DNA of 64,000 nucleotides from Aquimarina aggregata (GTDB taxonomy: Bacteria > Bacteroidota > Bacteroidia > Flavobacteriales > Flavobacteriaceae), in NCBI RefSeq assembly GCF_001632745.1, contig NZ_LQRT01000024.1, positions 372,001 to 436,000 on the forward strand. Direction: 5' to 3'. Of the stretch, positions 1 through 64,000 are shown one piece after another. The position numbers were made by a program, and so were the translations under genes. Every line of letters starts with the position of its first letter. Position 1 is the first letter of the stretch. The notes beneath the pieces are model-generated. The model did not search any database and was not told where the DNA came from. It saw only the letters and a program-made list of their open reading frames with translations.

Positions 1-233
1 ATTAAATTCTGAACTAAACTATCTTTGCGAAATATAAATAAGGAACACGTATTTTCTACTTTGACACGACCATAAAATACTTTTTCAATTTTTTTTGCGT
101 TTACGTTATGGAAATTACTCAAAGGAAGCTCATGTCTGCAAGAAGTGCATAGCAACCTTTCGTTTTTATAAAGTGGACTGTCACAGGCTGCACAGTATAC
201 TGGATAAAATAAATAAGCCAAGTCTCTTAGCAT
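1..233 (-). CDS. comF: ComF family protein, N-terminal part (truncated by window edge)
   Basis: An open frame on the minus strand starts with ATG at 233 and runs off the left edge with no stop. Its first 37 residues carry a four-cysteine zinc ribbon (C14, C17, C29, C32) with a Pro-Val-Tyr before the first CxxC and Leu-Pro after the last, which is the usual N-terminus of ComF/GntX-type proteins. The phosphoribosyltransferase domain that should follow lies outside the window. ComF proteins are linked to DNA uptake in naturally competent bacteria, but many carriers are not known to be competent. The gene diverges from the coiled-coil membrane protein at 308, with a 74-base AT-rich promoter region between them. 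Confidence 0.8.
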   Translation of the reverse strand, partial: MLRDLAYLFYPVYCAACDSPLYKNERLLCTSCRHELPLSNFHNVNAKKIEKVFYGRVKVENTCSLFIFRKDSLVQNL

Positions 234-307
234 TTTAGTAGAGAGATTAACATTAATTATTATATTTAACTATTGAAATAACCATCAAAAATTAGAAATA
301 CATTATT

Positions 308-1189
308 ATGACAACTCAAAACAATAACTTGACCCTTAAAATTCTTATCGGTGTTCTAGGAGCGCTGTTACTTATTCTGGGTATTTTTACTTATAAGTTT
401 TATAACGAAGAGAAGGAAAATAAAGCAATTTTGCAAAAAGAAAAGGATCTTATTGAAAGTGAACTAGGAGAATTGATTACAAAGTATGATAATGCTATTG
501 CGCTTAATGAGGTAATGGATGATCATTTACTTAAAGCAAAAGAACGTATTGTAGTGCTTTTGGATAGTGTAGAAAAGAATGAAGCTAATTTAGCCTTGAT
601 TTCTAGATATAGAAGAGAAGTTGGAAAGCTTAAGAAAGAAAGAGAAAGATTGTTTAAACTTGCAGATAGTTTGACAGTTGCAAATACGCAACTTGCAACA
701 GATCTTGATAGTACATCTGTAGCATTAAATCAAAGAATTATTTTTTCAGACTCTTTACAAACACAAAACAGTAGACTTGCAGAGATTGTAGAAAGAGGAT
801 CAGCTCTTACTGCTGCAAATATTAAAGCAGAAGGTGTGCGTGTGCGTAACAGTGGTAAAATCTCTACTACTCCTAGAGCAAGTAAAGCAGATAAAGTGAG
901 AGTGTGTTTTACACTTTCGCCCAATAAATTAACCGAAAAAGGAGATAAAGAGCTTTTTGTACAGGTTATAAACCCTGAAAATAATCTTATCGGAGATAAA
1001 ATCTCAGTAAACTTTGATGACGCTATACTAACATATAGTGGGCGAAACAAAGTATTTTATGAAAATGATGAGTTAGATGTTTGTGTCCTAGTTGATGCAG
1101 CCGAAGGAGAATTAGTAAAAGGAAACTATGTAGTTAACCTATTCTCTGGGCCAAGAATGATCTCTAATACACAGTTCGAATTGAAATAA
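308..1189 (+). CDS. Membrane-anchored coiled-coil protein of unknown function
   Basis: This 293-residue protein has a short polar N-terminus, one membrane segment at about residues 10-30, then a long charged heptad-rich coiled coil at about 35-165. The C-terminal part, from about residue 195, looks beta-rich. The single N-terminal anchor suggests the coiled coil and C-terminal domain face the periplasm. I do not recognise a named family. The gene stands alone between divergent comF and glyS and ends in a clear hairpin terminator. A TATATTTA box at 261-268 is a plausible -7 element. Confidence 0.75.
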   Translation: MTTQNNNLTLKILIGVLGALLLILGIFTYKFYNEEKENKAILQKEKDLIESELGELITKYDNAIALNEVMDDHLLKAKERIVVLLDSVEKNEANLALISRYRREVGKLKKERERLFKLADSLTVANTQLATDLDSTSVALNQRIIFSDSLQTQNSRLAEIVERGSALTAANIKAEGVRVRNSGKISTTPRASKADKVRVCFTLSPNKLTEKGDKELFVQVINPENNLIGDKISVNFDDAILTYSGRNKVFYENDELDVCVLVDAAEGELVKGNYVVNLFSGPRMISNTQFELK

Positions 1190-1207
1190 TTATAAGCGTA
1201 TATAATA

Positions 1208-1240
1208 AAAACCGTCGTATGAAAGTATGGCGGTTTTTTT
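1208..1240 (+). terminator. Rho-independent terminator
   Basis: An 8-bp stem (AAACCGTC pairing with GGCGGTTT, one G:T pair) is followed by a run of T, 20 bases after the stop of the upstream gene. Confidence 0.85.
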
Positions 1241-1312
1241 ATGCATTTTTCAGAAATTACTTGCTTTACTTATTAAATGATAAAATTCGTTTTTAAATCA
1301 TTTAAATTGAAT

Positions 1313-1453
1313 TATTTTTGCGAGGCAAGTTTTAAAAAACATTAACGATATACTACGTAATCGGTTAAAGTTTTAACAAAAGAACGTATATATCATATAT
1401 CCGTTCTTAATTTTTAATCGAAATTTTTGAAAAGAAATTGTTTTCAAAAATTT
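1313..1453 (+). promoter_or_regulatory. glyS promoter box and structured 5' leader
   Basis: TATTTTTG at 1313-1320 matches the Bacteroidota -7 consensus; no clear -33 TTG is visible. The leader that follows can form two hairpins. The first pairs AGAACG (1381-1386) with CGTTCT (1402-1407), with an AT-rich inner extension. The second is a perfect 13-bp stem, 1421-1433 with 1441-1453, and ends 12 bases before the ATG. Neither is followed by a T run, so they do not look like terminators. Confidence 0.5.
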
Positions 1454-1465
1454 TAAATAACTAAA

Positions 1466-3001
1466 ATGGCAAAGCAAGAAGATACATTTAAAAAAGTTAT
1501 CGCCCACGCAAAGGAGTATGGGTATATATTTGGTTCTAGTGAGATTTATGATGGTTTAAGTGCCGTATATGATTATGGTCAAAATGGAGTAGAACTTAAA
1601 AAGAACATACGAGAATACTGGTGGAAAAGTATGGTGAACATGCATCAAAATATTGTTGGTCTAGACGCAGCTATATTTATGCACCCAACCACTTGGAAAG
1701 CCTCGGGACACGTAGATGCGTTTAGTGATCCTCTTATCGATAACAAGGATTCTAAAAAAAGATATAGAGCAGATGTACTTATCGAGGATTATGCAGAGAA
1801 ACTGTATCAAAAAGCTCAAAAAGAAATAACCAAAGCTAGAAAACGATTTGGAGATGATTTTGATGAGGAGCAGTTTGTATCTACTAATCCCAGAGTTGTA
1901 AAATATCTATCTGAAAAAGAAAAAGTAATAAAACGCATGTCTGCCTCTTTAGATAATGATGACTTAGCAGATGTAAAAGCGTTAATAGAAGAATTAGGAA
2001 TTGCAGATCCAGAAACAGGATCCAAAAACTGGACAGATGTTAGACAATTTAATCTAATGTTTGGAACCAAATTAGGAGCATCTGCAGATTCGGCAATGGA
2101 TCTTTATTTAAGACCAGAAACAGCACAAGGAATCTTTGTTAATTTTCTAAATGTTCAAAAAACTGGCCGTATGAAAATACCTTTTGGGATTGCTCAAACA
2201 GGTAAAGCCTTTAGAAACGAAATTGTAGCACGCCAATTCATTTTTAGAATGCGCGAATTTGAACAAATGGAAATGCAATTTTTTGTACGCCCAGGAGAAG
2301 AAATGAAATGGTACGAGTACTGGAAAGAAACTAGATTAAAATGGCATCATTCCTTAGGGCTTGGAGAAGAAAACTATCGTTTTCATGACCATGATAAACT
2401 TGCACATTATGCAAATGCTGCTGCAGATATCGAATTTAATTTTCCTTTCGGATTTAAAGAATTAGAAGGAATACATTCTAGAACAGATTTTGACCTTAAA
2501 GCACACGAAGAGTTTTCAGGTAAGAAATTGCAATTTTTTGATCCAGAATTAAAAGAAAGTTATGTCCCATATGTAGTAGAAACTTCTGTAGGATTAGACC
2601 GTATGTTTTTGGCAGTATTCTCTAAGGCATTACAAAATGAAGAGCTTGAGGATGGAAGCACCAGAGTAGTATTAAAATTACCTGCTGTAGTAGCCCCGAT
2701 TAAGGCAGCAATTCTTCCGTTAGTTAAAAAAGATGGTTTGCCAGAGATTGCAAAAGAAATTGTAGATGATCTAAAATGGAAATTTAATGTAATGTTTGAC
2801 GAGAAAGATGCTATTGGTCGCCGTTACAGAAGACAGGACGCAAACGGAACACCATTTTGTATTACTGTAGATCACGAAACTGTAGAAAACCAAACAGTAA
2901 CGATAAGAGATAGAGATACAATGGAGCAAAAACGTGTTGCTATCACAGCTCTTAAATCTATAATATCCGAGAAAACCGATGCAGAGTATTGGTTGAAATA
3001 A
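1466..3001 (+). CDS. glyS: Glycine--tRNA ligase (single-chain dimeric type)
   Basis: The enzyme charges tRNA-Gly with glycine using ATP in the cytoplasm. At 511 residues it is the single-polypeptide alpha2 class II form, not the split GlyQ/GlyS alpha2beta2 form. Visible landmarks are the N-terminal core beginning with the KRRGF-like equivalent region, an RPETAQGIFVNF segment near residue 218 that recognises glycine/ATP, the following FRNEI class II motif 2 and its downstream FxMREFEQME strand, and a C-terminal anticodon-binding domain from about residue 410. The ATG at 1466 gives the expected N-terminus. It is monocistronic, with its own structured leader and a weak hairpin downstream. Confidence 0.97.
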   Translation: MAKQEDTFKKVIAHAKEYGYIFGSSEIYDGLSAVYDYGQNGVELKKNIREYWWKSMVNMHQNIVGLDAAIFMHPTTWKASGHVDAFSDPLIDNKDSKKRYRADVLIEDYAEKLYQKAQKEITKARKRFGDDFDEEQFVSTNPRVVKYLSEKEKVIKRMSASLDNDDLADVKALIEELGIADPETGSKNWTDVRQFNLMFGTKLGASADSAMDLYLRPETAQGIFVNFLNVQKTGRMKIPFGIAQTGKAFRNEIVARQFIFRMREFEQMEMQFFVRPGEEMKWYEYWKETRLKWHHSLGLGEENYRFHDHDKLAHYANAAADIEFNFPFGFKELEGIHSRTDFDLKAHEEFSGKKLQFFDPELKESYVPYVVETSVGLDRMFLAVFSKALQNEELEDGSTRVVLKLPAVVAPIKAAILPLVKKDGLPEIAKEIVDDLKWKFNVMFDEKDAIGRRYRRQDANGTPFCITVDHETVENQTVTIRDRDTMEQKRVAITALKSIISEKTDAEYWLK

Positions 3002-3026
3002 TATAATTAATATTTCGTTTCATTAT

Positions 3027-3055
3027 AAAGCTACTAAACATCTTGGTAGCTTTTG
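3027..3055 (+). terminator. Probable terminator of glyS
   Basis: An 8-bp stem (AAAGCTAC with GTAGCTTT) lies 26 bases past the glyS stop. The T tract is short, so termination may be partial. Confidence 0.5.
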
Positions 3056-3182
3056 TGATCTTTTAGCTAAGTATTTTTTTTCAAAATTTAAGTTGTATTT
3101 TACTGATATACAGTTGCGTTTTGAAGTTTAATTGTATTTTAGCCTTAAAAATAGGAGTTTTCCCAAATATAAATTGTTATAT

Positions 3183-6100
3183 ATGCTATTGAAAAAGATT
3201 GTAGTTATTGTTTTCCTTTTTTCTGTTATTACAGGAATTTCTCAAGAAAAAGAGGTGATGAATGCTAGTATGACTAGCTCTTCTACATATATGAGAGAAG
3301 TAGGACCCTTAGTAGGTAAAACATTAGTACCAGAAAAACCAAGAAAAGGAAATATCAATCCTAGAAGAATAGATGCTAATAAAGTAGTACCAGGAAAAGG
3401 ACTTCCCTTTGGAAAAGATCCACTTTTAACACAACAAAAGAACTCGGTTATTGTAAGAGCAAACAAAGCACCTTCTTTAACTTTTGAGGCTAATGCTAGT
3501 GCTTCTGCACCTACAGATCCAACAGGAGCAATTGGACCAAATCACTATGTTAGTGCTAAAAATTCAGCATTTGCAATACATGATAGAGCGGGAGTCGAGC
3601 TTGTAGCTTCTTCTTCATTAGAAAATATTTTTCCAGGCGAAAGCTTAGGCGATCCTATAGTCTTTTATGATAGTTTTGCAGATCGATTTGTAATAACACA
3701 ATTTTCAGATACACCCAATGGTTTTTTAGTAGCAGTAGGTAAAGGGCCGGATCCTGTAAATGATGGATGGTATACATACCGTTTTGATACAGGAAGTTTT
3801 CCTGATTATACAAAATTCTCTATATGGTCAGATGGATATTATATAACAGCCAATAAAGATCAGGGATCACAAGCGACAAGTGAAGTTGTATATGTAATTG
3901 ATCGTACTAGAATGCTGCAAGGTAAAGAAGACGTGAAAATGGTAGGGTTTCCTTTACCAGGAGCAAGAATAGGAGGGTTTTATAGTCCGGCAGGCTTTAA
4001 TGCAATAGGAAATACATTACCCCCAGAAGGAGATGCTAGAATTGTTTATTTTCAAGATGATGGATGGGAAGGTGTAAGTGAAGATGCATTAAAACTTTGG
4101 ACAATTAATGTGGATTGGTTTAATCTAGAAGCATCAACGATTACAGAATCAGAAGAATTTACAGTAGGCTCTGGTGCTATTAATTCGTTTGATAATACTT
4201 TTGATGGTGGATCTTTTGGTAATATCCCGCAACCTGGAACAGAGGGTCAGGATATAGATGTTCTACAAGGTGCAGTAATGTACGCTTCTAATTACAGAAG
4301 GTTTTGTGATTATAATGCGGTTGTTTTAAATTTTGCAGTTGATATAGATGATAGAACAGATACTGCGGGTGGAGACCTCGATAATATTGCAGGAATACGA
4401 TGGTATGAATTAAGGCAAGCTGCAGATGGTCAGCCATGGACTGTATATCAAGAAGGAACGTATACTTCTCCCGATGGTAAAAGTGCATGGTGTGCGAGTA
4501 TGGCGATGGATGTTTTCGGTAATATCGGAATGGGATATACCACAATGGGAACTACAGATAATGGTGCGACAGCAGATAGTTTTGGGTCAATACGTTATAC
4601 GGGTAGATTGGCTACAGATCCATTAGGGACAATGACTTTTGCAGAGCAAACTATCGCTACAGGAAGTGCTATTAATATTACACAAAGAAATCGCTACGGA
4701 GATTATGCTCAACTTACTGTGGATCCTGCAGATGATAGAACATTTTGGCATATAGCAGAATATTTTGAGGATACAGGAGATAATGCAAGAAATATAGTTG
4801 GTGTATTTAAGATTGGGGATGATCCAACTAATGATGTAGGTATTACAAAAGTTGACCAACCAATAGATGCTATTTTGACAAATGCAGAAATCATAACAGT
4901 AACATTAAAAAACTTTGGAGCTACTGCACAGTCTGATATCCCAGTTAGTTACTCTATTAATGGAGGCGCAGCGGTTATCGAAATGTTTGCAGGGCCTCTT
5001 AATGCAGGTGAAACCGCTTCTTTTTCTTTTGCAACCGCAGCAGATTTAACGGCAGATAGAGAATATACAATCACAGCAGAAACAAATTTAACCGGAGATA
5101 CTTTTCCAGAAAATGATTGTGCAATGCAAAGTGTGAAAAATCTATTTTCTAGTGATACTGGTGTAATAGATTTGGTTTCGCCACAAGTAGGAGATCAGCT
5201 TACCTCAGAAGAAGAAATTACGATTACCATTTTTAATTTTGGAGGAACAGAACAATCCAATATCCCGGTTTCTTATACTATTAATGGAGGCACACCGGTC
5301 AATGAAGTTTTTACAGGGACTTTAGCCCCTCGTGAATCTGTAAGCTATACATTTACAACCACGGCCGATTTGCAAACATTTGGAGAATATAGTTTTCAAA
5401 TAGGAACAGCTTTAGCAGGGGATCAGGATGATTCTAATGATGCAGTAACAAGAACCATAATTTATGAATTTTGCAGACCCACGGCTAATTGTTCTCGTTT
5501 TAGAGATGGGATTATTTCTTTTGAATTAGCAAACGTTTCAAATACTCCGATAGGATGTAGCAGTAGTGGATATGTTGATTTTACTAGTGATTTTGAAATA
5601 AATTTAAGTAAATCAGTGTCAGAATACACAGTAACTGTTCAATCAGGATTTGCTAATGATAGTGGAGCAGAACGTTTTTCTTTGTGGATTGATTTTAATG
5701 ATAATAGTATATTTGAGGAAACAGAATTGTTGCTAGATAATCGAATAATTTCTGTAAGCGATACAGATCAGGACTTTACACTTTCATTACCTCCAGATGC
5801 TGCTTTAGGAAGTCATTTGTTAAGAATAAGAGGCGGAGACACAAATACTAATTCTGGAGCTCCATTAAATGACCCTTGCGGTTCTATGGAGTTTGGTACA
5901 ACACATGACTATACAGTGGTTATCAGTGAAGAGGTAATTGCTCCTGTGCCTGATACCGAGCTACTAGTTATAAGTCAGCCTGAAAATCAGTTCGTGATCA
6001 CTAAAATAGAAGCAAATGCACCTGCAGAATTGAGAATTTACATATTTAACATCTTAGGTGGTGTAGTAGCTTCTAACTTATTAAAAAAAGATGGTAGAAA

Positions 6101-6203
6101 TACATTTACCTACGAATTAGATATGTCTTTTGCTAGATCAGGAGTTTATTTTGCCAGATTAGGCGATAATAAATCAGACGCGCAAGGTTTTTTCGTTAGA
6201 TAA
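3183..6203 (+). CDS. Large T9SS-secreted protein with CARDB-like repeats and GEVED domain
   Basis: The start at 3183 is chosen because a Sec signal peptide (MLLKKIVVIVFLFSVITGISQ) begins there; an in-frame ATG 17 codons upstream would put a basic extension before it. The mature 1006-residue precursor has an N-terminal region of unknown fold, then two similar CARDB-like beta repeats (about residues 570-665 and 670-770), a GEVED domain (about 795-920, with the WIDFNDNSIFEETE stretch), and a C-terminal type IX sorting domain in the last 80 residues ending GVYFARLGDN...GFFVR. Export should go through Sec, then the type IX secretion system to the cell surface or medium. No enzyme motif is evident; adhesion or substrate binding is an inference from the domain types. 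Confidence 0.85.
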   Translation: MLLKKIVVIVFLFSVITGISQEKEVMNASMTSSSTYMREVGPLVGKTLVPEKPRKGNINPRRIDANKVVPGKGLPFGKDPLLTQQKNSVIVRANKAPSLTFEANASASAPTDPTGAIGPNHYVSAKNSAFAIHDRAGVELVASSSLENIFPGESLGDPIVFYDSFADRFVITQFSDTPNGFLVAVGKGPDPVNDGWYTYRFDTGSFPDYTKFSIWSDGYYITANKDQGSQATSEVVYVIDRTRMLQGKEDVKMVGFPLPGARIGGFYSPAGFNAIGNTLPPEGDARIVYFQDDGWEGVSEDALKLWTINVDWFNLEASTITESEEFTVGSGAINSFDNTFDGGSFGNIPQPGTEGQDIDVLQGAVMYASNYRRFCDYNAVVLNFAVDIDDRTDTAGGDLDNIAGIRWYELRQAADGQPWTVYQEGTYTSPDGKSAWCASMAMDVFGNIGMGYTTMGTTDNGATADSFGSIRYTGRLATDPLGTMTFAEQTIATGSAINITQRNRYGDYAQLTVDPADDRTFWHIAEYFEDTGDNARNIVGVFKIGDDPTNDVGITKVDQPIDAILTNAEIITVTLKNFGATAQSDIPVSYSINGGAAVIEMFAGPLNAGETASFSFATAADLTADREYTITAETNLTGDTFPENDCAMQSVKNLFSSDTGVIDLVSPQVGDQLTSEEEITITIFNFGGTEQSNIPVSYTINGGTPVNEVFTGTLAPRESVSYTFTTTADLQTFGEYSFQIGTALAGDQDDSNDAVTRTIIYEFCRPTANCSRFRDGIISFELANVSNTPIGCSSSGYVDFTSDFEINLSKSVSEYTVTVQSGFANDSGAERFSLWIDFNDNSIFEETELLLDNRIISVSDTDQDFTLSLPPDAALGSHLLRIRGGDTNTNSGAPLNDPCGSMEFGTTHDYTVVISEEVIAPVPDTELLVISQPENQFVITKIEANAPAELRIYIFNILGGVVASNLLKKDGRNTFTYELDMSFARSGVYFARLGDNKSDAQGFFVR

Positions 6204-6218
6204 GAAAGTTCTATGCAC

Positions 6219-6587
6219 TCATTCTGTGCGTTTACTAATTTCTATGATAGATACAGGTCTGGCGTCATTACATCTGCTGGGCCTTCTTAGACTACCGTAT
6301 TTTACCCATACTTTAGTTGGCATTTGATCTTTAAAGAACTCTTCCAGATTAATAGGGTCAAGATTATCCTTGAACTCTTCAACATTAAGAATGTATGGGC
6401 AACCAGAAGATTTACTTGTGGCAATAGTTCCTTTGCTAAATCCTTTATCTTTCATTTGCTTATCAGTAGTTTGTTGTGCCTCGGTCTGTGCGTTCGATGT
6501 GTCTTTTGAATTCGCACCTTTTGCAGGAACGCAATTGTATGCACTCAATAATATTAGAAAACAGGTTATTTTAAGCATATTTTTCAT
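6219..6587 (-). CDS. Small putative lipoprotein, unknown function
   Basis: A 122-residue protein with a hydrophobic N-terminal signal and a Cys at residue 19 (LLSAYNC), which could be a relaxed lipobox. The linker after it is rich in Gln, Thr, Asp and Lys. The C-terminal half contains a Cys in a GCPYI context and another near the end, so a disulfide is possible. It is convergent with the T9SS protein, 15 bases away, and divergent from exodeoxyribonuclease III. I do not recognise the family. Confidence 0.6.
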   Translation of the reverse strand: MKNMLKITCFLILLSAYNCVPAKGANSKDTSNAQTEAQQTTDKQMKDKGFSKGTIATSKSSGCPYILNVEEFKDNLDPINLEEFFKDQMPTKVWVKYGSLRRPSRCNDARPVSIIEISKRTE

Positions 6588-6789
6588 GTGTTGAGGTTGT
6601 TTTGAATATAAAGATCAGAAAAATTTATTAGAAAACTTCAGAAATTAAAAGCTTTAGAAGCTACGAAAAGGACTGTAAATGCAACATAAATGTATTTATA
6701 GTGTATTTAAACTACAAAAAGTCAAGAAGAGACCTAGAATAAAATACTGGTAAGTTTTATTTTTACTAAAATTTTTAAATCCACAGTCA

Positions 6790-7554
6790 ATGAAAATCAT
6801 CTCATACAATGTTAACGGAATTAGAGCTGCAATCAATAAAGGCTTTTTAGAATGGTTACAACAAGCAGATCCTGATGTGATTTGTTTGCAGGAAATTAAA
6901 GCCAATAAAGAACAATTAGATCTTGAGGTTTTTGTAGAGGCTGGGTATTCTTATAATTATTGGTATAGCGCACAAAAAAAAGGATATAGTGGTGTTGCTA
7001 TTCTTTCTAAGACAGAGCCTGATCATATAGAGTACGGCACTGGTATTGATTATATGGATTTTGAAGGACGTAATTTAAGAGCTGATTTTAATGGTGTTTC
7101 TATAATGAGCATGTATCTGCCAAGCGGTACTAATTTAGATCGTTTAGAATTTAAACTTAAATATATGGCAGACCTTCAAACATATATTAATGACCTTAAA
7201 AAGGAACGCCCTAATTTAGTAATATTAGGAGATTATAATATATGTCATGAAGCCATAGATATTCATGATCCGGTACGCAATAAAAATGTATCTGGATTTT
7301 TGCCAGTGGAACGTGAGTGGATTGGTAATTTTATAGAAAGTGGTTTTATAGATTCTTTTAGGCATTTTAATACAGAACCTCATAATTATTCTTGGTGGAG
7401 CTATAGAGCAAATGCAAGAGCTAATAATAAAGGATGGCGTTTGGATTACGGAATGGTAGCTGAACCTTTAAAAGATAAACTAAAAAGAGCCGTTATCTTA
7501 TCAGATGCTAAACATAGTGACCACTGCCCTATTGTGGTTGAACTAGAATTATAA
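6790..7554 (+). CDS. xth: Exodeoxyribonuclease III
   Basis: This is an AP endonuclease and 3'-5' exonuclease of the EEP superfamily, acting in base excision repair in the cytoplasm. All catalytic blocks are visible: SYNVNGIRAA near the start (Asn7-type metal ligand), LQEIKA with the metal-binding Glu, GDYNICHEAIDIH with the catalytic Asp-x-Asn, the RLDYG block, and SDHCPIVVEL at the C-terminus holding the Asp-His pair. The length of 254 residues is normal. It is followed after 48 bases by the OmpA-family lipoprotein, possibly in one transcript. Confidence 0.96.
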   Translation: MKIISYNVNGIRAAINKGFLEWLQQADPDVICLQEIKANKEQLDLEVFVEAGYSYNYWYSAQKKGYSGVAILSKTEPDHIEYGTGIDYMDFEGRNLRADFNGVSIMSMYLPSGTNLDRLEFKLKYMADLQTYINDLKKERPNLVILGDYNICHEAIDIHDPVRNKNVSGFLPVEREWIGNFIESGFIDSFRHFNTEPHNYSWWSYRANARANNKGWRLDYGMVAEPLKDKLKRAVILSDAKHSDHCPIVVELEL

Positions 7555-7602
7555 AAAGTCAAGATACGTTCATAAAATGTTAACCCCCTTATACATATAG
7601 TA

Positions 7603-8562
7603 ATGATTAAAAAAATAGTATTGATAACACTATCAGGTTTGTTAATGACCTCATGTGTTTCATCAAAAGTATACAAAGACTTAGAAGGTAAATATGCCAG
7701 TCTAAAACGAAAAAATAGAAAGACGCAAGATAAATTAGTTGCGTTACAAAAAGTTAGTGATGCAGATAAAAAGGCATTAGAGCAGCTAGAGTCAGAATAT
7801 CAAAAACTCAAAGCCGAAAGAGATGATTTTGAAGGAAAGTATAATGCTGCGCAAGCCAATTATAATAATATAAAAGACTCTTATGATGCCTTAGAAAAAA
7901 ATAGCTCTGCTGCGATTGCTGCTAATAGCAAAAAGAATAGAGAATTACTAAGTAAGTTAGAAGAAAAAGAACGAACCTTGGCACAAGAACGCAGTCGTTT
8001 AGATAAACTACAAAGCGATTTAGAGGCACGGTCTAAGCGTGTTAATGAGTTAGAAGGACTAATTGCTGCCAAAGATGCTAAAATGCAAGCATTAAAATCT
8101 GCCATATCCAAGGCGCTTCGTAATTTTGAAGGAAAAGGACTTACGGTAGAAGAGCGCAACGGGAAAGTGTATATTTCTATGGAAAATAAACTTTTATTTG
8201 AGTCGGGTAGTTGGGCGGTAGGTACGCAAGGAAAAAAGGCCGTAAAACAATTGGGTAGTGTACTTGCCCAAAATACAGATATTGCGGTTTTAATAGAAGG
8301 GCATACAGACGATGATCCGTATACAGGTAATGCACAGTTATCTGGTAACTGGGATTTATCAACCAAAAGAGCAACGGCGATAGTAAATATCTTGTTAGAG
8401 AATAAAAAGATTGATGCACAGAACCTGACTGCCGCGGGTAGAGGTGAGTTTGCACCTGTTGCCTCTAACGAAACTAACGAAGGAAAAAGTAAAAACCGAC
8501 GTATCGAGGTGATTTTAACGCCAAAACTAGATGAAATTTCTAAGCTGTTAAATGATATCTAA
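7603..8562 (+). CDS. OmpA-family lipoprotein with coiled coil (peptidoglycan-associated)
   Basis: A lipoprotein signal ends in the lipobox LMTSC at residue 17, so the protein should be anchored in the outer membrane. Residues about 25-165 form a long Lys/Glu/Leu-rich coiled coil. The C-terminal 120 residues are an OmpA-type peptidoglycan-binding domain, with FESGSW, IEGHTDDDPY, NWDLSTKRAT and NRRIEV landmarks. The family holds the outer membrane to the cell wall. The 319-residue length fits OmpA/MotB-type lipoproteins seen across Flavobacteriia. Transcription ends at a strong bidirectional hairpin. Confidence 0.92.
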   Translation: MIKKIVLITLSGLLMTSCVSSKVYKDLEGKYASLKRKNRKTQDKLVALQKVSDADKKALEQLESEYQKLKAERDDFEGKYNAAQANYNNIKDSYDALEKNSSAAIAANSKKNRELLSKLEEKERTLAQERSRLDKLQSDLEARSKRVNELEGLIAAKDAKMQALKSAISKALRNFEGKGLTVEERNGKVYISMENKLLFESGSWAVGTQGKKAVKQLGSVLAQNTDIAVLIEGHTDDDPYTGNAQLSGNWDLSTKRATAIVNILLENKKIDAQNLTAAGRGEFAPVASNETNEGKSKNRRIEVILTPKLDEISKLLNDI

Positions 8563-8581
8563 AGATGAGAAGTTTAGGCAT

Positions 8582-8612
8582 AAAAAAAGCGACCAAGTTG
8601 GTCGCTTTTTTT
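8582..8612. terminator. Bidirectional terminator
   Basis: A GCGACC/GGTCGC stem is flanked by A7 and T7 runs, between convergent genes ending at 8562 and 8635. It serves both strands. Confidence 0.9.
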
Positions 8613-8634
8613 ATTTAAGATATTGTGAGTTCTT

Positions 8635-9045
8635 CTATAAGTCTTCTAGTATAGAATCAATAGCTTTTGTATTGTCAGCAGTAAGACTTTGTTTAACTTT
8701 TTTCAAAACAACATCAAATTTTCCAAGAACTTTTTCAGTTTGTCCTTTATTTAGATTAATTTTTTGACCCTGAGAAGTCAATAAATAAAAATTATAAAAC
8801 TCTACAGTAACTGATTTGTCTAACGCCCTTTGAAAAGAAGTGGTACCGCTATTTCTTACAATTGAAATTACGTTATCATTGGCAACTACTTTATCCGTTT
8901 CCTTACCTATTTCAGTAGCAAGTTCATACAATTCGATAAATTCAGCATTGCTAACTGACCAATCCTGAAAAGAATTGTCTGTTGCCTGAGCCTGAACAGT
9001 TACACTTGCGCCTAGCACAAATAGAAGTAGAAATAATTTTTTCAT
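8635..9045 (-). CDS. Small exported protein, unknown function
   Basis: A 136-residue protein with a clear Sec signal peptide (residues 1-20, ending VQAQA). The mature part is acidic and probably helical, without cysteines or recognisable catalytic motifs. It has a promoter region of about 300 bases shared with the divergent acidic protein at 9349. I do not recognise the family. Confidence 0.7.
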   Translation of the reverse strand: MKKLFLLLFVLGASVTVQAQATDNSFQDWSVSNAEFIELYELATEIGKETDKVVANDNVISIVRNSGTTSFQRALDKSVTVEFYNFYLLTSQGQKINLNKGQTEKVLGKFDVVLKKVKQSLTADNTKAIDSILEDL

Positions 9046-9348
9046 AATGTTTGGGTGTTTAATAATGTATTATAAGTTTATAGGTTAATTACACCGGTTA
9101 TCTAAACGTCATAAAACTTTTTTTATTGTTAAAATAACCTTAAAGATTGAGTCAAAATACTCAATTTATTTGATAAAAACCAAAAAGTGTGCCACGAATT
9201 TAATAAACAAAAATAATATCCTTAATTATGTATATAGTGAAAAAGTATACTATTTTTATACTAAAGCATAAAAATAAGGAATACAGGTAACAAAAGGACA
9301 TTACCAGACGTTTATAATACCCCAACTTAATTTAAAACTATAAAATAA
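9046..9348. other. Divergent intergenic region
   Basis: This 303-base AT-rich gap holds the promoters of both flanking genes. Two inverted repeats are visible: ATTGAGT / ACTCAAT (9146-9165) and AGTATA / TATACT around 9246-9264. They could be protein-binding sites. No coding frame is convincing. Confidence 0.4.
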
Positions 9349-9864
9349 ATGAAGAGGCTATCCATTTTTGTAATAGTAATAATATCCATGTTCAAAGGAG
9401 TGAGTCAGGAAAGTGAAGAAGAGTACCAGTATGAAGAAGAAACACAAAGTGAAGAAGAAGTGCCAGAGGATGAACAAGGAGATAACAACTACTTTGACAT
9501 TTATAACTATTTTAGTTTCACCAATGATGAGTATGCCAATGCTATGGATAAGGTAAATGAGATGTATCCAGAAGATCAAAATGTCCTAAATGCATTCGTA
9601 GTAGAAGTCCAAAAAGATAGAGTATTAAAAGATCGCTTGTTCAGGGAGTTGATTGTAAAACCAAACAAAAAGCGTCCTTACAAGGGTAAGGATAGCCCGG
9701 GGTTTATGTGTATCCTACGTGGTCTTCTAGAAAACAAAACAGTATATGATGGGATTGTTAATGGCGGAGGTACCGAAGATCAGGCTAGAAATGCCGCAGC
9801 CCTTGCCGAAAGAACAGTCCGTAGAAAGTGCGGTATCGCCAAAAAAGCGAATAAAAGTGAATAA
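9349..9864 (+). CDS. Exported protein with acidic N-terminal linker, unknown function
   Basis: A 171-residue protein with a signal peptide (residues 1-20), then an extremely Glu-rich stretch (about 21-45). A globular, basic C-terminal half contains two cysteines (in GFMCILRG and RRKCGIAKK). The contrast between an acidic linker and a basic domain suggests a charge-mediated interaction, but no family is recognised. The gene stands alone and is followed by a 568-base gap. Confidence 0.65.
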   Translation: MKRLSIFVIVIISMFKGVSQESEEEYQYEEETQSEEEVPEDEQGDNNYFDIYNYFSFTNDEYANAMDKVNEMYPEDQNVLNAFVVEVQKDRVLKDRLFRELIVKPNKKRPYKGKDSPGFMCILRGLLENKTVYDGIVNGGGTEDQARNAAALAERTVRRKCGIAKKANKSE

Positions 9865-10432
9865 GTTGTAGCATACACTGTTTCCATATTCCAGTAAATT
9901 CGAGTCATAGGTGTTGTTTTATCAATATATCAGCGAAAAACACAACCTATTCTGAAACCGAAATAACCTTTGATTCTGACTCATTGTCACATTGAATAAT
10001 TAGACACAGTTCAGTACGAGCTTGTTAAAGTGCTGTCGAAAGGTATAACTTTAGGCTGTTTGATCAGGATATTGTTTCATTTTTAACTAATCTTGAAGCT
10101 TTGGAAAGATTTTAGCAAAAAAACCTGGTTTTCAATGAAATTAAAAGAGGTTGAATCAATAAAACAAACTTCAAAATGAATCTAAGGTATTGGTTTGAAG
10201 AAACAGTAACATTTTTAGAACCTTTGACTATATAAAATATGACAACAATCACATATTTAAGATAAAACCACAAAATACTTGAAGGTGTATTCTTAACATA
10301 AAGAAATAATAAATACGAATATTCTTAAAATAATCTTTACAATTTGAGAAAACGACAATCATGTGGTTAAATCATTAAGTTATCGTTATTTTTAATGGTT
10401 AGTTTTATCCTTGAAAATTAAATACTTAAGAA
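9865..10432. other. 568-base gene-poor gap with a degenerate REP-like stretch
   Basis: No coding frame of credible length is present on either strand. At about 9986-10045 lie TGTCACATTGA and an imperfect TTCAGTACGAGC...GTGCTGTCGAA hairpin that resemble the REP-like element at 12246-12318. The last 100 bases should hold the promoter for the GH16 gene; no strong TAnnTTTG box stands out. Confidence 0.35.
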
Positions 10433-11326
10433 ATGAAAACCATCACTAAAACGATTTCGTTGTTATTATTAATCACATTCATATTTGCTTGTGAGAACGA
10501 AACGTCTCAAAACACTGTTGAAGAAAATTTAGGAGATATTGCCGTTTCAGATGAAATTGCACAAAAGGCAGGGCCTTGGACAAGACAGTTCACCGACAAT
10601 TTTGACAATACAGTAAGTACAAGTAAATGGGAAAGAACAAATAGAAGGGATTATAATTCGAACAACTGCGAATATGTTTCAGGAAACCCTAGAGTTACAA
10701 ACTTTGATAATAGATCCTGTCTAGAATTATCGGCATATAGGTATAGTAATAGATATAGATCGGGGCATGTAAAATCTAGATTTTCCTTCAAGCCAAATCG
10801 TAATGAGCAGTATCGTGTTTCTGCATCAATTAAGTTAATTGCTAAACAAGGATCTAATTATAAAGGTTTTGCACAAACTTATGGGGCATGGCCTGCTTTT
10901 TGGACCGTAAAAGAACAAAATTGGCCTACTGGGGGTGAAATTGATATTATGGAAGGGTACTCTTTTGGAAACTCAAGCCATTTTGCAAGTAACCTGTTTT
11001 ACGGCACCAGTACAGGGCAAAATTTGTTAGAAACAAATGCAGAAAGAAGATATCCAAATAGTGAAGGGTGGCATACCTATGATCTGTATTGGACGAATAT
11101 AAATGGTAATGTCTATTTAGATATTCTTGTAGATGGAAATAAAGTGGCAAATTATTATAATGGTATTGATAGTGACCTTAGACTACAGAATTTTGGGCCA
11201 CATAATGTTATTTTTAACCTTAATGTAGGTTCGGATACCGGTATTTTTGACAACTCTAGAATTAATTTATTCTCTAGGACTTATATGTATGTAGATTATG
11301 TGCATGTAGATAAGAGAAGCCTATAG
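10433..11326 (+). CDS. Glycoside hydrolase family 16 lipoprotein
   Basis: The signal peptide ends in a lipobox-like FIFAC (Cys20), so this is probably an outer-membrane or surface lipoprotein. Residues about 50-297 form a GH16 jelly-roll with the signature GGEIDIMEG, giving nucleophile E169, assisting D171 and acid/base E174, preceded by WPAFWTVKEQNWP. GH16 enzymes cleave beta-1,3/1,4 glucans or galactans such as laminarin, lichenan, agar and carrageenan. The WPAFW...WP spacing is most like endo-glucanases, but the subfamily and substrate cannot be fixed here. There is no SusC/SusD pair next to it, so it is an isolated CAZyme. Confidence 0.9.
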   Translation: MKTITKTISLLLLITFIFACENETSQNTVEENLGDIAVSDEIAQKAGPWTRQFTDNFDNTVSTSKWERTNRRDYNSNNCEYVSGNPRVTNFDNRSCLELSAYRYSNRYRSGHVKSRFSFKPNRNEQYRVSASIKLIAKQGSNYKGFAQTYGAWPAFWTVKEQNWPTGGEIDIMEGYSFGNSSHFASNLFYGTSTGQNLLETNAERRYPNSEGWHTYDLYWTNINGNVYLDILVDGNKVANYYNGIDSDLRLQNFGPHNVIFNLNVGSDTGIFDNSRINLFSRTYMYVDYVHVDKRSL

Positions 11327-11361
11327 ACTTGATATATTAATTAATATATGATGCTCGTGCA

Positions 11362-11463
11362 ATGCATTTTAATAACATTACCTCATGGTATTGGGTTTTT
11401 GGAATTGGTATTTTGTGCATTCTCGGATATTTGATATATAGATATAAGATAAGACAAACATAA
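11362..11463 (+). CDS. Possible 33-residue single-pass membrane peptide
   Basis: This ATG frame encodes 33 residues with a short polar start, aromatic SWYW, a hydrophobic stretch of about 17 residues and a basic YRYKIRQT end. The pattern copies the membrane helix that follows the Y_Y_Y domain in hybrid two-component sensors, so it may be a remnant of such a gene or an independent small membrane protein. No promoter or conservation evidence is available. Confidence 0.3.
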   Translation: MHFNNITSWYWVFGIGILCILGYLIYRYKIRQT

Positions 11464-11553
11464 GTCATTTTAGATAATAGGCTGATAATTAGGTATTTTA
11501 AGATATTATAGTATCTTTAAAGAACCCTAAATTATTTTAAAAACCTATATTTT

Positions 11554-12234
11554 ATGTTTATTATCTTCGGAACACGAGGACTAAAACACACGGTTAGTGA
11601 TAGTCCTGTTTTATCAAATTCATGTCCAAATTGTAATAATGGTAGTCTTGTCAATAAGTTATATCGACGATGGTTTACCTTATTTTTTATTCCGGTAATC
11701 CCACTTGATACAGTAGATCGGTTTTATGAATGCGATAGTTGTAAAAGTGCCTATAATGAAAGTATCAAAACAATTTTACAGCGGTCTAAGGAAGAAATTA
11801 ATGAAAATCAAAAAAGAGCAACATCAATATATGCCAAAGCACTTATTGCTGCAATGACGCATATGGCTATTATCGATGAGGATTTTGCCCCTGAAGAAGA
11901 AAGAGAGATTAAGGATGCTATAGAAGGTTTTCAAGAGATGAAAGAAGAGCTTCTGGCCATTCATGAAAATGTAAAAGTAAATGCAAATATGAATAATCAG
12001 GTATTTGATTTTTTAAATTCGGCTAGAAATGAATTATCATCAGAAGCTTTAATTAATATCCTTGCGCAAGCTGCAGTTGTTTTATTAGCAGATGGTACAA
12101 TAGAGAAAGAAGAAGAAAATCTTATGAAAGAGTACCTTATCGCTTGTGGACTCCCTAAAGAAATGTATCAAACATTGATTGATAAACTGAAACAAAAGGA
12201 TATGACTACCCTTAAAAAAGAACAAATGAATTAA
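11554..12234 (+). CDS. Zinc-ribbon protein with TerB-like helical domain
   Basis: The first 70 residues form a zinc ribbon with two CxxC pairs (SCPNC near residue 25 and ECDSC near residue 62) enclosing a hydrophobic WFTLFFIPVIPLD hairpin. From about residue 95 to 220 is an all-helical region with two acidic repeats (AIIDEDFAPEEEREI and LLADGTIEKEEENLM) like the metal-binding repeats of TerB/TerB-like domains. TerB domains occur in tellurite-resistance and stress systems, but here no other ter gene is near, so function is unknown. The gene appears monocistronic. Confidence 0.75.
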   Translation: MFIIFGTRGLKHTVSDSPVLSNSCPNCNNGSLVNKLYRRWFTLFFIPVIPLDTVDRFYECDSCKSAYNESIKTILQRSKEEINENQKRATSIYAKALIAAMTHMAIIDEDFAPEEEREIKDAIEGFQEMKEELLAIHENVKVNANMNNQVFDFLNSARNELSSEALINILAQAAVVLLADGTIEKEEENLMKEYLIACGLPKEMYQTLIDKLKQKDMTTLKKEQMN

Positions 12235-12245
12235 TAGTTATAATC

Positions 12246-12318
12246 TGTCACATTGAGTGGAGTCGAAAATGTATTGAAAATCAAGATATATATTTTTCGA
12301 CTACGCTCGAAATGACCG
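12246..12318. repeat. REP-like imperfect inverted repeat
   Basis: The left arm (TCACATTGAGTGGAGTCGAA) and right arm (TTCGACTACGCTCGAAATGA) are imperfect inverse complements, separated by an AT-rich centre of about 25 bases. AGTCGAAA-type arms like these are a familiar pattern of dispersed palindromes in Flavobacteriaceae genomes. No transposase of the RAYT type is in this window. Confidence 0.6.
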
Positions 12319-12454
12319 AAAAAATAATCTTTTTAGACATCCTCTTTTATTTATATTCTAAAAAAATAGGTATCTTCGCATTGGTATTACTAATAGTTCT
12401 TGAAATACCATACTCCATAGTTTTTGAATTTATGTTTAATTTTTAAAACTATGT

Positions 12455-12754
12455 ATGATGAATTGGAAAATTCAAAAACTATTGAATGGTGAGACAATTG
12501 TCTCCAAAGAACCAGGTAATTCTATGTTACCCATTTTGAAATCAAAACAACCTGTACTGCTCGAACCAGTTGATTGGCAAGATTGTGAAGCAGGAGATAT
12601 TGTTTTTTGTAAAGTAAGAGGGAATTGTTTTACGCATTTAGTCAAAGGAAAAAATGCAAAACGAGGATTACTAATTGGTAATAACCAAGGACGCCTTAAT
12701 GGGTGGACAAAAAATGTATATGGTAAAGTAATAGAGATATTGCCAATATCATAG
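12455..12754 (+). CDS. Small S24/S26 (LexA/signal-peptidase-like) domain protein
   Basis: The 99-residue protein is almost only a peptidase S26/S24 beta fold. GNSMLPIL holds the candidate nucleophile Ser23. The later segment FTHLVKG aligns with the (K/H)RV segment of signal peptidases, with His61 or Lys64 as candidate base. A further LLIGNNQG stretch aligns with the GDN motif but has Asn in place of Asp. There is no membrane segment and no DNA-binding domain, so it is neither a normal signal peptidase nor LexA. ATG codons at 12455 and 12458 are both possible starts. It is followed at once by a hairpin terminator. Function is unknown. Confidence 0.65.
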   Translation: MMNWKIQKLLNGETIVSKEPGNSMLPILKSKQPVLLEPVDWQDCEAGDIVFCKVRGNCFTHLVKGKNAKRGLLIGNNQGRLNGWTKNVYGKVIEILPIS

Positions 12755-12761
12755 ATGAAGT

Positions 12762-12785
12762 AGCGCTATAAGCGCTTTTTTTGTT
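12762..12785 (+). terminator. Rho-independent terminator
   Basis: AGCGCT-ATA-AGCGCT stem followed by T7GT4, 8 bases after the S26-like gene and 24 bases before the DUF434 gene. Confidence 0.85.
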
Positions 12786-12808
12786 TTACTACCTATCATA
12801 AAATTAGC

Positions 12809-13522
12809 ATGACTACACGAAATAGAGGCAAAGAAGCAAGCGATGATCGTTTATTTGGAGATCTCATTATACAAGAAAAATTAAAAGAGTCTTTAAAAGA
12901 TATATATTATTTGCTCTCTCGAGGTTTTGCAGAAAAATCAACAGTACAATTAGTAGGTAATCGATATAAACTTAATGCTCGACAACAAAAAGCAATACAT
13001 GGGATGAGTGCTGGTACCCAACAAATCATATGGCGTACTGATCATTCTCTATCTCCTGAACAGTTAAAAGACAAAACCCTTATCATCGATGGATTTAATA
13101 TACTAATCTTATTAGAGAGTGCTTTGTCTGGAGCATATGTGTTTAAAGGTTTAGATGGGTACTATCGCGATTTATCTGGAGTGCATGGAACATACAAACG
13201 TGTAAAGAAAACAGAAGAAGCTGTTTTGTTGATAGGGCAAACTTTAAATAGATTACAAGTTGCATCAGTGCATTGGTATTTTGATGCTCCGGTTTCAAAT
13301 AGCGGAAAATTGAAAACAATACTTCGTGAATTAGCAGAGCAAAATAATTTTTCTTGGGATATATATTTGGATAATAACCCCGATAAGGTATTAGCCACAT
13401 CGGATCATGTTGTGGTAAGTTCTGATGCTTGGATTCTTGACAGAGCTCAAAAGAACTTTAACCTTGGAAAATATTTGATAGAAGGTTGTTTAAACGATAT
13501 AAATACGATTTTTGCAGAATAA
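12809..13522 (+). CDS. DUF434 domain protein
   Basis: The N-terminal 60 residues match the DUF434 pattern: a helix with YYLLSRGFAEKSTVQLVGNRYKLNARQQKA. The remainder (about 75-237) contains a PIN/NYN-like order: TLIIDGFNILILLESAL early, then VHWYFDAPVSNSG, and VVVSSDAWILD late. Acidic residues at the ends of these strands (Asp-Gly-Phe-Asn, Asp-Ala, Ser-Asp-Ala) would suit a metal-dependent nuclease fold, but that is an inference from strand order only. 237 residues is the usual size for this family. Function is unknown. Confidence 0.75.
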   Translation: MTTRNRGKEASDDRLFGDLIIQEKLKESLKDIYYLLSRGFAEKSTVQLVGNRYKLNARQQKAIHGMSAGTQQIIWRTDHSLSPEQLKDKTLIIDGFNILILLESALSGAYVFKGLDGYYRDLSGVHGTYKRVKKTEEAVLLIGQTLNRLQVASVHWYFDAPVSNSGKLKTILRELAEQNNFSWDIYLDNNPDKVLATSDHVVVSSDAWILDRAQKNFNLGKYLIEGCLNDINTIFAE

Positions 13523-13619
13523 TACCTCATAGTAAGACTTCCCTCATTCAAAAGATCTGTTCCCTCATTCTTGATTTCATAACAGGCAATTTCATTATAC
13601 ATTTATACTATTCCAACTT

Positions 13620-13715
13620 AAATATTTGACAAACGAACATGATGAATAGTATTTTTTTGGTTGGTTAGTTGTTAAAGCGGATGTGATAATGGGGTAGTCA
13701 CATCCGCTTTTTTTT
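13620..13715 (+). ncRNA. Candidate small RNA ending in a strong terminator
   Basis: A perfect 12-bp hairpin (13675-13686 with 13698-13709) with an 11-base loop and a T tract lies about 150 bases beyond the nearest plus-strand stop. The stretch before it (about 13628-13674) has no coding frame, is not AT-uniform, and carries a GGTTGGTTAGTTG segment. A TATTTG-containing stretch near 13616-13629 could be a promoter box. It may simply be a late terminator for the DUF434 transcript. The terminator itself is certain; an independent RNA is a guess. Confidence 0.35.
13675..13715 (+). terminator. Strong Rho-independent terminator
   Basis: A perfect 12-bp stem, AAGCGGATGTGA with TCACATCCGCTT, is followed by T8 overlapping the stem end. 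Confidence 0.9.
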
Positions 13716-13833
13716 GATGATTCAGAAGGTATAGTGAAGTAGTATAATTATTGTGAAAATTTTTACAATAGTTTAAAGCAATACTTTCTATTTTTACAAG
13801 CTTTAATGCTATGTAAAAGAAGATTATCAAATA

Positions 13834-14868
13834 ATGAGATACACTACATTACCAAACACAGATATACAAGTTAGTAAGATATGTCTAGGAAGTATGACCT
13901 GGGGGCAACAAAATACTGAGGCCGAAGGACATGAGCAATTAGATTATGCAATCGATCAAGGCATAAACTTTATTGATACTGCAGAGATGTATTCTGTGCC
14001 AGGAAGAAAAGAAACGCAAGGTAGTACCGAACGTATTATAGGATCATGGTTTGCTAAAAACAAGAATAGAGATAAGGTAATTTTGGCTTCAAAAATCACA
14101 GGCCCAAGTCCAACTTTTAGTTATATTCGAGAAAATATGGGCTTTTCTAAAGCAGCATTACATGATGCTATACATAAAAATTTAGCGCGTCTTCAAACAG
14201 ATTATATTGACCTTTATCAGTTACATTGGCCAGAGCGTAATACTAATTTCTTTGGTAAAAGAGGATATACGCATAATGAAAATGAACAATGGGAAGATAA
14301 TTTTAACGAGATATTAATTTCGTTACAAGAGCTAATAAAAGAAGGAAAGATCAGGCAAATAGGGATTTCTAATGAAGCTCCTTATGGAGTAATGCGTTTT
14401 GTAGAAGAAGCTAGAAAAGGGATGCCAAAAATAAGTACTGTTCAGAACCCTTATAATTTATTAAACAGAAAAGACGAAATAGGGTTAACAGAGGTGTTGC
14501 ATCGTGAAAATGTAGGGCACTTGGCTTATTCACCTTTAGGTTTCGGGATGTTAACAGGTAAATATCTAGAAGAAACACCTAAAGATTCAAGATTAGATTT
14601 GTTTCCAAACTATAATCGTTATATGGGTGAGAATAGTTTTAAGGCCACAAGACAATATAACGAGATTGCCAAAAAATACGGTATTAGTTTAACGCAAATG
14701 GCATTAGCGTTTGTTACAGATCAATCTTTTGTAACCAGTAATATTATTGGGGCAACTAGCATGGCTCAGCTTAAAGAAAATATAGGTAGTATTGATGTGA
14801 TCCTGTCTGATGAGATTTTGAAGGAGATTGAAGCTGTGCATGAAACGTTTCCTAATCCAGCACCTTGA
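13834..14868 (+). CDS. tas: NADP(H)-dependent aldo/keto reductase, Tas-like
   Basis: A cytoplasmic (alpha/beta)8-barrel oxidoreductase. The catalytic tetrad is visible: Asp in NFIDTAEMY, Tyr in the same motif, Lys in VILASKI, and His in YQLHWPERN. The insertion after the first motif (SVPGRKETQGSTE) and the long NTNFFGKRGY segment after the His are features of the Tas subgroup, and 344 residues matches its usual length of about 346. The physiological substrate is unknown. The gene is monocistronic, with a bidirectional terminator beyond it. Confidence 0.9.
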   Translation: MRYTTLPNTDIQVSKICLGSMTWGQQNTEAEGHEQLDYAIDQGINFIDTAEMYSVPGRKETQGSTERIIGSWFAKNKNRDKVILASKITGPSPTFSYIRENMGFSKAALHDAIHKNLARLQTDYIDLYQLHWPERNTNFFGKRGYTHNENEQWEDNFNEILISLQELIKEGKIRQIGISNEAPYGVMRFVEEARKGMPKISTVQNPYNLLNRKDEIGLTEVLHRENVGHLAYSPLGFGMLTGKYLEETPKDSRLDLFPNYNRYMGENSFKATRQYNEIAKKYGISLTQMALAFVTDQSFVTSNIIGATSMAQLKENIGSIDVILSDEILKEIEAVHETFPNPAP

Positions 14869-14927
14869 TAGTTTATTTATTGAATTACGTTTTTAAGGTA
14901 TTTTTTAAGCATAAATTAGATATATAT

Positions 14928-14957
14928 AGCCATTCTTGTTTCTAGAATGGCTTTTTT
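14928..14957. terminator. Terminator between convergent genes
   Basis: A 9-bp perfect stem (AGCCATTCT with AGAATGGCT) is followed by T6 on the plus strand. The minus strand lacks a good T run, so it mainly serves the aldo/keto reductase gene. Confidence 0.85.
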
Positions 14958-15009
14958 AAACTAGTTAGCGAACGCGTATATATTAAAAAGGAAAAGGATT
15001 TATATTTTA

Positions 15010-16377
15010 TCACCCAAACAAATGTTCTACAACATCTTCAATTTTAGCAACTAACTGAATTTGAATCTGGGTGTTTTGTAAAGAAATTTTATTGTATTTA
15101 GAGACAAAAATGGTTGAAAATCCTAGTTTTTCGGCCTCTTGTATACGTTGTTCTACTTTGGTTACAGGGCGTATTTCTCCGGCAAGGCCTACTTCTGCAG
15201 CAAAACAATGGTCTTTCTGGATAGGGATGTCTTCACTAGAGGATAATATGGCGGCAACTACCGCAAGGTCTATAGCGGGATCATCTACAGAGATACCTCC
15301 CGTAATATTTAAAAAAACATCTTTGGCACCAAGTCTAAAGCCTGCTCGTTTTTCTAAAACAGCTAGAATCATATTAAGACGTTTTAGATTATACCCTGTT
15401 GCACTACGTTGAGGTGTTCCATATACAGCCGTACTCACAAGGGCTTGGATTTCGATCATTAAAGGTCGCATGCCTTCTAAGGTAGATGCGATAGCCGTAC
15501 CACTTAATTCTTCATCTTTTTTAGAAATTAAAATCTCGCTAGGATTGCTAACTTCTCGTAATCCACTGCCCTGCATTTCATAGATACCCAACTCAGATGT
15601 AGATCCAAAACGATTTTTTAAAGCTCTTAAAATTCGGTAAACATGATTGCGATCTCCTTCGAATTGAAGAACAGTATCCACCATATGTTCCAGAATCTTT
15701 GGTCCTGCTATGTTTCCATCTTTTGTAATATGCCCAATTAGAATAACAGGTGTTGCGGTTTCTTTAGCAAATTTGATGAGCTCTGTGGTGCATTCTCTGA
15801 TTTGTGAAATGCTTCCTGCACTACTTTCTATATAGTCACTATGTAGGGTTTGTATAGAATCAATAATAACAATATCAGGAGTAGTAGCCTCAATTTGCTT
15901 AAAAATATTTTGTGTTTTAGTTTCGGTAAGGATAAAGCAGTTGTCTGTTTTAGAATCAATACGTTCTGCACGCATCTTGATTTGTTTTTGACTTTCCTCA
16001 CCAGAAACATAAAGTGTCTTATACGGTAATTTTAAACTTATTTGCAGTAAAAGAGTGCTTTTTCCGATACCGGGTTCACCACCTAATAAAGTTAATGAAC
16101 CAGGCACTAATCCTCCACCGAGAACACGATTCAACTCTGCATCATCAGTATTGTACCTTGCTTCCTGACTAGTGTCAATTTCAGAAATACGAAGAGGGGT
16201 AGCAGTTTTATTGATTTTTGAAGCAGAAGTTGCGTTTTTCCAATCGTTTTTTTCTGCTTTTTGAACTACTTCTTCGGCAATTGTATTCCACTCTTTGCAA
16301 GATGTACATTGCCCTTGCCATTTAGCATATTGAGCTCCACAGTTTTGACAGAAAAAAACAGTTTTGGTTTTGGCCAT
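15010..16377 (-). CDS. radA: DNA repair protein RadA
   Basis: RadA is a RecA-like ATPase that promotes branch migration in recombination. The protein has an N-terminal four-cysteine zinc finger (FFCQNCG and QCTSCKEWNT), a Walker A motif GGEPGIGKST near residue 97, the RadA signature KNRFGSTSELG near residue 256, and a C-terminal Lon-like domain (GISVDDPAIDLAVVAAILSS). The length, 455 residues, is normal. The gene lies downstream of the pan operon but is separated from it by a hairpin terminator, so it probably has its own promoter in 16378-16440. Confidence 0.97.
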   Translation of the reverse strand: MAKTKTVFFCQNCGAQYAKWQGQCTSCKEWNTIAEEVVQKAEKNDWKNATSASKINKTATPLRISEIDTSQEARYNTDDAELNRVLGGGLVPGSLTLLGGEPGIGKSTLLLQISLKLPYKTLYVSGEESQKQIKMRAERIDSKTDNCFILTETKTQNIFKQIEATTPDIVIIDSIQTLHSDYIESSAGSISQIRECTTELIKFAKETATPVILIGHITKDGNIAGPKILEHMVDTVLQFEGDRNHVYRILRALKNRFGSTSELGIYEMQGSGLREVSNPSEILISKKDEELSGTAIASTLEGMRPLMIEIQALVSTAVYGTPQRSATGYNLKRLNMILAVLEKRAGFRLGAKDVFLNITGGISVDDPAIDLAVVAAILSSSEDIPIQKDHCFAAEVGLAGEIRPVTKVEQRIQEAEKLGFSTIFVSKYNKISLQNTQIQIQLVAKIEDVVEHLFG

Positions 16378-16439
16378 AAAAAATAAGATGAGATGTAAAA
16401 ATACTATTATTTGACTTTAAACCTAAAGTAGTGTTCACA

Positions 16440-16471
16440 AAAAAAGATCCTTACAAAGGACCTTTTTTTCT
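16440..16471 (-). terminator. Terminator of the panC-panD-flippase-esterase operon
   Basis: Read on the minus strand, a GGTCC/GGATC-type stem with flanking A and T runs and one mismatch lies 20 bases after the stop of the esterase-like gene. Confidence 0.75.
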
Positions 16472-16490
16472 ATTTATGATTTTTGGTGAT

Positions 16491-17651
16491 TTACCAGCCA
16501 AAATCTTCTTTAATTTTATTAACCTTATCTAGCATATAGTCCTTTGTTAAGAAAGCTACCTCTGATAATTGGAAACCATTTTCATAAGCTCTCATTGCCT
16601 TTTTAGGTTCGCCAGTCTGCTCGTAAAATATGCCTAGATAATAATGCCCAAGCATAGTGTCTGGATGTTCTTTTATTGCCAATTTCCCTAGAGGTTCAAG
16701 TTCTTTCCATCTTTCGTCTTCGTCTCTAGCTTTTTTCTCTATAGCTGTAGATACTGCTATAAAATCATTTACTCGTATTTCTCTCTTAATACCGTATAGT
16801 TGCTCTGTTGTTCTATACATATCTACCAGATAGTCGTATACAGAAGTTTCTAGAGGAAGTAATACTTCTTTGTAAGTCTTTTTGCTTATTGGACGATACA
16901 TTTCGAACATTGCCTCTAGTGCTCTAGGAATGCCTCTACCAACTAGGGTGTAATGAGAAGATTCTTCAAAATTATCAAAGAAGTAATGAGTTTCCAGATT
17001 TTCTACAGTTTGCATTTTCTCGTCTAATGCTAAAACGCTTTTTTTAATCCCTTCAGCATCATTTGTAGCAGTGGCAAGATAGTACCAAATATCAGAACCA
17101 GAAGCTATTTTGCTAGAGATTCGCTCTGCCATTGGCGGAGCTAGCTCTGGACTTAAACAAACGTATCCTTGAAATATAGGGTTGTCTTTAAATAAAAAGT
17201 AATTCAAAAAATTTGCCGTATAATCATGACCAACAATGATCTTTAATTGAGCAGTACGATAGGTTTGATTTAGGTAGGGTACTAATTCTTGCCCTATAAA
17301 CTCATAAAATTCTGAACCTTTAAGAGTAGGTAAGAATTCTGCCGTATCATACTCACAATCATTTTCTCTTGTTTTTTTCTGATTTACCCCAACTACAATA
17401 GATTCTGGCATATCTTCCCAGTAGGAAAAATAGTCTACATTACCTGCAACAGGTTCAAATAGGTAGTCAGCATCTAATACAATGATCAACGGATATGTTT
17501 TCTTTACATTTTTTTTATAATTACGAGGCAACTGGATTTTTAGTTCTCGACTTTGATCTAGTTTTATTGATCTAAAAGACTCGTAGATAGCCTGACTATA
17601 ACCAGAAACGGTTATTATACAAGCAATAATAAGAGTTATACTTTTTTTCAT
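16491..17651 (-). CDS. Exported esterase-fold protein lacking the nucleophilic serine, with TPR-like tail
   Basis: The signal peptide (residues 1-20) is followed by an esterase D-type alpha/beta hydrolase domain to about residue 265: YPLIIVLDADYLF is the second strand and IIVGHDYTANF is where the nucleophile elbow should be. There the usual GHSxGG has become GHDYT, with Asp143 in place of Ser. A C-terminal region (about 325-375) has TPR-like helices (GHYYLGIFYEQTGEPKKAMRAYENGF). Ordinary serine esterase activity is therefore doubtful; a binding or altered-catalysis role is more likely. It is the last gene of the panC-panD-flippase transcript, 48 bases after the flippase gene. Confidence 0.8.
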   Translation of the reverse strand: MKKSITLIIACIITVSGYSQAIYESFRSIKLDQSRELKIQLPRNYKKNVKKTYPLIIVLDADYLFEPVAGNVDYFSYWEDMPESIVVGVNQKKTRENDCEYDTAEFLPTLKGSEFYEFIGQELVPYLNQTYRTAQLKIIVGHDYTANFLNYFLFKDNPIFQGYVCLSPELAPPMAERISSKIASGSDIWYYLATATNDAEGIKKSVLALDEKMQTVENLETHYFFDNFEESSHYTLVGRGIPRALEAMFEMYRPISKKTYKEVLLPLETSVYDYLVDMYRTTEQLYGIKREIRVNDFIAVSTAIEKKARDEDERWKELEPLGKLAIKEHPDTMLGHYYLGIFYEQTGEPKKAMRAYENGFQLSEVAFLTKDYMLDKVNKIKEDFGW

Positions 17652-17699
17652 AAGTAATAGAATTAAGGTTAAGCAAGGGACAATATATAAATAATTTTG

Positions 17700-18665
17700 T
17701 TATCTCTCTCGGTTAATAATGGGCAGAAACAAAAAGGATAACGCACCAATAATTATATTTATTGCGGTTTGTGATCCCCATAATATCCATCCGAAAGCCT
17801 CTCCAGATGGCTTGTCTATGTCGAATAATAGTAAAATAGCGGCAATTGCAACAGGAAATGCTCCTATACCTCCATTAGTAAAAGTCATAGCAAATGATCC
17901 TGCTACGAATGTAGCAAGTATAGGTCCTAGTGATAGTGAAGCTGTTTCAGGAATGGTGAATTTGATCACATAAAACATTGCGACATATAAAATCCAAATT
18001 AAAGCAGTATGAAAAATAAAAGCTCCTTTTTGTTTTATATTGGTGATTGTTTTTACACCTTCTAAAATACCATTGCCAAAATCACGAAGCTTAGCGAGAA
18101 ATGAATTTTTTGAGGTTTTTATAATTCTTAAGAAAATAATACCTGCAAATAATAGACCGCCTAGTACTGCCAGATATATAAATGGGCTTGCAATTTTTTC
18201 TTGTAAATACGTTAATAAATATTCAGATTGAAAAAGAAGAGTTATGCCTATAATAAGTAATAGCATAAGTAAATCAATTACTCTTTCTGATATAATGGTG
18301 CCAAATGCTTTTTTAAAAGGAATGCCTTCATAAGTCGAGATTGTACCACCACGAAGAATTTCTCCAGATCTCGGTATTCCGAGATTAGCTAAATAGCCTA
18401 TCATTAATGCCATAAAACTATTAGATACTTTAATAGAATATCCTAAAGGTTCTAGTAAAAATTTCCAACGATAAGCTCTGGAAAGATGAGAAAGAATCCC
18501 CATAGTAAGTGATAGTATAATCCATTTAGGATCAGCTTGCAGTATGTACTCTAATGTTTTTTGTCGCTCCTCGGGAGTAGCAGAATGTATAGAATACCAA
18601 ATTAAAAAAACTCCCAGAATAAGTGGGAGCACTATTTTAATTAGTTTTACAAGTTTAGGATTCAC
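17700..18665 (-). CDS. Flippase-like / lysylphosphatidylglycerol synthetase transmembrane-domain protein
   Basis: A 321-residue inner-membrane protein with about eight hydrophobic helices and no soluble catalytic domain. The order of helices and the polar motifs (SHLSRAYRWKFLLEPLGY, GIPRSGEILRGG, ERVIDLL, NGGIGAFP) are those of the UPF0104/AglD/MprF membrane-domain family, which is thought to move or modify lipids across the membrane. Only 5 bases separate it from panD, so translation is probably coupled. The substrate is unknown. Confidence 0.85.
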   Translation of the reverse strand: MNPKLVKLIKIVLPLILGVFLIWYSIHSATPEERQKTLEYILQADPKWIILSLTMGILSHLSRAYRWKFLLEPLGYSIKVSNSFMALMIGYLANLGIPRSGEILRGGTISTYEGIPFKKAFGTIISERVIDLLMLLLIIGITLLFQSEYLLTYLQEKIASPFIYLAVLGGLLFAGIIFLRIIKTSKNSFLAKLRDFGNGILEGVKTITNIKQKGAFIFHTALIWILYVAMFYVIKFTIPETASLSLGPILATFVAGSFAMTFTNGGIGAFPVAIAAILLLFDIDKPSGEAFGWILWGSQTAINIIIGALSFLFLPIINRER

Positions 18666-18670
18666 GTTAC

Positions 18671-19021
18671 TTACGTTAGTAAATTATTTTCCTCATTAGG
18701 GAAAAGAAGTTTAGGTTTAAAATCCTTGGCTTTTTCGATATCCATCATAGCATATGTGATTAATATCAATACGTCACCTTTTGCTACTTTTCTAGCCGCA
18801 GCTCCATTTAACGTGATTTCACCACTATTTCTAGGTCCTGGTATCGCATACGTTTCTAGTCGTTCTCCATTATTGTTGTTGACGATCTGCACTTTTTCTC
18901 CTTCGATGATATTGGCGGCATCCATTAGGTCTTCATCAATAGTGATACTACCTATATAATTTAGATCGGCACCAGTAACTTTAACGCGATGAATTTTTGA
19001 TTTTACTACGTGTACAAACAT
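18671..19021 (-). CDS. panD: Aspartate 1-decarboxylase proenzyme
   Basis: It makes beta-alanine from aspartate for pantothenate synthesis. The self-cleavage site Gly24-Ser25 (NYIGSITID) that yields the pyruvoyl group is present, as are the substrate-binding Arg54, Thr57 and Tyr58. At 116 residues it is full length. The gene sits 19 bases downstream of panC in the same operon, so the two steps that supply and use beta-alanine are co-expressed. Confidence 0.97.
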
Positions 19022-19040
19022 GTTACAAAGTTAGTTATTT

Positions 19041-19892
19041 TTAATTTAGGGCAATATTATCTATGAGTCTTATTTTACCAGCAAATACTGCAATAAATGC
19101 TCTATATTTTGTTTCTTTTTGTTTTTGCTTAATAGATTTTAAGTCAGACACCTTGGCAATTTCAAAATATTCTAGTGTAAGCACCTCATTGTTCTCAAAT
19201 TGTTTAGATACCCATTCATCTAGTTTAGTAACACTTTTTGTGCCAAAGTCTTTTTGTACTTGTTTGAGTGTCTTATAGATAATAGGTGCGGTTTTTAGCT
19301 GTAGCTCGTTTAACCTTTTGTTTCTTGAGCTTAAGGCTAATCCACTTTCCTCCCGATAGATAGGACAACCAATAATCTGTATTTTCATGTTTTCAATCTC
19401 AACCAATTTTTTCACAATTTGTAACTGCTGAAAATCTTTTTCACCAAAATATGCTTTTGTAGGAGAGACTATAGTAAACAAATGTTTGAGTACAGTTCCT
19501 ACGCCGTCAAAATGTCCAGGGCGAAATTTCCCTTCCATTTCATGTTCTAATCCATGAAAATCATACGAAATCGAAGAGACTTGCTCGGTATACACTTCTT
19601 CAGGTTTAGGAGCAAAAACTACAATGTTATTAGACGATAAGCTTGATAAAAGCTTAACATCTGATGTTAAAGTTCTTGGGTAATTCACTAAATCTTCGGA
19701 ATTATTAAATTGTGTAGGGTTCACAAATATGCTAACAATCACAATATTATTTTCTTGAATTGCTCGCTCTACTAATGCAAGATGACCTTTGTGTAAGGCT
19801 CCCATAGTAGGCACAAAACCTATAGTTTTCTGCTTTTTTTTAAGACTTGCAACATAGTTTATAATGTCTCGTCTTTTTTCGTGTACCTGCAT
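19041..19892 (-). CDS. panC: Pantoate--beta-alanine ligase
   Basis: It joins pantoate and beta-alanine with ATP to give pantothenate. The start at 19892 (MQVHEK) gives 283 residues, the normal length, and places the nucleotide-binding PTMGALHKGH motif at residues 28-37; the frame is open further upstream, but that extension would run through the promoter and the divergent gene. Other landmarks are FVNPTQF, the GKFRPGHFDGVGTV segment, FGEKDFQQL and ALSSRN. It heads the minus-strand panC-panD operon. panB is not in this window. Confidence 0.96.
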   Translation of the reverse strand: MQVHEKRRDIINYVASLKKKQKTIGFVPTMGALHKGHLALVERAIQENNIVIVSIFVNPTQFNNSEDLVNYPRTLTSDVKLLSSLSSNNIVVFAPKPEEVYTEQVSSISYDFHGLEHEMEGKFRPGHFDGVGTVLKHLFTIVSPTKAYFGEKDFQQLQIVKKLVEIENMKIQIIGCPIYREESGLALSSRNKRLNELQLKTAPIIYKTLKQVQKDFGTKSVTKLDEWVSKQFENNEVLTLEYFEIAKVSDLKSIKQKQKETKYRAFIAVFAGKIRLIDNIALN

Positions 19893-19952
19893 TGGTCTAT
19901 AACTTAAAGGGTGCAAAAATAAGATATTACTAGCAGACTGCATAAATTTTCG

Positions 19953-19968
19953 TAATTTTGCAAAATTA
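19953..19968. promoter_or_regulatory. Palindromic divergent promoter (two overlapping -7 boxes)
   Basis: TAATTTTGCAAAATTA is a perfect 16-base palindrome. Each strand reads TAATTTTG, matching the TAnnTTTG -7 consensus, so one site can fire panC on the minus strand (leader about 60 bases) and the glycogen-synthase-like gene on the plus strand (leader about 36 bases). No strong -33 TTG is seen on the plus strand. Confidence 0.6.
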
Positions 19969-20002
19969 ATTCCACAAGGAGGACGATAAAAGTATCGATT
20001 AT

Positions 20003-20812
20003 ATGAAAGATAAGAGGATATTGTATGTATCATCAGAAGTAATACCTTACCTACCAGAGACCGAAATCTCGTCAATGTCTTTTGAAGCACCAAGGATGGT
20101 GAACAGCAAAGGAGGGCAAATACGAATTTTTATGCCTAGATATGGCAATATTAACGAAAGAAGACACCAATTGCATGAGGTGATCCGTCTTTCGGGAATG
20201 AATCTGGTAATAAACGATTTGGATATGCCTTTAATTATTAAAGTAGCTTCCATACCAAAAGAGCGTATGCAAGTTTATTTTATTGATAATGAGGACTATT
20301 TTAAAAGAAAAGCTACGCTTACTGACGAGGATGGCAATTTGTTTCCAGATAATGACGAACGCGCAATCTTTTTTGCTAAGGGAGTTATTGAAACTGTGAA
20401 AAAATTGAATTGGTCTCCAGATGTAATTCATGTTCATGGGTGGTTAGCATCTCTTTTACCGTTATATCTTAAAAATTATTATGCAAATGAACCATTATTT
20501 GGACATAGCAAGATAGTTACCTCGGTATACGATCATGGTTATGAAGGTATTTTGGATAAGAATATGATGGGTAAAGTCAAGTTTGATGGAATCGATGAAG
20601 AGAAAATTAGCGTTCTAGAGCAGCCAACATATAATAATGTTATGAAAGTTGCTATAGATAACTCTGATGCTGTAATTGTAGGATCAGAGAAAATTCCTGA
20701 TGAGCTTGTAAAATATTTAGAAAATGTAGACCAGCCTGTACTAGAATATAAACAACCAGATGAATTTGCAGATGCCTACGAAGCCTTCTATCAAACAGAA
20801 GTATTGGTATAA
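20003..20812 (+). CDS. Glycogen/starch synthase-like protein, N-terminal domain only
   Basis: The 269 residues align in order with the N-terminal GT5 Rossmann domain of glycogen synthase: ILYVSSEVIPY at the start, the IRIFMPRYG strand, and DVIHVHGWLASLLPLYLK in the middle. The C-terminal GT-B domain that binds ADP-glucose is absent, and no continuation exists downstream. The KxGGL motif that should follow SSEVxPY is replaced by an unrelated ETEISSMS stretch. Glucosyl transfer is therefore unlikely. A regulatory or binding role is an inference. It diverges from panC at a palindromic promoter and is followed by a DUF4270 lipoprotein. Confidence 0.8.
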   Translation: MKDKRILYVSSEVIPYLPETEISSMSFEAPRMVNSKGGQIRIFMPRYGNINERRHQLHEVIRLSGMNLVINDLDMPLIIKVASIPKERMQVYFIDNEDYFKRKATLTDEDGNLFPDNDERAIFFAKGVIETVKKLNWSPDVIHVHGWLASLLPLYLKNYYANEPLFGHSKIVTSVYDHGYEGILDKNMMGKVKFDGIDEEKISVLEQPTYNNVMKVAIDNSDAVIVGSEKIPDELVKYLENVDQPVLEYKQPDEFADAYEAFYQTEVLV

Positions 20813-20891
20813 TTAAAATAATATGAGCTACTATGCTTATAAATTTTGATATAAATTCTATCTGTAGAGTAAGAACAACAGATATAAATTA

Positions 20892-22685
20892 ATGAAATTG
20901 ATGAACGCTTTAATTAGAATAACAACAATTGTTGTTGTTATATGTACTTTTTTATCTTGTGATGATGATTTTAATTCGGTTGGTAGCGAAGTTATAGGAG
21001 GAATAAATTTTGAAGATCGACAATATATAGCAAGACCAGTAGCGTATAGCAAAAAGTTTGATAGAGTTCAAACAGGAAACTTGACATATACTCAGAATAC
21101 TCAACCAATTAATCATGCTAGATTATTGGGAGTGTATAATGACCCGGTTTACGGTCAGACTACATATGGGATTTTATCTCAACTTATCCCAAGCCAGTTT
21201 AATCCACAGTTTGGGAATAATCCTGTTTTAGATAGTGTGGTTGTGAGTATACCGTACATAAGTACAAGAACAGAAACAAGACAAGTTGATGTTACACTTA
21301 CTCAACCTGATGGTACTACTGTTGATGTCACAGAAAATGAGACTGTCTATACCTTAGATTCTATATATCAAAGCAATCCTTTTAAATTATCAATTTATCA
21401 ATCAAATTATTTTTTAAGAGATTTTGATCCTGCTACAAACGATAGACAGATATACTATTCTAATGATATAGAGAGTTTTGGTGCCGCAGTTGAAGGGACT
21501 TTATTATATAGTAATGATAATTTTGTGCCATCTGCATCAGAGGTAATTACTACCGTTCCTGATGATGGTGGTAGCGATGATAATACAGCACCTGATAGAA
21601 CTAGAATACCGCCTCAATTAAGAGTGGCATTTAAAGATGATCCTACTGTTGCCGGTAACCCGGGAAAAGTTGTTTTAGACAGTTTTAAAGCACAATTTTT
21701 AGATAAAGAAGATGGTATAGAGTTAAGTAATCAAGATAATTTCAATAACTTTTTTAGAGGTATTTACCTCAAAGCTGAAGCTGTAAGTGATTCTGGTAAT
21801 TTACTATATTTGAATTCTCAGGGTATCACTTTTACACTACATTATACAAATGATGGGGCTAATGATAGCGATGGTAATCCGACAAGGGATGAGGAAGTAC
21901 TTACTTTAACATTTGGCGGTACTATTGTTAATGATATTAGAACAGATTTTGAACCCACTATAGCCGAAGAGTTAAAATCAGAAAATCAGGATAAAGTTAA
22001 TGGAGAAGAAAAGCTATATCTTAAAGGAGGAGATGGCTCATATGCAGTACTTGATCTGTTTAATAAATATGTAGAAACAGATGCTGATGGTGATTTTGTG
22101 TTAGATCAGGATGGAGGACCTGTTTTTATTGATAACCCTACAGACGCTCAAAAGGTAAAGACAGAACTGGATTTTTTAAGAAGTAGAGATTGGTTGATAA
22201 ATGATGCAAGTTTTAAATTCTATATAGATCAAGATGCACTTAATATTAATGATCCTGAATTAGAACCAGAGAGAATTTATATTTTTAATCTAGAGACAGG
22301 AGCAATTATAGCAGATTATACTCTAGATGTCACTTTTAGATTAGTAGATTTTAATACACCATTAAATTCTATACCTAATCATTTAGGTAGAATTACTAGA
22401 GATTCTGATGATGCAGGAGATTTTTATAGAATAAGAATTACACAACATATCATTAATCTTTTAAATGATAATGATCTTGATAATATTAAATTTGGTGTTT
22501 GTATCTCACAAAATGTAAACGCAGTTACAAGTGTCGTAGGAGACACAGCAACAAATATAGATGAGATTATCCCTACCTCATCCATAGTTTCTCATGAAGG
22601 AACAATTCTTTTTGGTAATGGAGCAGGTGTTCCCGAAGCAAAAAGTTTAAAACTTGATATTTTTTATACAGAGTCTAAAAACTAA
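20892..22685 (+). CDS. DUF4270 lipoprotein
   Basis: A lipobox near residue 24 (TFLSC) followed directly by Asp-Asp-Asp suggests a lipoprotein sorted to the outer membrane, perhaps the surface, because acidic residues after the Cys act as an export signal in Bacteroidota. The body has the DUF4270 pattern (SEVIGG, then LLGVYNDPVYGQT, VLDSVVVSIPY, and a C-terminal KLDIFYTE). The family is found widely in Bacteroidota but has no assigned function. ATG codons at 20892 and 20901 are both possible starts. It lies 26 bases before glmS, likely in one transcript. Confidence 0.88.
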   Translation: MKLMNALIRITTIVVVICTFLSCDDDFNSVGSEVIGGINFEDRQYIARPVAYSKKFDRVQTGNLTYTQNTQPINHARLLGVYNDPVYGQTTYGILSQLIPSQFNPQFGNNPVLDSVVVSIPYISTRTETRQVDVTLTQPDGTTVDVTENETVYTLDSIYQSNPFKLSIYQSNYFLRDFDPATNDRQIYYSNDIESFGAAVEGTLLYSNDNFVPSASEVITTVPDDGGSDDNTAPDRTRIPPQLRVAFKDDPTVAGNPGKVVLDSFKAQFLDKEDGIELSNQDNFNNFFRGIYLKAEAVSDSGNLLYLNSQGITFTLHYTNDGANDSDGNPTRDEEVLTLTFGGTIVNDIRTDFEPTIAEELKSENQDKVNGEEKLYLKGGDGSYAVLDLFNKYVETDADGDFVLDQDGGPVFIDNPTDAQKVKTELDFLRSRDWLINDASFKFYIDQDALNINDPELEPERIYIFNLETGAIIADYTLDVTFRLVDFNTPLNSIPNHLGRITRDSDDAGDFYRIRITQHIINLLNDNDLDNIKFGVCISQNVNAVTSVVGDTATNIDEIIPTSSIVSHEGTILFGNGAGVPEAKSLKLDIFYTESKN

Positions 22686-22711
22686 CTAAATTAACCGGAA
22701 AAAAATAAATC

Positions 22712-24559
22712 ATGTGTGGAATAGTAGGATATATAGGTCATAGAGAAGCCTATCCAATTGTTTTAAAAGGATTAAAAAGATTGGAGTATAGAGGGTATGA
22801 TTCAGCAGGAATTGCTCTTTATGATGGTAATGAGATTAAATTGTCAAAAACCAAAGGTAAAGTTGTTGATCTAGAAGAAAGACTAGTTAAAGAAATACCA
22901 ACAAAAGGTAATATTGGGATAGGTCATACTCGATGGGCAACACATGGTGTTCCTAATGATGTGAATTCACATCCTCACTATTCTAATTCAGGTAATCTAG
23001 TAATTATTCATAATGGTATTATCGAGAATTATGAATCACTTCGTAAAGAGTTGTCTAATAGAGGGTATTCGTTTACTTCAGAAACAGATACAGAGGTATT
23101 AGTTAACTTAATAGAAGATGTTAAAACTAAAGAAAATGTCAAGCTAGGAAAAGCTGTTCAAATAGCTTTGAATCAGACTGTAGGAGCTTATGCAATTGCT
23201 GTTTTTGATAAAGAAAAGCCAGATGAAATTGTAGTAGCAAGACTAGGAAGTCCTTTGGCTATAGGCGTTGGAGAGGATGAGTTTTTTATTGCTTCTGATG
23301 CTTCGCCATTTTTAGAATACACAAATAATGCTATATACCTTGAAGATGGGGAAATGGCAATTGTTAGAAGAGATAAAAAAGTAAAGGTAAGGAAGATAAA
23401 AGATGATAGCATTATAGAACCATATCTTCAGGAGCTACAGATCAACCTTGAGCAAATAGAAAAAGGTGGATATGACCATTTTATGCTTAAAGAGATTTAT
23501 GAACAACCTAATGCGATTAGTGATACCTACAGAGGTAGAATGAGAGTTGCAGAAGGTATTATTAAAATGGCGGGTATCGATGATAATTTAGCAAAACTTC
23601 TTAATGCTAAACGTATTATTATTATTGCCTGCGGAACTTCATGGCATGCAGGTCTAGTTGCAGAATATATTTTTGAAGAATTAGTAAGACTTCCTGTTGA
23701 AGTAGAATATGCTTCAGAATTTAGATATCGAAACCCTGTTATTCATCAAGATGATGTTGTTATAGCAATATCTCAAAGTGGTGAAACTGCAGATACCATG
23801 GCAGCGATAAAACTAGCCAAAGAAAATGGAGCTTTTGTTTTTGGGGTTTGTAATGTGGTTGGATCATCTATATCTAGAGAAACGCATGCAGGAGCCTACA
23901 CTCATGCTGGACCTGAAATAGGAGTAGCTTCAACAAAAGCATTTACAACACAAATCACAATTCTTTCATTAATTGCTTTAAAATTAGCAGAGAGAAAAGG
24001 AACAATATCAAATAGCAATTTCCATTACTATTTGCAAGAACTTGAAAGAATACCTGAAAAAGTAAAACTAGCCTTAGAATCGAATGAGCATATTAAGGAT
24101 ATCGCTAGAACATATAAAGATGCAAAGAATTTCTTGTATTTAGGAAGAGGGTACAATTTTCCAGTTGCATTAGAAGGAGCATTAAAGCTAAAAGAGATTT
24201 CCTATATTCATGCAGAAGGTTACCCTGCTGCAGAAATGAAACATGGGCCGATTGCTCTTATAGATGAGCAAATGCCTGTAGTGGTTATTGCTACTAAAAA
24301 AGGTCATTACGAGAAAGTAGTTAGTAATATTCAAGAAATCAAATCTCGAAAAGGAAAGATTATAGGTATAGTTACAGAAGGAGATGTTACCGTAAAAGGA
24401 TTGGCAGATCATGTGATCGAAATACCAGAAACTGAAGAATTTTTGACGCCACTACTTTCAACAATACCATTACAGTTATTATCTTATCATATAGCCGTAA
24501 TGTTAGACAAGAATGTTGATCAACCTAGAAACTTGGCAAAATCTGTAACGGTTGAATAA
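22712..24559 (+). CDS. glmS: Glutamine--fructose-6-phosphate aminotransferase (isomerizing)
   Basis: This enzyme makes glucosamine-6-phosphate, the first step toward UDP-GlcNAc for peptidoglycan and lipopolysaccharide. Cys2 after the initiator Met is the N-terminal glutaminase nucleophile (MCGIVGYIG), followed by RWATHG and the HNGIIEN motif. Two SIS domains follow (CGTSWHAG...SQSGETADT and LGRGYNFPVALEGALKLKEISY). The C-terminus LAKSVTVE is the conserved sugar-binding tail. The 615-residue length is normal. No glmS ribozyme-like leader is visible, as expected outside Firmicutes. Confidence 0.98.
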   Translation: MCGIVGYIGHREAYPIVLKGLKRLEYRGYDSAGIALYDGNEIKLSKTKGKVVDLEERLVKEIPTKGNIGIGHTRWATHGVPNDVNSHPHYSNSGNLVIIHNGIIENYESLRKELSNRGYSFTSETDTEVLVNLIEDVKTKENVKLGKAVQIALNQTVGAYAIAVFDKEKPDEIVVARLGSPLAIGVGEDEFFIASDASPFLEYTNNAIYLEDGEMAIVRRDKKVKVRKIKDDSIIEPYLQELQINLEQIEKGGYDHFMLKEIYEQPNAISDTYRGRMRVAEGIIKMAGIDDNLAKLLNAKRIIIIACGTSWHAGLVAEYIFEELVRLPVEVEYASEFRYRNPVIHQDDVVIAISQSGETADTMAAIKLAKENGAFVFGVCNVVGSSISRETHAGAYTHAGPEIGVASTKAFTTQITILSLIALKLAERKGTISNSNFHYYLQELERIPEKVKLALESNEHIKDIARTYKDAKNFLYLGRGYNFPVALEGALKLKEISYIHAEGYPAAEMKHGPIALIDEQMPVVVIATKKGHYEKVVSNIQEIKSRKGKIIGIVTEGDVTVKGLADHVIEIPETEEFLTPLLSTIPLQLLSYHIAVMLDKNVDQPRNLAKSVTVE

Positions 24560-24589
24560 AAGTATCTTGCTTCTTTAGAAAAACGTTGA

Positions 24590-24617
24590 AAACCGCCTTT
24601 TTGGCGGTTTTTCTTTA
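24590..24617 (+). terminator. Terminator of glmS
   Basis: AAACCGCC pairs with GGCGGTTT around a T5 loop, followed by a T-rich tail. Confidence 0.9.
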
Positions 24618-24620
24618 TAT

Positions 24621-24950
24621 ATAAATAGATTTTGTTGCTTTTTATAGGTGTTTTTATTCGTTTAAATAGATAAGTTTAGATATGTTGGATTAATTGATGT
24701 TTTTTGAAATATTTTTCCTAAATTTAAATACATGCCTATTAGTCAGTTACTTACGTAAAATTAAGGTTTAAAGAAAACTTAATTTTTTATAATTACCTTA
24801 ACATTTATAATCGCTAAACAACATTTTTTAACGTTAAAAAGCAATTTAACTTTGTTTTTAATCAAAAAATTGTACTTTTGCATCCCAATTGTGAAATTTC
24901 TTGTGCATGCATAAGAAAACAATCGACTTAAATAAATTAAGAATCTACTT
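24621..24950 (+). other. AT-rich leader region upstream of the first TonB receptor
   Basis: The 330-base gap holds no coding frame. It contains a 9-bp inverted repeat (AAAATTAAG at 24757-24765 with CTTAATTTT at 24778-24786) and, further on, the receptor promoter. The leader after the promoter is about 65 bases long. Confidence 0.4.
24851..24880 (+). promoter_or_regulatory. Promoter of the first TonB-dependent receptor
   Basis: TTTG at 24851-24854, an 18-base spacer and TACTTTTG at 24873-24880 match the Bacteroidota -33/-7 consensus well. Confidence 0.7.
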
Positions 24951-27692
24951 ATGAAAACAATTACACTAGTTCTAATGTTTTTGGTCAGTACCATAGGCAT
25001 CTCACAGAATGTAATCACTGGTCGGGTTATTGATGGCTTCGATGCACCAATTCCAGGCGTTAGTATTACAATAAAAGGGACATCAATTTCTACAATCTCA
25101 GATTTTGATGGAAATTTTACGTTAACATCAGACAAAGACTACCCTATTACTTTAGAGGCTAGCAGTATTGGTTTTGATCCCACTACGTATGAAGTTACTT
25201 CAGCAGGACAAGACATTACAATTGTCTTAGAAGACATTACTTTTTTAGATGAATTAGTAATTTCTGCATCTAGAGCGCCAGAAAGATTATTTGAATCACC
25301 TGTAAGTATCGAGAGATTTGGTGCAAAAGAAATTAAGAATACGGCTTCTGCAGATTTTTATGGCGGTCTTGAAAATTTAAAAGGTGTTGATATTAATACC
25401 AATAGTTTAACATTAAAGTCAATTAACACTAGAGGTTTTGCAACTTTTGCGAATACAAGATTTGTACAATTAGTTGATGGTATTGATAATACAGCACCAG
25501 CACTTAATTTTGTGTTAGGAAACCTTATTGGTATGAGTGAATTAGATGTGCAAAGTGTAGAATTACTACCTGGAGCATCTTCGGCCTTATATGGTGCGAA
25601 TGCATTTAACGGGATACTATTTATGAATAGTAGAAACCCATTCGATCATCAAGGAATTAGTGCTTATGCAAAAAGTGGTATTACTTCTCAAGATGCTGCA
25701 GGAGATAATGAGTTTTATGATGTAGGTGTAAGAATAGCACATGCTTTTTCAGATAAGTTCGCTGCCAAAGTAAATTTATCTATATTAAAAGGTACTGACT
25801 GGGTTGCTGCAGATAAACAAGATTTAAGAAACCCAAATTCTACAAGAGAAAATGATCCTGGTTATGATGGAGTGAATGTATATGGAGATGTTGTTGCACA
25901 AACCTTAGACAGAGTTGGAGCGCAATTGGTACAAAATAACTTATTAACTCCAGCTCAGGCAAGCTTATTACCAAATACTTTGGTAAGTAGAACTGGTTAT
26001 AATGAAGCAGACCTTAACGAAAATGATGCTGAGAGTTTAAAATTTGATGCAGCTTTACACTATAGACCGTTTGCAAATGATTTTGAAGTTATTTATAACG
26101 GAAGGTTTGGTAGAGGTACTACTGTTACTCAAGATGCCAATAGAACTTCATTAAGAAATTTCTTTTCACAACAACATAAATTAGAAGTTAAAAATGATAA
26201 CTTCTTTGTAAGAGGGTATGTGACCGCTTCTGATGCAGGAGATTCATATGATATTCGTTTTACAGGTATAAATGTTAACAGAGCATGGAAAAGTGACAAT
26301 CAGTGGTTCGCAGAATATGCAGGAGCTTATCTTGCAGCTTTAGGCGCTACTGGATCAGAAGAACAAGCTCATGTTGCTGCTAGACAAGTAGCAGAAACTG
26401 GACGTTTAATTCCAGGGACTCCTGAATTTAACGCAGCTTTTGATGCGGTAACAGCAAATCCTGATTTAACAGAAGGATCTAGAGTGAAAGATGAATCACA
26501 ATTTACACATGCAGACGCCAATTATAATTTTAGTCATATTACTGGTGAGTTTGCAGATATTCAAGTGGGTGGTTCTGTTAGAGAATATAAACTAAATTCT
26601 TTTGGTACTGTTTTTACTGATGCCGATGGACCTATTAAGTATTCAGAATTTGGGGTATATACTCAAGTTCAAAAGAAATTGTTAGATGATAGATTAAAAA
26701 TTACTGGATCTGTTCGTTATGATAAGTCTCAGTTATTTGACGGTAATTTCTCTCCAAGATTTTCTGTTGGATATACTTTAGGAGCTAACAGAAATCGTAA
26801 CCTTCGTGCATCTATACAAACAGGTTTTAGAAACCCAACTACCCAAGATTTATATATTGGTTTAGATATCGGAGCAAATGCTTTACTTGGTTCTGCACCT
26901 GATAACCTTGATAGATATGTTATCCAAGACCCTTCTGGTAACCAAATTACAGGAAGAGATGCTTACGAGAATTCTTTCTCGGCTAGATCTGTGCTCGAAG
27001 GAAATCCTGTAGCAGCAGATATTGATATTGTAAAGCCTGAAAAAATTACGGCTTACGAAGTTGGATATAGAGCACAATTTGGATCTGTTGTTTTAGATGG
27101 TAGTGTGTACTATAACCAATATGAAGACTTTATTGCTAATGAAAGTGTAATAGTTCCAGGTGTAGGTAGAGTAAATGGTACACCAGCTGAACAAGCTGCT
27201 GCTGCTGCTGCTGCTGCAAATATTCAGACTAGAAAAATATTTACAGCTTCTACTAATTCTGATGTGGATATTAGCTCTTATGGTTTTATCGCAGGTGTAA
27301 CAACTCAAGTTAAAGGTTTTGACTTAGGAGTGAATTATACTTTTGCTGAACAAGACTTTGATCAAAGTAAAGATCCTGATTTTGTGAGTAGCTTTAATAC
27401 GCCTAAACATAAGGTAAAAGCAACATTTGGTAAAGAAGAGTTGTTTAAGAATTTTGGTTTTAATGTGAGCGGAAGATGGAGTGACGAATACCTTTGGGAA
27501 TCAGATTTCGGAACAGGAATGATACCTTCTTTTACTGTTGTTGATGCACAAATTAACTATGCTATTCCTAAGCTTAAAACTAAACTAAAAATTGGAGCTA
27601 ATAATATTACTGGAGAAGAGTACTTTACGGCTATTGGCTCTGGATTTATTGGTTCTCAGTACTATATAGGTTTGATTATAAATAATCTATAA
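24951..27692 (+). CDS. TonB-dependent outer-membrane receptor with carboxypeptidase-D-like N-domain (paralogue 1)
   Basis: A 913-residue outer-membrane active transporter. Order: signal peptide (1-18), a carboxypeptidase-regulatory-like beta domain (about 20-95, VITGRVIDGFDAPIPGVSI), a plug (about 110-220, with FVQLVDGIDNTAPA and LLPGASSALYGANAFNGI), then a beta-barrel ending in aromatic YYIGLIINNL. It is a close tandem paralogue of the receptor at 27918 but carries a short poly-Ala stretch coded by GCT repeats near residue 750. No SusD gene follows; instead a GDSL-like lipoprotein lies after the second copy. The cargo is unknown. It has its own promoter and terminator. Confidence 0.92.
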   Translation: MKTITLVLMFLVSTIGISQNVITGRVIDGFDAPIPGVSITIKGTSISTISDFDGNFTLTSDKDYPITLEASSIGFDPTTYEVTSAGQDITIVLEDITFLDELVISASRAPERLFESPVSIERFGAKEIKNTASADFYGGLENLKGVDINTNSLTLKSINTRGFATFANTRFVQLVDGIDNTAPALNFVLGNLIGMSELDVQSVELLPGASSALYGANAFNGILFMNSRNPFDHQGISAYAKSGITSQDAAGDNEFYDVGVRIAHAFSDKFAAKVNLSILKGTDWVAADKQDLRNPNSTRENDPGYDGVNVYGDVVAQTLDRVGAQLVQNNLLTPAQASLLPNTLVSRTGYNEADLNENDAESLKFDAALHYRPFANDFEVIYNGRFGRGTTVTQDANRTSLRNFFSQQHKLEVKNDNFFVRGYVTASDAGDSYDIRFTGINVNRAWKSDNQWFAEYAGAYLAALGATGSEEQAHVAARQVAETGRLIPGTPEFNAAFDAVTANPDLTEGSRVKDESQFTHADANYNFSHITGEFADIQVGGSVREYKLNSFGTVFTDADGPIKYSEFGVYTQVQKKLLDDRLKITGSVRYDKSQLFDGNFSPRFSVGYTLGANRNRNLRASIQTGFRNPTTQDLYIGLDIGANALLGSAPDNLDRYVIQDPSGNQITGRDAYENSFSARSVLEGNPVAADIDIVKPEKITAYEVGYRAQFGSVVLDGSVYYNQYEDFIANESVIVPGVGRVNGTPAEQAAAAAAAANIQTRKIFTASTNSDVDISSYGFIAGVTTQVKGFDLGVNYTFAEQDFDQSKDPDFVSSFNTPKHKVKATFGKEELFKNFGFNVSGRWSDEYLWESDFGTGMIPSFTVVDAQINYAIPKLKTKLKIGANNITGEEYFTAIGSGFIGSQYYIGLIINNL
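27195..27218 (+). repeat. Coding GCT trinucleotide repeat
   Basis: Seven GCT codons plus one GCA encode eight alanines in an extracellular-loop-like region of the first receptor. Slippage would change the loop length without changing frame. The paralogue at 27918 has no such tract. Confidence 0.8.
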
Positions 27693-27718
27693 GAAAAATA
27701 GTATCATTAAAATATTTT

Positions 27719-27752
27719 AAGCCTGTTTGATTTTTATCAGACAGGCTTTTTT
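27719..27752 (+). terminator. Terminator between the two receptors
   Basis: A 12-bp stem (AAGCCTGTTTGA with TCAGACAGGCTT, one G:T pair) is followed by T6. Confidence 0.9.
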
Positions 27753-27917
27753 ATTCCACTCTTTAAAAAATCTTAAACAAATTTACTGCTAATATCCACA
27801 TTAACAATACTGCTAATTTATGCTTGTTAATGATGTAAAAACACAAAGATTTGGCTATTTTATTAAATAATTCCTAAAAAAACGTATATTGTTCTTATAA
27901 TTATAAAATAAAGGGGT

Positions 27918-30677
27918 ATGAGAACAATTACATTAGCAATAATGCTGATAGTAAGTAGTATTACTACTGCACAAACAACAGTTAAGGGGAAGGTTGTGGA
28001 TGATAATAATCAACCAATCCCTGGAACTAATATTAAAGTACAAGGGTCTGCTGTGGGTACGGTTACGGACTTTGATGGGTTATTTTCCCTAACAGTTGAT
28101 CAATCACCTCCCTTCACTCTTCTAGTTAGTAGTGTGGGATTCGAAGCAAATACCATAACAATATCGTCTGATACATCTGATATAACAATTACTCTTAAAG
28201 AAGGTACAGAGTTAGACGAAGTGGTAATTTCAGCATCAAGAACACCAGAACGTATTTTTGAGTCACCAGTGAGTGTTGAGCGTTTTGGAATCAAGCAAAT
28301 AAAAAATACCCCAGCTGCTGATTTCTACGATGGTTTAGAGAATCTAAAAGGAGTTGATATTAATACCAATAGTTTAACCTTTAAGTCAATAAATACAAGA
28401 GGGTTTACCACATTTGCAAATAACCGTTTTGTTCAATTAGTAGATGGTATGGATAACTCTTCTCCAGCACTGAATTTTGTTTTGGGGAATCTTTTAGGTA
28501 TCACAGAGTTGGATGTAAATAGTATTGAACTATTACCAGGTGCTTCTTCGGCCTTATATGGGGCTAATGCATTTAATGGGATTTTATTTATGACCAGTAA
28601 AAACCCATTTGATCATACAGGAATTAGTGCATATTTTAAAGGGGGTATAACCTCTCAAGATGTTGCGGGTGATAATGAGTTCTATGATTATGGAATCAGA
28701 CTTGCCCATAAATTTTCTGATAAATTTGCTGCAAAAGTAAATTTCTCCTATTTAAGAGGTACAGATTGGGCTGCATCAAGTACAGTTAATGTTTTAAACC
28801 CAGCTACTGATCGTACAGATCCTGCTTATGATGGACTTAATGTTTATGGTGATGAGGTAAGTACAAATATAAGAGGTGTTGGGCAGGCGCTAGTAAACGC
28901 CGGTATATTACCAGCAGGAGCTCAAAACTTATTGCCTGATGAAGATGTAAGTAGGACTGGATATAATGAATTAGATTTAAATGCCAATAGGGCAGAAAGT
29001 GTTAAGTTTGATGCAGCACTACATTATAGGCCTTTCGCCAATGATTTTGAAATCATTTATCAAGCAAAAGTAGGTAGAGGAACTACTATTTATCAGGGTG
29101 CAAATAGATATTCTATTAAGAATTTTTTCTTACAACAACATAAACTAGAATTTAAAAACAACAATTTTTTTGTTAGAGGATACTTTACCGATGAAGATGC
29201 GGGAGATTCCTATGATACTCGTTTTACAGGTATAAATATTAATAGAAGTTGGAAAGATGATAACACTTGGTTTGGAGAATATGCAGGAGCTTTTGCCACT
29301 GCTAGCTTACAAGGAGTGCTCCCAGAACAAGCACATGCTATTGCTAGACAAACTGCAGATACAGGAAGATTAATTCCTGGAACAGCAGAATTTGCTAGTG
29401 CTTTTAATCAAGTGATAAATGACCCAAACTTAGCTACAGGTTCTAAGTTTCAGGATGCTACACAATTAAAACATGCAGATGTTAACTATAATTTTAGTCA
29501 CTTAACAGCTGATTTTGCAGACATTCAGGTCGGAGGATCTTTCAGAGAATATAAATTAAATTCTTCAGGTACAATTTTTACTGATTTTGATGGTCCTATT
29601 CGATATTCAGAATTTGGGATATATACGCAGTTGCAAAAAAAATTAGCTGATGAACGATTAAAAATAACAGCGTCTGTACGTTATGATAAAGCTGAATTAT
29701 TTGATGGTAACTTATCACCAAGGGTTTCTGTAGGGTACACAGTAGGCGAAAATAGAAATCATAATTTACGTGCTTCTGTACAAACTGGATTTAGAAACCC
29801 AACAACTCAAGATTTATATATAGGATTAGATGTTGGAAGAGCAATATTAGTAGGTTCTGCACCGGATAATTTAGATAGAGACGTAAGGGTGTTTGATGAT
29901 GTTAGTGGAGCGGGTCAAACTATTATAGGAGGTAATAGTGTTACCATAACTGGTAGAGCCGCTTATGAAAATGCTTTTTCAGTGACCTCTGTAGCAAATG
30001 GTGCACCCGAAGCTGCAAGTTCGCAAATTGTACAACCCGAAAAAGTAACAGCTTTCGAGGTAGGATATAGAGGAAAACTCAAAAAATTTATTGTTGATGT
30101 TAGCGGGTATTATAACCAATACAAAGACTTTATTTCTACAGAGAATGTGATCGTACCATATTACGGTCAAGTTGGTGATAATGCACTATCGTTACTAGCC
30201 CTTCAAAATAGAGATTTCACGGTGTATCAAGCGTACACGAATTCTGATGTAGATATTACTTCTTTTGGTGTTACAGCAGGAGTGGATACTAAAATTGCAG
30301 GTTTTAATATAGGAGTAAATTATACCTATGCCGAACAAGATTTTGATAAAGCTAGAGATCCGGATTTTCAAACAAACTTTAACACTCCAAAACACAAAGT
30401 AAAAGCATCTTTCGGAAAAGCAGACCTTTTTAATAATTTTGGATTTAATACAAGTTATAGATGGAGTGATGATTATTTCTGGGAAGCACCTTTTGAAAAT
30501 GGAGATGTGCCATCTTTTTCTGTAATAGATGCACAAATAAGTTATAAGATTCCAAAATTGAAGACTTCTCTTAAAGCAGGTGCAACCAATATAGGTGGAG
30601 ATGAATACTTTACTGCCTTTGGTACAGGACTCATAGGTTCTCAATACTATATTGGCTTAACTATAAACAATTTATAG
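27918..30677 (+). CDS. TonB-dependent outer-membrane receptor (paralogue 2)
   Basis: A 919-residue receptor with the same order as its neighbour: signal peptide (1-19), carboxypeptidase-D-like domain (VKGKVVDDNNQPIPGTNIKV), plug (FVQLVDGMDNSSPA and LLPGASSALYGANAFNGI), and a barrel ending YYIGLTINNL. Long stretches of the plug are nearly identical to paralogue 1, while putative extracellular loops differ (for example around residues 660-700 and 740-780). This is a tandem duplication followed by loop divergence, suggesting related but distinct ligands. It lies 35 bases before the GDSL lipoprotein gene, probably in the same transcript. Confidence 0.92.
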   Translation: MRTITLAIMLIVSSITTAQTTVKGKVVDDNNQPIPGTNIKVQGSAVGTVTDFDGLFSLTVDQSPPFTLLVSSVGFEANTITISSDTSDITITLKEGTELDEVVISASRTPERIFESPVSVERFGIKQIKNTPAADFYDGLENLKGVDINTNSLTFKSINTRGFTTFANNRFVQLVDGMDNSSPALNFVLGNLLGITELDVNSIELLPGASSALYGANAFNGILFMTSKNPFDHTGISAYFKGGITSQDVAGDNEFYDYGIRLAHKFSDKFAAKVNFSYLRGTDWAASSTVNVLNPATDRTDPAYDGLNVYGDEVSTNIRGVGQALVNAGILPAGAQNLLPDEDVSRTGYNELDLNANRAESVKFDAALHYRPFANDFEIIYQAKVGRGTTIYQGANRYSIKNFFLQQHKLEFKNNNFFVRGYFTDEDAGDSYDTRFTGININRSWKDDNTWFGEYAGAFATASLQGVLPEQAHAIARQTADTGRLIPGTAEFASAFNQVINDPNLATGSKFQDATQLKHADVNYNFSHLTADFADIQVGGSFREYKLNSSGTIFTDFDGPIRYSEFGIYTQLQKKLADERLKITASVRYDKAELFDGNLSPRVSVGYTVGENRNHNLRASVQTGFRNPTTQDLYIGLDVGRAILVGSAPDNLDRDVRVFDDVSGAGQTIIGGNSVTITGRAAYENAFSVTSVANGAPEAASSQIVQPEKVTAFEVGYRGKLKKFIVDVSGYYNQYKDFISTENVIVPYYGQVGDNALSLLALQNRDFTVYQAYTNSDVDITSFGVTAGVDTKIAGFNIGVNYTYAEQDFDKARDPDFQTNFNTPKHKVKASFGKADLFNNFGFNTSYRWSDDYFWEAPFENGDVPSFSVIDAQISYKIPKLKTSLKAGATNIGGDEYFTAFGTGLIGSQYYIGLTINNL

Positions 30678-30712
30678 TAATTAATTAGAAATGTACAATT
30701 AAAACAAAACAG

Positions 30713-32239
30713 ATGAATACTCAATATAAATGGTTATTACCGCTATTAATTTTTGGATTTCTTGCATGTGATTCTGATGATGATACTCCAGAAACAGAAA
30801 ATCAAGTTCCGATCACTTCTGGATCGGCTGATTTTTCGACATTTGTGGCTTTAGGAAATTCGTTGACAGCGGGATTTACAGATAATGCCCTATTTATTGC
30901 TGGACAAGAGAATTCTATGCCAAATATTTTAGCACAGCAATTTGCTTTGGCAGGTGGTGGTGAATTTAAACAGCCTTTAATGAATGATAATATAGGTGGA
31001 TTGTTATTAGGTGGAAATCAAATACAGGGACCTAGACTTTATTTTTATAGTGATCCAGATCCGGCTCCTCCTAGCTTATCGGGTCCAACTCCATTGGGAG
31101 TTACTCCACCTACTGATCTTGAACCAGAAAAACCCACCACAGAAGTAACAAGTACATTATCGGGATCATTTAATAATATGGGAATTCCGGGTGCAAAAAG
31201 TTTTCATTTATTGGCACCGGGATATGGTAGTATTCCAGGAGTGGCTATGGGAACAGCAAACCCTTATTTTGCGAGAATTGCTTCTGGTGGAACGGCCACG
31301 GTGTTAGGAGACGCAATGGCACAAAACCCAACTTTTTTCTCTCTTTGGATTGGTAACAATGATGTTTTAGGATATGCCTTATCTGGAGGGGATGGAACAG
31401 ATCCTATAACAGATATTGGGATGTTTACAGATGCATATAATGGACTTATTGCAACACTCACCTCAGGAAGTGCAAAAGGTGTTGCATTTAATATTCCTGA
31501 TGTAACTTCTATTGCTCATTTTACGACTGTTCCACATAATCCAGTTCCTTTAGATGCTGCTACGGCTGCAGCCGTAAATGCCGCATATGCTAATTATAAT
31601 GCAGGTATTGTAGGGGCATTTGCTTTTTTAGTAGGTAATGGAGCTATTACTCAAGAAAATGCTGATTTAGAAATAGCTAAAAGAACAATTACTTTTTCAG
31701 AAGGTGAAGGTAATGCTGTTGTAATTTTTGATGAAAATTTAACCAACTTAACGGGAATCAATATGCAATTAGTGAGTATAAGACAAGCTACTGCAGAGGA
31801 CCTGTTGGTATTGCCGGCTAGTAGTTTTATAGGAACACTTGCCGATCCAAATAATCCTTTGTCTGTAAATGGAGTCGCGTTGCCTTTAGAAGATAAATGG
31901 GTATTAACGCCAGAAGAACAACAAGAAATCGCTACTGCCACAGAGCAATTTAATGGAGTTATTAATGCTGCAGTTCAGGGAGCTGGTTTAGCTTTTGTAA
32001 ATGCAAATGAACTTTTAGATCAGGTTTCTGCAGGTGGATTGCAGTTTGATGAGTTTTTAATACAGGGAAATTTAGTTTTTGGAGGATTATTTTCTCTTGA
32101 TGGAGTACATCCTACAGCAAGAGGGTATGCATTCTTGGCTAATAAAGCGGCAGAAGCTATTAATACAACTTATGGCTCTAATTTACCTATGGTTAAAGCA
32201 GCCGACTACCCCACTTTTTACTCGGCAATGCTTCAGTAA
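30713..32239 (+). CDS. SGNH/GDSL-like hydrolase lipoprotein
   Basis: The lipobox FLAC (Cys19) is followed by DSDDD, a pattern linked to surface export of lipoproteins in Bacteroidota. Catalytic blocks of the SGNH family are visible: block I as VALGNSLTAGF with nucleophile Ser50, a WIGNND block with the oxyanion Asn, and DGVHPTARGY near the end with the Asp/His pair. The family cleaves ester bonds in lipids or acylated sugars. At 508 residues it is larger than typical GDSL enzymes because of insertions between blocks. Location right after receptor 2 suggests it prepares or binds the ligand of that receptor; this is inference. Confidence 0.85.
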   Translation: MNTQYKWLLPLLIFGFLACDSDDDTPETENQVPITSGSADFSTFVALGNSLTAGFTDNALFIAGQENSMPNILAQQFALAGGGEFKQPLMNDNIGGLLLGGNQIQGPRLYFYSDPDPAPPSLSGPTPLGVTPPTDLEPEKPTTEVTSTLSGSFNNMGIPGAKSFHLLAPGYGSIPGVAMGTANPYFARIASGGTATVLGDAMAQNPTFFSLWIGNNDVLGYALSGGDGTDPITDIGMFTDAYNGLIATLTSGSAKGVAFNIPDVTSIAHFTTVPHNPVPLDAATAAAVNAAYANYNAGIVGAFAFLVGNGAITQENADLEIAKRTITFSEGEGNAVVIFDENLTNLTGINMQLVSIRQATAEDLLVLPASSFIGTLADPNNPLSVNGVALPLEDKWVLTPEEQQEIATATEQFNGVINAAVQGAGLAFVNANELLDQVSAGGLQFDEFLIQGNLVFGGLFSLDGVHPTARGYAFLANKAAEAINTTYGSNLPMVKAADYPTFYSAMLQ

Positions 32240-32261
32240 ATAACTTAAAAAATAATACAAG

Positions 32262-32290
32262 ATGCCTTCGTTTTCGAGGGCATTTTTTTA
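32262..32290 (+). terminator. Terminator of the receptor 2/GDSL operon
   Basis: ATGCCTTCG pairs with CGAGGGCAT (one G:T pair) around a T4 loop, followed by T7. Confidence 0.85.
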
Positions 32291-32318
32291 TTGGTACAAT
32301 AGATTGTTAGATAAGATC

Positions 32319-33566
32319 TTAATTGTTTTTTTCAAAAAATTGAAAGTAGATGGAAAATAATAATGATGCTACAATGTATATGCCTATAATATAAGTCCCT
32401 CTGCTAAATAGAGTGTCAATATAAAACCATCCACCATATAGTTTGATAAAATATGCTCCAAGTAGGGTTTTTACTATTTCGGCATATAGTGCGATATTGT
32501 GTTTGTCCATCAATGAGGTATAGGCAAATATTGAAATGGCTAGAAATGCAGCATAGTATAAGATTTGAGTAAATTCTAAATCGCCAACACTAATCAATAG
32601 ATGATACATTAGTGTTGTCGTAATAACAAGTTGTGTCCACGACCATAGTTTTAATAGTAAGGAGTTGTTGGTTTCGTATTTTTTCCTGTTGTAGGGATTT
32701 GTGGTAACTAGAATCGGATATGTTTCTTTTATATCCTCGGGTCTCCAACCTGTAGGCATGAACCATATTTTGATTTTATCCAACCAGTTTTTGGTACGCC
32801 AAGCATCTTTTAGGATGCCCCAAAAATGCATAAAATTAATCAAGAAAGGATTCCAAGTGTTAACTGGTTTTTTAACGCCATATACAGGAGGTTTTTCAGA
32901 TAACTCTTCTTGAAATGTTCCGAAAATTTTATCCCAAATTATAAAAATTTCAGAATAGTTTTTATCAAGATATTTTGTATTAATAGCGTGATGAACTCTA
33001 TGATGAGATGGAGTAACAATAATGTATTCAAGTATCCCCATTTTGTTAATTAATTTGGTATGGTACCAGAACTGTGCAAAAAAATGAATAGGAGCGATAA
33101 AAGCTACAATGTGAGCAGGAATACCTATTAGTGCAATCGGAATGTATAAAAAGAAATAAATAGAAACGATGGCCGAAACATTCTGACGCAATGCACAAGC
33201 CAAATTAAATTCTTCACTACTATGATGAATAATATGTCTATTCCAAAATACATTTATAGTATGATTAAAACGATGAGACCAATATCCTGCAAAATCTAGC
33301 CCAATAAACGTTAAAACGTATGTGAGAACTGTAGATTTGATTTGAATAAGGGCTAAGTGATTTACCATCCATTCGTAACTAACAATAATAATGGTAAGAC
33401 CAATAAGGTTCTTAAGAGTATTAGTAATCCCTGAACTAATACTCGAAATAGTATCCATACCTTGATTGGTTACTACTCCAATATATCGACCAATGAAATA
33501 TTCTATCAAAATTAAAATGATAAAGCCTGGTATAGCATAGCTTAAAGCTGTAGCATAAGTTTCCAT
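32319..33566 (-). CDS. Sterol desaturase / fatty acid hydroxylase superfamily membrane enzyme
   Basis: An integral membrane di-iron oxygenase of 415 residues. The three histidine clusters that bind iron are present: HRFNH, HIIHH shortly after, and HHRVHH near residue 187, with further His between. Several hydrophobic helices precede and follow them, including a C-terminal group of about four. The long C-terminal membrane part resembles alkylglycerol monooxygenase-like members. Substrates in this superfamily are sterols, fatty acids, carotenoids or ether lipids; which applies is not decidable. It diverges from a tetR gene across a palindrome-rich 104-base gap, so that regulator probably controls it. 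Confidence 0.9.
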   Translation of the reverse strand: METYATALSYAIPGFIILILIEYFIGRYIGVVTNQGMDTISSISSGITNTLKNLIGLTIIIVSYEWMVNHLALIQIKSTVLTYVLTFIGLDFAGYWSHRFNHTINVFWNRHIIHHSSEEFNLACALRQNVSAIVSIYFFLYIPIALIGIPAHIVAFIAPIHFFAQFWYHTKLINKMGILEYIIVTPSHHRVHHAINTKYLDKNYSEIFIIWDKIFGTFQEELSEKPPVYGVKKPVNTWNPFLINFMHFWGILKDAWRTKNWLDKIKIWFMPTGWRPEDIKETYPILVTTNPYNRKKYETNNSLLLKLWSWTQLVITTTLMYHLLISVGDLEFTQILYYAAFLAISIFAYTSLMDKHNIALYAEIVKTLLGAYFIKLYGGWFYIDTLFSRGTYIIGIYIVASLLFSIYFQFFEKNN

Positions 33567-33613
33567 AAAACATGGGTTTATTTAAAAGTACAAAAAATAT
33601 AATATTAAGAGTT

Positions 33614-33661
33614 TAGTATGTTTATACTATTATTTATACATAATTAGTATATTTGTACTAA
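33614..33661. promoter_or_regulatory. Two palindromes over the tetR promoter (candidate TetR operators)
   Basis: TAGTAT-4-ATACTA (33614-33629) and TTAGTA-6-TACTAA (33644-33661) are perfect inverted repeats in the sterol desaturase/tetR gap. A TATATTTG -7 box for tetR (33648-33655) lies inside the second, so bound regulator would block its own promoter. Confidence 0.6.
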
Positions 33662-33670
33662 TTCGATAAT

Positions 33671-34312
33671 ATGTCAAATACTAAATCAGAAATTATAAGG
33701 CAATCTGTGACCCTTTTTAACAAAAAAGGATTCTTTAATGTTAGTGTTAAAGATATTGCCGATATAATGAAAATAAGCCCAGGTAATTTAACGTATCATT
33801 TCAAAAAAAAGGAAAATTTATTATCCGCTATACAGGAGGAGATATTAAGTAATTCAATAGATGTGATGCCCAAAGATCGGCTTATTACGCTTTCTCATTT
33901 TGAAGAAATGTTTCGAAAATTTCATGCAATACAAAAACAGTACAGCTTCTTTTTTCTTGATATCACTTATTTGATAGAAGAATATCCCATGATTATGAAT
34001 GGGTATAAGGTAGCTACCTCCAAGAGATTTCAAGATGCAAGAAGATTGGTTGATCATTTCATAGCATCAGGCAGACTGATTCCAGAAAGTGATAGGATCG
34101 ACTATGATATTATAATTCATAATTTATGGATGGTTAGTACATTCTGGAGTACAAGTACATCTATTATTGATAGAAAACATACGTCTGTATCTTATGATTC
34201 TCCTATGAATGCACTTTGGGGGACTTTATCACCTTATTTAACAGAAAAAGGATATGCCGAGTATCAAGAAATATTGCTTTTTAAAAAGGCAAAATTGAAT
34301 ATTAATAATTAA
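33671..34312 (+). CDS. TetR family transcriptional regulator
   Basis: The 213-residue protein begins with a TetR helix-turn-helix (residues about 5-52: IIRQSVTLFNKKGFFNVSVKDIADIMKISPGNLTYHFKKKENLL). The C-terminal ligand-binding part is divergent and holds several aromatics. It starts an operon with a class II aldolase and a bile-acid-type symporter and diverges from the sterol desaturase gene. It probably represses both directions and releases DNA on binding a small lipid-like or acid ligand; the ligand is an inference. Confidence 0.9.
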   Translation: MSNTKSEIIRQSVTLFNKKGFFNVSVKDIADIMKISPGNLTYHFKKKENLLSAIQEEILSNSIDVMPKDRLITLSHFEEMFRKFHAIQKQYSFFFLDITYLIEEYPMIMNGYKVATSKRFQDARRLVDHFIASGRLIPESDRIDYDIIIHNLWMVSTFWSTSTSIIDRKHTSVSYDSPMNALWGTLSPYLTEKGYAEYQEILLFKKAKLNINN

Positions 34313-34323
34313 AATAAAGTAAT

Positions 34324-35115
34324 ATGGCAGTACCAAACCCACCGTTAGAAATGTTTCCCCAAAATACCCCGTTTCCTCCTAAATTTAATGATGCATTACA
34401 AGAAAGAGAATATCTAAAGAAGAAGTTAACAGGTGCTTTTAGAATTTTTGGAAAGTTTGGATTTTCTGAAGGTGTTGCTGGACATATAACAGTAAGAGAT
34501 CCTAAACATAAAGACCATTTTTGGGTAAATCCTTTTGGATTATCATTTAATTTAATTACTCCTGCAGATTTGTTGTTGGTTAATCATAAAGGTGATGTTG
34601 TAGAAGGAAACCTGCCACTTAATAAAGCAGCTTTTGCCATTCATTCTCAAATACATGAAGCTAGACCTGATGTAGTAGCCGCAGCCCATGCGCATTCTGT
34701 TTATGGTAAGACGTTTTCAGCTCTAGGTCAAGAATTATTACCCATTACTCAAGATGCATGTGCTTTTTATAAAGACCATACGCTTTTTAATGATTATTCT
34801 GGTATTGTAAATGAATTAGAAGAAGGCAAGAGAATTGCAGCTGCACTTGGTGATACTAAAGCAGCGATATTACAAAATCATGGCTTGATAACCGTAGGGC
34901 ACTCTGTAGATGAGGCGGCATGGTGGTTCATTACTATGGAAAGAACATGTCAAGCTCAACTATTAGCTATGCAAACAGGCGAAAAATTAATTGAAATAGA
35001 CCATGAGGTTGCAATGAAAACAAGAGCCGAACTTGGTTTCCCATTGGCAGGATACTTTCAATTTCAACCCATGTGGCAAGATATAAGTGTGGCCTTAGAT
35101 TTTATTAGAGTATAA
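34324..35115 (+). CDS. Class II aldolase/adducin family protein
   Basis: A 263-residue cytoplasmic protein of the class II aldolase fold. Metal-binding histidines are present in AAHAHSVYGKTFSALG and in the later LQNHGLITVG segment; an upstream GHITVRD gives the Gly/Asn-type binding loop. Bacterial members are fuculose-phosphate aldolases, decarboxylases or related enzymes; the short acidic residue that acts as catalytic acid in aldolases is not obvious, so the reaction is open. It sits 11 bases after tetR and 32 before the symporter. Confidence 0.85.
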   Translation: MAVPNPPLEMFPQNTPFPPKFNDALQEREYLKKKLTGAFRIFGKFGFSEGVAGHITVRDPKHKDHFWVNPFGLSFNLITPADLLLVNHKGDVVEGNLPLNKAAFAIHSQIHEARPDVVAAAHAHSVYGKTFSALGQELLPITQDACAFYKDHTLFNDYSGIVNELEEGKRIAAALGDTKAAILQNHGLITVGHSVDEAAWWFITMERTCQAQLLAMQTGEKLIEIDHEVAMKTRAELGFPLAGYFQFQPMWQDISVALDFIRV

Positions 35116-35147
35116 ATATGATTTTGAATTATAAATAGTAACAGTAC

Positions 35148-35993
35148 ATGAATGAGACCGGAACTATAATTATTGCAGTATCCTTAATGATCATAATGTT
35201 TGGGATGGGATTATCTCTTACTGTTAATGACTTTAAAAGAATTGTAAAGAGTCCTAAAGCTATTGCTATAGGGTTAGTAAATCAATTGCTGTTTTTGCCT
35301 ATCATAGGGTATGTATTAGTTTCGGTATTGGATCTTGAACCAGAAATAGCTATTGGTATAATGATTTTGGCTGCTTGTCCTGGAGGTGCGACTTCAAATG
35401 TTATAGCTCATTTAGCAAAAGGAGATACCGCATTATCTGTTTCTCTTACAGCAATATCAAGTGTTATTACCATAATTACAATACCTTTTATTGTTCAATT
35501 TGCATTAGAAGAATTTTTAGGAGAAGCAGAAAAAGTTGTTCTTAATGTTCCCCAAATGATAACACAATTACTGTTTATTGTCATTGTGCCAGTTTTTATT
35601 GGAATGTTTATTCGTGCAAAAGCAGAAAATTTTGCGGTTAAAATGGGTAAACCTGTGCGAATAGCATCGGTGGTGCTTTTGGTATTTATTACTACAGCCT
35701 TATTTGTTAAGGAAAGTCATAATATCATCCCTTATTTTAAGCAAGCTGGATTACCTACAATCTTGTTAAATGTGTTGAGTATGGTATTAGGGTATACTAC
35801 TGCATATGTTCTTAAACTAAGAAAACCTCAAGCCATAAGTATTGCAGTAGAGTCTGGTGTCCAAAATTCTGCATTGGCAATTACAATTGCTGTAGTCACA
35901 TTACAAAACACTTCTTTTGGTATTGCAGGAGCTATCTATACGTTAGTAATGTATTTGGCAGGCTTTGCTATTATACTGTTTGGGCGAAAATAA
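35148..35993 (+). CDS. Bile acid:sodium symporter family (BASS/SBF) transporter
   Basis: A 281-residue inner-membrane protein with about nine hydrophobic helices. Family marks are ACPGGATSNVIAHLAKGDTALSVSLTA in the crossover region and the SVESGVQNSALAI-like segment (VESGVQNSALAI) near residue 228. Members move organic anions such as bile acids, pantoate, pyruvate or keto acids with sodium. Third gene of the tetR operon, so the operon pairs an importer with an aldolase-fold enzyme. Confidence 0.9.
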   Translation: MNETGTIIIAVSLMIIMFGMGLSLTVNDFKRIVKSPKAIAIGLVNQLLFLPIIGYVLVSVLDLEPEIAIGIMILAACPGGATSNVIAHLAKGDTALSVSLTAISSVITIITIPFIVQFALEEFLGEAEKVVLNVPQMITQLLFIVIVPVFIGMFIRAKAENFAVKMGKPVRIASVVLLVFITTALFVKESHNIIPYFKQAGLPTILLNVLSMVLGYTTAYVLKLRKPQAISIAVESGVQNSALAITIAVVTLQNTSFGIAGAIYTLVMYLAGFAIILFGRK

Positions 35994-36128
35994 TTTTGCA
36001 GTTGTAAGACGTAGACCGCTGTTATATTGTTTTACAGTATTTTGCCTATAAAAACGACTTACAAAAGCTTGTATTTTTCCTCTTAAAAAAAACAAAACAA
36101 AAGGCGCTATTTTTTTATTTTAAAAGAC

Positions 36129-36136
36129 TATATTTG
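36129..36136 (+). promoter_or_regulatory. Probable atpD -7 promoter box
   Basis: TATATTTG fits the TAnnTTTG consensus and lies 85 bases before the atpD start. Upstream is a long imperfect inverted repeat, TTGTAAG (36002-36008) with CTTACAA (36058-36064). Confidence 0.55.
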
Positions 36137-36217
36137 CAGCCTGAAAAAGGGAAGTATTTTTAGTTATAGAATTTTAATCTTTTTCATATAGTTAAATACT
36201 AAACATTAAATAGTTAG

Positions 36218-37729
<1,512 letters not shown>

Positions 37730-37815
37730 ATAGTACTGAGAAATTAGTTTTTAATGAGATCAATTGGTTGCTCATTATAATCAAACTAACGACTCAATAC
37801 TCAATACTAAAAGAT

Positions 37816-38094
37816 ATGTATTTAGAAATAGTAACTCCAGAAGCAGTATTATTTAGTGGCGAAGTAACATCGGTTGCTGTGCCAGGTGTAGATGGAGAAT
37901 TTCAAATGTTGGATAATCACGCACCTATTATATCATTACTGGCAAAAGGTAATGTAAAGGTGTATGGAGATATGAATTTAGAGGAAGAAGTAGCAGACAA
38001 ATTCACCAAAGGTGAAAATGGCGAAACTTTACTTCCTATCAATTCTGGAGCTATCGAAATGAAAGATAATAAAGTAATAGTATTAGCTGATTAG
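37816..38094 (+). CDS. atpC: ATP synthase F1 subunit epsilon
   Basis: A 92-residue N-terminal beta-sandwich: MYLEIVTPEAVLFSGEV, GVDGEFQMLDNHAPIISLL, then NSGAIEMKDNKVIVLAD. The start at 37816 is chosen over an in-frame ATG at 37768 because the family starts with this strand. The C-terminal helical hairpin found in longer epsilon subunits, which inhibits ATP hydrolysis, is absent, as is frequent in Bacteroidota. It is translated from the atpD transcript. Confidence 0.95.
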   Translation: MYLEIVTPEAVLFSGEVTSVAVPGVDGEFQMLDNHAPIISLLAKGNVKVYGDMNLEEEVADKFTKGENGETLLPINSGAIEMKDNKVIVLAD

Positions 38095-38120
38095 CAAATT
38101 ATATTATTTTAAAAAATAAT

Positions 38121-38158
38121 AAAATCCCAAATTCTAATTTTTGAATTTGGGATTTTTT
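38121..38158. terminator. Bidirectional terminator
   Basis: A perfect 14-bp stem (38121-38134 with 38143-38156) with A and T runs at its ends lies between convergent atpC and the permease/peptidase gene. Confidence 0.92.
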
Positions 38159-38167
38159 ATGCTTTGA

Positions 38168-41100
38168 TTAGTCCACTTTTTTTATATTATCAATTCTGTT
38201 TTTATCTAACCTTGTGCCATAGGGATCAATTGCTATATAAGATGGGATGTCATCTACAATTATTTTGATCTGGGATTTATGTTTGTTAAACTGATGTGCT
38301 TTTAAATATAGGATATCATCATCAAGACCAACTTTTTTAGGATGCTTTCTAAATACACCTATTTGTATAGGTTCTTTAATAGGGATTTCAAGATCTTCGC
38401 CTTGTTTTTTTGTTTCAAACCTTTTTGTAATTACATCTAGAATAATCTCGTATTGACCATTTTGAAGCTTTTTATGTGAAGTGTTACCTATTTTTAGTTC
38501 ATAAGTAATAATACGCTTAAACCAATCATCTATTAAGTCATGATACTTGTGCGGAGTTACTTGATACAATTCTTCAAGAAAATCTAAAGTCACGATTTCA
38601 AATTCATCTTTATATCCATATTTAGAAACCATTTTTTGTAATACAGTATTTATTTTTTCACTACCTATTAATTCTTTTAGAGCTAGCATGATAGTGTGAT
38701 CTTTACCATATTGCAAGTAACTTTGACCATTTGATAAATAAGCTGGTGGTTCTGGTTCGGATGTATGAGAACGGCCTGTAAAATACCGATTATTAGCATT
38801 TTCAGATAAATTCCACAGCACACCTTTTCCATAATATTTTTCCATTACCACAATCTCAGTGTATTTAGCCAATCCTTCGATAAAAAAACCTGCTCCTACA
38901 GTCATTTTAGGAACTAAAATATGTCCCCACCATTGATGAGCAACTTCATGTATGGTACGTTTTGCTACGAGATCAAAAACATGAGTATTTCTTTGGTCTA
39001 GTAAATAAAAATTATCTTCAACCATACTAATCGTTCCTGGCATAGCTTGTCCTCCAAACGTCCAATGTGATGGGATTTCTGCGATGCGAAGGTGATCGAA
39101 CGAGTAATTACCAAAGTTTTTAATACAATACGCTAATGTCTCTTTCGTGGCTTTCATTGTTGAAGAAATATTCATATTGTGTTTTGGGTGAAAATACTGT
39201 TCTATACTTACTCCATTATATTTTTCTTTTTGTACTTCATAACGTCCAGAAAAGTACCCAAGTAAAGGAGATACTTTATTATTGGTTTTATAGTGATAGT
39301 AGTTTCTGTCATCTTTTTTCCATGTGCTAATAAGGTTTCCTGGTGCAATGGCAATTTGGTCTGATTGAGTAGATACCAGGGTTTGAAACGATACTCTTCC
39401 TATCAAATTATCAGGAGTACCATGCAGGTCAATATTTTCTGTATTTTCTTTTTCTAACTTAGGTAACCCGCGTTTTTTGCGTTCGTCGGCATTTTTAATC
39501 TCTTTACTATTTTTATAGCCTAATGAGGGTTCAAAAGAAGAGTGTAGTAGATAACTACCGTTGTTGACAATATCATTTTTGGTATCAAAGCCTTCGTTTT
39601 TAACGATTATCTGGTATTTGAAACGTATTTTTTCACCCGGTAAAAGTGGATTTTCTAATTTAAATAAATGAGTCTTGAAAATAGAGTCATATTCGATTAA
39701 GATCGCATTTTCTAGAAATACCGATTGTAGTGGCTTTCTTGGAGAGATAAAAACTGTAGTGATTTTAGTATCACTTTTATTGCTTAAGATATAATCAGCT
39801 TTTACAGTATATTTTTGTTCATTTGGATAAATATCGACAGTTGTTTTTATATCAACAGGATACAGTTCTTCTAAGGTGTCATATTGCTTGAATTTTAATT
39901 CATATGCTTGGGCTAAGTCTAATTGCTTATTTGTAGATGCATATTCGTTTACAACATTGACATTATAAAAAATAAAGCTTCCGGATCCGATCAAAAGTAA
40001 AATAGATGAAATAAAGATGCTTTTTTCAAATTTCGTCCAATTATAAAATAGGCGATGTAAGCGAGATCTAAGGTTAACGATACTACCTCGTCTCCATAAT
40101 TTAAATGCTAATAAAACAAAAAAACCTCCTAAAGCCAACCAATATAGAGTGTACCAATGAAAAGGTTTTAAGTAATACCCATATTCTGATAGGTCGTTAT
40201 ATTGAACTAATGGTGTTCTGCCTAATTTTAATAAAGGATGTTCAATACCAATAAAACTGCTTAAAGTACTACCAAACACAAAGATTAAAATTGCCGAAAC
40301 AAACATACCTATATATTTGTTTGGCAGTATGTTCTGAATACATAATGCTAAAACCCCATAGAAGATCATTTCGACACCTTGGAAATAGAATAAGTTAATA
40401 TATTGACGCCATTCGAAATGAAAATAATTTCCTATTATCTGGAAGCTTACTGATATTAGAATATTGATTAAAATCAATAGCATTGGTAAAACAAGTAAGG
40501 CTATATATTTTGAGAAAAAGAATGTGCTATTAGCTGTGGGAGTGGTATCCACAATTCCATTGAAATTTAGATTTTGTTCTTTCCAGACCAGTTCTCCGCT
40601 ATAAAATATGATTAGAATTAACCCTAAAATAGGTAATACTTCTTTTGTTAATTCGATTAAAAGATAGGTTACTGGGTATAGACTATCATAATATGAGCCT
40701 CCTTCAAAAACTCTACTATATATTTCTGTTACCACTATTAAAATCCATATCAGTAATACCGCTATAAAAGGTAGGCTTTTAAAGATAGTACTTAGTTCTA
40801 ATTTTGTTAAGGATAACAGGCTTATAAGTTGTGCTTTTTTTGTTTTAGGGGAAGTTAAGACTGGGGTGTATTTTTTTGTTAACGGGTAAATTATAGAAGG
40901 AGTCTTACTCTGTTTAATTTTTTGACTTCCTTTCCTGAATGAGAATAATCTAAATGTTAAGCCTAGCAAAAACAATGAAAATAGAGTCCAGATACTCCTA
41001 TTCCAAAAAAAATAACCAGAAAAAGACAAAAGTTGAGAATTTTTTTGATGAGGTGTCCAATACATGGTTTGTTCAAAAAAAGCTGATAAACCAAATGGAT

Positions 41101-41743
41101 CTGCTAAAGCTGCAATGATCATATTCTCTGGAGAAGGAGCTACAGCCTGTGCTAACATTGGTGAATTTAAGAATATAGAACATGCCCAATACAATGCATA
41201 TATAAAAATTGCACCAATATAAATAGTCAATGCTTTTCTTGAGAGGGAAGCAATTGAGAATAATAAGGAGACAAGAATAAATAAATTAGGAAGCAAAATA
41301 GTTAACCAGACCCATATATAAGGAACAATAGTAAAGGGGGTAAATTTTTCTGGTTGCGAAGGAAAAAAAGTACCGATACCAAAGCCTACAAGCGCTAATG
41401 TCATCACCAATAAGCTTATCAGAAATACTCCAGAAAAGCGACTCCAATAAAAGTAGTGTTTCTTTATCGGTGTGCTGTGAATAATACCCTCTGTATGGTA
41501 TTGTCGATCTCGAACCATTGCATTAACGCAATAAAACATAATAGCAAAAACAGATACCAAACTAAACATTCCTATAAAAAAACTTATTTGATAAGGGGAA
41601 TTGCTTTGTACTATTTCTGATCCTCCTAATCGGCCTCTTGAAGACATAAAAAAACCAAAAACAAAAAAGACTATAGAAAATATATAAAATGATAATTGTT
41701 TAGAATGGTATTGCCATTCGAACTTAAAAAGTTGAGTAAACAT
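38168..41743 (-). CDS. ABC-2 permease fused to M1-family metallopeptidase
   Basis: The start at 41743 (MFTQLFKFEWQYHSKQ) gives 1191 residues. The N-terminal half (about 1-600) carries two ABC-2 permease-like sets of roughly six membrane helices each. The C-terminal half is an exposed M1 aminopeptidase-like domain: HEVAHQWWGH with zinc ligands His932 and His936 and general base Glu933, and the third ligand Glu956. GAMEN is replaced by GTISMVEDN. The downstream Tyr motif (YLQYGKDH) is kept. Membrane and zinc site together suggest export coupled to peptide trimming. The ATPase gene ends 25 bases upstream, so the two form one exporter. Confidence 0.9.
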   Translation of the reverse strand: MFTQLFKFEWQYHSKQLSFYIFSIVFFVFGFFMSSRGRLGGSEIVQSNSPYQISFFIGMFSLVSVFAIMFYCVNAMVRDRQYHTEGIIHSTPIKKHYFYWSRFSGVFLISLLVMTLALVGFGIGTFFPSQPEKFTPFTIVPYIWVWLTILLPNLFILVSLLFSIASLSRKALTIYIGAIFIYALYWACSIFLNSPMLAQAVAPSPENMIIAALADPFGLSAFFEQTMYWTPHQKNSQLLSFSGYFFWNRSIWTLFSLFLLGLTFRLFSFRKGSQKIKQSKTPSIIYPLTKKYTPVLTSPKTKKAQLISLLSLTKLELSTIFKSLPFIAVLLIWILIVVTEIYSRVFEGGSYYDSLYPVTYLLIELTKEVLPILGLILIIFYSGELVWKEQNLNFNGIVDTTPTANSTFFFSKYIALLVLPMLLILINILISVSFQIIGNYFHFEWRQYINLFYFQGVEMIFYGVLALCIQNILPNKYIGMFVSAILIFVFGSTLSSFIGIEHPLLKLGRTPLVQYNDLSEYGYYLKPFHWYTLYWLALGGFFVLLAFKLWRRGSIVNLRSRLHRLFYNWTKFEKSIFISSILLLIGSGSFIFYNVNVVNEYASTNKQLDLAQAYELKFKQYDTLEELYPVDIKTTVDIYPNEQKYTVKADYILSNKSDTKITTVFISPRKPLQSVFLENAILIEYDSIFKTHLFKLENPLLPGEKIRFKYQIIVKNEGFDTKNDIVNNGSYLLHSSFEPSLGYKNSKEIKNADERKKRGLPKLEKENTENIDLHGTPDNLIGRVSFQTLVSTQSDQIAIAPGNLISTWKKDDRNYYHYKTNNKVSPLLGYFSGRYEVQKEKYNGVSIEQYFHPKHNMNISSTMKATKETLAYCIKNFGNYSFDHLRIAEIPSHWTFGGQAMPGTISMVEDNFYLLDQRNTHVFDLVAKRTIHEVAHQWWGHILVPKMTVGAGFFIEGLAKYTEIVVMEKYYGKGVLWNLSENANNRYFTGRSHTSEPEPPAYLSNGQSYLQYGKDHTIMLALKELIGSEKINTVLQKMVSKYGYKDEFEIVTLDFLEELYQVTPHKYHDLIDDWFKRIITYELKIGNTSHKKLQNGQYEIILDVITKRFETKKQGEDLEIPIKEPIQIGVFRKHPKKVGLDDDILYLKAHQFNKHKSQIKIIVDDIPSYIAIDPYGTRLDKNRIDNIKKVD

Positions 41744-41768
41744 GAGCTGTAAATTTTGTAGTTGTTTT

Positions 41769-42638
41769 TTATCCTTGTAGTGTGCTAAAATATACATCCT
41801 CTAATCCTGGGTGTATAGGCTCAAATCCAGCTTCTGGTTTTTTATCGGCGAGTATATGAAGTTGTGTTTTACCAGAAATCAAGCGAGTAGAAATTACGTT
41901 AAAAGCAGATTGATAACTTTTTAGATCTTGCTTTTTGACAATCTTGTGCCAGATTTTGCCTTCTAACTTTTCAGTTAGCTTAGCAGGAATGCCTTCGGTA
42001 ATAATTTTGCCTTGACTAAGTATAGCCATATTAGAACATAAATCCTTTACGTCTTCTACAATATGAGTAGATAAGATGATAATAATATGTTCTCCTATTT
42101 CACTTAAGAGATTTAAGAAACGATTGCGTTCTTCGGGGTCTAAACCAGCTGTAGGTTCATCGACAATGATTAGTTTGGGATTACCGAGCAATGCTTGAGC
42201 AATCCCGAATCGTTGTCGCATTCCTCCAGAAAAAGTATGTACCGCTTTTTTTCGGTGTTGATATAGATTGGTTTGTAGCAATAGAGCCTCAACCTGTTCT
42301 TTGCGTTCTTTTTTATTAATGATTCCTTTTAGAATAGCTAGATGATCTAAAAGTTTTTGTGCAGAGATTTTTGGGTAAACACCAAACTCTTGTGGCAAGT
42401 ACCCTAATTGATTTCTTAATTCCTGTGGATGTTTTACAATATCAATTTCGTTAAAAAGGATATTTCCCGATGACTGTTCTTGTAAAGTTGCTATTGTTCT
42501 CATTAAGGAAGATTTACCAGCTCCATTAGGTCCCAGTAATCCAAACATTCCATTATGGATGGTTAATGAAATGGTATCCAGTGCTTTTACACCATTAGCG
42601 TAGGTTTTGGATACATTAGTTATTTGTAATGTGTTCAT
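41769..42638 (-). CDS. ABC transporter ATP-binding protein
   Basis: The 289-residue ATPase starts at 42638 (MNTLQITNVSKTYANG). An open frame extends 61 codons upstream but is Phe/Tyr-rich junk across the promoter region. Walker A is GPNGAGKSS (residues 36-44), the signature is TFSGGMRQRFGIAQALLG, and Walker B is LIIVDEPTAGLDPEERN with the catalytic Glu. A C-terminal extension of about 70 residues follows the ATPase core. It powers the adjacent permease/peptidase fusion. It diverges from the sensor kinase gene, which suggests control by that two-component pair. Confidence 0.95.
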   Translation of the reverse strand: MNTLQITNVSKTYANGVKALDTISLTIHNGMFGLLGPNGAGKSSLMRTIATLQEQSSGNILFNEIDIVKHPQELRNQLGYLPQEFGVYPKISAQKLLDHLAILKGIINKKERKEQVEALLLQTNLYQHRKKAVHTFSGGMRQRFGIAQALLGNPKLIIVDEPTAGLDPEERNRFLNLLSEIGEHIIIILSTHIVEDVKDLCSNMAILSQGKIITEGIPAKLTEKLEGKIWHKIVKKQDLKSYQSAFNVISTRLISGKTQLHILADKKPEAGFEPIHPGLEDVYFSTLQG

Positions 42639-42843
42639 AAGAATTAGTTTTGATTTTGGTACGAACATATAATGAGTAAAAAAACTAATCCAGTAATTTT
42701 TATAAACACTATCAATATTGAATAGATAGTTTAAAAAAGGAAACCAATGTTGCTCGTAATAAAAAAAGAAGTGTTCGTATAGATTTTGATAGTGTCTGTG
42801 CACATACTTATCAAAATGCATGTAGGTTTATTACTTTTGGTCT

Positions 42844-44157
42844 ATGATTTCATTTTTAAAGAAATACCAAGCTATCCCGTATGGATTTGCTGTCCTTTAT
42901 ATTATTGTTCAAGGGCTTGTATATGTTGATTTTATAAGGGTTGATTCAAAAGAAATACTTTTTAATTTAATCGGTTTTATTTTTTGGGGATTAGTAGTTT
43001 CTATGATTATGCACGCACTGCTTTTTCACAGAAAAAAGAAGGTTTTTTATGTAATGATACTTGGTTGGGTAGGTGCGTTGTTAGGGTTTATATTAGGACG
43101 ACTATTGGATTATAAAGTTTTAGGAGTTAGCTGTATATTTTTGTTCTTTATAATTAGTAGTTATATTCTTTGGTCATGGTATGTGCAACAGTATCAAAAT
43201 AAAAAAGGACTTAATTTCTTAAAAGAACGCAAGCTTATTTTGATAAAGTTAGCGTCGCTCTCTGTAGTTTTTATAATTATGTTTTTTATAGATGACTATA
43301 TGGGAGTTCCTGATAATCCGATAACATTTGTGTTACTGACTTTATTTTGGTTAGGGGTTTTTTATGTATTAGTTCCGAAATTCTTTCAGAAATACAGATT
43401 TTTAATTTTAGGTCTCTACGGGATACTTTTTGCTTTTTTTATTTTATTTATAACGTTGATACGTAGCAGAACACACGAGGAAAATTTAGATGTATTCATA
43501 CTATTCTTATTTCCCTTACCATTATTTATCATATTATGGATTTATGACCAATGGAAATGGTTTAAAAACCTAAAAGCAGATAAAGCAAAAGCCGAATTGG
43601 CATTGTTAAAACAACAGGTAAATCCTCATTTTTTCTTTAATACATTAAATAACCTTTATGGATTAGCGAAACAAAAATCAGATCAAACTCCAGATTTAAT
43701 TTTAAAACTTTCCGAAATTATGCGCTATGTTATTTATAAAGGAAAAGAAAATGAAGTAAAAATAGAAGAAGAAATAGAATACCTTGAGAATTACATTGAA
43801 TTACAAAAAATACGACATCATGAAAAAGTAGCGATTACTTTTACTAAAAATATACAATGCGAAAATGTAACGATCACTCCGCTTTTGTTTATTATCTTGT
43901 TAGAGAACGCTTTTAAACATGGCGTAGATTCAATGATTTATAATGCCTTTGTAGATGTAAACTTAACGGTTTTAAATCATCAAATCCGATTCGAAGTTAG
44001 TAATAACTTCGATTTATCAGAAGATTCTAATGGCTCAAAAGGGATTGGTTTAGAAAATCTAAAAAAGCGATTAGAGATTATATATGCAAAAGATTACGTG
44101 TTTAATATTGTCACAGAAGGAAATATTTATAAGGCAAGTTTACTACTTAATATCTAG
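42844..44157 (+). CDS. LytS-type sensor histidine kinase
   Basis: A 437-residue membrane kinase with about six N-terminal hydrophobic helices (to about residue 235), a short linker, then a His-kinase domain of the LytS/YehU class. The phospho-acceptor is His262 in QQVNPHFFFNTLNN, and the ATPase domain has LLENAFKHG and GIGLENLKKRL. It lacks a large periplasmic sensor loop, so it probably senses something in the membrane, as regulators of membrane-acting transporters do. Its stop is 3 bases before the response regulator ATG. A TACTTTTG box lies only 5 bases upstream of the ATG. Confidence 0.93.
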   Translation: MISFLKKYQAIPYGFAVLYIIVQGLVYVDFIRVDSKEILFNLIGFIFWGLVVSMIMHALLFHRKKKVFYVMILGWVGALLGFILGRLLDYKVLGVSCIFLFFIISSYILWSWYVQQYQNKKGLNFLKERKLILIKLASLSVVFIIMFFIDDYMGVPDNPITFVLLTLFWLGVFYVLVPKFFQKYRFLILGLYGILFAFFILFITLIRSRTHEENLDVFILFLFPLPLFIILWIYDQWKWFKNLKADKAKAELALLKQQVNPHFFFNTLNNLYGLAKQKSDQTPDLILKLSEIMRYVIYKGKENEVKIEEEIEYLENYIELQKIRHHEKVAITFTKNIQCENVTITPLLFIILLENAFKHGVDSMIYNAFVDVNLTVLNHQIRFEVSNNFDLSEDSNGSKGIGLENLKKRLEIIYAKDYVFNIVTEGNIYKASLLLNI

Positions 44158-44160
44158 ATT

Positions 44161-44856
44161 ATGAATTATATCATTGTTGATGATGAACCTATAGCGCATA
44201 CAATAATAGAAGATTATGCGGTATCACTAACCGATTTAATCTTAGTTGGTAATTGCTACAATGCCATTGAGGCTATTTCTCTTTTGCAAAAAGAACAAGT
44301 AGATTTAATATTTCTGGATATTGAAATGCCAAAATTAAAAGGATTGGATTTTTTGCGAACTTTAACCAACCCGCCAATGATTGTAATTACCTCTGCGTAT
44401 TCAGAATTTGCTGTAGAGAGTTATGAATTAGAAGTGTGCGATTATTTATTAAAACCATTTTCTTTTGAACGTTTTTTGAAATCATATACCAAAATTATTA
44501 AAGTAAAAGAGCAAGTGCCAAAGAAAACAGCAAAAGCTACAGAAGCTACTAGTTCTAGTGTGTTTTTAAAAGGAGATAAAGAGACGCATCATGTTAAATT
44601 AACGGATATTAAATATTTGGAGAGTTACGGAAGCTATACTAAACTGTATTTAAAAGAAGAAATGTTATTGATACACGAATCTATTTCTCATTTTGAAACA
44701 ATGTTGCCGGCAGATCAATTTATACGAATACATCGTTCTTTTATGGTAAATATTTTTTCTATTAAAAGCATTGTAGGTAATCAAATAAGATTAGAAGGAG
44801 CTAACATTCCTATTGGACAATCGTACAAATCAATGTTAAAGAATAGATTACTTTAA
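44161..44856 (+). CDS. LytTR-family response regulator
   Basis: A 231-residue regulator. The receiver domain has the acidic pair D7/D8, phospho-acceptor D53 (IFLDIEMP) and Lys98 (DYLLKPF). The C-terminal LytTR DNA-binding domain (about 130-230) contains the KYLESYGSYTKLYL and RIHRSFMVNI segments. LytTR proteins bind pairs of short direct repeats. Cotranscribed with the kinase, it probably regulates the divergent ABC exporter. Confidence 0.93.
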   Translation: MNYIIVDDEPIAHTIIEDYAVSLTDLILVGNCYNAIEAISLLQKEQVDLIFLDIEMPKLKGLDFLRTLTNPPMIVITSAYSEFAVESYELEVCDYLLKPFSFERFLKSYTKIIKVKEQVPKKTAKATEATSSSVFLKGDKETHHVKLTDIKYLESYGSYTKLYLKEEMLLIHESISHFETMLPADQFIRIHRSFMVNIFSIKSIVGNQIRLEGANIPIGQSYKSMLKNRLL

Positions 44857-45091
44857 ATAGGATTGGTTTTAAGCAAACATCTTCATGAAGTGATAAGTTA
44901 TACAACTCTTCCTGTACCGTTATGGCAGATTAATCAATGATACTGATAGTTCGTAAATTATAAAAGTGTAAAAAGGTGTTGTTAGTAGTAAAGATAACTT
45001 TTGATGAGAATTGCTTAATCTATAGGTAATATGTTGAGAGCTATTATAAAGTAATTTTAGAAGCGCAAACTAACATAAAACCTATTAAAAA

Positions 45092-46093
45092 ATGAAAAAC
45101 AAGCTAATCTTTCTTATACTAATCGTAGTGTTTTTTAGTTGTGAAAAAGGTGATGATTTTATTCAAACACAATCCCAACGTAAGACTCAGAAGAACCAAA
45201 ATTTCTATAATGATCTTGCCTATCATCACGCTCCGATACATTATCAAGATGTAGATCGTACAGGTTCTCATGGATTAAACGGAAAAGCAGATTTTATTAC
45301 CAGATATGACTTTGATGGAGATCTAAATGCAAAAAATAATTGGAACAATATAGCAAGCAATACCAGAAAAGGTAAAGCCGTGGGTTATTATTCTATTGTA
45401 GAAACATCAACACATTATTTTATTATATACGCATTTTTTCACCCGAGAGATTGGACCGATATATGGTTTTTATATAGAATTGATGAACATGAAAACGACC
45501 TTGAAGGTATATTAACAATAGTAGAAAAAGACAATTCTTCTTATGGTAAGGCGTTGGGAATAGTGACTGTTTTTCATTCTGATTTTTACTCTTATAAAGC
45601 TCCCAATTCTGGAATTATAAGTGGAAATCAGGATGTAGATGGGACATTAACTTTACAGAATGATAGAGGTGTTATCCGTTTCAAGACTTCGGCAGAAGCT
45701 AAAGGACATGGTATAAAGGCTCATTCAAAACAACAACCAGGAGGCAATGATTATGTAGTGTATTATCCAAGTAAAACAATTAGCGAACACCCATCTGATA
45801 TTTATGATAGAAACGTGAAGTATAAGTTGATTAATATTTTCGAAAATGATGGTATGTGGGATCAGAGGTTTAATACTAGTTTATTTAGTAACGGTAAATC
45901 TTTCAAAAAATCTTATGGTAATGGTACTGCTAATGCTCCATGGAATTGGGATGATAGAAACGACGGTGGAAACCAAGGATTACTTGCTGGTGGTTTAGCA
46001 TACTATCCAGCTCATTTAATTGATGAATATTTTAATGGATTAGGTAATTTTAGTAAAGTGTATACCTATAACCCTTTTCTGGGTATTCAGTAA
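45092..46093 (+). CDS. Lipoprotein with HENDxEG motif, unknown function
   Basis: The lipobox VVFFSC (Cys17) is followed by EKGDD, an acidic stretch that may send it to the surface. The 333-residue protein contains HYFIIYAFFHPRDW and, near residue 130, DEHENDLEGILTIVEKD. This HExD(W/L)EG pattern recalls the fungal and bacterial Vps62-like family, but the match is by eye and only over that segment. The C-terminal half is rich in Trp, Asn and Gly (WNWDDRNDGGNQG). No enzyme class can be assigned. It is transcribed alone. Confidence 0.65.
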   Translation: MKNKLIFLILIVVFFSCEKGDDFIQTQSQRKTQKNQNFYNDLAYHHAPIHYQDVDRTGSHGLNGKADFITRYDFDGDLNAKNNWNNIASNTRKGKAVGYYSIVETSTHYFIIYAFFHPRDWTDIWFLYRIDEHENDLEGILTIVEKDNSSYGKALGIVTVFHSDFYSYKAPNSGIISGNQDVDGTLTLQNDRGVIRFKTSAEAKGHGIKAHSKQQPGGNDYVVYYPSKTISEHPSDIYDRNVKYKLINIFENDGMWDQRFNTSLFSNGKSFKKSYGNGTANAPWNWDDRNDGGNQGLLAGGLAYYPAHLIDEYFNGLGNFSKVYTYNPFLGIQ

Positions 46094-46108
46094 ATAATGA
46101 AAACTAGA

Positions 46109-46134
46109 AAAAAGGGTCTTTTATGGCCCTTTTT
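46109..46134. terminator. Terminator between convergent genes
   Basis: AAAAGGGTC pairs with GGCCCTTTT (one G:T pair) around a 6-base loop, with A and T runs on both sides, between stops at 46093 and 46133. Confidence 0.8.
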
Positions 46135-46672
46135 ATTGCCAATCCCACTGTACAATATGCCAAATTACATCATTAGAAGTATACACTAATAGGTCAGAGA
46201 AACCTACTGCATAATGGGCTTGTAAAGAACGAGTATTACTAGCAGCTACTTCAGTGATAAGTAGTTCGTATTTTTTACTTAATTCTTTTTTCATGGTTTG
46301 ATATAGTCCTCTAAAAAGTCCTTGTTTTCGATAAGCCTTGTCGATACAAATCTGACCCATAGTTATATAAGTGGTTGTGGGATTTAGGATTTCGTCTATT
46401 TTAACAAACATCGGTTTTAATATTTCTATCTCATCCTGAAATTCTTTGACCATCGAAAGAGCATACCCTACTACTGTGTCACCACTTTTAGCAATGATAT
46501 GGGCTTGCGTATCATTCATTTTTTTTAGAACTTCAATATCATGTTGAACAGTTACGAAACCTTCTTTTTGCTTTTCGTTTGTAGATATTGAAGCAGTTAA
46601 ATTTTTACGTTGTAAAGTTATGATTTGCTGCAATTCTTCTTCACTAGTGGCGATAGTAAAGTTTATATTCAT
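46133..46672 (-). CDS. GNAT family N-acetyltransferase
   Basis: A 179-residue single-domain acetyltransferase. The acetyl-CoA binding segment is QICIDKAYRKQGLFRGLYQTMKKEL (R/Q-x-x-G-x-G/A variant), preceded by a VVGYALSM strand and followed by the LITEVAASNTRSLQAHYAVGF segment typical of motif B. The substrate is unknown. It is 8 bases downstream of the M61 peptidase gene, so the two are probably translated from one message. Confidence 0.9.
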   Translation of the reverse strand: MNINFTIATSEEELQQIITLQRKNLTASISTNEKQKEGFVTVQHDIEVLKKMNDTQAHIIAKSGDTVVGYALSMVKEFQDEIEILKPMFVKIDEILNPTTTYITMGQICIDKAYRKQGLFRGLYQTMKKELSKKYELLITEVAASNTRSLQAHYAVGFSDLLVYTSNDVIWHIVQWDWQ

Positions 46673-46680
46673 AATAGTTG

Positions 46681-48477
46681 TTATTTAGCGGTTAGCCATT
46701 TTTCACGGTTTTCTATAGCTTTTTTATTAGGCTTCGGTAGTAGGGCTGTTTCAATTTTTGGATCGCTACTTAAAATAATTTCTGTTTTGATTTCTTTTTC
46801 AAATCTTTTGTACAGAATTTCTATTTTGCTATCAGGCTTATATTTTTCGAGTATTTTGGATAGTTCGCCTTGACTAGTGAACGATTCTTGGTTTAAGGAT
46901 AAAATGATATCATTTTTATCTAATCCAGCTTTGTATATAGGAGTGCCTTGTTTAGAATAGTTAGAAATAATAGCATTATTATGTTTGTCAAATTTTATAG
47001 ACGCACCTAGGTGTGATTTTTCTGAATTAGCATTTATAACGATACCAAAATCAGCAAATAGTTTTTTGTAATCAGGAATTTTGCTGTCGTCAATATATTT
47101 TTTGAAGAAGTTATTAGCAAAATCATCTCCGGCATATTCTTGTAAACTTGTTAGCAGGTTTTCTTTAGAATAAGGCACTTCTGTTTTTCCATATTTTTGC
47201 CAAATCAACTTCATATAACCATCTAGATTACGATCGTTTTTAAGTGTTCTTAATGATAGGTCTAAGGCTAAACCTAAAACGCTACCATAAGAGTAGTAAG
47301 AAATAAATGTATTTTCTCTATTCACAGGATCAACAGATGTTGCAGCATCTACAAACGGAGCTTGATAACTCATTTCTGTTGGGTTGAAATATGCTAATGC
47401 AGGTGAGTTCCACACATAATTATACGATCCTTTTAACCCTTTTATATACTGTTCTTGACTTATAATACCAGCTCTACATAAAATTAATCCAGTATAATAA
47501 CTCGTAAAGCCCTCGGCAAACCATAACTCTCCAGACATGTTTGCTTTTTCGAAATCAAAAGGTTCAAGTGTTTTTGGTCTAATGCGTTCTACGTTCCATG
47601 CATGAAAAAATTCATGTGAAACAGTGCCGATATTTTTTTTCATCCCTTCATTGGCGAGACTATTTTGGCTGGTAAGAATTGTTGAATTTCTGTGTTCCAT
47701 ACCATCACCAGATACTTGGGGCATATAACAAGCAAGAAAAGTATAAGTGCCATTATCAAATTTTGGATATTCTCCAAATACTGCTTTTTCTTGTACTACG
47801 ATTTTTTTTATTTTTTCAAAATAAGTGCTTACTTCTTCTTCATTTCCTAAATGATGTAAGGCTAACTTTATAGTGTATTCGGACTCATTAGAGCCAACTT
47901 TGAACTCACGTGTTGCATGATTACTAAGCTCTACAGGACTATCCATGAAGTATTGCAAATTTGGAGCAGTAAATGTATTGTTTCCGATAGCGTTGAGTTG
48001 TGTAGCGATTTTCCAATTTAAATCTTTTCTAGGCTCGAAAACTATATCGATTGGTTGATCTTTACGTTTTGGGGCATATATAAAAGTTGCAGGAATATTA
48101 AGGTGTGCATGGGTTTCGTCGATTTGAGAATAGGTGCCATCTCCTCTATCAGCAAATAAAACATATGAAATAGTGACGGTTCCATCATGTCCAGAAATGT
48201 CCCATTGGTGTGGATTTGGGCGTGTTATTTTTACAGCCTCACCCTTACTATTTGTAGCAATAACATTATATACATTCTTGGCAAACTCATGCAAAGCATA
48301 TCTGCCAGGTGATGTTCTACTCATTCGTAAAGAAAAAATGTCTGTTTTTATATTAGAAAAAGTAGCTTTTATATTGGCTTCATGATGAACAGCATTTTCA
48401 AAAGAAATATGATACGTGTTTTTGGTTTGAGCAAAAGAGACTAATGAAAATAAAATAAAAGCGGTAAATAACCTCAT
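46681..48477 (-). CDS. M61 family metallopeptidase with PDZ domain
   Basis: A 598-residue exported peptidase with a signal peptide (1-16). The N-terminal beta domain precedes a thermolysin-like catalytic domain whose zinc site is SHEFFHAWNVERIRP (HExxH) with the third ligand in LWFAEGFTSYYTGL. A PDZ domain follows at about 485-565 (GTPIYKAGLDKNDIILSLN). M61 enzymes, glycyl aminopeptidase-like, act in the periplasm; the PDZ domain probably recruits substrate C-termini. Adjacent GNAT gene follows on the same strand. Confidence 0.93.
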   Translation of the reverse strand: MRLFTAFILFSLVSFAQTKNTYHISFENAVHHEANIKATFSNIKTDIFSLRMSRTSPGRYALHEFAKNVYNVIATNSKGEAVKITRPNPHQWDISGHDGTVTISYVLFADRGDGTYSQIDETHAHLNIPATFIYAPKRKDQPIDIVFEPRKDLNWKIATQLNAIGNNTFTAPNLQYFMDSPVELSNHATREFKVGSNESEYTIKLALHHLGNEEEVSTYFEKIKKIVVQEKAVFGEYPKFDNGTYTFLACYMPQVSGDGMEHRNSTILTSQNSLANEGMKKNIGTVSHEFFHAWNVERIRPKTLEPFDFEKANMSGELWFAEGFTSYYTGLILCRAGIISQEQYIKGLKGSYNYVWNSPALAYFNPTEMSYQAPFVDAATSVDPVNRENTFISYYSYGSVLGLALDLSLRTLKNDRNLDGYMKLIWQKYGKTEVPYSKENLLTSLQEYAGDDFANNFFKKYIDDSKIPDYKKLFADFGIVINANSEKSHLGASIKFDKHNNAIISNYSKQGTPIYKAGLDKNDIILSLNQESFTSQGELSKILEKYKPDSKIEILYKRFEKEIKTEIILSSDPKIETALLPKPNKKAIENREKWLTAK

Positions 48478-48529
48478 TTTAAAAGTGTTTTAAATAGACA
48501 AAATTAAATATAATTATTAAAATTATGGT

Positions 48530-48733
48530 CTAAGGTTTATATTCTAAAATATCAGAAGGTTGGCATTCTAGAGCTTCGCAAATGGCTTCGAGCGTAGAAA
48601 ATCGTATGGCTTTGGCTTTACCTGATTTAAGGATAGAAAGATTGGCAGTAGTTATACCAATTTTTTGTGCCAATTCTTTACTTTTCATTTTTCGCTTAAT
48701 AAGCATTACGTCAAGATTTACGGTTATGGGCAT
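48530..48733 (-). CDS. XRE/Cro-type helix-turn-helix regulator (YozG-like)
   Basis: A 67-residue one-domain DNA-binding protein. The helix-turn-helix is KSKELAQKIGITTANLSILKSGKAKAI. Its start lies 2 bases after the stop of the DUF2975 membrane protein, an arrangement seen repeatedly for this pair. It is likely to bind the direct repeats in front of the pair and regulate it. Confidence 0.92.
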   Translation of the reverse strand: MPITVNLDVMLIKRKMKSKELAQKIGITTANLSILKSGKAKAIRFSTLEAICEALECQPSDILEYKP

Positions 48734-48735
48734 AA

Positions 48736-49260
48736 TTATATGGTTAAGTCATTTTCCTCTTTTAGTGTTTTGGCTCTTTTGAATATTTCTGCAAGTAAAT
48801 AAAAAGCGAGTCCGCAAGGGATTAAAAAGGTAAATTCGTTTTTAAGTTCTTTAAAAAAGTTAAAAGATGCCCCTTGTATTACAGAAAGTAAAAATTGTAA
48901 AACAAGAACATTAATAGTGTATGTAATAAAAACATTTCCAATTTTTTTGAAGTAATTAATGTTTTTTTGACTAAAGTAGTTTTCCTTTTCTATTTCTTTT
49001 AAAATAGAAACAAAATGAGTAAAACCATAAATTAGATACCCTCTCCAAAAGAAAAGAGCTGTTATTATGATGTAGTAACTCCACATGATTGCATTTTTTG
49101 ATGTAAACCAATTTTCATTTTTGTTTACAGATTTTGACCAGCTTGCAAAACTTTTGAATTGCTCAAAATTAAATTCTTGGATATCATTTATTAATATAGA
49201 TGTTGTAGAAATAAGGACAACATATGTGATGACTCTAAGAAGTGTTGTATTATTCTTCAT
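48736..49260 (-). CDS. DUF2975 membrane protein
   Basis: A 174-residue inner-membrane protein with four hydrophobic helices (about 9-27, 57-77, 107-130, 142-163). The order and the Phe/Lys-rich loop before helix 3 (EKENYFSQKNINYFKKIGN) fit the DUF2975 family, whose members are almost always paired with a small XRE regulator as here. Function unknown; the pair might sense a membrane signal. Confidence 0.88.
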   Translation of the reverse strand: MKNNTTLLRVITYVVLISTTSILINDIQEFNFEQFKSFASWSKSVNKNENWFTSKNAIMWSYYIIITALFFWRGYLIYGFTHFVSILKEIEKENYFSQKNINYFKKIGNVFITYTINVLVLQFLLSVIQGASFNFFKELKNEFTFLIPCGLAFYLLAEIFKRAKTLKEENDLTI

Positions 49261-49269
49261 ATTGATAAT

Positions 49270-49319
49270 AATTATTGTTTATCGATAATAAATATACAAA
49301 AAATTATTGTTTATCAATA
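49270..49319 (-). promoter_or_regulatory. Direct repeats flanking the DUF2975/XRE promoter
   Basis: AATTATTGTTTATC(G/A)ATA occurs at 49270-49287 and 49302-49319, 32 bases apart, about three helix turns. On the minus strand a TTG/18/TATATTTA promoter lies between and over them, so they are good candidates for operator sites of the XRE protein. Confidence 0.6.
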
Positions 49320-49395
49320 TTTTTTTATCGTTAAAGAATATTTTATAAATATTTTAGATAATAGTATATATGTATTTCGTACTACTAATTTATTG

Positions 49396-49403
49396 TATTT
49401 TAG
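49396..49403 (+). promoter_or_regulatory. Probable bioF -7 box
   Basis: TATTTTAG resembles the -7 consensus and ends 4 bases before the bioF ATG. If it is used, the message would be leaderless or nearly so. No -33 box at proper spacing is clear. Confidence 0.35.
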
Positions 49404-49407
49404 CCCT

Positions 49408-50562
49408 ATGGAAGGGTTGCCAAAAAAACTTCAAAAGAAACTATTTGATAGAGCGCAAAATAATGCGTTGCGCACACTTCCTGGTTCAAAAGGTTGGGTA
49501 GATTTTTCATCGAATGATTATTTAGGTTTTGCATCGTCAAAAGATATTTTCAATGAAACCCATAAGTTGTTAGAAGAAAAAAAAACCTTTAGAAACGGAG
49601 CTACAGGTTCTAGGTTACTTTCTGGAAATCATAATTTTTACATAGAAACCGAGCAAATGTTGGCAAAGTTTCATTATGCAGATGCAGCTTTGATTTTTAA
49701 TTCAGGATATGATGCCAATATTGGATTTTTTTCTTCGGTACCACAACGAGGAGATATTATTTTTTATGATGAATTGATTCATGCCTCAATTCGAGATGGA
49801 CTGCAGATGGGTATTGCTAAGTCTTATAAGTTTAAGCACAATGATATAGATGATTTACAAGAAAAGATAACGACACTTTCTGCCAAGTTAGAAAACGATA
49901 ATGAAGTATATGTTGTTACAGAATCTGTTTTTTCTATGGATGGCGATTCTCCAGATTTAAAAAAGCTTGTATCTTTTTGTAAAAATAAAAATTATCAATT
50001 AGTTGTTGATGAGGCCCATGCCTTGGGAGTTTTTGGAAAAAATGGAATAGGATTAGTACAGGAACTTGGGTTAGAACATCAAGTTTTTGCAAGGATCAAT
50101 ACATTCGGAAAAGCAATGGGTTGTCATGGAGCAGTTATTTTAGGAAGTAAAGATTTAAAGAGTTATTTAATCAATTTCTCTAGAAGCTTTATATACACAA
50201 CGGGGTTACCACCACATTCATTAGCAACCATACAAACTGCTTATAAAGAATTACAAGATTCTGTAGAGGCACAAAAATTAGTCGAAAACATTTCTTTCTT
50301 CAATAAAAAAATCAAAGAAACAGAACTAGATTCAATATTTATCAAAAGTAATTCTGCTATACATTGTTGTATAATTTCAGGAAATGAGAATGTAGAAAAA
50401 GTCGCTAGGCAAATTCAAGAAAAAGGATTTGATGTAAAGCCAATTAAATCTCCTACAGTGGCAAAAGGTAAGGAGCGATTACGTTTTTGTTTGCATAGCT
50501 TTAATTCTAAAAAAGAAATAACCAAAGTTATAGAGTTGTTAGCTATTTTTGCAAAGACGTAA
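49408..50562 (+). CDS. bioF: 8-amino-7-oxononanoate synthase
   Basis: A PLP enzyme joining pimeloyl-ACP (or pimeloyl-CoA) with alanine, the first step of the biotin ring assembly. Family marks are FSSNDYLGFA, GATGSRLLSGNH, VVDEAHALGVFG and the PLP-binding Lys in INTFGKAMGCHGAV. ATG at 49408 gives 384 residues, the usual length; a TTG five codons upstream is less likely because it overlaps the -7 box. Head of the bioF-bioD-hydrolase-bioA transcript. Confidence 0.94.
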   Translation: MEGLPKKLQKKLFDRAQNNALRTLPGSKGWVDFSSNDYLGFASSKDIFNETHKLLEEKKTFRNGATGSRLLSGNHNFYIETEQMLAKFHYADAALIFNSGYDANIGFFSSVPQRGDIIFYDELIHASIRDGLQMGIAKSYKFKHNDIDDLQEKITTLSAKLENDNEVYVVTESVFSMDGDSPDLKKLVSFCKNKNYQLVVDEAHALGVFGKNGIGLVQELGLEHQVFARINTFGKAMGCHGAVILGSKDLKSYLINFSRSFIYTTGLPPHSLATIQTAYKELQDSVEAQKLVENISFFNKKIKETELDSIFIKSNSAIHCCIISGNENVEKVARQIQEKGFDVKPIKSPTVAKGKERLRFCLHSFNSKKEITKVIELLAIFAKT

Positions 50563-50574
50563 ACCCATACGAAT

Positions 50575-51216
50575 ATGTTGAAAATAGAAAACGAAAACCC
50601 TAAAAAAATATTTATAACTGGAATTGGTACCGATGTGGGCAAAACTATAGTTTCGGCGATTGTCACAGAGGCATTAAGTGCAGATTATTTTAAACCAATA
50701 CAAGCCGGAGATTTAGACTATGCTGATGCACATAAGGTAAAAGAGTTGGTATCTAATTCAAAATCGCATTTTTTCCCAAATAGTTATGCGCTAAATACCC
50801 CTATGAGTCCACATGCTGCAGCAGAAATTGATGGAGTCGAAATTAAATTAGATGAGATAGTTTTACCTCAAACAGATAATCATTTGGTAATTGAAGGAGC
50901 AGGAGGACTTTTAGTACCTATTAATCAAGAAGACACTATTTTAGATCTAATTGCATCAGAATATAAGGTTATTGTGGTTTCAAGGCATTATTTGGGGAGT
51001 ATTAATCATACGTTAATGACTATTTGGATCTTAAAAGAACAAGGATTTAATGTGTCGGTTATCTTTAATGGAGATGAGCATAAAACAACCGAGGATGTTA
51101 TTCGTAACATGACAGATGTATCAGTAATTGGTAGGATAGATGATGAGCCATATTTTGATCAAAATGTAGTAAGAGAATACGCAGCATTATTTAAGGAAAA
51201 ATTAGAATTACTTTAA
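50575..51216 (+). CDS. bioD: Dethiobiotin synthetase
   Basis: It closes the ureido ring of dethiobiotin with ATP and CO2. The P-loop GIGTDVGKTI is at about residues 17-26, and the substrate-binding GAGGLLVPIN segment is near residue 108. 213 residues is a normal length. It starts 12 bases after bioF. Confidence 0.95.
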   Translation: MLKIENENPKKIFITGIGTDVGKTIVSAIVTEALSADYFKPIQAGDLDYADAHKVKELVSNSKSHFFPNSYALNTPMSPHAAAEIDGVEIKLDEIVLPQTDNHLVIEGAGGLLVPINQEDTILDLIASEYKVIVVSRHYLGSINHTLMTIWILKEQGFNVSVIFNGDEHKTTEDVIRNMTDVSVIGRIDDEPYFDQNVVREYAALFKEKLELL

Positions 51217-51247
51217 TTGAATTTTTGAAATTTAAGTTGTGAAAACA

Positions 51248-51784
51248 ATGAAACCGAAATTGTTACTCCTTTCTGATTTGTGGGGTATTGAAAATGCCGT
51301 ATGGATACAAGACTACCTACAACGTTTAGAGAGCGATTTTGAGATTAAAGTTTACGATTCTTGTCGTTTAGGAGAGATTAATACTTCTAGTACATTAGAA
51401 ACCAAGAGACATCAACAATTTATTGATAAAGGAATCGATAATGCAGTTCAAAAACTTTTAAAATTAGAAAAAAAGAAAATCAATATTCTGGCATTTAGTA
51501 TTGGGGGTACCATTGCATGGAAAGCAGGATTACAAGGTTTAGATATTGATCGTTTTTATAGTGTTTCTTCGACAAGATTGAGATATGAAGATGAAATCCC
51601 TAAGGCTAAGATTAAACTTTATTTTGGAGGAGATGATGTGTATAAGCCCAATGTAGAATGGTTCAAGAAAAATGAAATAGATAATAAAATCTATAAAAAT
51701 AAAGCACATCATCTGTATTCTGAAATTGATTTTATAACTCATCTGTGTACTGAAATTATAGATGATGAAAAGAGATGTGTTTAG
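51248..51784 (+). CDS. Small alpha/beta hydrolase in the biotin operon (candidate pimeloyl-ACP esterase)
   Basis: ATG at 51248 gives 178 residues. A compact alpha/beta hydrolase: LLLLSDLWG as first strand, NILAFSIGGTIAWKAG as the nucleophile elbow with Ser84 (first Gly replaced by Ala), LYFGGDD with Asp129/130, and AHHLYSE with His154/155. The triad can be completed, and the position between bioD and bioA is where a BioH-like pimeloyl-ACP methyl ester esterase would belong. It does not look like BioH or BioG in sequence. No BioC methyltransferase is in this window. Role inferred from context only. Confidence 0.7.
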   Translation: MKPKLLLLSDLWGIENAVWIQDYLQRLESDFEIKVYDSCRLGEINTSSTLETKRHQQFIDKGIDNAVQKLLKLEKKKINILAFSIGGTIAWKAGLQGLDIDRFYSVSSTRLRYEDEIPKAKIKLYFGGDDVYKPNVEWFKKNEIDNKIYKNKAHHLYSEIDFITHLCTEIIDDEKRCV

Positions 51785-51834
51785 TACATCTTTTTAGAAA
51801 ATGTATTGACAAATAATATAAGTAGTATAGCAAT

Positions 51835-53100
51835 ATGACCTTAAAAGAAAGAGATAAAAAACATTTATGGCATCCACTAACGCAGCATAAAATTCATCCA
51901 GATGCATTGCCGATTATAAAAGCAAAAGGAGCATTGTTATACGACGAAAGTGGAAAAACGTATATCGATGGGATTGCCTCTTGGTATACTGCTATGTACG
52001 GGCATTGTAATGACTATATTTTAGAGAAAGTACAGCAGCAAATGCAGCAATTGGATCAGATTGTTTTTGCTGGGTTTACACATGAACCAGCTATAAAATT
52101 ATCGGAGGAACTAATTAAAATCTTACCGGATAATCAAGAAAAAGTATTTTTCTCGGATAATGGTTCTACGGCTAACGAAGTAGGTATTAAAATGGCATTG
52201 CAATATCATTTTAATAAAGGAGAAAAACGAAATACTATTATTGCGTTTGAAGATGGTTTTCACGGCGATACTTTTGGAGCTATGTCTGCTTCAGGTTTAT
52301 CTGTTTATAATGGTCCTTTTGAAGACTTTTTTATAGATGTAAAACGTATACCCACGCCAAATTCAGAAAATATAAATGATGTTTTAGAGCAATTAAAATT
52401 CATCATTCAAGAAAACAAGGTTGCTGCTTTTATTTATGAACCCCTAGTACAAGGCGCAAATGCTATGCATATGTTCGAAGCTCACCATTTAGATCAACTC
52501 CTAGAACTTTGTAGAGCGAACAAAATTATTACGATTGCTGATGAGGTAATGACAGGTTTTGGAAAAACAGGTAAAACCTTTGCATCCGACTATCTTGAAT
52601 TTAAACCAGATATTATCTCAATGTCTAAATCTCTTACTGCTGGATTTGTACCTATGGCAGTTACTAGTTGTACACAACAGGTATATGATGCATTTTTAGA
52701 CGATTCTGTAGGAAAAGCGTTTTTTCATGCACATACCTATTCTGCAAATCCAATTGCGTGTACTGTAGCTTTGGCTGGGATAGAATTATTGCAAAGTGAA
52801 GAAATGCAACATAACATTCAACGAATAATAAGTTCACATACAACGTTTGATAATACCATAAAAAACCATCCTAAAGTAAAAATTACTCGTCAAAAAGGTG
52901 TTATATATGCTTTGGAGTTAAATATTGATATGAATCGCTATGGCAAAAAACGATATGAGATGTTTAACCACTTTATGCAACAAGGTGTTTTTCTACGGCC
53001 ATTAGGAAATACCATTTACATTCTTGCTCCTTATGTGATTACAAAAGAAGAGTTAGATAAGGTTTATAATGCTATTTTAGAATTATTGGAAACAATTTAG
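51835..53100 (+). CDS. bioA: Adenosylmethionine--8-amino-7-oxononanoate aminotransferase
   Basis: It converts KAPA to DAPA with S-adenosylmethionine as amino donor. Landmarks are WHPLTQHK at the N-terminus, SDNGSTANEVGIKMALQY, EDGFHGDTFGAMSASG, the DEVMTGFGKTGK segment, and the PLP Lys in SMSKSLTAGF. 421 residues is the expected length. Fourth gene of the operon, 50 bases after the hydrolase. Confidence 0.96.
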   Translation: MTLKERDKKHLWHPLTQHKIHPDALPIIKAKGALLYDESGKTYIDGIASWYTAMYGHCNDYILEKVQQQMQQLDQIVFAGFTHEPAIKLSEELIKILPDNQEKVFFSDNGSTANEVGIKMALQYHFNKGEKRNTIIAFEDGFHGDTFGAMSASGLSVYNGPFEDFFIDVKRIPTPNSENINDVLEQLKFIIQENKVAAFIYEPLVQGANAMHMFEAHHLDQLLELCRANKIITIADEVMTGFGKTGKTFASDYLEFKPDIISMSKSLTAGFVPMAVTSCTQQVYDAFLDDSVGKAFFHAHTYSANPIACTVALAGIELLQSEEMQHNIQRIISSHTTFDNTIKNHPKVKITRQKGVIYALELNIDMNRYGKKRYEMFNHFMQQGVFLRPLGNTIYILAPYVITKEELDKVYNAILELLETI

Positions 53101-53136
53101 GCATGTTGTTTGATATGTAGGAGGAAAACTTTTGAC

Positions 53137-53850
53137 ATGAAGTCACTTTTACTTTCTTTGCTAATAATTCCTTTTTTAGTTAATGGGCAATCTATACCAA
53201 TAGACCAAAAGACTCACAATGAGGTTAATAAGAAATATCAATTTTATATAAGTACAAGATATAGTCAAATTCAGTATAATAAGGAATTACAAATTGACGA
53301 ACCAGTGGATTCTATAGTAATAGACACTGTAGGTTCGCTTTCGATAAATGAATTTAAACAGAAGTACCCTAAATTAGATTCAATAAAATTTTCTTCTAAA
53401 GAAGCTATAGCATATAAATGGTTTTCATTAGTATATGTTAAAAAGTGGAAAGAAACCCCCGTATCTTTTATGAGAAGTGTTGCCAAGAAACGCAGAATTT
53501 ATGAGAAGATTGATAACTTATTGTTAAATTGGAAGAAAGTTGAACAAAATTATGAAAATCAAGTTGGTATAGAATTAAAACTAGATCGGGATATAAAGTA
53601 TATTAGTTATTATATTTTTGATACGATCAACAAGACACTTGTTCAGTATGATACACTAGGAGATACATCAAAAACTGCTTACGTTCATCTCAATAAGGAC
53701 AAACAATTTTTATTAATTGTCTTTGATATCCAAGAAGATGAGATGTTTTATGCTAGAAGATATATTAACAGTCATGAAGATCAAGAAATACAACTTTCTT
53801 TTAAAGAGGTGAAAATAGATGAATTAGAATATTGCTTTAAGATACATTAA
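53137..53850 (+). CDS. Exported protein of unknown function
   Basis: Starting at 53137 (MKSLLLSLLIIPFLVNGQS) the 237-residue protein has a good signal peptide; an in-frame ATG nine codons upstream would add a cysteine- and arginine-rich stretch before it. The mature part is charged, with aromatic and Lys/Glu runs, and no motif I recognise. It follows bioA by 36 bases but there is no link to biotin. Its last 14 bases overlap the end of the convergent gene. Confidence 0.7.
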   Translation: MKSLLLSLLIIPFLVNGQSIPIDQKTHNEVNKKYQFYISTRYSQIQYNKELQIDEPVDSIVIDTVGSLSINEFKQKYPKLDSIKFSSKEAIAYKWFSLVYVKKWKETPVSFMRSVAKKRRIYEKIDNLLLNWKKVEQNYENQVGIELKLDRDIKYISYYIFDTINKTLVQYDTLGDTSKTAYVHLNKDKQFLLIVFDIQEDEMFYARRYINSHEDQEIQLSFKEVKIDELEYCFKIH

Positions 53851-54886
53851 GCAAAGTACTATTCTTGATTTTATCTTCTAAAGTAGTTTTAAATTCTTCT
53901 TTAGTATCGATAAAAAATGCGATTCTTTTATAGGTCTTTTCAATTCCATAAAGACCTGTAAGTGTTTGTTCATTTTTTAAGGTAATGACCATATTATGAC
54001 CTTCTAGTTCACCTAGAGGAGATAATTTTCGAGTTTTAGTATCAAATTCGATATCTTTTGATGTAATTTCTATGGTTTCTATTGAATTAATTTCTATACT
54101 CGTTTCACTTAAAATACCATAGCGTAGATGCAGTATATTATCGTCAATTACTATAGGCCTTTTTGCAATAGATTTTAAGAACCCAAAGATTTGAATACCT
54201 GAATAAATACTTAGTCCCGAAGCAATCCAAGCAGCAATAACGTTCCATTTTAAGAGAAGTATATGAATTGTATAGGTCTCAACTCCTATAATCAATATCA
54301 AAGCTAGTAGTAGTGCAATAGTGCCACTGTTTTTATGATAAGTAAATTCATTTTTCTCAATAGTTCTTTTTTTCCAAGCTATGAAACCGTAGTAAAAAAC
54401 AGCTAGTTCCATAGCAACTAAAGTTGCTGCTTTACGAGGTAGTATTTCAATACACGTTTCTTTTAACGCAGTAAAAAAATCTGGTTTTAGTTGTGCATTA
54501 GCCTTATATCTCAGAATTGTTTTTCGAACCTTATAAAAAACATAACTCGCAACACTTAGCTCAACGATTGGAAATATCCAAGTTTTAGCCCAGTTTAGAG
54601 TAAATTGTTGTTCTTGAGGTATAATAAAAGAAGAAATCAGTACTCCTAGCACAAAAAATGAAACTACGGTAGTTTTGGGAATGTTTTTCTTCTTAATCAA
54701 TAAAAAATAAACAAAAGGTATAGTAAATAACAAATCAATAGTTACCCCAACAGATAAGGCATCAGGATGTGCTTCGAATACTTTTGATCGCGTAATCAAA
54801 ACCATCACAGCTATTAATGTTAACGGAAGCCCAAAGGTTACTAAAGAGGAAGTGTTAATTCTGGCGTTCGTCTTCGTTTTGCTCAT
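53837..54886 (-). CDS. Multi-pass membrane protein, unknown function
   Basis: A 349-residue protein with about five to six hydrophobic helices in the first 230 residues, followed by a soluble C-terminal part (about 245-349) of beta strands (IVIDDNILHLRYGILSETSIEINSIETIEITSKDIEF) reminiscent of bacterial PH-like domains. Its start overlaps the upstream Coa1-like gene by 32 bases, so translation is likely coupled. No function is assigned. Confidence 0.75.
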   Translation of the reverse strand: MSKTKTNARINTSSLVTFGLPLTLIAVMVLITRSKVFEAHPDALSVGVTIDLLFTIPFVYFLLIKKKNIPKTTVVSFFVLGVLISSFIIPQEQQFTLNWAKTWIFPIVELSVASYVFYKVRKTILRYKANAQLKPDFFTALKETCIEILPRKAATLVAMELAVFYYGFIAWKKRTIEKNEFTYHKNSGTIALLLALILIIGVETYTIHILLLKWNVIAAWIASGLSIYSGIQIFGFLKSIAKRPIVIDDNILHLRYGILSETSIEINSIETIEITSKDIEFDTKTRKLSPLGELEGHNMVITLKNEQTLTGLYGIEKTYKRIAFFIDTKEEFKTTLEDKIKNSTLLNVS

Positions 54887-55301
54887 ATCCTAATAGATCT
54901 ATTTGTTCATCTGTTCCAGAAATAATCACATACATGTCTGAATATGTCCATTGATCATTTCGTTTATTTCCAACCACATAAAGTTTAGCTTCTCCTTTTG
55001 GGCCTTTAATAGGAACAGAAATATTCGCTATTCCTACACTATTTTTAATTGAAATTTCCCCTTGCATCATGCCATTTGTCTCGATAGGTTCGCCTAGTAT
55101 CTCAATCACATATTCGTCTTGTTGTACTTTGGCTAGGCCTTCTTTATAAGGGTCAGAACCGGTCATTAACTTACTGACCCCAAAAATCATAGATCCTAAA
55201 AAAACAAAAAATAAGACGATAATAGTTAAGCACCCTCCTAAAGGAACTACCCATCCCCAGTTTCTGGCAAACCAACTTTTTTGTTGTCCATGATCTTCCA
55301 T
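54855..55301 (-). CDS. Coa1-family (cytochrome c oxidase assembly factor-like) membrane protein
   Basis: A 148-residue protein with a single N-terminal membrane helix (about 18-40), preceded by WFARNWGWVVP. The extracytoplasmic part has a Coa1/TIM21-like order: SDPYKEGLAKVQQDEYVIEILGEPIE, GEISIKNSVGIANISVPIKGPKGEAKLYVVG, and WTYSDMYVII. The family includes mitochondrial cytochrome oxidase assembly factor 1; in bacteria the role is not clear, and no oxidase genes are near. It is cotranscribed with the overlapping membrane gene. Confidence 0.82.
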   Translation of the reverse strand: MEDHGQQKSWFARNWGWVVPLGGCLTIIVLFFVFLGSMIFGVSKLMTGSDPYKEGLAKVQQDEYVIEILGEPIETNGMMQGEISIKNSVGIANISVPIKGPKGEAKLYVVGNKRNDQWTYSDMYVIISGTDEQIDLLGYEQNEDERQN

Positions 55302-55398
55302 ATTGTATTGTTATAGTTTTGTTTATTAATATGTAGCTAAAAACTAGTTTTTGTTACGAAATTATAGGGTTATAATTATGTAAAAAACAGAATTACTA

Positions 55399-55429
55399 TT
55401 GAACAAAACAGATCAAACCCCTACATTTG
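55399..55429 (+). promoter_or_regulatory. Promoter of the ketoacyl-synthase-like gene
   Basis: TTG at 55399-55401, a 20-base spacer and TACATTTG at 55422-55429 match the Bacteroidota consensus. This decides the start: the first in-frame TTG belongs to the -33 box, so translation must begin later, at 55444. Confidence 0.7.
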
Positions 55430-55443
55430 CCAAAATTTACAAA

Positions 55444-56613
55444 TTGCAACACACAATATCCATTACAGCGATTTCTTCGATATCATCTTTAGGAATTTCG
55501 ACAGAAGAGATATGGAGAAAATATAAGGAAGCTTCGCATTGTATTTCTTATAAAGATTTTAATGAAGAACAAACTGTTGTTGCCGAACTTTCTGAGCGCG
55601 CAAAACAAGTTATACAAGAACTAAGAACCGAATCTGATCACTATAAAGATTTAGATGACTCTGTACTTTTTGGAATATATGCAGCTAGAAATGCGGTACT
55701 TGAGGCTGGTTGGAAACAGGATCTTGATTTTGGTATTAATATAGGTTCTTCTAGGGGTGCAACCTCACTTTTTGAGAAATATCATCAGGAATTTCTAGCT
55801 ACGGGTAAATCATCGACTTTAAGTTCTCCAACGACAACATTAGGTAACATCTCTTCGTGGATTGCTCATGATTTACAAAGTCAGGGGCCAGAAATTAGTC
55901 ATTCAATCACTTGTTCAACGGCTTTACATGCTGTTTTAAATGGTGTTGCCTGGATACAATCTGGACTAGCAGATAAATTTTTGGTAGGAGGTAGTGAAGC
56001 ACCATTAACACCTTTTACTATAGCACAAATGAAAGCCCTTAAGATTTATGCTGCTACCGACAAATCGAATTACCCTTGTCAAGCAATGAACTTGGATAAA
56101 AAGAGAAATTCTATGTTTTTAGGTGAAGGTGCTGCTGTAGCTTGCTTAGAAAAAGGGAATAAAGAAAATGCTTTGGCATATATAAAAGGAATTGGATATG
56201 CAACCGAACCCTTAAAGCACAATATATCAATATCGACAGCAGCAGATTGTTTTCAGAAGTCTATGAAAATGGCTTTGGGAGATACAGCTATAGATGAGGT
56301 TGATGCTATTGTATTGCATGCTCCTGGAACTGTAAAAGGGGACCTTGCAGAATATAATGCTATAAAAGCCGTTTTTGGAGATGTGTTACCTGCACTAACC
56401 ACGAATAAATGGAAAATAGGGCATACTTTTGGGGCTAGTGGTATTTTAAGTTTGGAATTAGCAACATTGATGTTAAAGTATCAAGAGTTTATTCCTGTAC
56501 CTTATATAGAAAATAATAATATACCAAAACAATTAAACAGAATTATGATCAATGCTGTAGGTTTTGGAGGAAATGCGGTGAGCATTTTATTGGAAGCACC
56601 TTTTAGAAATTAA
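55444..56613 (+). CDS. Beta-ketoacyl synthase-like protein of the biotin locus
   Basis: No ATG is available. The TTG at 55444, downstream of a consensus promoter, puts the protein start at QHTISITAISSISSLG, the usual N-terminus of this fold, and gives 389 residues. The catalytic triad is kept: Cys157 in SITCSTALH, His292 in LHAPGTVKGD and His327 in KIGHTFGASG. Members condense malonyl-ACP with an acyl primer; near bioB it may help make the pimeloyl chain, or be a specialised FabF relative. It diverges from the Coa1-like gene, and a terminator separates it from bioB. Confidence 0.8.
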   Translation: MQHTISITAISSISSLGISTEEIWRKYKEASHCISYKDFNEEQTVVAELSERAKQVIQELRTESDHYKDLDDSVLFGIYAARNAVLEAGWKQDLDFGINIGSSRGATSLFEKYHQEFLATGKSSTLSSPTTTLGNISSWIAHDLQSQGPEISHSITCSTALHAVLNGVAWIQSGLADKFLVGGSEAPLTPFTIAQMKALKIYAATDKSNYPCQAMNLDKKRNSMFLGEGAAVACLEKGNKENALAYIKGIGYATEPLKHNISISTAADCFQKSMKMALGDTAIDEVDAIVLHAPGTVKGDLAEYNAIKAVFGDVLPALTTNKWKIGHTFGASGILSLELATLMLKYQEFIPVPYIENNNIPKQLNRIMINAVGFGGNAVSILLEAPFRN

Positions 56614-56640
56614 CAAGTTTTATGTTTTTTTGTTATTAAA

Positions 56641-56675
56641 AACTAAGAATTTGATATTTCTTAGTTGTGTTTTTT
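56641..56675 (+). terminator. Terminator after the ketoacyl-synthase-like gene
   Basis: AACTAAGAA pairs with TTCTTAGTT (9 bp) around an 8-base loop, followed by GTGT6. The -33 box of bioB overlaps its right arm. Confidence 0.75.
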
Positions 56676-56696
56676 GATTATAAACAATTACTTTTG
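56665..56696 (+). promoter_or_regulatory. bioB promoter
   Basis: TTG at 56665-56667, a 21-base spacer and TACTTTTG at 56689-56696 match the -33/-7 consensus. The ATG is 21 bases further. Confidence 0.6.
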
Positions 56697-56716
56697 AAGA
56701 TTCACATACCTTTTTT

Positions 56717-57820
56717 ATGAACGTTATAAGACACGATTGGACAAAGCAAGAGATTCTTGATATTTATAATAAACCCATGATGGATTTACTGTATGAAGCA
56801 GCAACAATTCATCGCCAATATCATGATCAAAATACAGTACAGGTATCTACACTATTATCAATAAAAACTGGTGGATGCCCAGAAGATTGCGGATATTGCC
56901 CGCAAGCTGCCAGATATCATACAGATATTGAAGGAAATGATCTTATGAGCGTACGCCAAGTAAAAGCGCAAGCGTTACGAGCAAAAGCTTCTGGAAGTTC
57001 TAGAGTTTGTATGGGAGCGGCCTGGCGTAATGTTAAAGATGGACAGGAATTCGAGGATGTATTAGAAATGGTTCGGACCATCAACAAATTGGACATGGAA
57101 GTATGTTGTACTTTAGGTATGATTACCGAAAATCAAGCACAACGATTAGCAGAAGCAGGTTTATATGCGTATAATCACAACTTAGACACTTCTGAAGAGT
57201 ACTATAAAGAAGTAATTTCTACAAGAGGCTATGAAGACCGTTTAAAAACAATCGATAATGTTAGAAAAACTAATGTTACCGTTTGTAGTGGTGGTATTAT
57301 TGGTATGGGAGAAGAAGTAGCAGATAGAGCAGGTATGTTAGTTGCTTTAGCAAAACTAAGCCCGCAGCCTGAATCTGTGCCTATAAACGCATTAGTAGCT
57401 GTTGAAGGAACGCCGATGGAAGAAGAAAAACCAGTGGCAATTTGGGATATGATTAGAATGGTAGCTACTACTCGAATTGTAATGCCAAATACACAAGTTA
57501 GGTTATCTGCAGGAAGAACAGAAATGACTAGAGAAGGGCAAGCAATGTGTTTCTTTGCCGGAGCAAATTCTATTTTTGCTGGGGACAAATTATTAACAAC
57601 GCCAAACCCAGATGTAAATGCAGATATGGAGATGTTTAAGTTACTTGGACTTCAGCCTCAAAAACCTTTCGTAAAAAAAGCACAACCAGAAACTGTTGAA
57701 GCCGAGGATTCTAAATATGAAGCTCTTGGAGAAAAACCGAAATGGACAAGACCTGGGCATACAATAGATAGAAACGAAACAGCTAAACAAAAAGCTAAAG
57801 AAATTATAGAAGATAAGTAA
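56717..57820 (+). CDS. bioB: Biotin synthase
   Basis: A radical SAM enzyme that inserts sulfur into dethiobiotin, the last step of the pathway. The SAM [4Fe-4S] motif is C54/C58/C61 in GGCPEDCGYC. The [2Fe-2S] ligands are later Cys residues in VCMGAAW, EVCCTLG and VTVCSGG, and Arg in RLSAGR. 367 residues is slightly longer than usual because of a Lys/Glu-rich C-terminal tail of about 40 residues, common in Bacteroidota. It has its own promoter and may be cotranscribed with the JmjC-like gene 53 bases on. Confidence 0.97.
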   Translation: MNVIRHDWTKQEILDIYNKPMMDLLYEAATIHRQYHDQNTVQVSTLLSIKTGGCPEDCGYCPQAARYHTDIEGNDLMSVRQVKAQALRAKASGSSRVCMGAAWRNVKDGQEFEDVLEMVRTINKLDMEVCCTLGMITENQAQRLAEAGLYAYNHNLDTSEEYYKEVISTRGYEDRLKTIDNVRKTNVTVCSGGIIGMGEEVADRAGMLVALAKLSPQPESVPINALVAVEGTPMEEEKPVAIWDMIRMVATTRIVMPNTQVRLSAGRTEMTREGQAMCFFAGANSIFAGDKLLTTPNPDVNADMEMFKLLGLQPQKPFVKKAQPETVEAEDSKYEALGEKPKWTRPGHTIDRNETAKQKAKEIIEDK

Positions 57821-57873
57821 AAGCATGATTTGTGTCTTTGACATCATGAAGTTTTAAAATTAGTTCGCAGAAA

Positions 57874-58758
57874 ATGGAATTAAATTTAGAGCCAATAAAA
57901 AGGGTTAAAACAATTTCCAAAGAGAAATTTCTTAAGGAATATTTTGCTTTGCAAAAACCTGTTGTAATAGAACGCTTAACCCAAGATTGGCCTGCATATC
58001 ATAAATGGAACTTAAATTACATTAATGAAGTAGCTGGCGAAAAAAAAGTGCCTTTGTATGATGATAGGCCTTTATCGTCTGAGTTTAAATTTAATGAACC
58101 ACATACATACATGAAAATGAGTGAATACATTAATTTGCTCAAAACCAAACCGACTAATTATAGGATTTTTTTATATAATTTACTTAAAGAGGTTCCGAAA
58201 CTTCAGAAGGATTTTAAATATCCAGATATAGGATTTAAATTCTTAAAAAAAATGCCGATGTTATTTTTTGGAGGAATTAATTCTAAGGTATTTATGCATT
58301 ATGATATTGATCTAGCTAATATTATTCACTTTCATTTTAACGGAGAAAAACAATGTATATTATTTCCTCCTTCGCAGACCAAGTATCTATATAAAGTCCC
58401 TCACGCTCTGATTTCTCATCAAGGTATAGATTTTCAAAACCCTGATGTTAAAAAATGGCCAGCTTTAAAAAATGCTCAAGGTTATATTACAAATCTAAAA
58501 CATGGTGAGACACTGTATATGCCAGAAGGATACTGGCACCAAATGACCTATTTAACACCTGGTTTTTCCATGAGTATAAGGTCTTATCCTAAGAAAACTT
58601 TAAATTTTATAAAAGCAGTATATAATGTTTTTATCATGAGACACTTTGATAATGTTATGCGAAAAACAAGAGGAGAGAAGTGGATGAATTATAAAAATGA
58701 AAAAGCTATACTTCGTACCAATAAAAGGAATGGATACTTAATTAATGATGACCAATGA
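57874..58758 (+). CDS. Cupin-like JmjC-type Fe(II)/2-oxoglutarate dioxygenase
   Basis: A 294-residue protein of the cupin_8/JmjC fold. The N-terminal QKPVVIERLTQDWPAYHKW is the characteristic opening. The facial triad is present: His142 and Asp144 in FMHYDIDL and His222 in MPEGYWHQM. Such enzymes hydroxylate residues of proteins or peptides, for example Asp, Asn or His. It follows bioB on the plus strand and converges on the double-glycine peptide genes, 69 bases away. A role in modifying those peptides is possible but not shown. Confidence 0.87.
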   Translation: MELNLEPIKRVKTISKEKFLKEYFALQKPVVIERLTQDWPAYHKWNLNYINEVAGEKKVPLYDDRPLSSEFKFNEPHTYMKMSEYINLLKTKPTNYRIFLYNLLKEVPKLQKDFKYPDIGFKFLKKMPMLFFGGINSKVFMHYDIDLANIIHFHFNGEKQCILFPPSQTKYLYKVPHALISHQGIDFQNPDVKKWPALKNAQGYITNLKHGETLYMPEGYWHQMTYLTPGFSMSIRSYPKKTLNFIKAVYNVFIMRHFDNVMRKTRGEKWMNYKNEKAILRTNKRNGYLINDDQ

Positions 58759-58774
58759 GTAACTATAATATATA

Positions 58775-58818
58775 AAAACAAAACCTTATATAAATTAAAT
58801 AATAAGGTTTTGTTTTTT
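58775..58818. terminator. Bidirectional terminator
   Basis: A perfect 15-bp stem (58775-58789 with 58802-58816) with A and T runs at the ends lies between the JmjC-type gene and the peptide genes. It ends transcription from both sides. Confidence 0.93.
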
Positions 58819-58827
58819 CTAAATGTA

Positions 58828-58989
58828 TTATAAAATCGGAGTAAATTTTTTAATGTTATCGTACCATTCGATAGCTTCTTCTACTGCATCTACAATATCA
58901 TCAATCCAATCTCCTAACCCTCCTCCTTGAGTTTGGGTAATTTCTTGAATATTTAGTTCTGTGACATTTAATTGCTTTACATTCTTCAT
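58828..58989 (-). CDS. Double-glycine leader peptide A (candidate bacteriocin or signalling peptide)
   Basis: A 53-residue peptide. The leader (1-23) has the LNVTELNIQEITQTQGG pattern seen in precursors exported by C39-type ABC transporters. Cleavage after Gly23 would release 30 residues starting GLGDWIDD, with Asp/Glu, Val/Ile and Trp spaced for an amphipathic helix, then a basic KK and FTPIL end. No Cys is present, so thioether or disulfide links are excluded. It is the second of two tandem peptide genes, 31 bases after peptide B, and ends 10 bases before a strong terminator. Confidence 0.75.
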   Translation of the reverse strand: MKNVKQLNVTELNIQEITQTQGGGLGDWIDDIVDAVEEAIEWYDNIKKFTPIL

Positions 58990-59020
58990 GTTTTGTTGTT
59001 TTTAAGATTTGTAATTAGTT

Positions 59021-59176
59021 CTAATTAGATTGATCAAAAACACCAGCTTCTCTCATCAAGTCTTTTATCTTTTCAATTTGATATTGAATGTATTCCTCTA
59101 TCCAATTTCCACCGTCAATTGATCTCATTTCTGCAGTGTTTAGTTCTTTAATGTCACACTTTTCTGTTTTTTTCAT
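59021..59176 (-). CDS. Double-glycine leader peptide B (candidate bacteriocin or signalling peptide)
   Basis: A 51-residue peptide. The leader (1-23) reads KELNTAEMRSIDGG, a textbook double-glycine leader. The core of 28 residues begins NWIEEYIQYQIEKIKDLM and is Glu/Lys/Ile-rich, likely an amphipathic helix. Its only Cys, residue 7, is in the leader. Both cores share a WI-(D/E)-(D/E) start, suggesting common origin or a two-peptide pair. It is the first gene of the peptide unit, with a possible -7 box upstream at 59208-59215. Confidence 0.75.
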   Translation of the reverse strand: MKKTEKCDIKELNTAEMRSIDGGNWIEEYIQYQIEKIKDLMREAGVFDQSN

Positions 59177-59207
59177 TTTTTGAAGTTTTAGATGTTATTT
59201 TCAAATT

Positions 59208-59215
59208 CAAACATA
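59208..59215 (-). promoter_or_regulatory. Possible -7 box of the peptide genes
   Basis: Read on the minus strand this is TATGTTTG, 31 bases before peptide B. A well-spaced -33 TTG is not found. Confidence 0.4.
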
Positions 59216-59349
59216 TAGTAGAATGGTCTCAAATTATGAGAATATGATTTTAATATTGAATTAGAAATGGATTCAACTATGTTCAAAAGAAAATGAATAA
59301 GGAAGTATTATGATCTTATACAAACAAGAATATTATTAATAAAAGTATA

Positions 59350-59862
59350 TTAGAAAGGGATAAGTTCATTAACTTTTTCGAAGACCAGATGAGTCTCCCA
59401 GCCACGGTATAAAAGGTAATCAACTAACTTTTTTCGTTGTTTGTTTTTTTCTGATTCACGAATTTTATCAAACTTCTTTTCTGCGAGTTCATGAAAGGTA
59501 GTTAGGTAGTCTTTGTCTGAGATTTCTTTAAGAGCTGTTTTTATATTGTATTCAGAAATTTCACGAAATTTAAGTTCTTTAATTATACGTTGTTTACCCC
59601 ATTTCTTGATTCGAAATTTTCCTCGGGCAAAACTTTGTGCAAATCGTTCTTCATTCAAGAAATTATGTTCTAGAAGGTGTAAAATGATTTTTTCTTTGGC
59701 TTCAGGAATTAAGTGCATTGTAGCCAGTTTATTCATAATATCTTTATGACAACGTTCCTGATATGCACAATACCGCTCCATTTTGCTAGTAGCTTCTTTA
59801 ACTGTTATAGATTGTTGCATTCGATTGTACATTGGCATAAAGGTACAACGCTTTTGCAACAC
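59350..59862 (-). CDS. recX: Regulatory protein RecX
   Basis: RecX-type proteins limit RecA activity. The 170-residue helical repeat protein has the family pattern: ATSKMERYCAYQERCHKDI, then FLNEERFAQSFARGKFRIKKWGKQRIIKELKFREISEYNI, then a third repeat with LVDYLLYRGWETHLVFEKV. The true start may be at 59838, 59832 or 59820, since the first residues before MQQSITVKEA are atypical. It lies 3 bases after the unknown gene and 173 bases before peptide B, so it may be part of the exporter transcript. Confidence 0.88.
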   Translation of the reverse strand: MLQKRCTFMPMYNRMQQSITVKEATSKMERYCAYQERCHKDIMNKLATMHLIPEAKEKIILHLLEHNFLNEERFAQSFARGKFRIKKWGKQRIIKELKFREISEYNIKTALKEISDKDYLTTFHELAEKKFDKIRESEKNKQRKKLVDYLLYRGWETHLVFEKVNELIPF

Positions 59863-59865
59863 CTT

Positions 59866-60348
59866 TTATAATTGAGCTTCTAAAATTAGCAACTTATTGG
59901 TAATGATATCTTTTTTAGAGAGTCTTTTCTTTTTTAAAAAAGTTCTTACTTTTCTTTCTTCTGGCTTGTCTTTTATATCGGTTAGAAGATTTTTTCGAGT
60001 AAGCTTTCGCAACTCTAGTGGGGCATATTTTGTTTTGTAATAATAGGTATCAAATAATAGCCACTCGGGCATTATTTTTTTGTTTTCCTTATAAATATGA
60101 ATCCAGTCGTTATGGCCAATAAATTCGCAAAAATTTCCATTAGGTAATATGGTAAAATGAAAAGGATCTATTTCATGATCACTATCAATATCAGAATTAA
60201 TAATACGAATAAGATTGTCTAGATTTAATGGATTGTCGGCATAGAACAAAAGTGTTTCTAATTTATGTGTGATGTCATAAGCTTCAATTTTATTCATTTC
60301 ATCAAAATGCTTTACAATTTCATGAAGTATTTTCTTGTCGTTTTTCAT
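59866..60348 (-). CDS. Uncharacterised soluble protein between exporter and recX
   Basis: A 160-residue protein without signal peptide or membrane helix. The N-terminal half is acidic (HEIVKHFDEMNKIEAYDITHKLETLLFYAD), the middle has DSDHEIDPFHFTILPNGNFCEFIGHNDW, and the C-terminus is strongly basic (TFLKKKRLSKKDI). It starts 12 bases after the adaptor gene, so it should be in the exporter transcript. A protective or regulatory role is possible; none is supported by motif. Confidence 0.7.
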   Translation of the reverse strand: MKNDKKILHEIVKHFDEMNKIEAYDITHKLETLLFYADNPLNLDNLIRIINSDIDSDHEIDPFHFTILPNGNFCEFIGHNDWIHIYKENKKIMPEWLLFDTYYYKTKYAPLELRKLTRKNLLTDIKDKPEERKVRTFLKKKRLSKKDIITNKLLILEAQL

Positions 60349-60360
60349 GATTAATAAAGG

Positions 60361-61668
60361 TTATGAATTATACTTGAAGATATTTCTAAATTGATAGAAT
60401 ACTCTTTCAATTACTTTTAAGTCTTCTGTCACAATCCCTGCAGTACCTCTCATTTCTCGATTAAAGGATAATGTTTTTCCATAAGTTGTTTGCAAGTTTT
60501 CTGGTAAGTTTACTTCGATATAATAGTTGCCTTCGTTATCTGGGGATAAGGACATACTAATTACCTCGCCTCTTACCATTCCAAATTCCTGATAAGGATA
60601 ATTATCTAGTTTGATTAGAACATTTTGGTTAGGTTTTATTTTTCCTGTATTAATTGCCGGAGTTGTTATTTTTCCGACTAAAAGTGATTTTGAAGGCAAA
60701 ATAGTTAATACATTGTCTCCGGCTTTTACAAATTGATTTTTCCCCCAAAATTTTTGGAAACTTACTTTTCCATCGATAGATGCGATAAGTAAATAATTTT
60801 GTTCCCATTGTTTAAGGGCTCTTTTTAATTGTTTGTAAGATGAGATAACATCTTTAAGGAATTTTGTTTCGTTTTGAATTTTGCTAATATTAGATCCTTG
60901 AATTCCTCTGCGAGTATTGTTTTTGGATTCTTGGATTTGAGACATATTAATCTTTGTGTTTTCATAATTACGTCTTGCCTGTAAGTACTCTAATTCTTTG
61001 TTTTCAAACTCTACTTTAGAAATTACACCTTTGGTATATAACCCTTTGGTACGTTCTAAATCTTGTTTTCTAAACTCTAATTCTTTTTTTTCTAGTTCTC
61101 TTTGAGTCTGTAATACTTGTATTCTACCATTTAATTCAGATAGCGTTTGTTGACCAGAAATAGCTTCCATAGAAAAAGGTTTTAAATTTTTATTCAAAAT
61201 AAAATCAGTAAATGATTTTTCAAATAAGGCATAATCTTGTTCCAATTCTCCAAGAGATAAATGTGCTGTTTTATCTATAGGAAACTCAAAATTCTGATAG
61301 TCTAAACGCAGCGTGTCTACGATACTTTTTAGTTGTAAGAAATCTTCGAAATTTGCAGTATTTTCGATAACAGCAAGTATTTGTCCATGTTTTACATATT
61401 CTTGATCTTTAACCAAAAGCTTAAGAATTCTTCCACTATTTTTTGCTTCAATTTTTTCTACTGGGACTTCGGTTGTAATAGTGATGTTTGAAGTAACCAT
61501 ATCTGGATATTCTACAATGCAACTAGCTCCAACGATTAACATTAGAATGAAGAAAACCACTGTGATCCCCCAACGAGTCATCCAACTTGGGGGATTACTT
61601 AATATTTCTTGGACCTCTTCTGAGCGTAATTCTAATTCTTTAAGTTTATTTTTTTCTATATCATTCAT
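60361..61668 (-). CDS. HlyD family periplasmic adaptor (peptide exporter)
   Basis: A 435-residue membrane-fusion protein: cytoplasmic N-terminus, one membrane helix (about 31-53), a lipoyl/barrel-sandwich half (VEKIEAKNSGRILKLLVKDQEYVKHGQILAVIENT), a long coiled-coil hairpin (about 120-260), then the second lipoyl half and beta-barrel (GKITTPAINTGKIKPNQNVLIKLDNYPYQEFGMVRGEVISMSLSP). It links an inner-membrane ABC exporter to the outer membrane. Start is 16 bases after the exporter stop, forming one operon. The TolC-like partner is not in the window. Confidence 0.93.
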   Translation of the reverse strand: MNDIEKNKLKELELRSEEVQEILSNPPSWMTRWGITVVFFILMLIVGASCIVEYPDMVTSNITITTEVPVEKIEAKNSGRILKLLVKDQEYVKHGQILAVIENTANFEDFLQLKSIVDTLRLDYQNFEFPIDKTAHLSLGELEQDYALFEKSFTDFILNKNLKPFSMEAISGQQTLSELNGRIQVLQTQRELEKKELEFRKQDLERTKGLYTKGVISKVEFENKELEYLQARRNYENTKINMSQIQESKNNTRRGIQGSNISKIQNETKFLKDVISSYKQLKRALKQWEQNYLLIASIDGKVSFQKFWGKNQFVKAGDNVLTILPSKSLLVGKITTPAINTGKIKPNQNVLIKLDNYPYQEFGMVRGEVISMSLSPDNEGNYYIEVNLPENLQTTYGKTLSFNREMRGTAGIVTEDLKVIERVFYQFRNIFKYNS

Positions 61669-61684
61669 AACGATAAATATTATT

Positions 61685-63946
61685 TTAACTTATAATTGTA
61701 GCTACAGAATTACCATTAAGAAACTCTGCAGGCAATGGTTTCTTGCCATTTAATTTTTCTAATTCTAATTGGTTTTTTACCAATTCATAATAGGCTCCTT
61801 TATAGTCTAAAAGTTCTTTATGTGTTCCTTTTTCAACTATTTTTCCGTTATCCATTACTAAAATTTGATCTGCATTTTTTACTGTACTTAATCGATGTGC
61901 AATGACTACTGCAGTTCGACCTTTAAAAAATGTATTTAGATTTTCCATGATCGTTTTTTCATTGTTAGCATCTAATGCGCTTGTAGCCTCATCAAAAAAT
62001 ATAAAATCTGGATTTTTATACACAGCTCTAGCAATTAATAACCGTTGTTTTTCTCCTCCGCTGATTCCAACTCCTTCATTTCCAATTTCGGTATTGTAAC
62101 TAAGAGGTAATCTTTCTATAAAATCTTTGATATTCGCAACTTTTACAGCATGTAAAAGCTTGTCTTTATCGATGTAATCTTCTCCTAAGGCAATATTGTT
62201 TGCAATGGTATCATTAAAAATATAACCATCTTGCATAACGACGCCACAATGACCTCTCCAAGTTTTTTGTGAGATATTTTCAAAATTTTGATCCCCTATT
62301 TTAATAAGCCCTTTGTTAGGTTTGTAAAAACGCATTAAAGCTTTCATTAAAGTTGTTTTACCACTTCCAGATGCTCCAACAATTGCCGTCTTTTTATTAC
62401 GCGGAATAACAAGATTCATGTCTTTGATAATTGGTTCTTCTGCACCGATGTACCTAAAAGTTAAGTTCTCTATTTTTATATCACCTTCAGTTGGAATTTC
62501 ATAAACTTTAGCATCTTCTATGTTTTCTTCATTGTCCTGATCATGAACTTCTTTTAACCTTTCAAGACTTATTTTTGCATCTTGTGTTTCTTGAATGAAT
62601 TGTAATAATTGTGATATAGGATTATTTAATTGACCTATTATGTATTGAATAGATAACATCATCCCCAAGGAGATTTGACCACTTAAAACCAAAGAGGCAG
62701 ACGTAAAGGTGATGAGTATATTTTTGAATTGATTAATAGATGTAGAACCTATAGTCTGTGTTTGTTCTAATGTTAACCCTTGAGTTGCAACTTTAAATAG
62801 CCTAATTTGTATAAACTCCCATCCCCAGCGTTTTTGTTTCTCTGCATTATGTAACTTAATTTCTTGCATCCCTTCGATAAGTTCGATGGTTTTGCTTTGC
62901 TCATCACTCATTTGTTTAAAACGCTTATAATCTAATTCCTTTCTTTTTTTAAGGAAAAACAAAATCCAGATAACCAAAAGCGTACTTCCTATTGCAAAAA
63001 TTCCAAATATCTTAAGATTGTAATAGGCCAAAACTGCACTAAAAACTACGATGTTAAAAAAGGAAAACAGGGTATTTAAAGAAGAATTGGTTAGTAGTTT
63101 TTCAATTCTTTGATGGTCATTAATACGTTGCATTAAATCACCGGTCATTCTAGTGTCAAAATAAGATATTGGAAGGTTCATTAGCTTGATAAAGAAATCG
63201 GAAACTAGTGAAATGTTGATTCTGGTACTTAGGTGCAGTAATATCCAACCCCTTATGGCATCAATACTAATTTGACCAATGAACAACATAATTTGCGCTC
63301 CTAGGATTAGATGTATAAAGTTGATGTCTTGATTTTGAATTCCAATATCAACAATACTCTGTGTTAAAAAAGGAAATATTAATTGTAGTAAACTTCCAGC
63401 TAACAATCCAACTAGAAGTTGCATCATTAAACTTTTATATTTAAATAAATATCTAAATAAGAATGAGAATCCAGATTTACCATTGTTTACTTTATCCCAA
63501 TTGGTATCATAAAATTTAGGTGTTGTATCCAGAGATAAAATAAGCCCCTCTTGGGTTTTTTCATTAGCATTGTTTCCAATCCATGCTTCTACAAACTCCT
63601 TTTTGCTATAATCGATCAACCCATAAGATGGATCTGAGATATATACTCTGTCATTTTTAATTTTATAGACTACTACAAAATGGTATTTTTTCCAGTGTAC
63701 TATGCATGGTAGTGGCACATCTTCTTTAAAAGTTTCATAATCGGTTTTTATACCAATTGATTTGAAACCCATGTTTTCTGAAGCTTCGGCAAGTCCTAAA
63801 AAAGAACTTCCTGTCCTTGTTGTTTGACTTAAGTTGCGTATGGTTTCCAGAGGAATAACTTTGCCATGATGTTTGCTTATAATTCGCAAACATGTTGGAC
63901 CACAATCTTTGGCTCCGGGTTGTTTATAGAAAGGAAAAGTTTTCAA
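61685..63946 (-). CDS. Peptidase C39-containing ABC exporter (double-glycine peptide processing)
   Basis: A 753-residue ABC transporter of the bacteriocin-processing class. Residues 1-150 are a C39 peptidase with Gln9, Cys15 (KDCGPTC), His89 (YHFVVVY) and Asp105 (SDPSYG), complete for cleaving GG leaders. Six membrane helices follow (about 160-450) and an ATPase with GASGSGKTTLMK, GISGGEKQRLLIAR and FIFFDEATSALD. Translation begins at TTG (63946): the frame gives the standard MK-TFPFYKQPGAKDCGPTC start and no ATG is near. It should process and export peptides A and B with the HlyD adaptor. Confidence 0.94.
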   Translation of the reverse strand: MKTFPFYKQPGAKDCGPTCLRIISKHHGKVIPLETIRNLSQTTRTGSSFLGLAEASENMGFKSIGIKTDYETFKEDVPLPCIVHWKKYHFVVVYKIKNDRVYISDPSYGLIDYSKKEFVEAWIGNNANEKTQEGLILSLDTTPKFYDTNWDKVNNGKSGFSFLFRYLFKYKSLMMQLLVGLLAGSLLQLIFPFLTQSIVDIGIQNQDINFIHLILGAQIMLFIGQISIDAIRGWILLHLSTRINISLVSDFFIKLMNLPISYFDTRMTGDLMQRINDHQRIEKLLTNSSLNTLFSFFNIVVFSAVLAYYNLKIFGIFAIGSTLLVIWILFFLKKRKELDYKRFKQMSDEQSKTIELIEGMQEIKLHNAEKQKRWGWEFIQIRLFKVATQGLTLEQTQTIGSTSINQFKNILITFTSASLVLSGQISLGMMLSIQYIIGQLNNPISQLLQFIQETQDAKISLERLKEVHDQDNEENIEDAKVYEIPTEGDIKIENLTFRYIGAEEPIIKDMNLVIPRNKKTAIVGASGSGKTTLMKALMRFYKPNKGLIKIGDQNFENISQKTWRGHCGVVMQDGYIFNDTIANNIALGEDYIDKDKLLHAVKVANIKDFIERLPLSYNTEIGNEGVGISGGEKQRLLIARAVYKNPDFIFFDEATSALDANNEKTIMENLNTFFKGRTAVVIAHRLSTVKNADQILVMDNGKIVEKGTHKELLDYKGAYYELVKNQLELEKLNGKKPLPAEFLNGNSVATIIS

Positions 63947-64000
63947 ATTCTTGTATTTTATGTTCTGTTTGTATATCGTTTAAACCAGTGTTAAATCAAC
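63947..64000 (-). other. Upstream region of the exporter gene, cut by window edge
   Basis: An AT-rich 54-base region with no certain promoter. More peptide or regulatory genes may lie beyond the edge. Confidence 0.3.

Follow-up and report, generated by a model that had tools for sequence, protein, structure and literature searches.

Two Cys-free double-glycine peptides of Aquimarina aggregata probably belong to the regulon of a more distant C39 exporter

The two short GG-leader peptides encoded in the window (the whole 64,000-nucleotide stretch of Aquimarina aggregata DNA analyzed here) are probably unmodified precursors within a regulon of many GG peptides centered on a second exporter-adaptor pair, exp2/HlyD2, rather than substrates of the window exporter (Table 1). 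This conclusion draws on the conservation of both frames, a promoter element shared with the exp2 cluster, co-occurrence with exp2, leaders of the exp2 type, and the position of the window exporter in a lanthipeptide cluster. A sequence-only reading had described two short GG-leader frames with Cys-free cores; both were present exactly as described and are conserved in Aquimarina.

Table 1. Features of the peptide locus and the exp2 locus
Feature	Position	Strand	Description
Cupin_8 protein	57874..58758	(+)	Pfam PF13621; convergent to peptide 2
Hairpin	58774..58817	(.)	16 pairs; separates peptide 2 from the convergent Cupin_8 gene
Peptide 2 gene	58828..58989	(-)	53 aa; 23-aa GG leader MKNVKQLNVTELNIQEITQTQGG, acidic amphipathic 30-aa core GLGDWIDDIVDAVEEAIEWYDNIKKFTPIL
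Peptide 1 gene	59021..59176	(-)	51 aa; 23-aa GG leader MKKTEKCDIKELNTAEMRSIDGG, acidic 28-aa core NWIEEYIQYQIEKIKDLMREAGVFDQSN
Composite promoter element	59208..59241	(-)	TCTCA-N5-TGAGA-N11-TATGTTTG; 32 nt before peptide 1 ATG; −7 box at 59208-59215
RecX	59350-59862	(-)	Locus anchor, not assigned to the peptide system
160-aa protein without family	59866-60348	(-)	Locus anchor, not assigned to the peptide system
HlyD-type adaptor	60361..61668	(-)	Pfam HlyD_3, gene order; complete; lanthipeptide cluster
C39 peptidase/ABC exporter (window exporter)	61685..63946	(-)	Pfam Peptidase_C39, ABC; complete; lanthipeptide cluster
exp2/HlyD2 exporter-adaptor pair	G000:C24:452116-455515		C39 exporter, 21 kb from peptides

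Leader profile scores were 21.5 and 16.9 for the two peptides, and the GG leaders are beyond chance, since none of 1255 background GG sites in Aquimarina open reading frames of at least 300 aa scored as high as either. Both cores are Cys-free, the peptide 1 leader carrying one Cys. A homologue of peptide 2 in an A. aggregata record (77%) is labeled "hypothetical protein." Downstream, the hairpin (−16.2 kcal/mol; z = −5.3; 0 of 200 shuffles equally stable) is likely a two-way terminator for the peptide 2 and Cupin_8 genes, and a Cupin_8 gene adjoins peptide 2 or its peptide 1 partner in nine other peptide 2 genomes. The 160-aa neighbor was considered as a member of the GG system and dropped. 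It was detected in 39 of 66 genomes; many exp2 loci do have it at the RecX locus close to exporters, but a C39 exporter was in the stretch at only 3 of 20 further fetched loci (L183, L190, and L195).

Of 66 Aquimarina genomes, 10 have a peptide 2 orthologue, the A. aggregata genome of the window among them (E ≤ 1.2 × 10−5; this cutoff leaves out seven genomes whose matches were weaker, reaching E = 0.1). Judged by dN/dS against the window copy (0.13 to 0.39; nine pairs), peptide 2 is under purifying selection, and one position and one core type are kept in the nine other genomes. Peptide 1 had a single clear orthologue, in genome G067 (57%; E = 1.4 × 10−12; pN 0.25, pS 0.80), where it sits beside a peptide 2 orthologue and both adjoin the exp2 cluster; in four further genomes, matches were weak at best, none going below E = 4.6 × 10−4.

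The composite element upstream of peptide 1 follows a pattern that recurs across the genus, TCTCA-N5-TGAGA-N11-TAnnnTTG. Of the six exact sites in the A. aggregata genome, four fall within the exp2 peptide cluster, 17 to 19 kb away, one lies at peptide 1, and one is on contig C5, and the reversed-pattern control gave none; genus-wide, 61 sites were found in 21 of 66 genomes, compared to two for the control. The element was present in 17 of 20 exp2 genomes versus 4 of 46 others (P = 2 × 10−9), the exceptions being G058, G079, and G083 (exp2 without an exact element) and G003, G006, G015, and G085 (element without exp2). Among the Aquimarina sites read, 54 of 60 have a GG-leader frame within the next 400 nt; for random positions drawn from those loci, the count was 1098 of 4280. 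In two of the 10 peptide 2 genomes (G056 and G067), the peptide 2 promoter has the palindrome and lacks the exact composite. Across 346 genomes of the order, own genome included, eight further exact sites lay outside the genus in seven genomes (control, one), none before a GG-leader frame; by this search the element looks confined to Aquimarina in the sample. A sigma-70 scan was uninformative (6 sites versus 6.1 in shuffles). The genes of peptides 1 and 2 would form a small operon whose own promoter bears the palindrome, and because this palindrome occupies the place expected for a −33 box, the element may bind an activator.

The phylogenetic profile also tracks exp2. The exporter was present in 10 of 10 peptide 2 genomes versus 10 of 56 others (P = 8.8 × 10−7, or 2.9 × 10−6 without the own genome; P values overstated, as the genomes compared are related), counted at ≥76% identity with G022 (56%) excluded and G079 (partial, at a contig end) included. 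By sequence, the leaders of both peptides are of the exp2 type: they favor exp2 over the lanthipeptide type by +22.4 and +31.7 bits, compared to −46.8 for the genome's own LanA, in a test with only five lanthipeptide leaders, one of which was misclassified. Training for this comparison excluded peptide 1 and peptide 2 orthologues as well as frames judged by eye to be noise. Because the promoter element is common to the exp2 cluster and the profile follows exp2, the peptides more likely belong with exp2, 21 kb away, than with the window exporter at 2.5 kb. Co-occurrence and the shared element make exp2 the candidate C39 exporter for the peptides; its C39 domain would cut after GG and export the acidic helical cores. 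Their use may be antagonism in the manner of class II bacteriocins, and peptide 2 might act as an inducing signal. A caveat to this pairing is that a single exporter may handle many leaders.

Winged-helix proteins beside exp2 suggest how such a regulon could be controlled. These proteins end in a GG-leader-like tail at 16 of 16 exp2 loci read versus 0 of 13 other paralogue loci, in a survey of 30 loci, one best match per genome for 30 of 37 genomes. One further locus (L263), with a GG tail at a contig end and exp2 on another contig, was kept outside the 16; for G058 and G083 the copy read was not the exp2-adjacent one, and exp2 of G079 is cut by a contig end. Among 29 homologues of at least 100 aa, a script flagged 16 GG tails and inspection by eye added seven. 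The stretch after GG is approximately 9 to 25 aa long and mostly without Cys, and pN rises from 0.05 before GG to 0.23 to 0.31 after it (seven comparisons with the own copy). In the alignment, the helix-turn-helix (HTH) residues of tailed proteins were as conserved as those of tail-less paralogues. A sequence search against solved structures gave weak matches only (E = 0.075 and 0.087), and the HTH family had no match at E ≤ 10−12 in G003 and G006, though both carry an element. The GG tails beside exp2 suggest exporter-coupled regulation. Tentatively, the tail might mimic or be a GG leader, docked on or cut by the C39 domain; the activity of the GG-peptide regulon would then be set by precursor load or free export capacity.

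A different control, rather unlikely in our view, would have peptide 2 act as a secreted pheromone that switches on the whole regulon via a TPR-AraC regulator in the membrane, much like the inducing peptides of lactic acid bacteria. Eight composite sites have the consensus −7 box TAnnTTTG, and every one precedes peptide 1 or 2; boxes are weaker at the remaining 52 sites read. The constant position and core type of peptide 2 would suit such a role. TPR-AraC proteins (signal peptide, TPR, transmembrane segment, HTH) are encoded at the own exp2 locus and at L142 to L148; however, none was seen in the fetched parts of L135 to L138 and L140, whose flanks lie partly outside, and 10 of 20 exp2 genomes lack peptide 2.

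The sequence-only reading had assigned processing and export of both peptides to the neighboring C39 exporter and HlyD adaptor. Both genes are complete and on the same strand as the peptides, as it had stated, and the own genome and G067 each carry this exporter together with both peptides. Nevertheless, we regard this assignment as unlikely. The window edge at base 64000 cuts a class I lanthipeptide cluster to which exporter and adaptor belong: beyond it (G000:C24:437604-442794) lie a LanC cyclase (PF05147; 152.9 bits), a split LanB dehydratase (Lant_dehydr_N and Lant_dehydr_C; 491.8 and 230.1 bits, both over cutoff), and two identical copies of a Cys-containing precursor matching NF038153 (35.8 bits; cutoff, 22). 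The exporter, which starts with TTG where orthologues have ATG, was found in 2 of 10 peptide 2 genomes versus 3 of 56 others (P = 0.16; counted at ≥83% identity) and is thus missing in eight of the 10. In six fetched stretches around its closest orthologues (L032 to L037), no relative of either peptide was found by tblastn (best E = 0.065), used as a recheck because the first leader motif misses peptide 2 itself, and the shared palindrome was absent. L033 to L036 seem to duplicate G012, G019, G067, and G063, so the two collections are not independent, and the G067 peptides fall outside the stretch fetched as L035. The peptide leaders, moreover, are not of the lanthipeptide type. The peptide frames are conserved, but no relative turned up in the stretches fetched around related window exporters, an outcome that the sequence-only reading had itself named as refuting, and the proposed partnership was not borne out; the exporter and adaptor are probably neighbors rather than the peptides' own export pair.

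Two further arrangements are improbable to a similar degree. The peptides could jointly form a two-peptide (class IIb) bacteriocin: their genes lie 31 bp apart, and the products are similar in size and both amphipathic. In class IIb bacteriocins, however, both peptides co-occur and carry GxxxG motifs, whereas a clear peptide 1 orthologue accompanies peptide 2 in only one of nine other genomes, neither core contains GxxxG, and both are acidic (−3 and −6). Alternatively, another C39 exporter, e.g., the widespread one at G000:C3:180540-182741, could export them. A match at E ≤ 10−250 was obtained in 54 of 66 genomes, most of which have relatives of the window exporter at approximately 62 to 66% identity, and one such exporter could serve scattered peptides; however, an exporter found nearly everywhere allows no link to peptide 2, and no GG peptide was detected in 20 kb around the own copy with a motif that can miss some leaders. 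That the peptides are precursors of the adjoining lanthipeptide cluster has proximity in its favor and is hardly credible: a lanthionine ring needs Cys, which the cores lack, and neither peptide matches NF038153 as the cluster's own precursor does, so this reading was rejected.

The usual practice is to pair a small peptide gene with whichever exporter lies closest. In this case, the promoter element and phylogenetic profile point elsewhere, and the element could therefore assign orphan GG peptides across Aquimarina. An exp2-centered regulon would be a concrete case in a phylum whose systems of this kind have received little study, and, if the GG-tailed winged-helix proteins are indeed regulators, they would represent a new wiring of secretion to transcription.

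Among known systems, Bacteroidota class I lanthipeptide clusters combine GG leaders, a C39 protease, and split LanB, as described in PMC7268733, and these parts are all in the window exporter's cluster. Peptides 1 and 2 differ from class I precursors in their Cys-free cores and other leader type and, by sequence, are not that cluster's substrates. With unmodified class II bacteriocins (TIGR01847, TIGR03949, ComC, and Bacteriocin_IIc) they share the common GG leader with its conserved hydrophobic and acidic positions, the short amphipathic core, and the grouping of peptides under a shared promoter element. They differ in their acidic cores, Gram-negative host with an adaptor, and many-peptide regulon; no curated model was reached (best matches: TIGR01847, 13.5 bits, cutoff 15.7; ComC, 15.6 bits, cutoff 20.4), and no immunity gene was identified. 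Bacteroidetocins are likewise Bacteroidota peptides with a GG leader and a C39-type exporter. As characterized in PMC6671954, however, these class IIf peptides have leaders of 15 to 16 aa, at least two Cys, and a thiol oxidoreductase, whereas peptides 1 and 2 have 23-aa leaders and Cys-free cores and so fall outside that class. Finally, in the NHLP and N11P long-leader precursors, as outlined in PMC2887384, the GG leader motif stands at the end of a folded-protein domain, which clusters with a C39 exporter. The domain beside exp2 differs in being a winged helix with its HTH residues retained, as well as in the short, mostly Cys-free stretch after GG; like NHLP and N11P, these GG-tailed proteins sit beside a C39 exporter, and their conservation stops at GG and gives way to a faster-evolving stretch.

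The sequence-only reading of these four genes was borne out: both peptide frames were present as described, and so were the C39 exporter and the HlyD adaptor. Peptides 1 and 2 are separated by 31 bp, with RecX 173 bp upstream of the pair, and a strong hairpin ends the pair ahead of the convergent Cupin_8 gene. Peptide 2 orthologues were found in 10 of 66 Aquimarina genomes, the source genome included; in the other nine, the orthologue was kept at the same site, adjoining Cupin_8 and BioB. Its dN/dS was 0.13 to 0.39 (nine pairs, window copy as reference), and summed pN/pS was 0.34 for leaders and 0.45 for cores (all 45 pairs). Peptide 1 had a single clear orthologue, in genome G067, where both peptide families adjoin. 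Among 5.8 billion clustered proteins, peptide 1 matched only itself or near-identical copies; peptide 2 matched the same classes plus one homologue from A. aggregata. Judged by their sequences, peptides 1 and 2 are genes. The system was not described in the titles or opening abstract lines of the open-licence literature searched on Aquimarina/Bacteroidetes GG peptides, lanthipeptides, flavobacterial class II bacteriocins and C39, the last also in connection with helix-turn-helix proteins.

Features of the peptide locus (window, G000:C24:372001-436000 of the 6.19-Mb source genome G000) and of related loci
Feature	Position	Strand	Remark
Peptide 1	window 59021-59176	-	51 aa, GG leader
Peptide 2	window 58828-58989	-	53 aa, GG leader
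160 aa protein	window 59866-60348	-	no Pfam or NCBIfam family; 39/66 Aquimarina genomes, <=5 matches per genome
HlyD adaptor	window 60361-61668	-	
Adaptor N terminus	window 61590-61668	-	cytosolic start ELRSEEVQEIL
Window exporter (C39/ABC)	window 61685-63946	-	
Class I lanthipeptide cluster	G000:C24:435980-442794		split LanB, LanC, two identical precursors, VKOR/thioredoxin-like protein
Second C39 exporter (exp2)	G000:C24:452116-454299		33% identity to window exporter
GG-tailed winged-helix protein beside exp2	L113:1168-1482	-	beyond window; relatives in L134-L149, L255-L284
Tandem array of six identical GG peptide genes (51 aa each)	L144:10111-11231		exp2 locus of G029

The pairing of these peptides with the adjacent exporter, as first proposed, was unsupported, given that 8 of the 10 peptide-2 genomes lack this exporter and that it lies in a lanthipeptide cluster. 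The window edge (436000) splits its operon. Next upstream is a 529 aa VKOR plus thioredoxin-like gene (overlap beginning at window 63980), followed on the same strand by LanC, a pair of identical precursors of 55 aa (each MNKLNLNKETISKMDNDEMASVNGG continued by IEICLASCKRSTRKGKPCCEDPTNLVITIE), a LanB C-terminal (thiopeptide-type) protein and a LanB N-terminal protein. The six closest orthologues of the exporter were all from Aquimarina (83 to 89% identity), which together with the A. aggregata homologue of peptide 2 places the source genome in that genus. In the six stretches fetched around them (L032-L037; two of these, L036 and L037, are on short contigs), precursors with Cys and leaders of this kind were present in 5/6, and the 160 aa protein and RecX were reached in 5/6. 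The RecX-Cupin_8 gap was just 8 to 31 bp in L032, L033 and L036. No relatives of either peptide were found in L032-L037 (tblastn, best E 0.065), an absence to be read with caution for L035, apparently a stretch of a G067 contig, since the G067 peptides fall outside it. An excerpt of PMC7268733 describes Bacteroidetes clusters with GG leaders, split LanB and, often, an encoded C39 protease; the cluster of the window exporter is of that type. The adaptor start looks like a GG leader that lacks only the GG; in GG-leader scoring, the highest background score went to a similar stretch that does have GG.

The second exporter, exp2, was found in 20/66 genomes (>=76% identity): in 10/10 peptide-2 genomes versus 10/56 others (Fisher 8.8e-7; 2.9e-6 excluding the source genome), compared with 2/10 versus 3/56 for the window exporter (>=83%; p 0.16), these P values exaggerating the association because the genomes share kinship. 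Many exp2-locus leaders have the consensus MKNLxxxxVxELxxxExxxIxGG. When exp2-type was scored over lanthipeptide-type leaders, peptide 1 received +22.4 bits, peptide 2 +31.7 bits and the source genome's own lanthipeptide precursor -46.8 bits (leave-one-out correct for 42/42 exp2-type and 4/5 lanthipeptide leaders). Most likely, exp2 serves a dispersed GG-peptide regulon of which peptides 1 and 2 are members. A putative bacteriocin-like use is our default reading, with peptide 2 also a candidate signal.

Alignment of upstream regions revealed TCTCA-N5-TGAGA, 11 bp and a -7-like box ahead of peptide 1 and likewise in the operons of the nine other peptide-2 genomes. The flavobacterial sigma-A -7 consensus is given as TAnnTTTG in an excerpt of PMC9723704. 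The palindrome alone occurred at 15 sites in the source genome (reversed-pattern control, 9), five of them no more than 19 kb apart, of which one lies at peptide 1 and the other four belong to the peptide cluster of exp2. The composite TCTCA-N5-TGAGA-N11-TAnnnTTG had 6 exact sites there (control, 0) and 10 with <=1 mismatch (control, 2); nine of the latter, including three on other contigs, preceded a GG-leader frame, and the tenth preceded a 398 aa protein on contig C5. Genus-wide, 61 exact composites were found in 21/66 genomes (control hits, 2), present in 17/20 exp2 genomes versus 4/46 others. A GG-leader frame lay within 400 nt downstream of 54 of the 60 composites read, compared to 1098/4280 (26%) positions drawn at random from these loci. 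The consensus -7 box occurred at 8/60, every one a peptide-1 or peptide-2 promoter; the remaining 52 had other -7 boxes. The G056 and G067 promoters carry the palindrome but do not match the composite exactly, and the palindrome was absent from the six lanthipeptide stretches. Across 346 genomes of the order, the source genome included, 8 other composites were found, none ahead of a GG-leader frame. In L244 (G085:C73), from a genome without exp2 at cut-off, two composites 103 bp apart lie directly after a tail-less winged-helix paralogue and upstream of short GG peptides of another leader type.

Candidate palindrome binders are membrane TPR-AraC proteins (signal peptide, TPR, TM, HTH) and winged-helix proteins, one or two of which (about 103 to 130 aa) adjoin exp2. 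The tail of the source genome's copy, YTKELDATEIKSVNGG then SAFERLHYLAKIS, comprises a C-terminal GG-leader-like motif plus about 13 residues. AlphaFold2 on P0004, a database copy 99% identical to this 104 aa protein, gave H-H-H-E-E over residues 1-70 (pLDDT block means 81 to 95) followed by a tail of low confidence in which residues 82-88 form a short helix. Among 82 homologues, 29 were >=100 aa, 23 of these GG-tailed (partly by eye), compared to 0/53 shorter ones. Of 30 loci read, a GG-tailed copy was present in 16/16 with exp2 versus 0/13 without; the remaining locus, L263 at a contig end, also has one. Thirteen of 20 scored tails beat all 1255 background GG sites, and for the other seven, one to seven background sites scored equally high. 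In seven comparisons with the source copy as reference, pN was 0.05 in the leader-like part, similar to the HTH (0.04 to 0.05), and 0.23 to 0.31 after the GG, which is less constrained than either. Two readings of the GG-tailed protein remain: a putative regulator docking on C39, or a precursor in which the winged helix would form a long leader. We liken the latter to NHLP and N11P, long-leader precursors according to an excerpt of PMC2887384.
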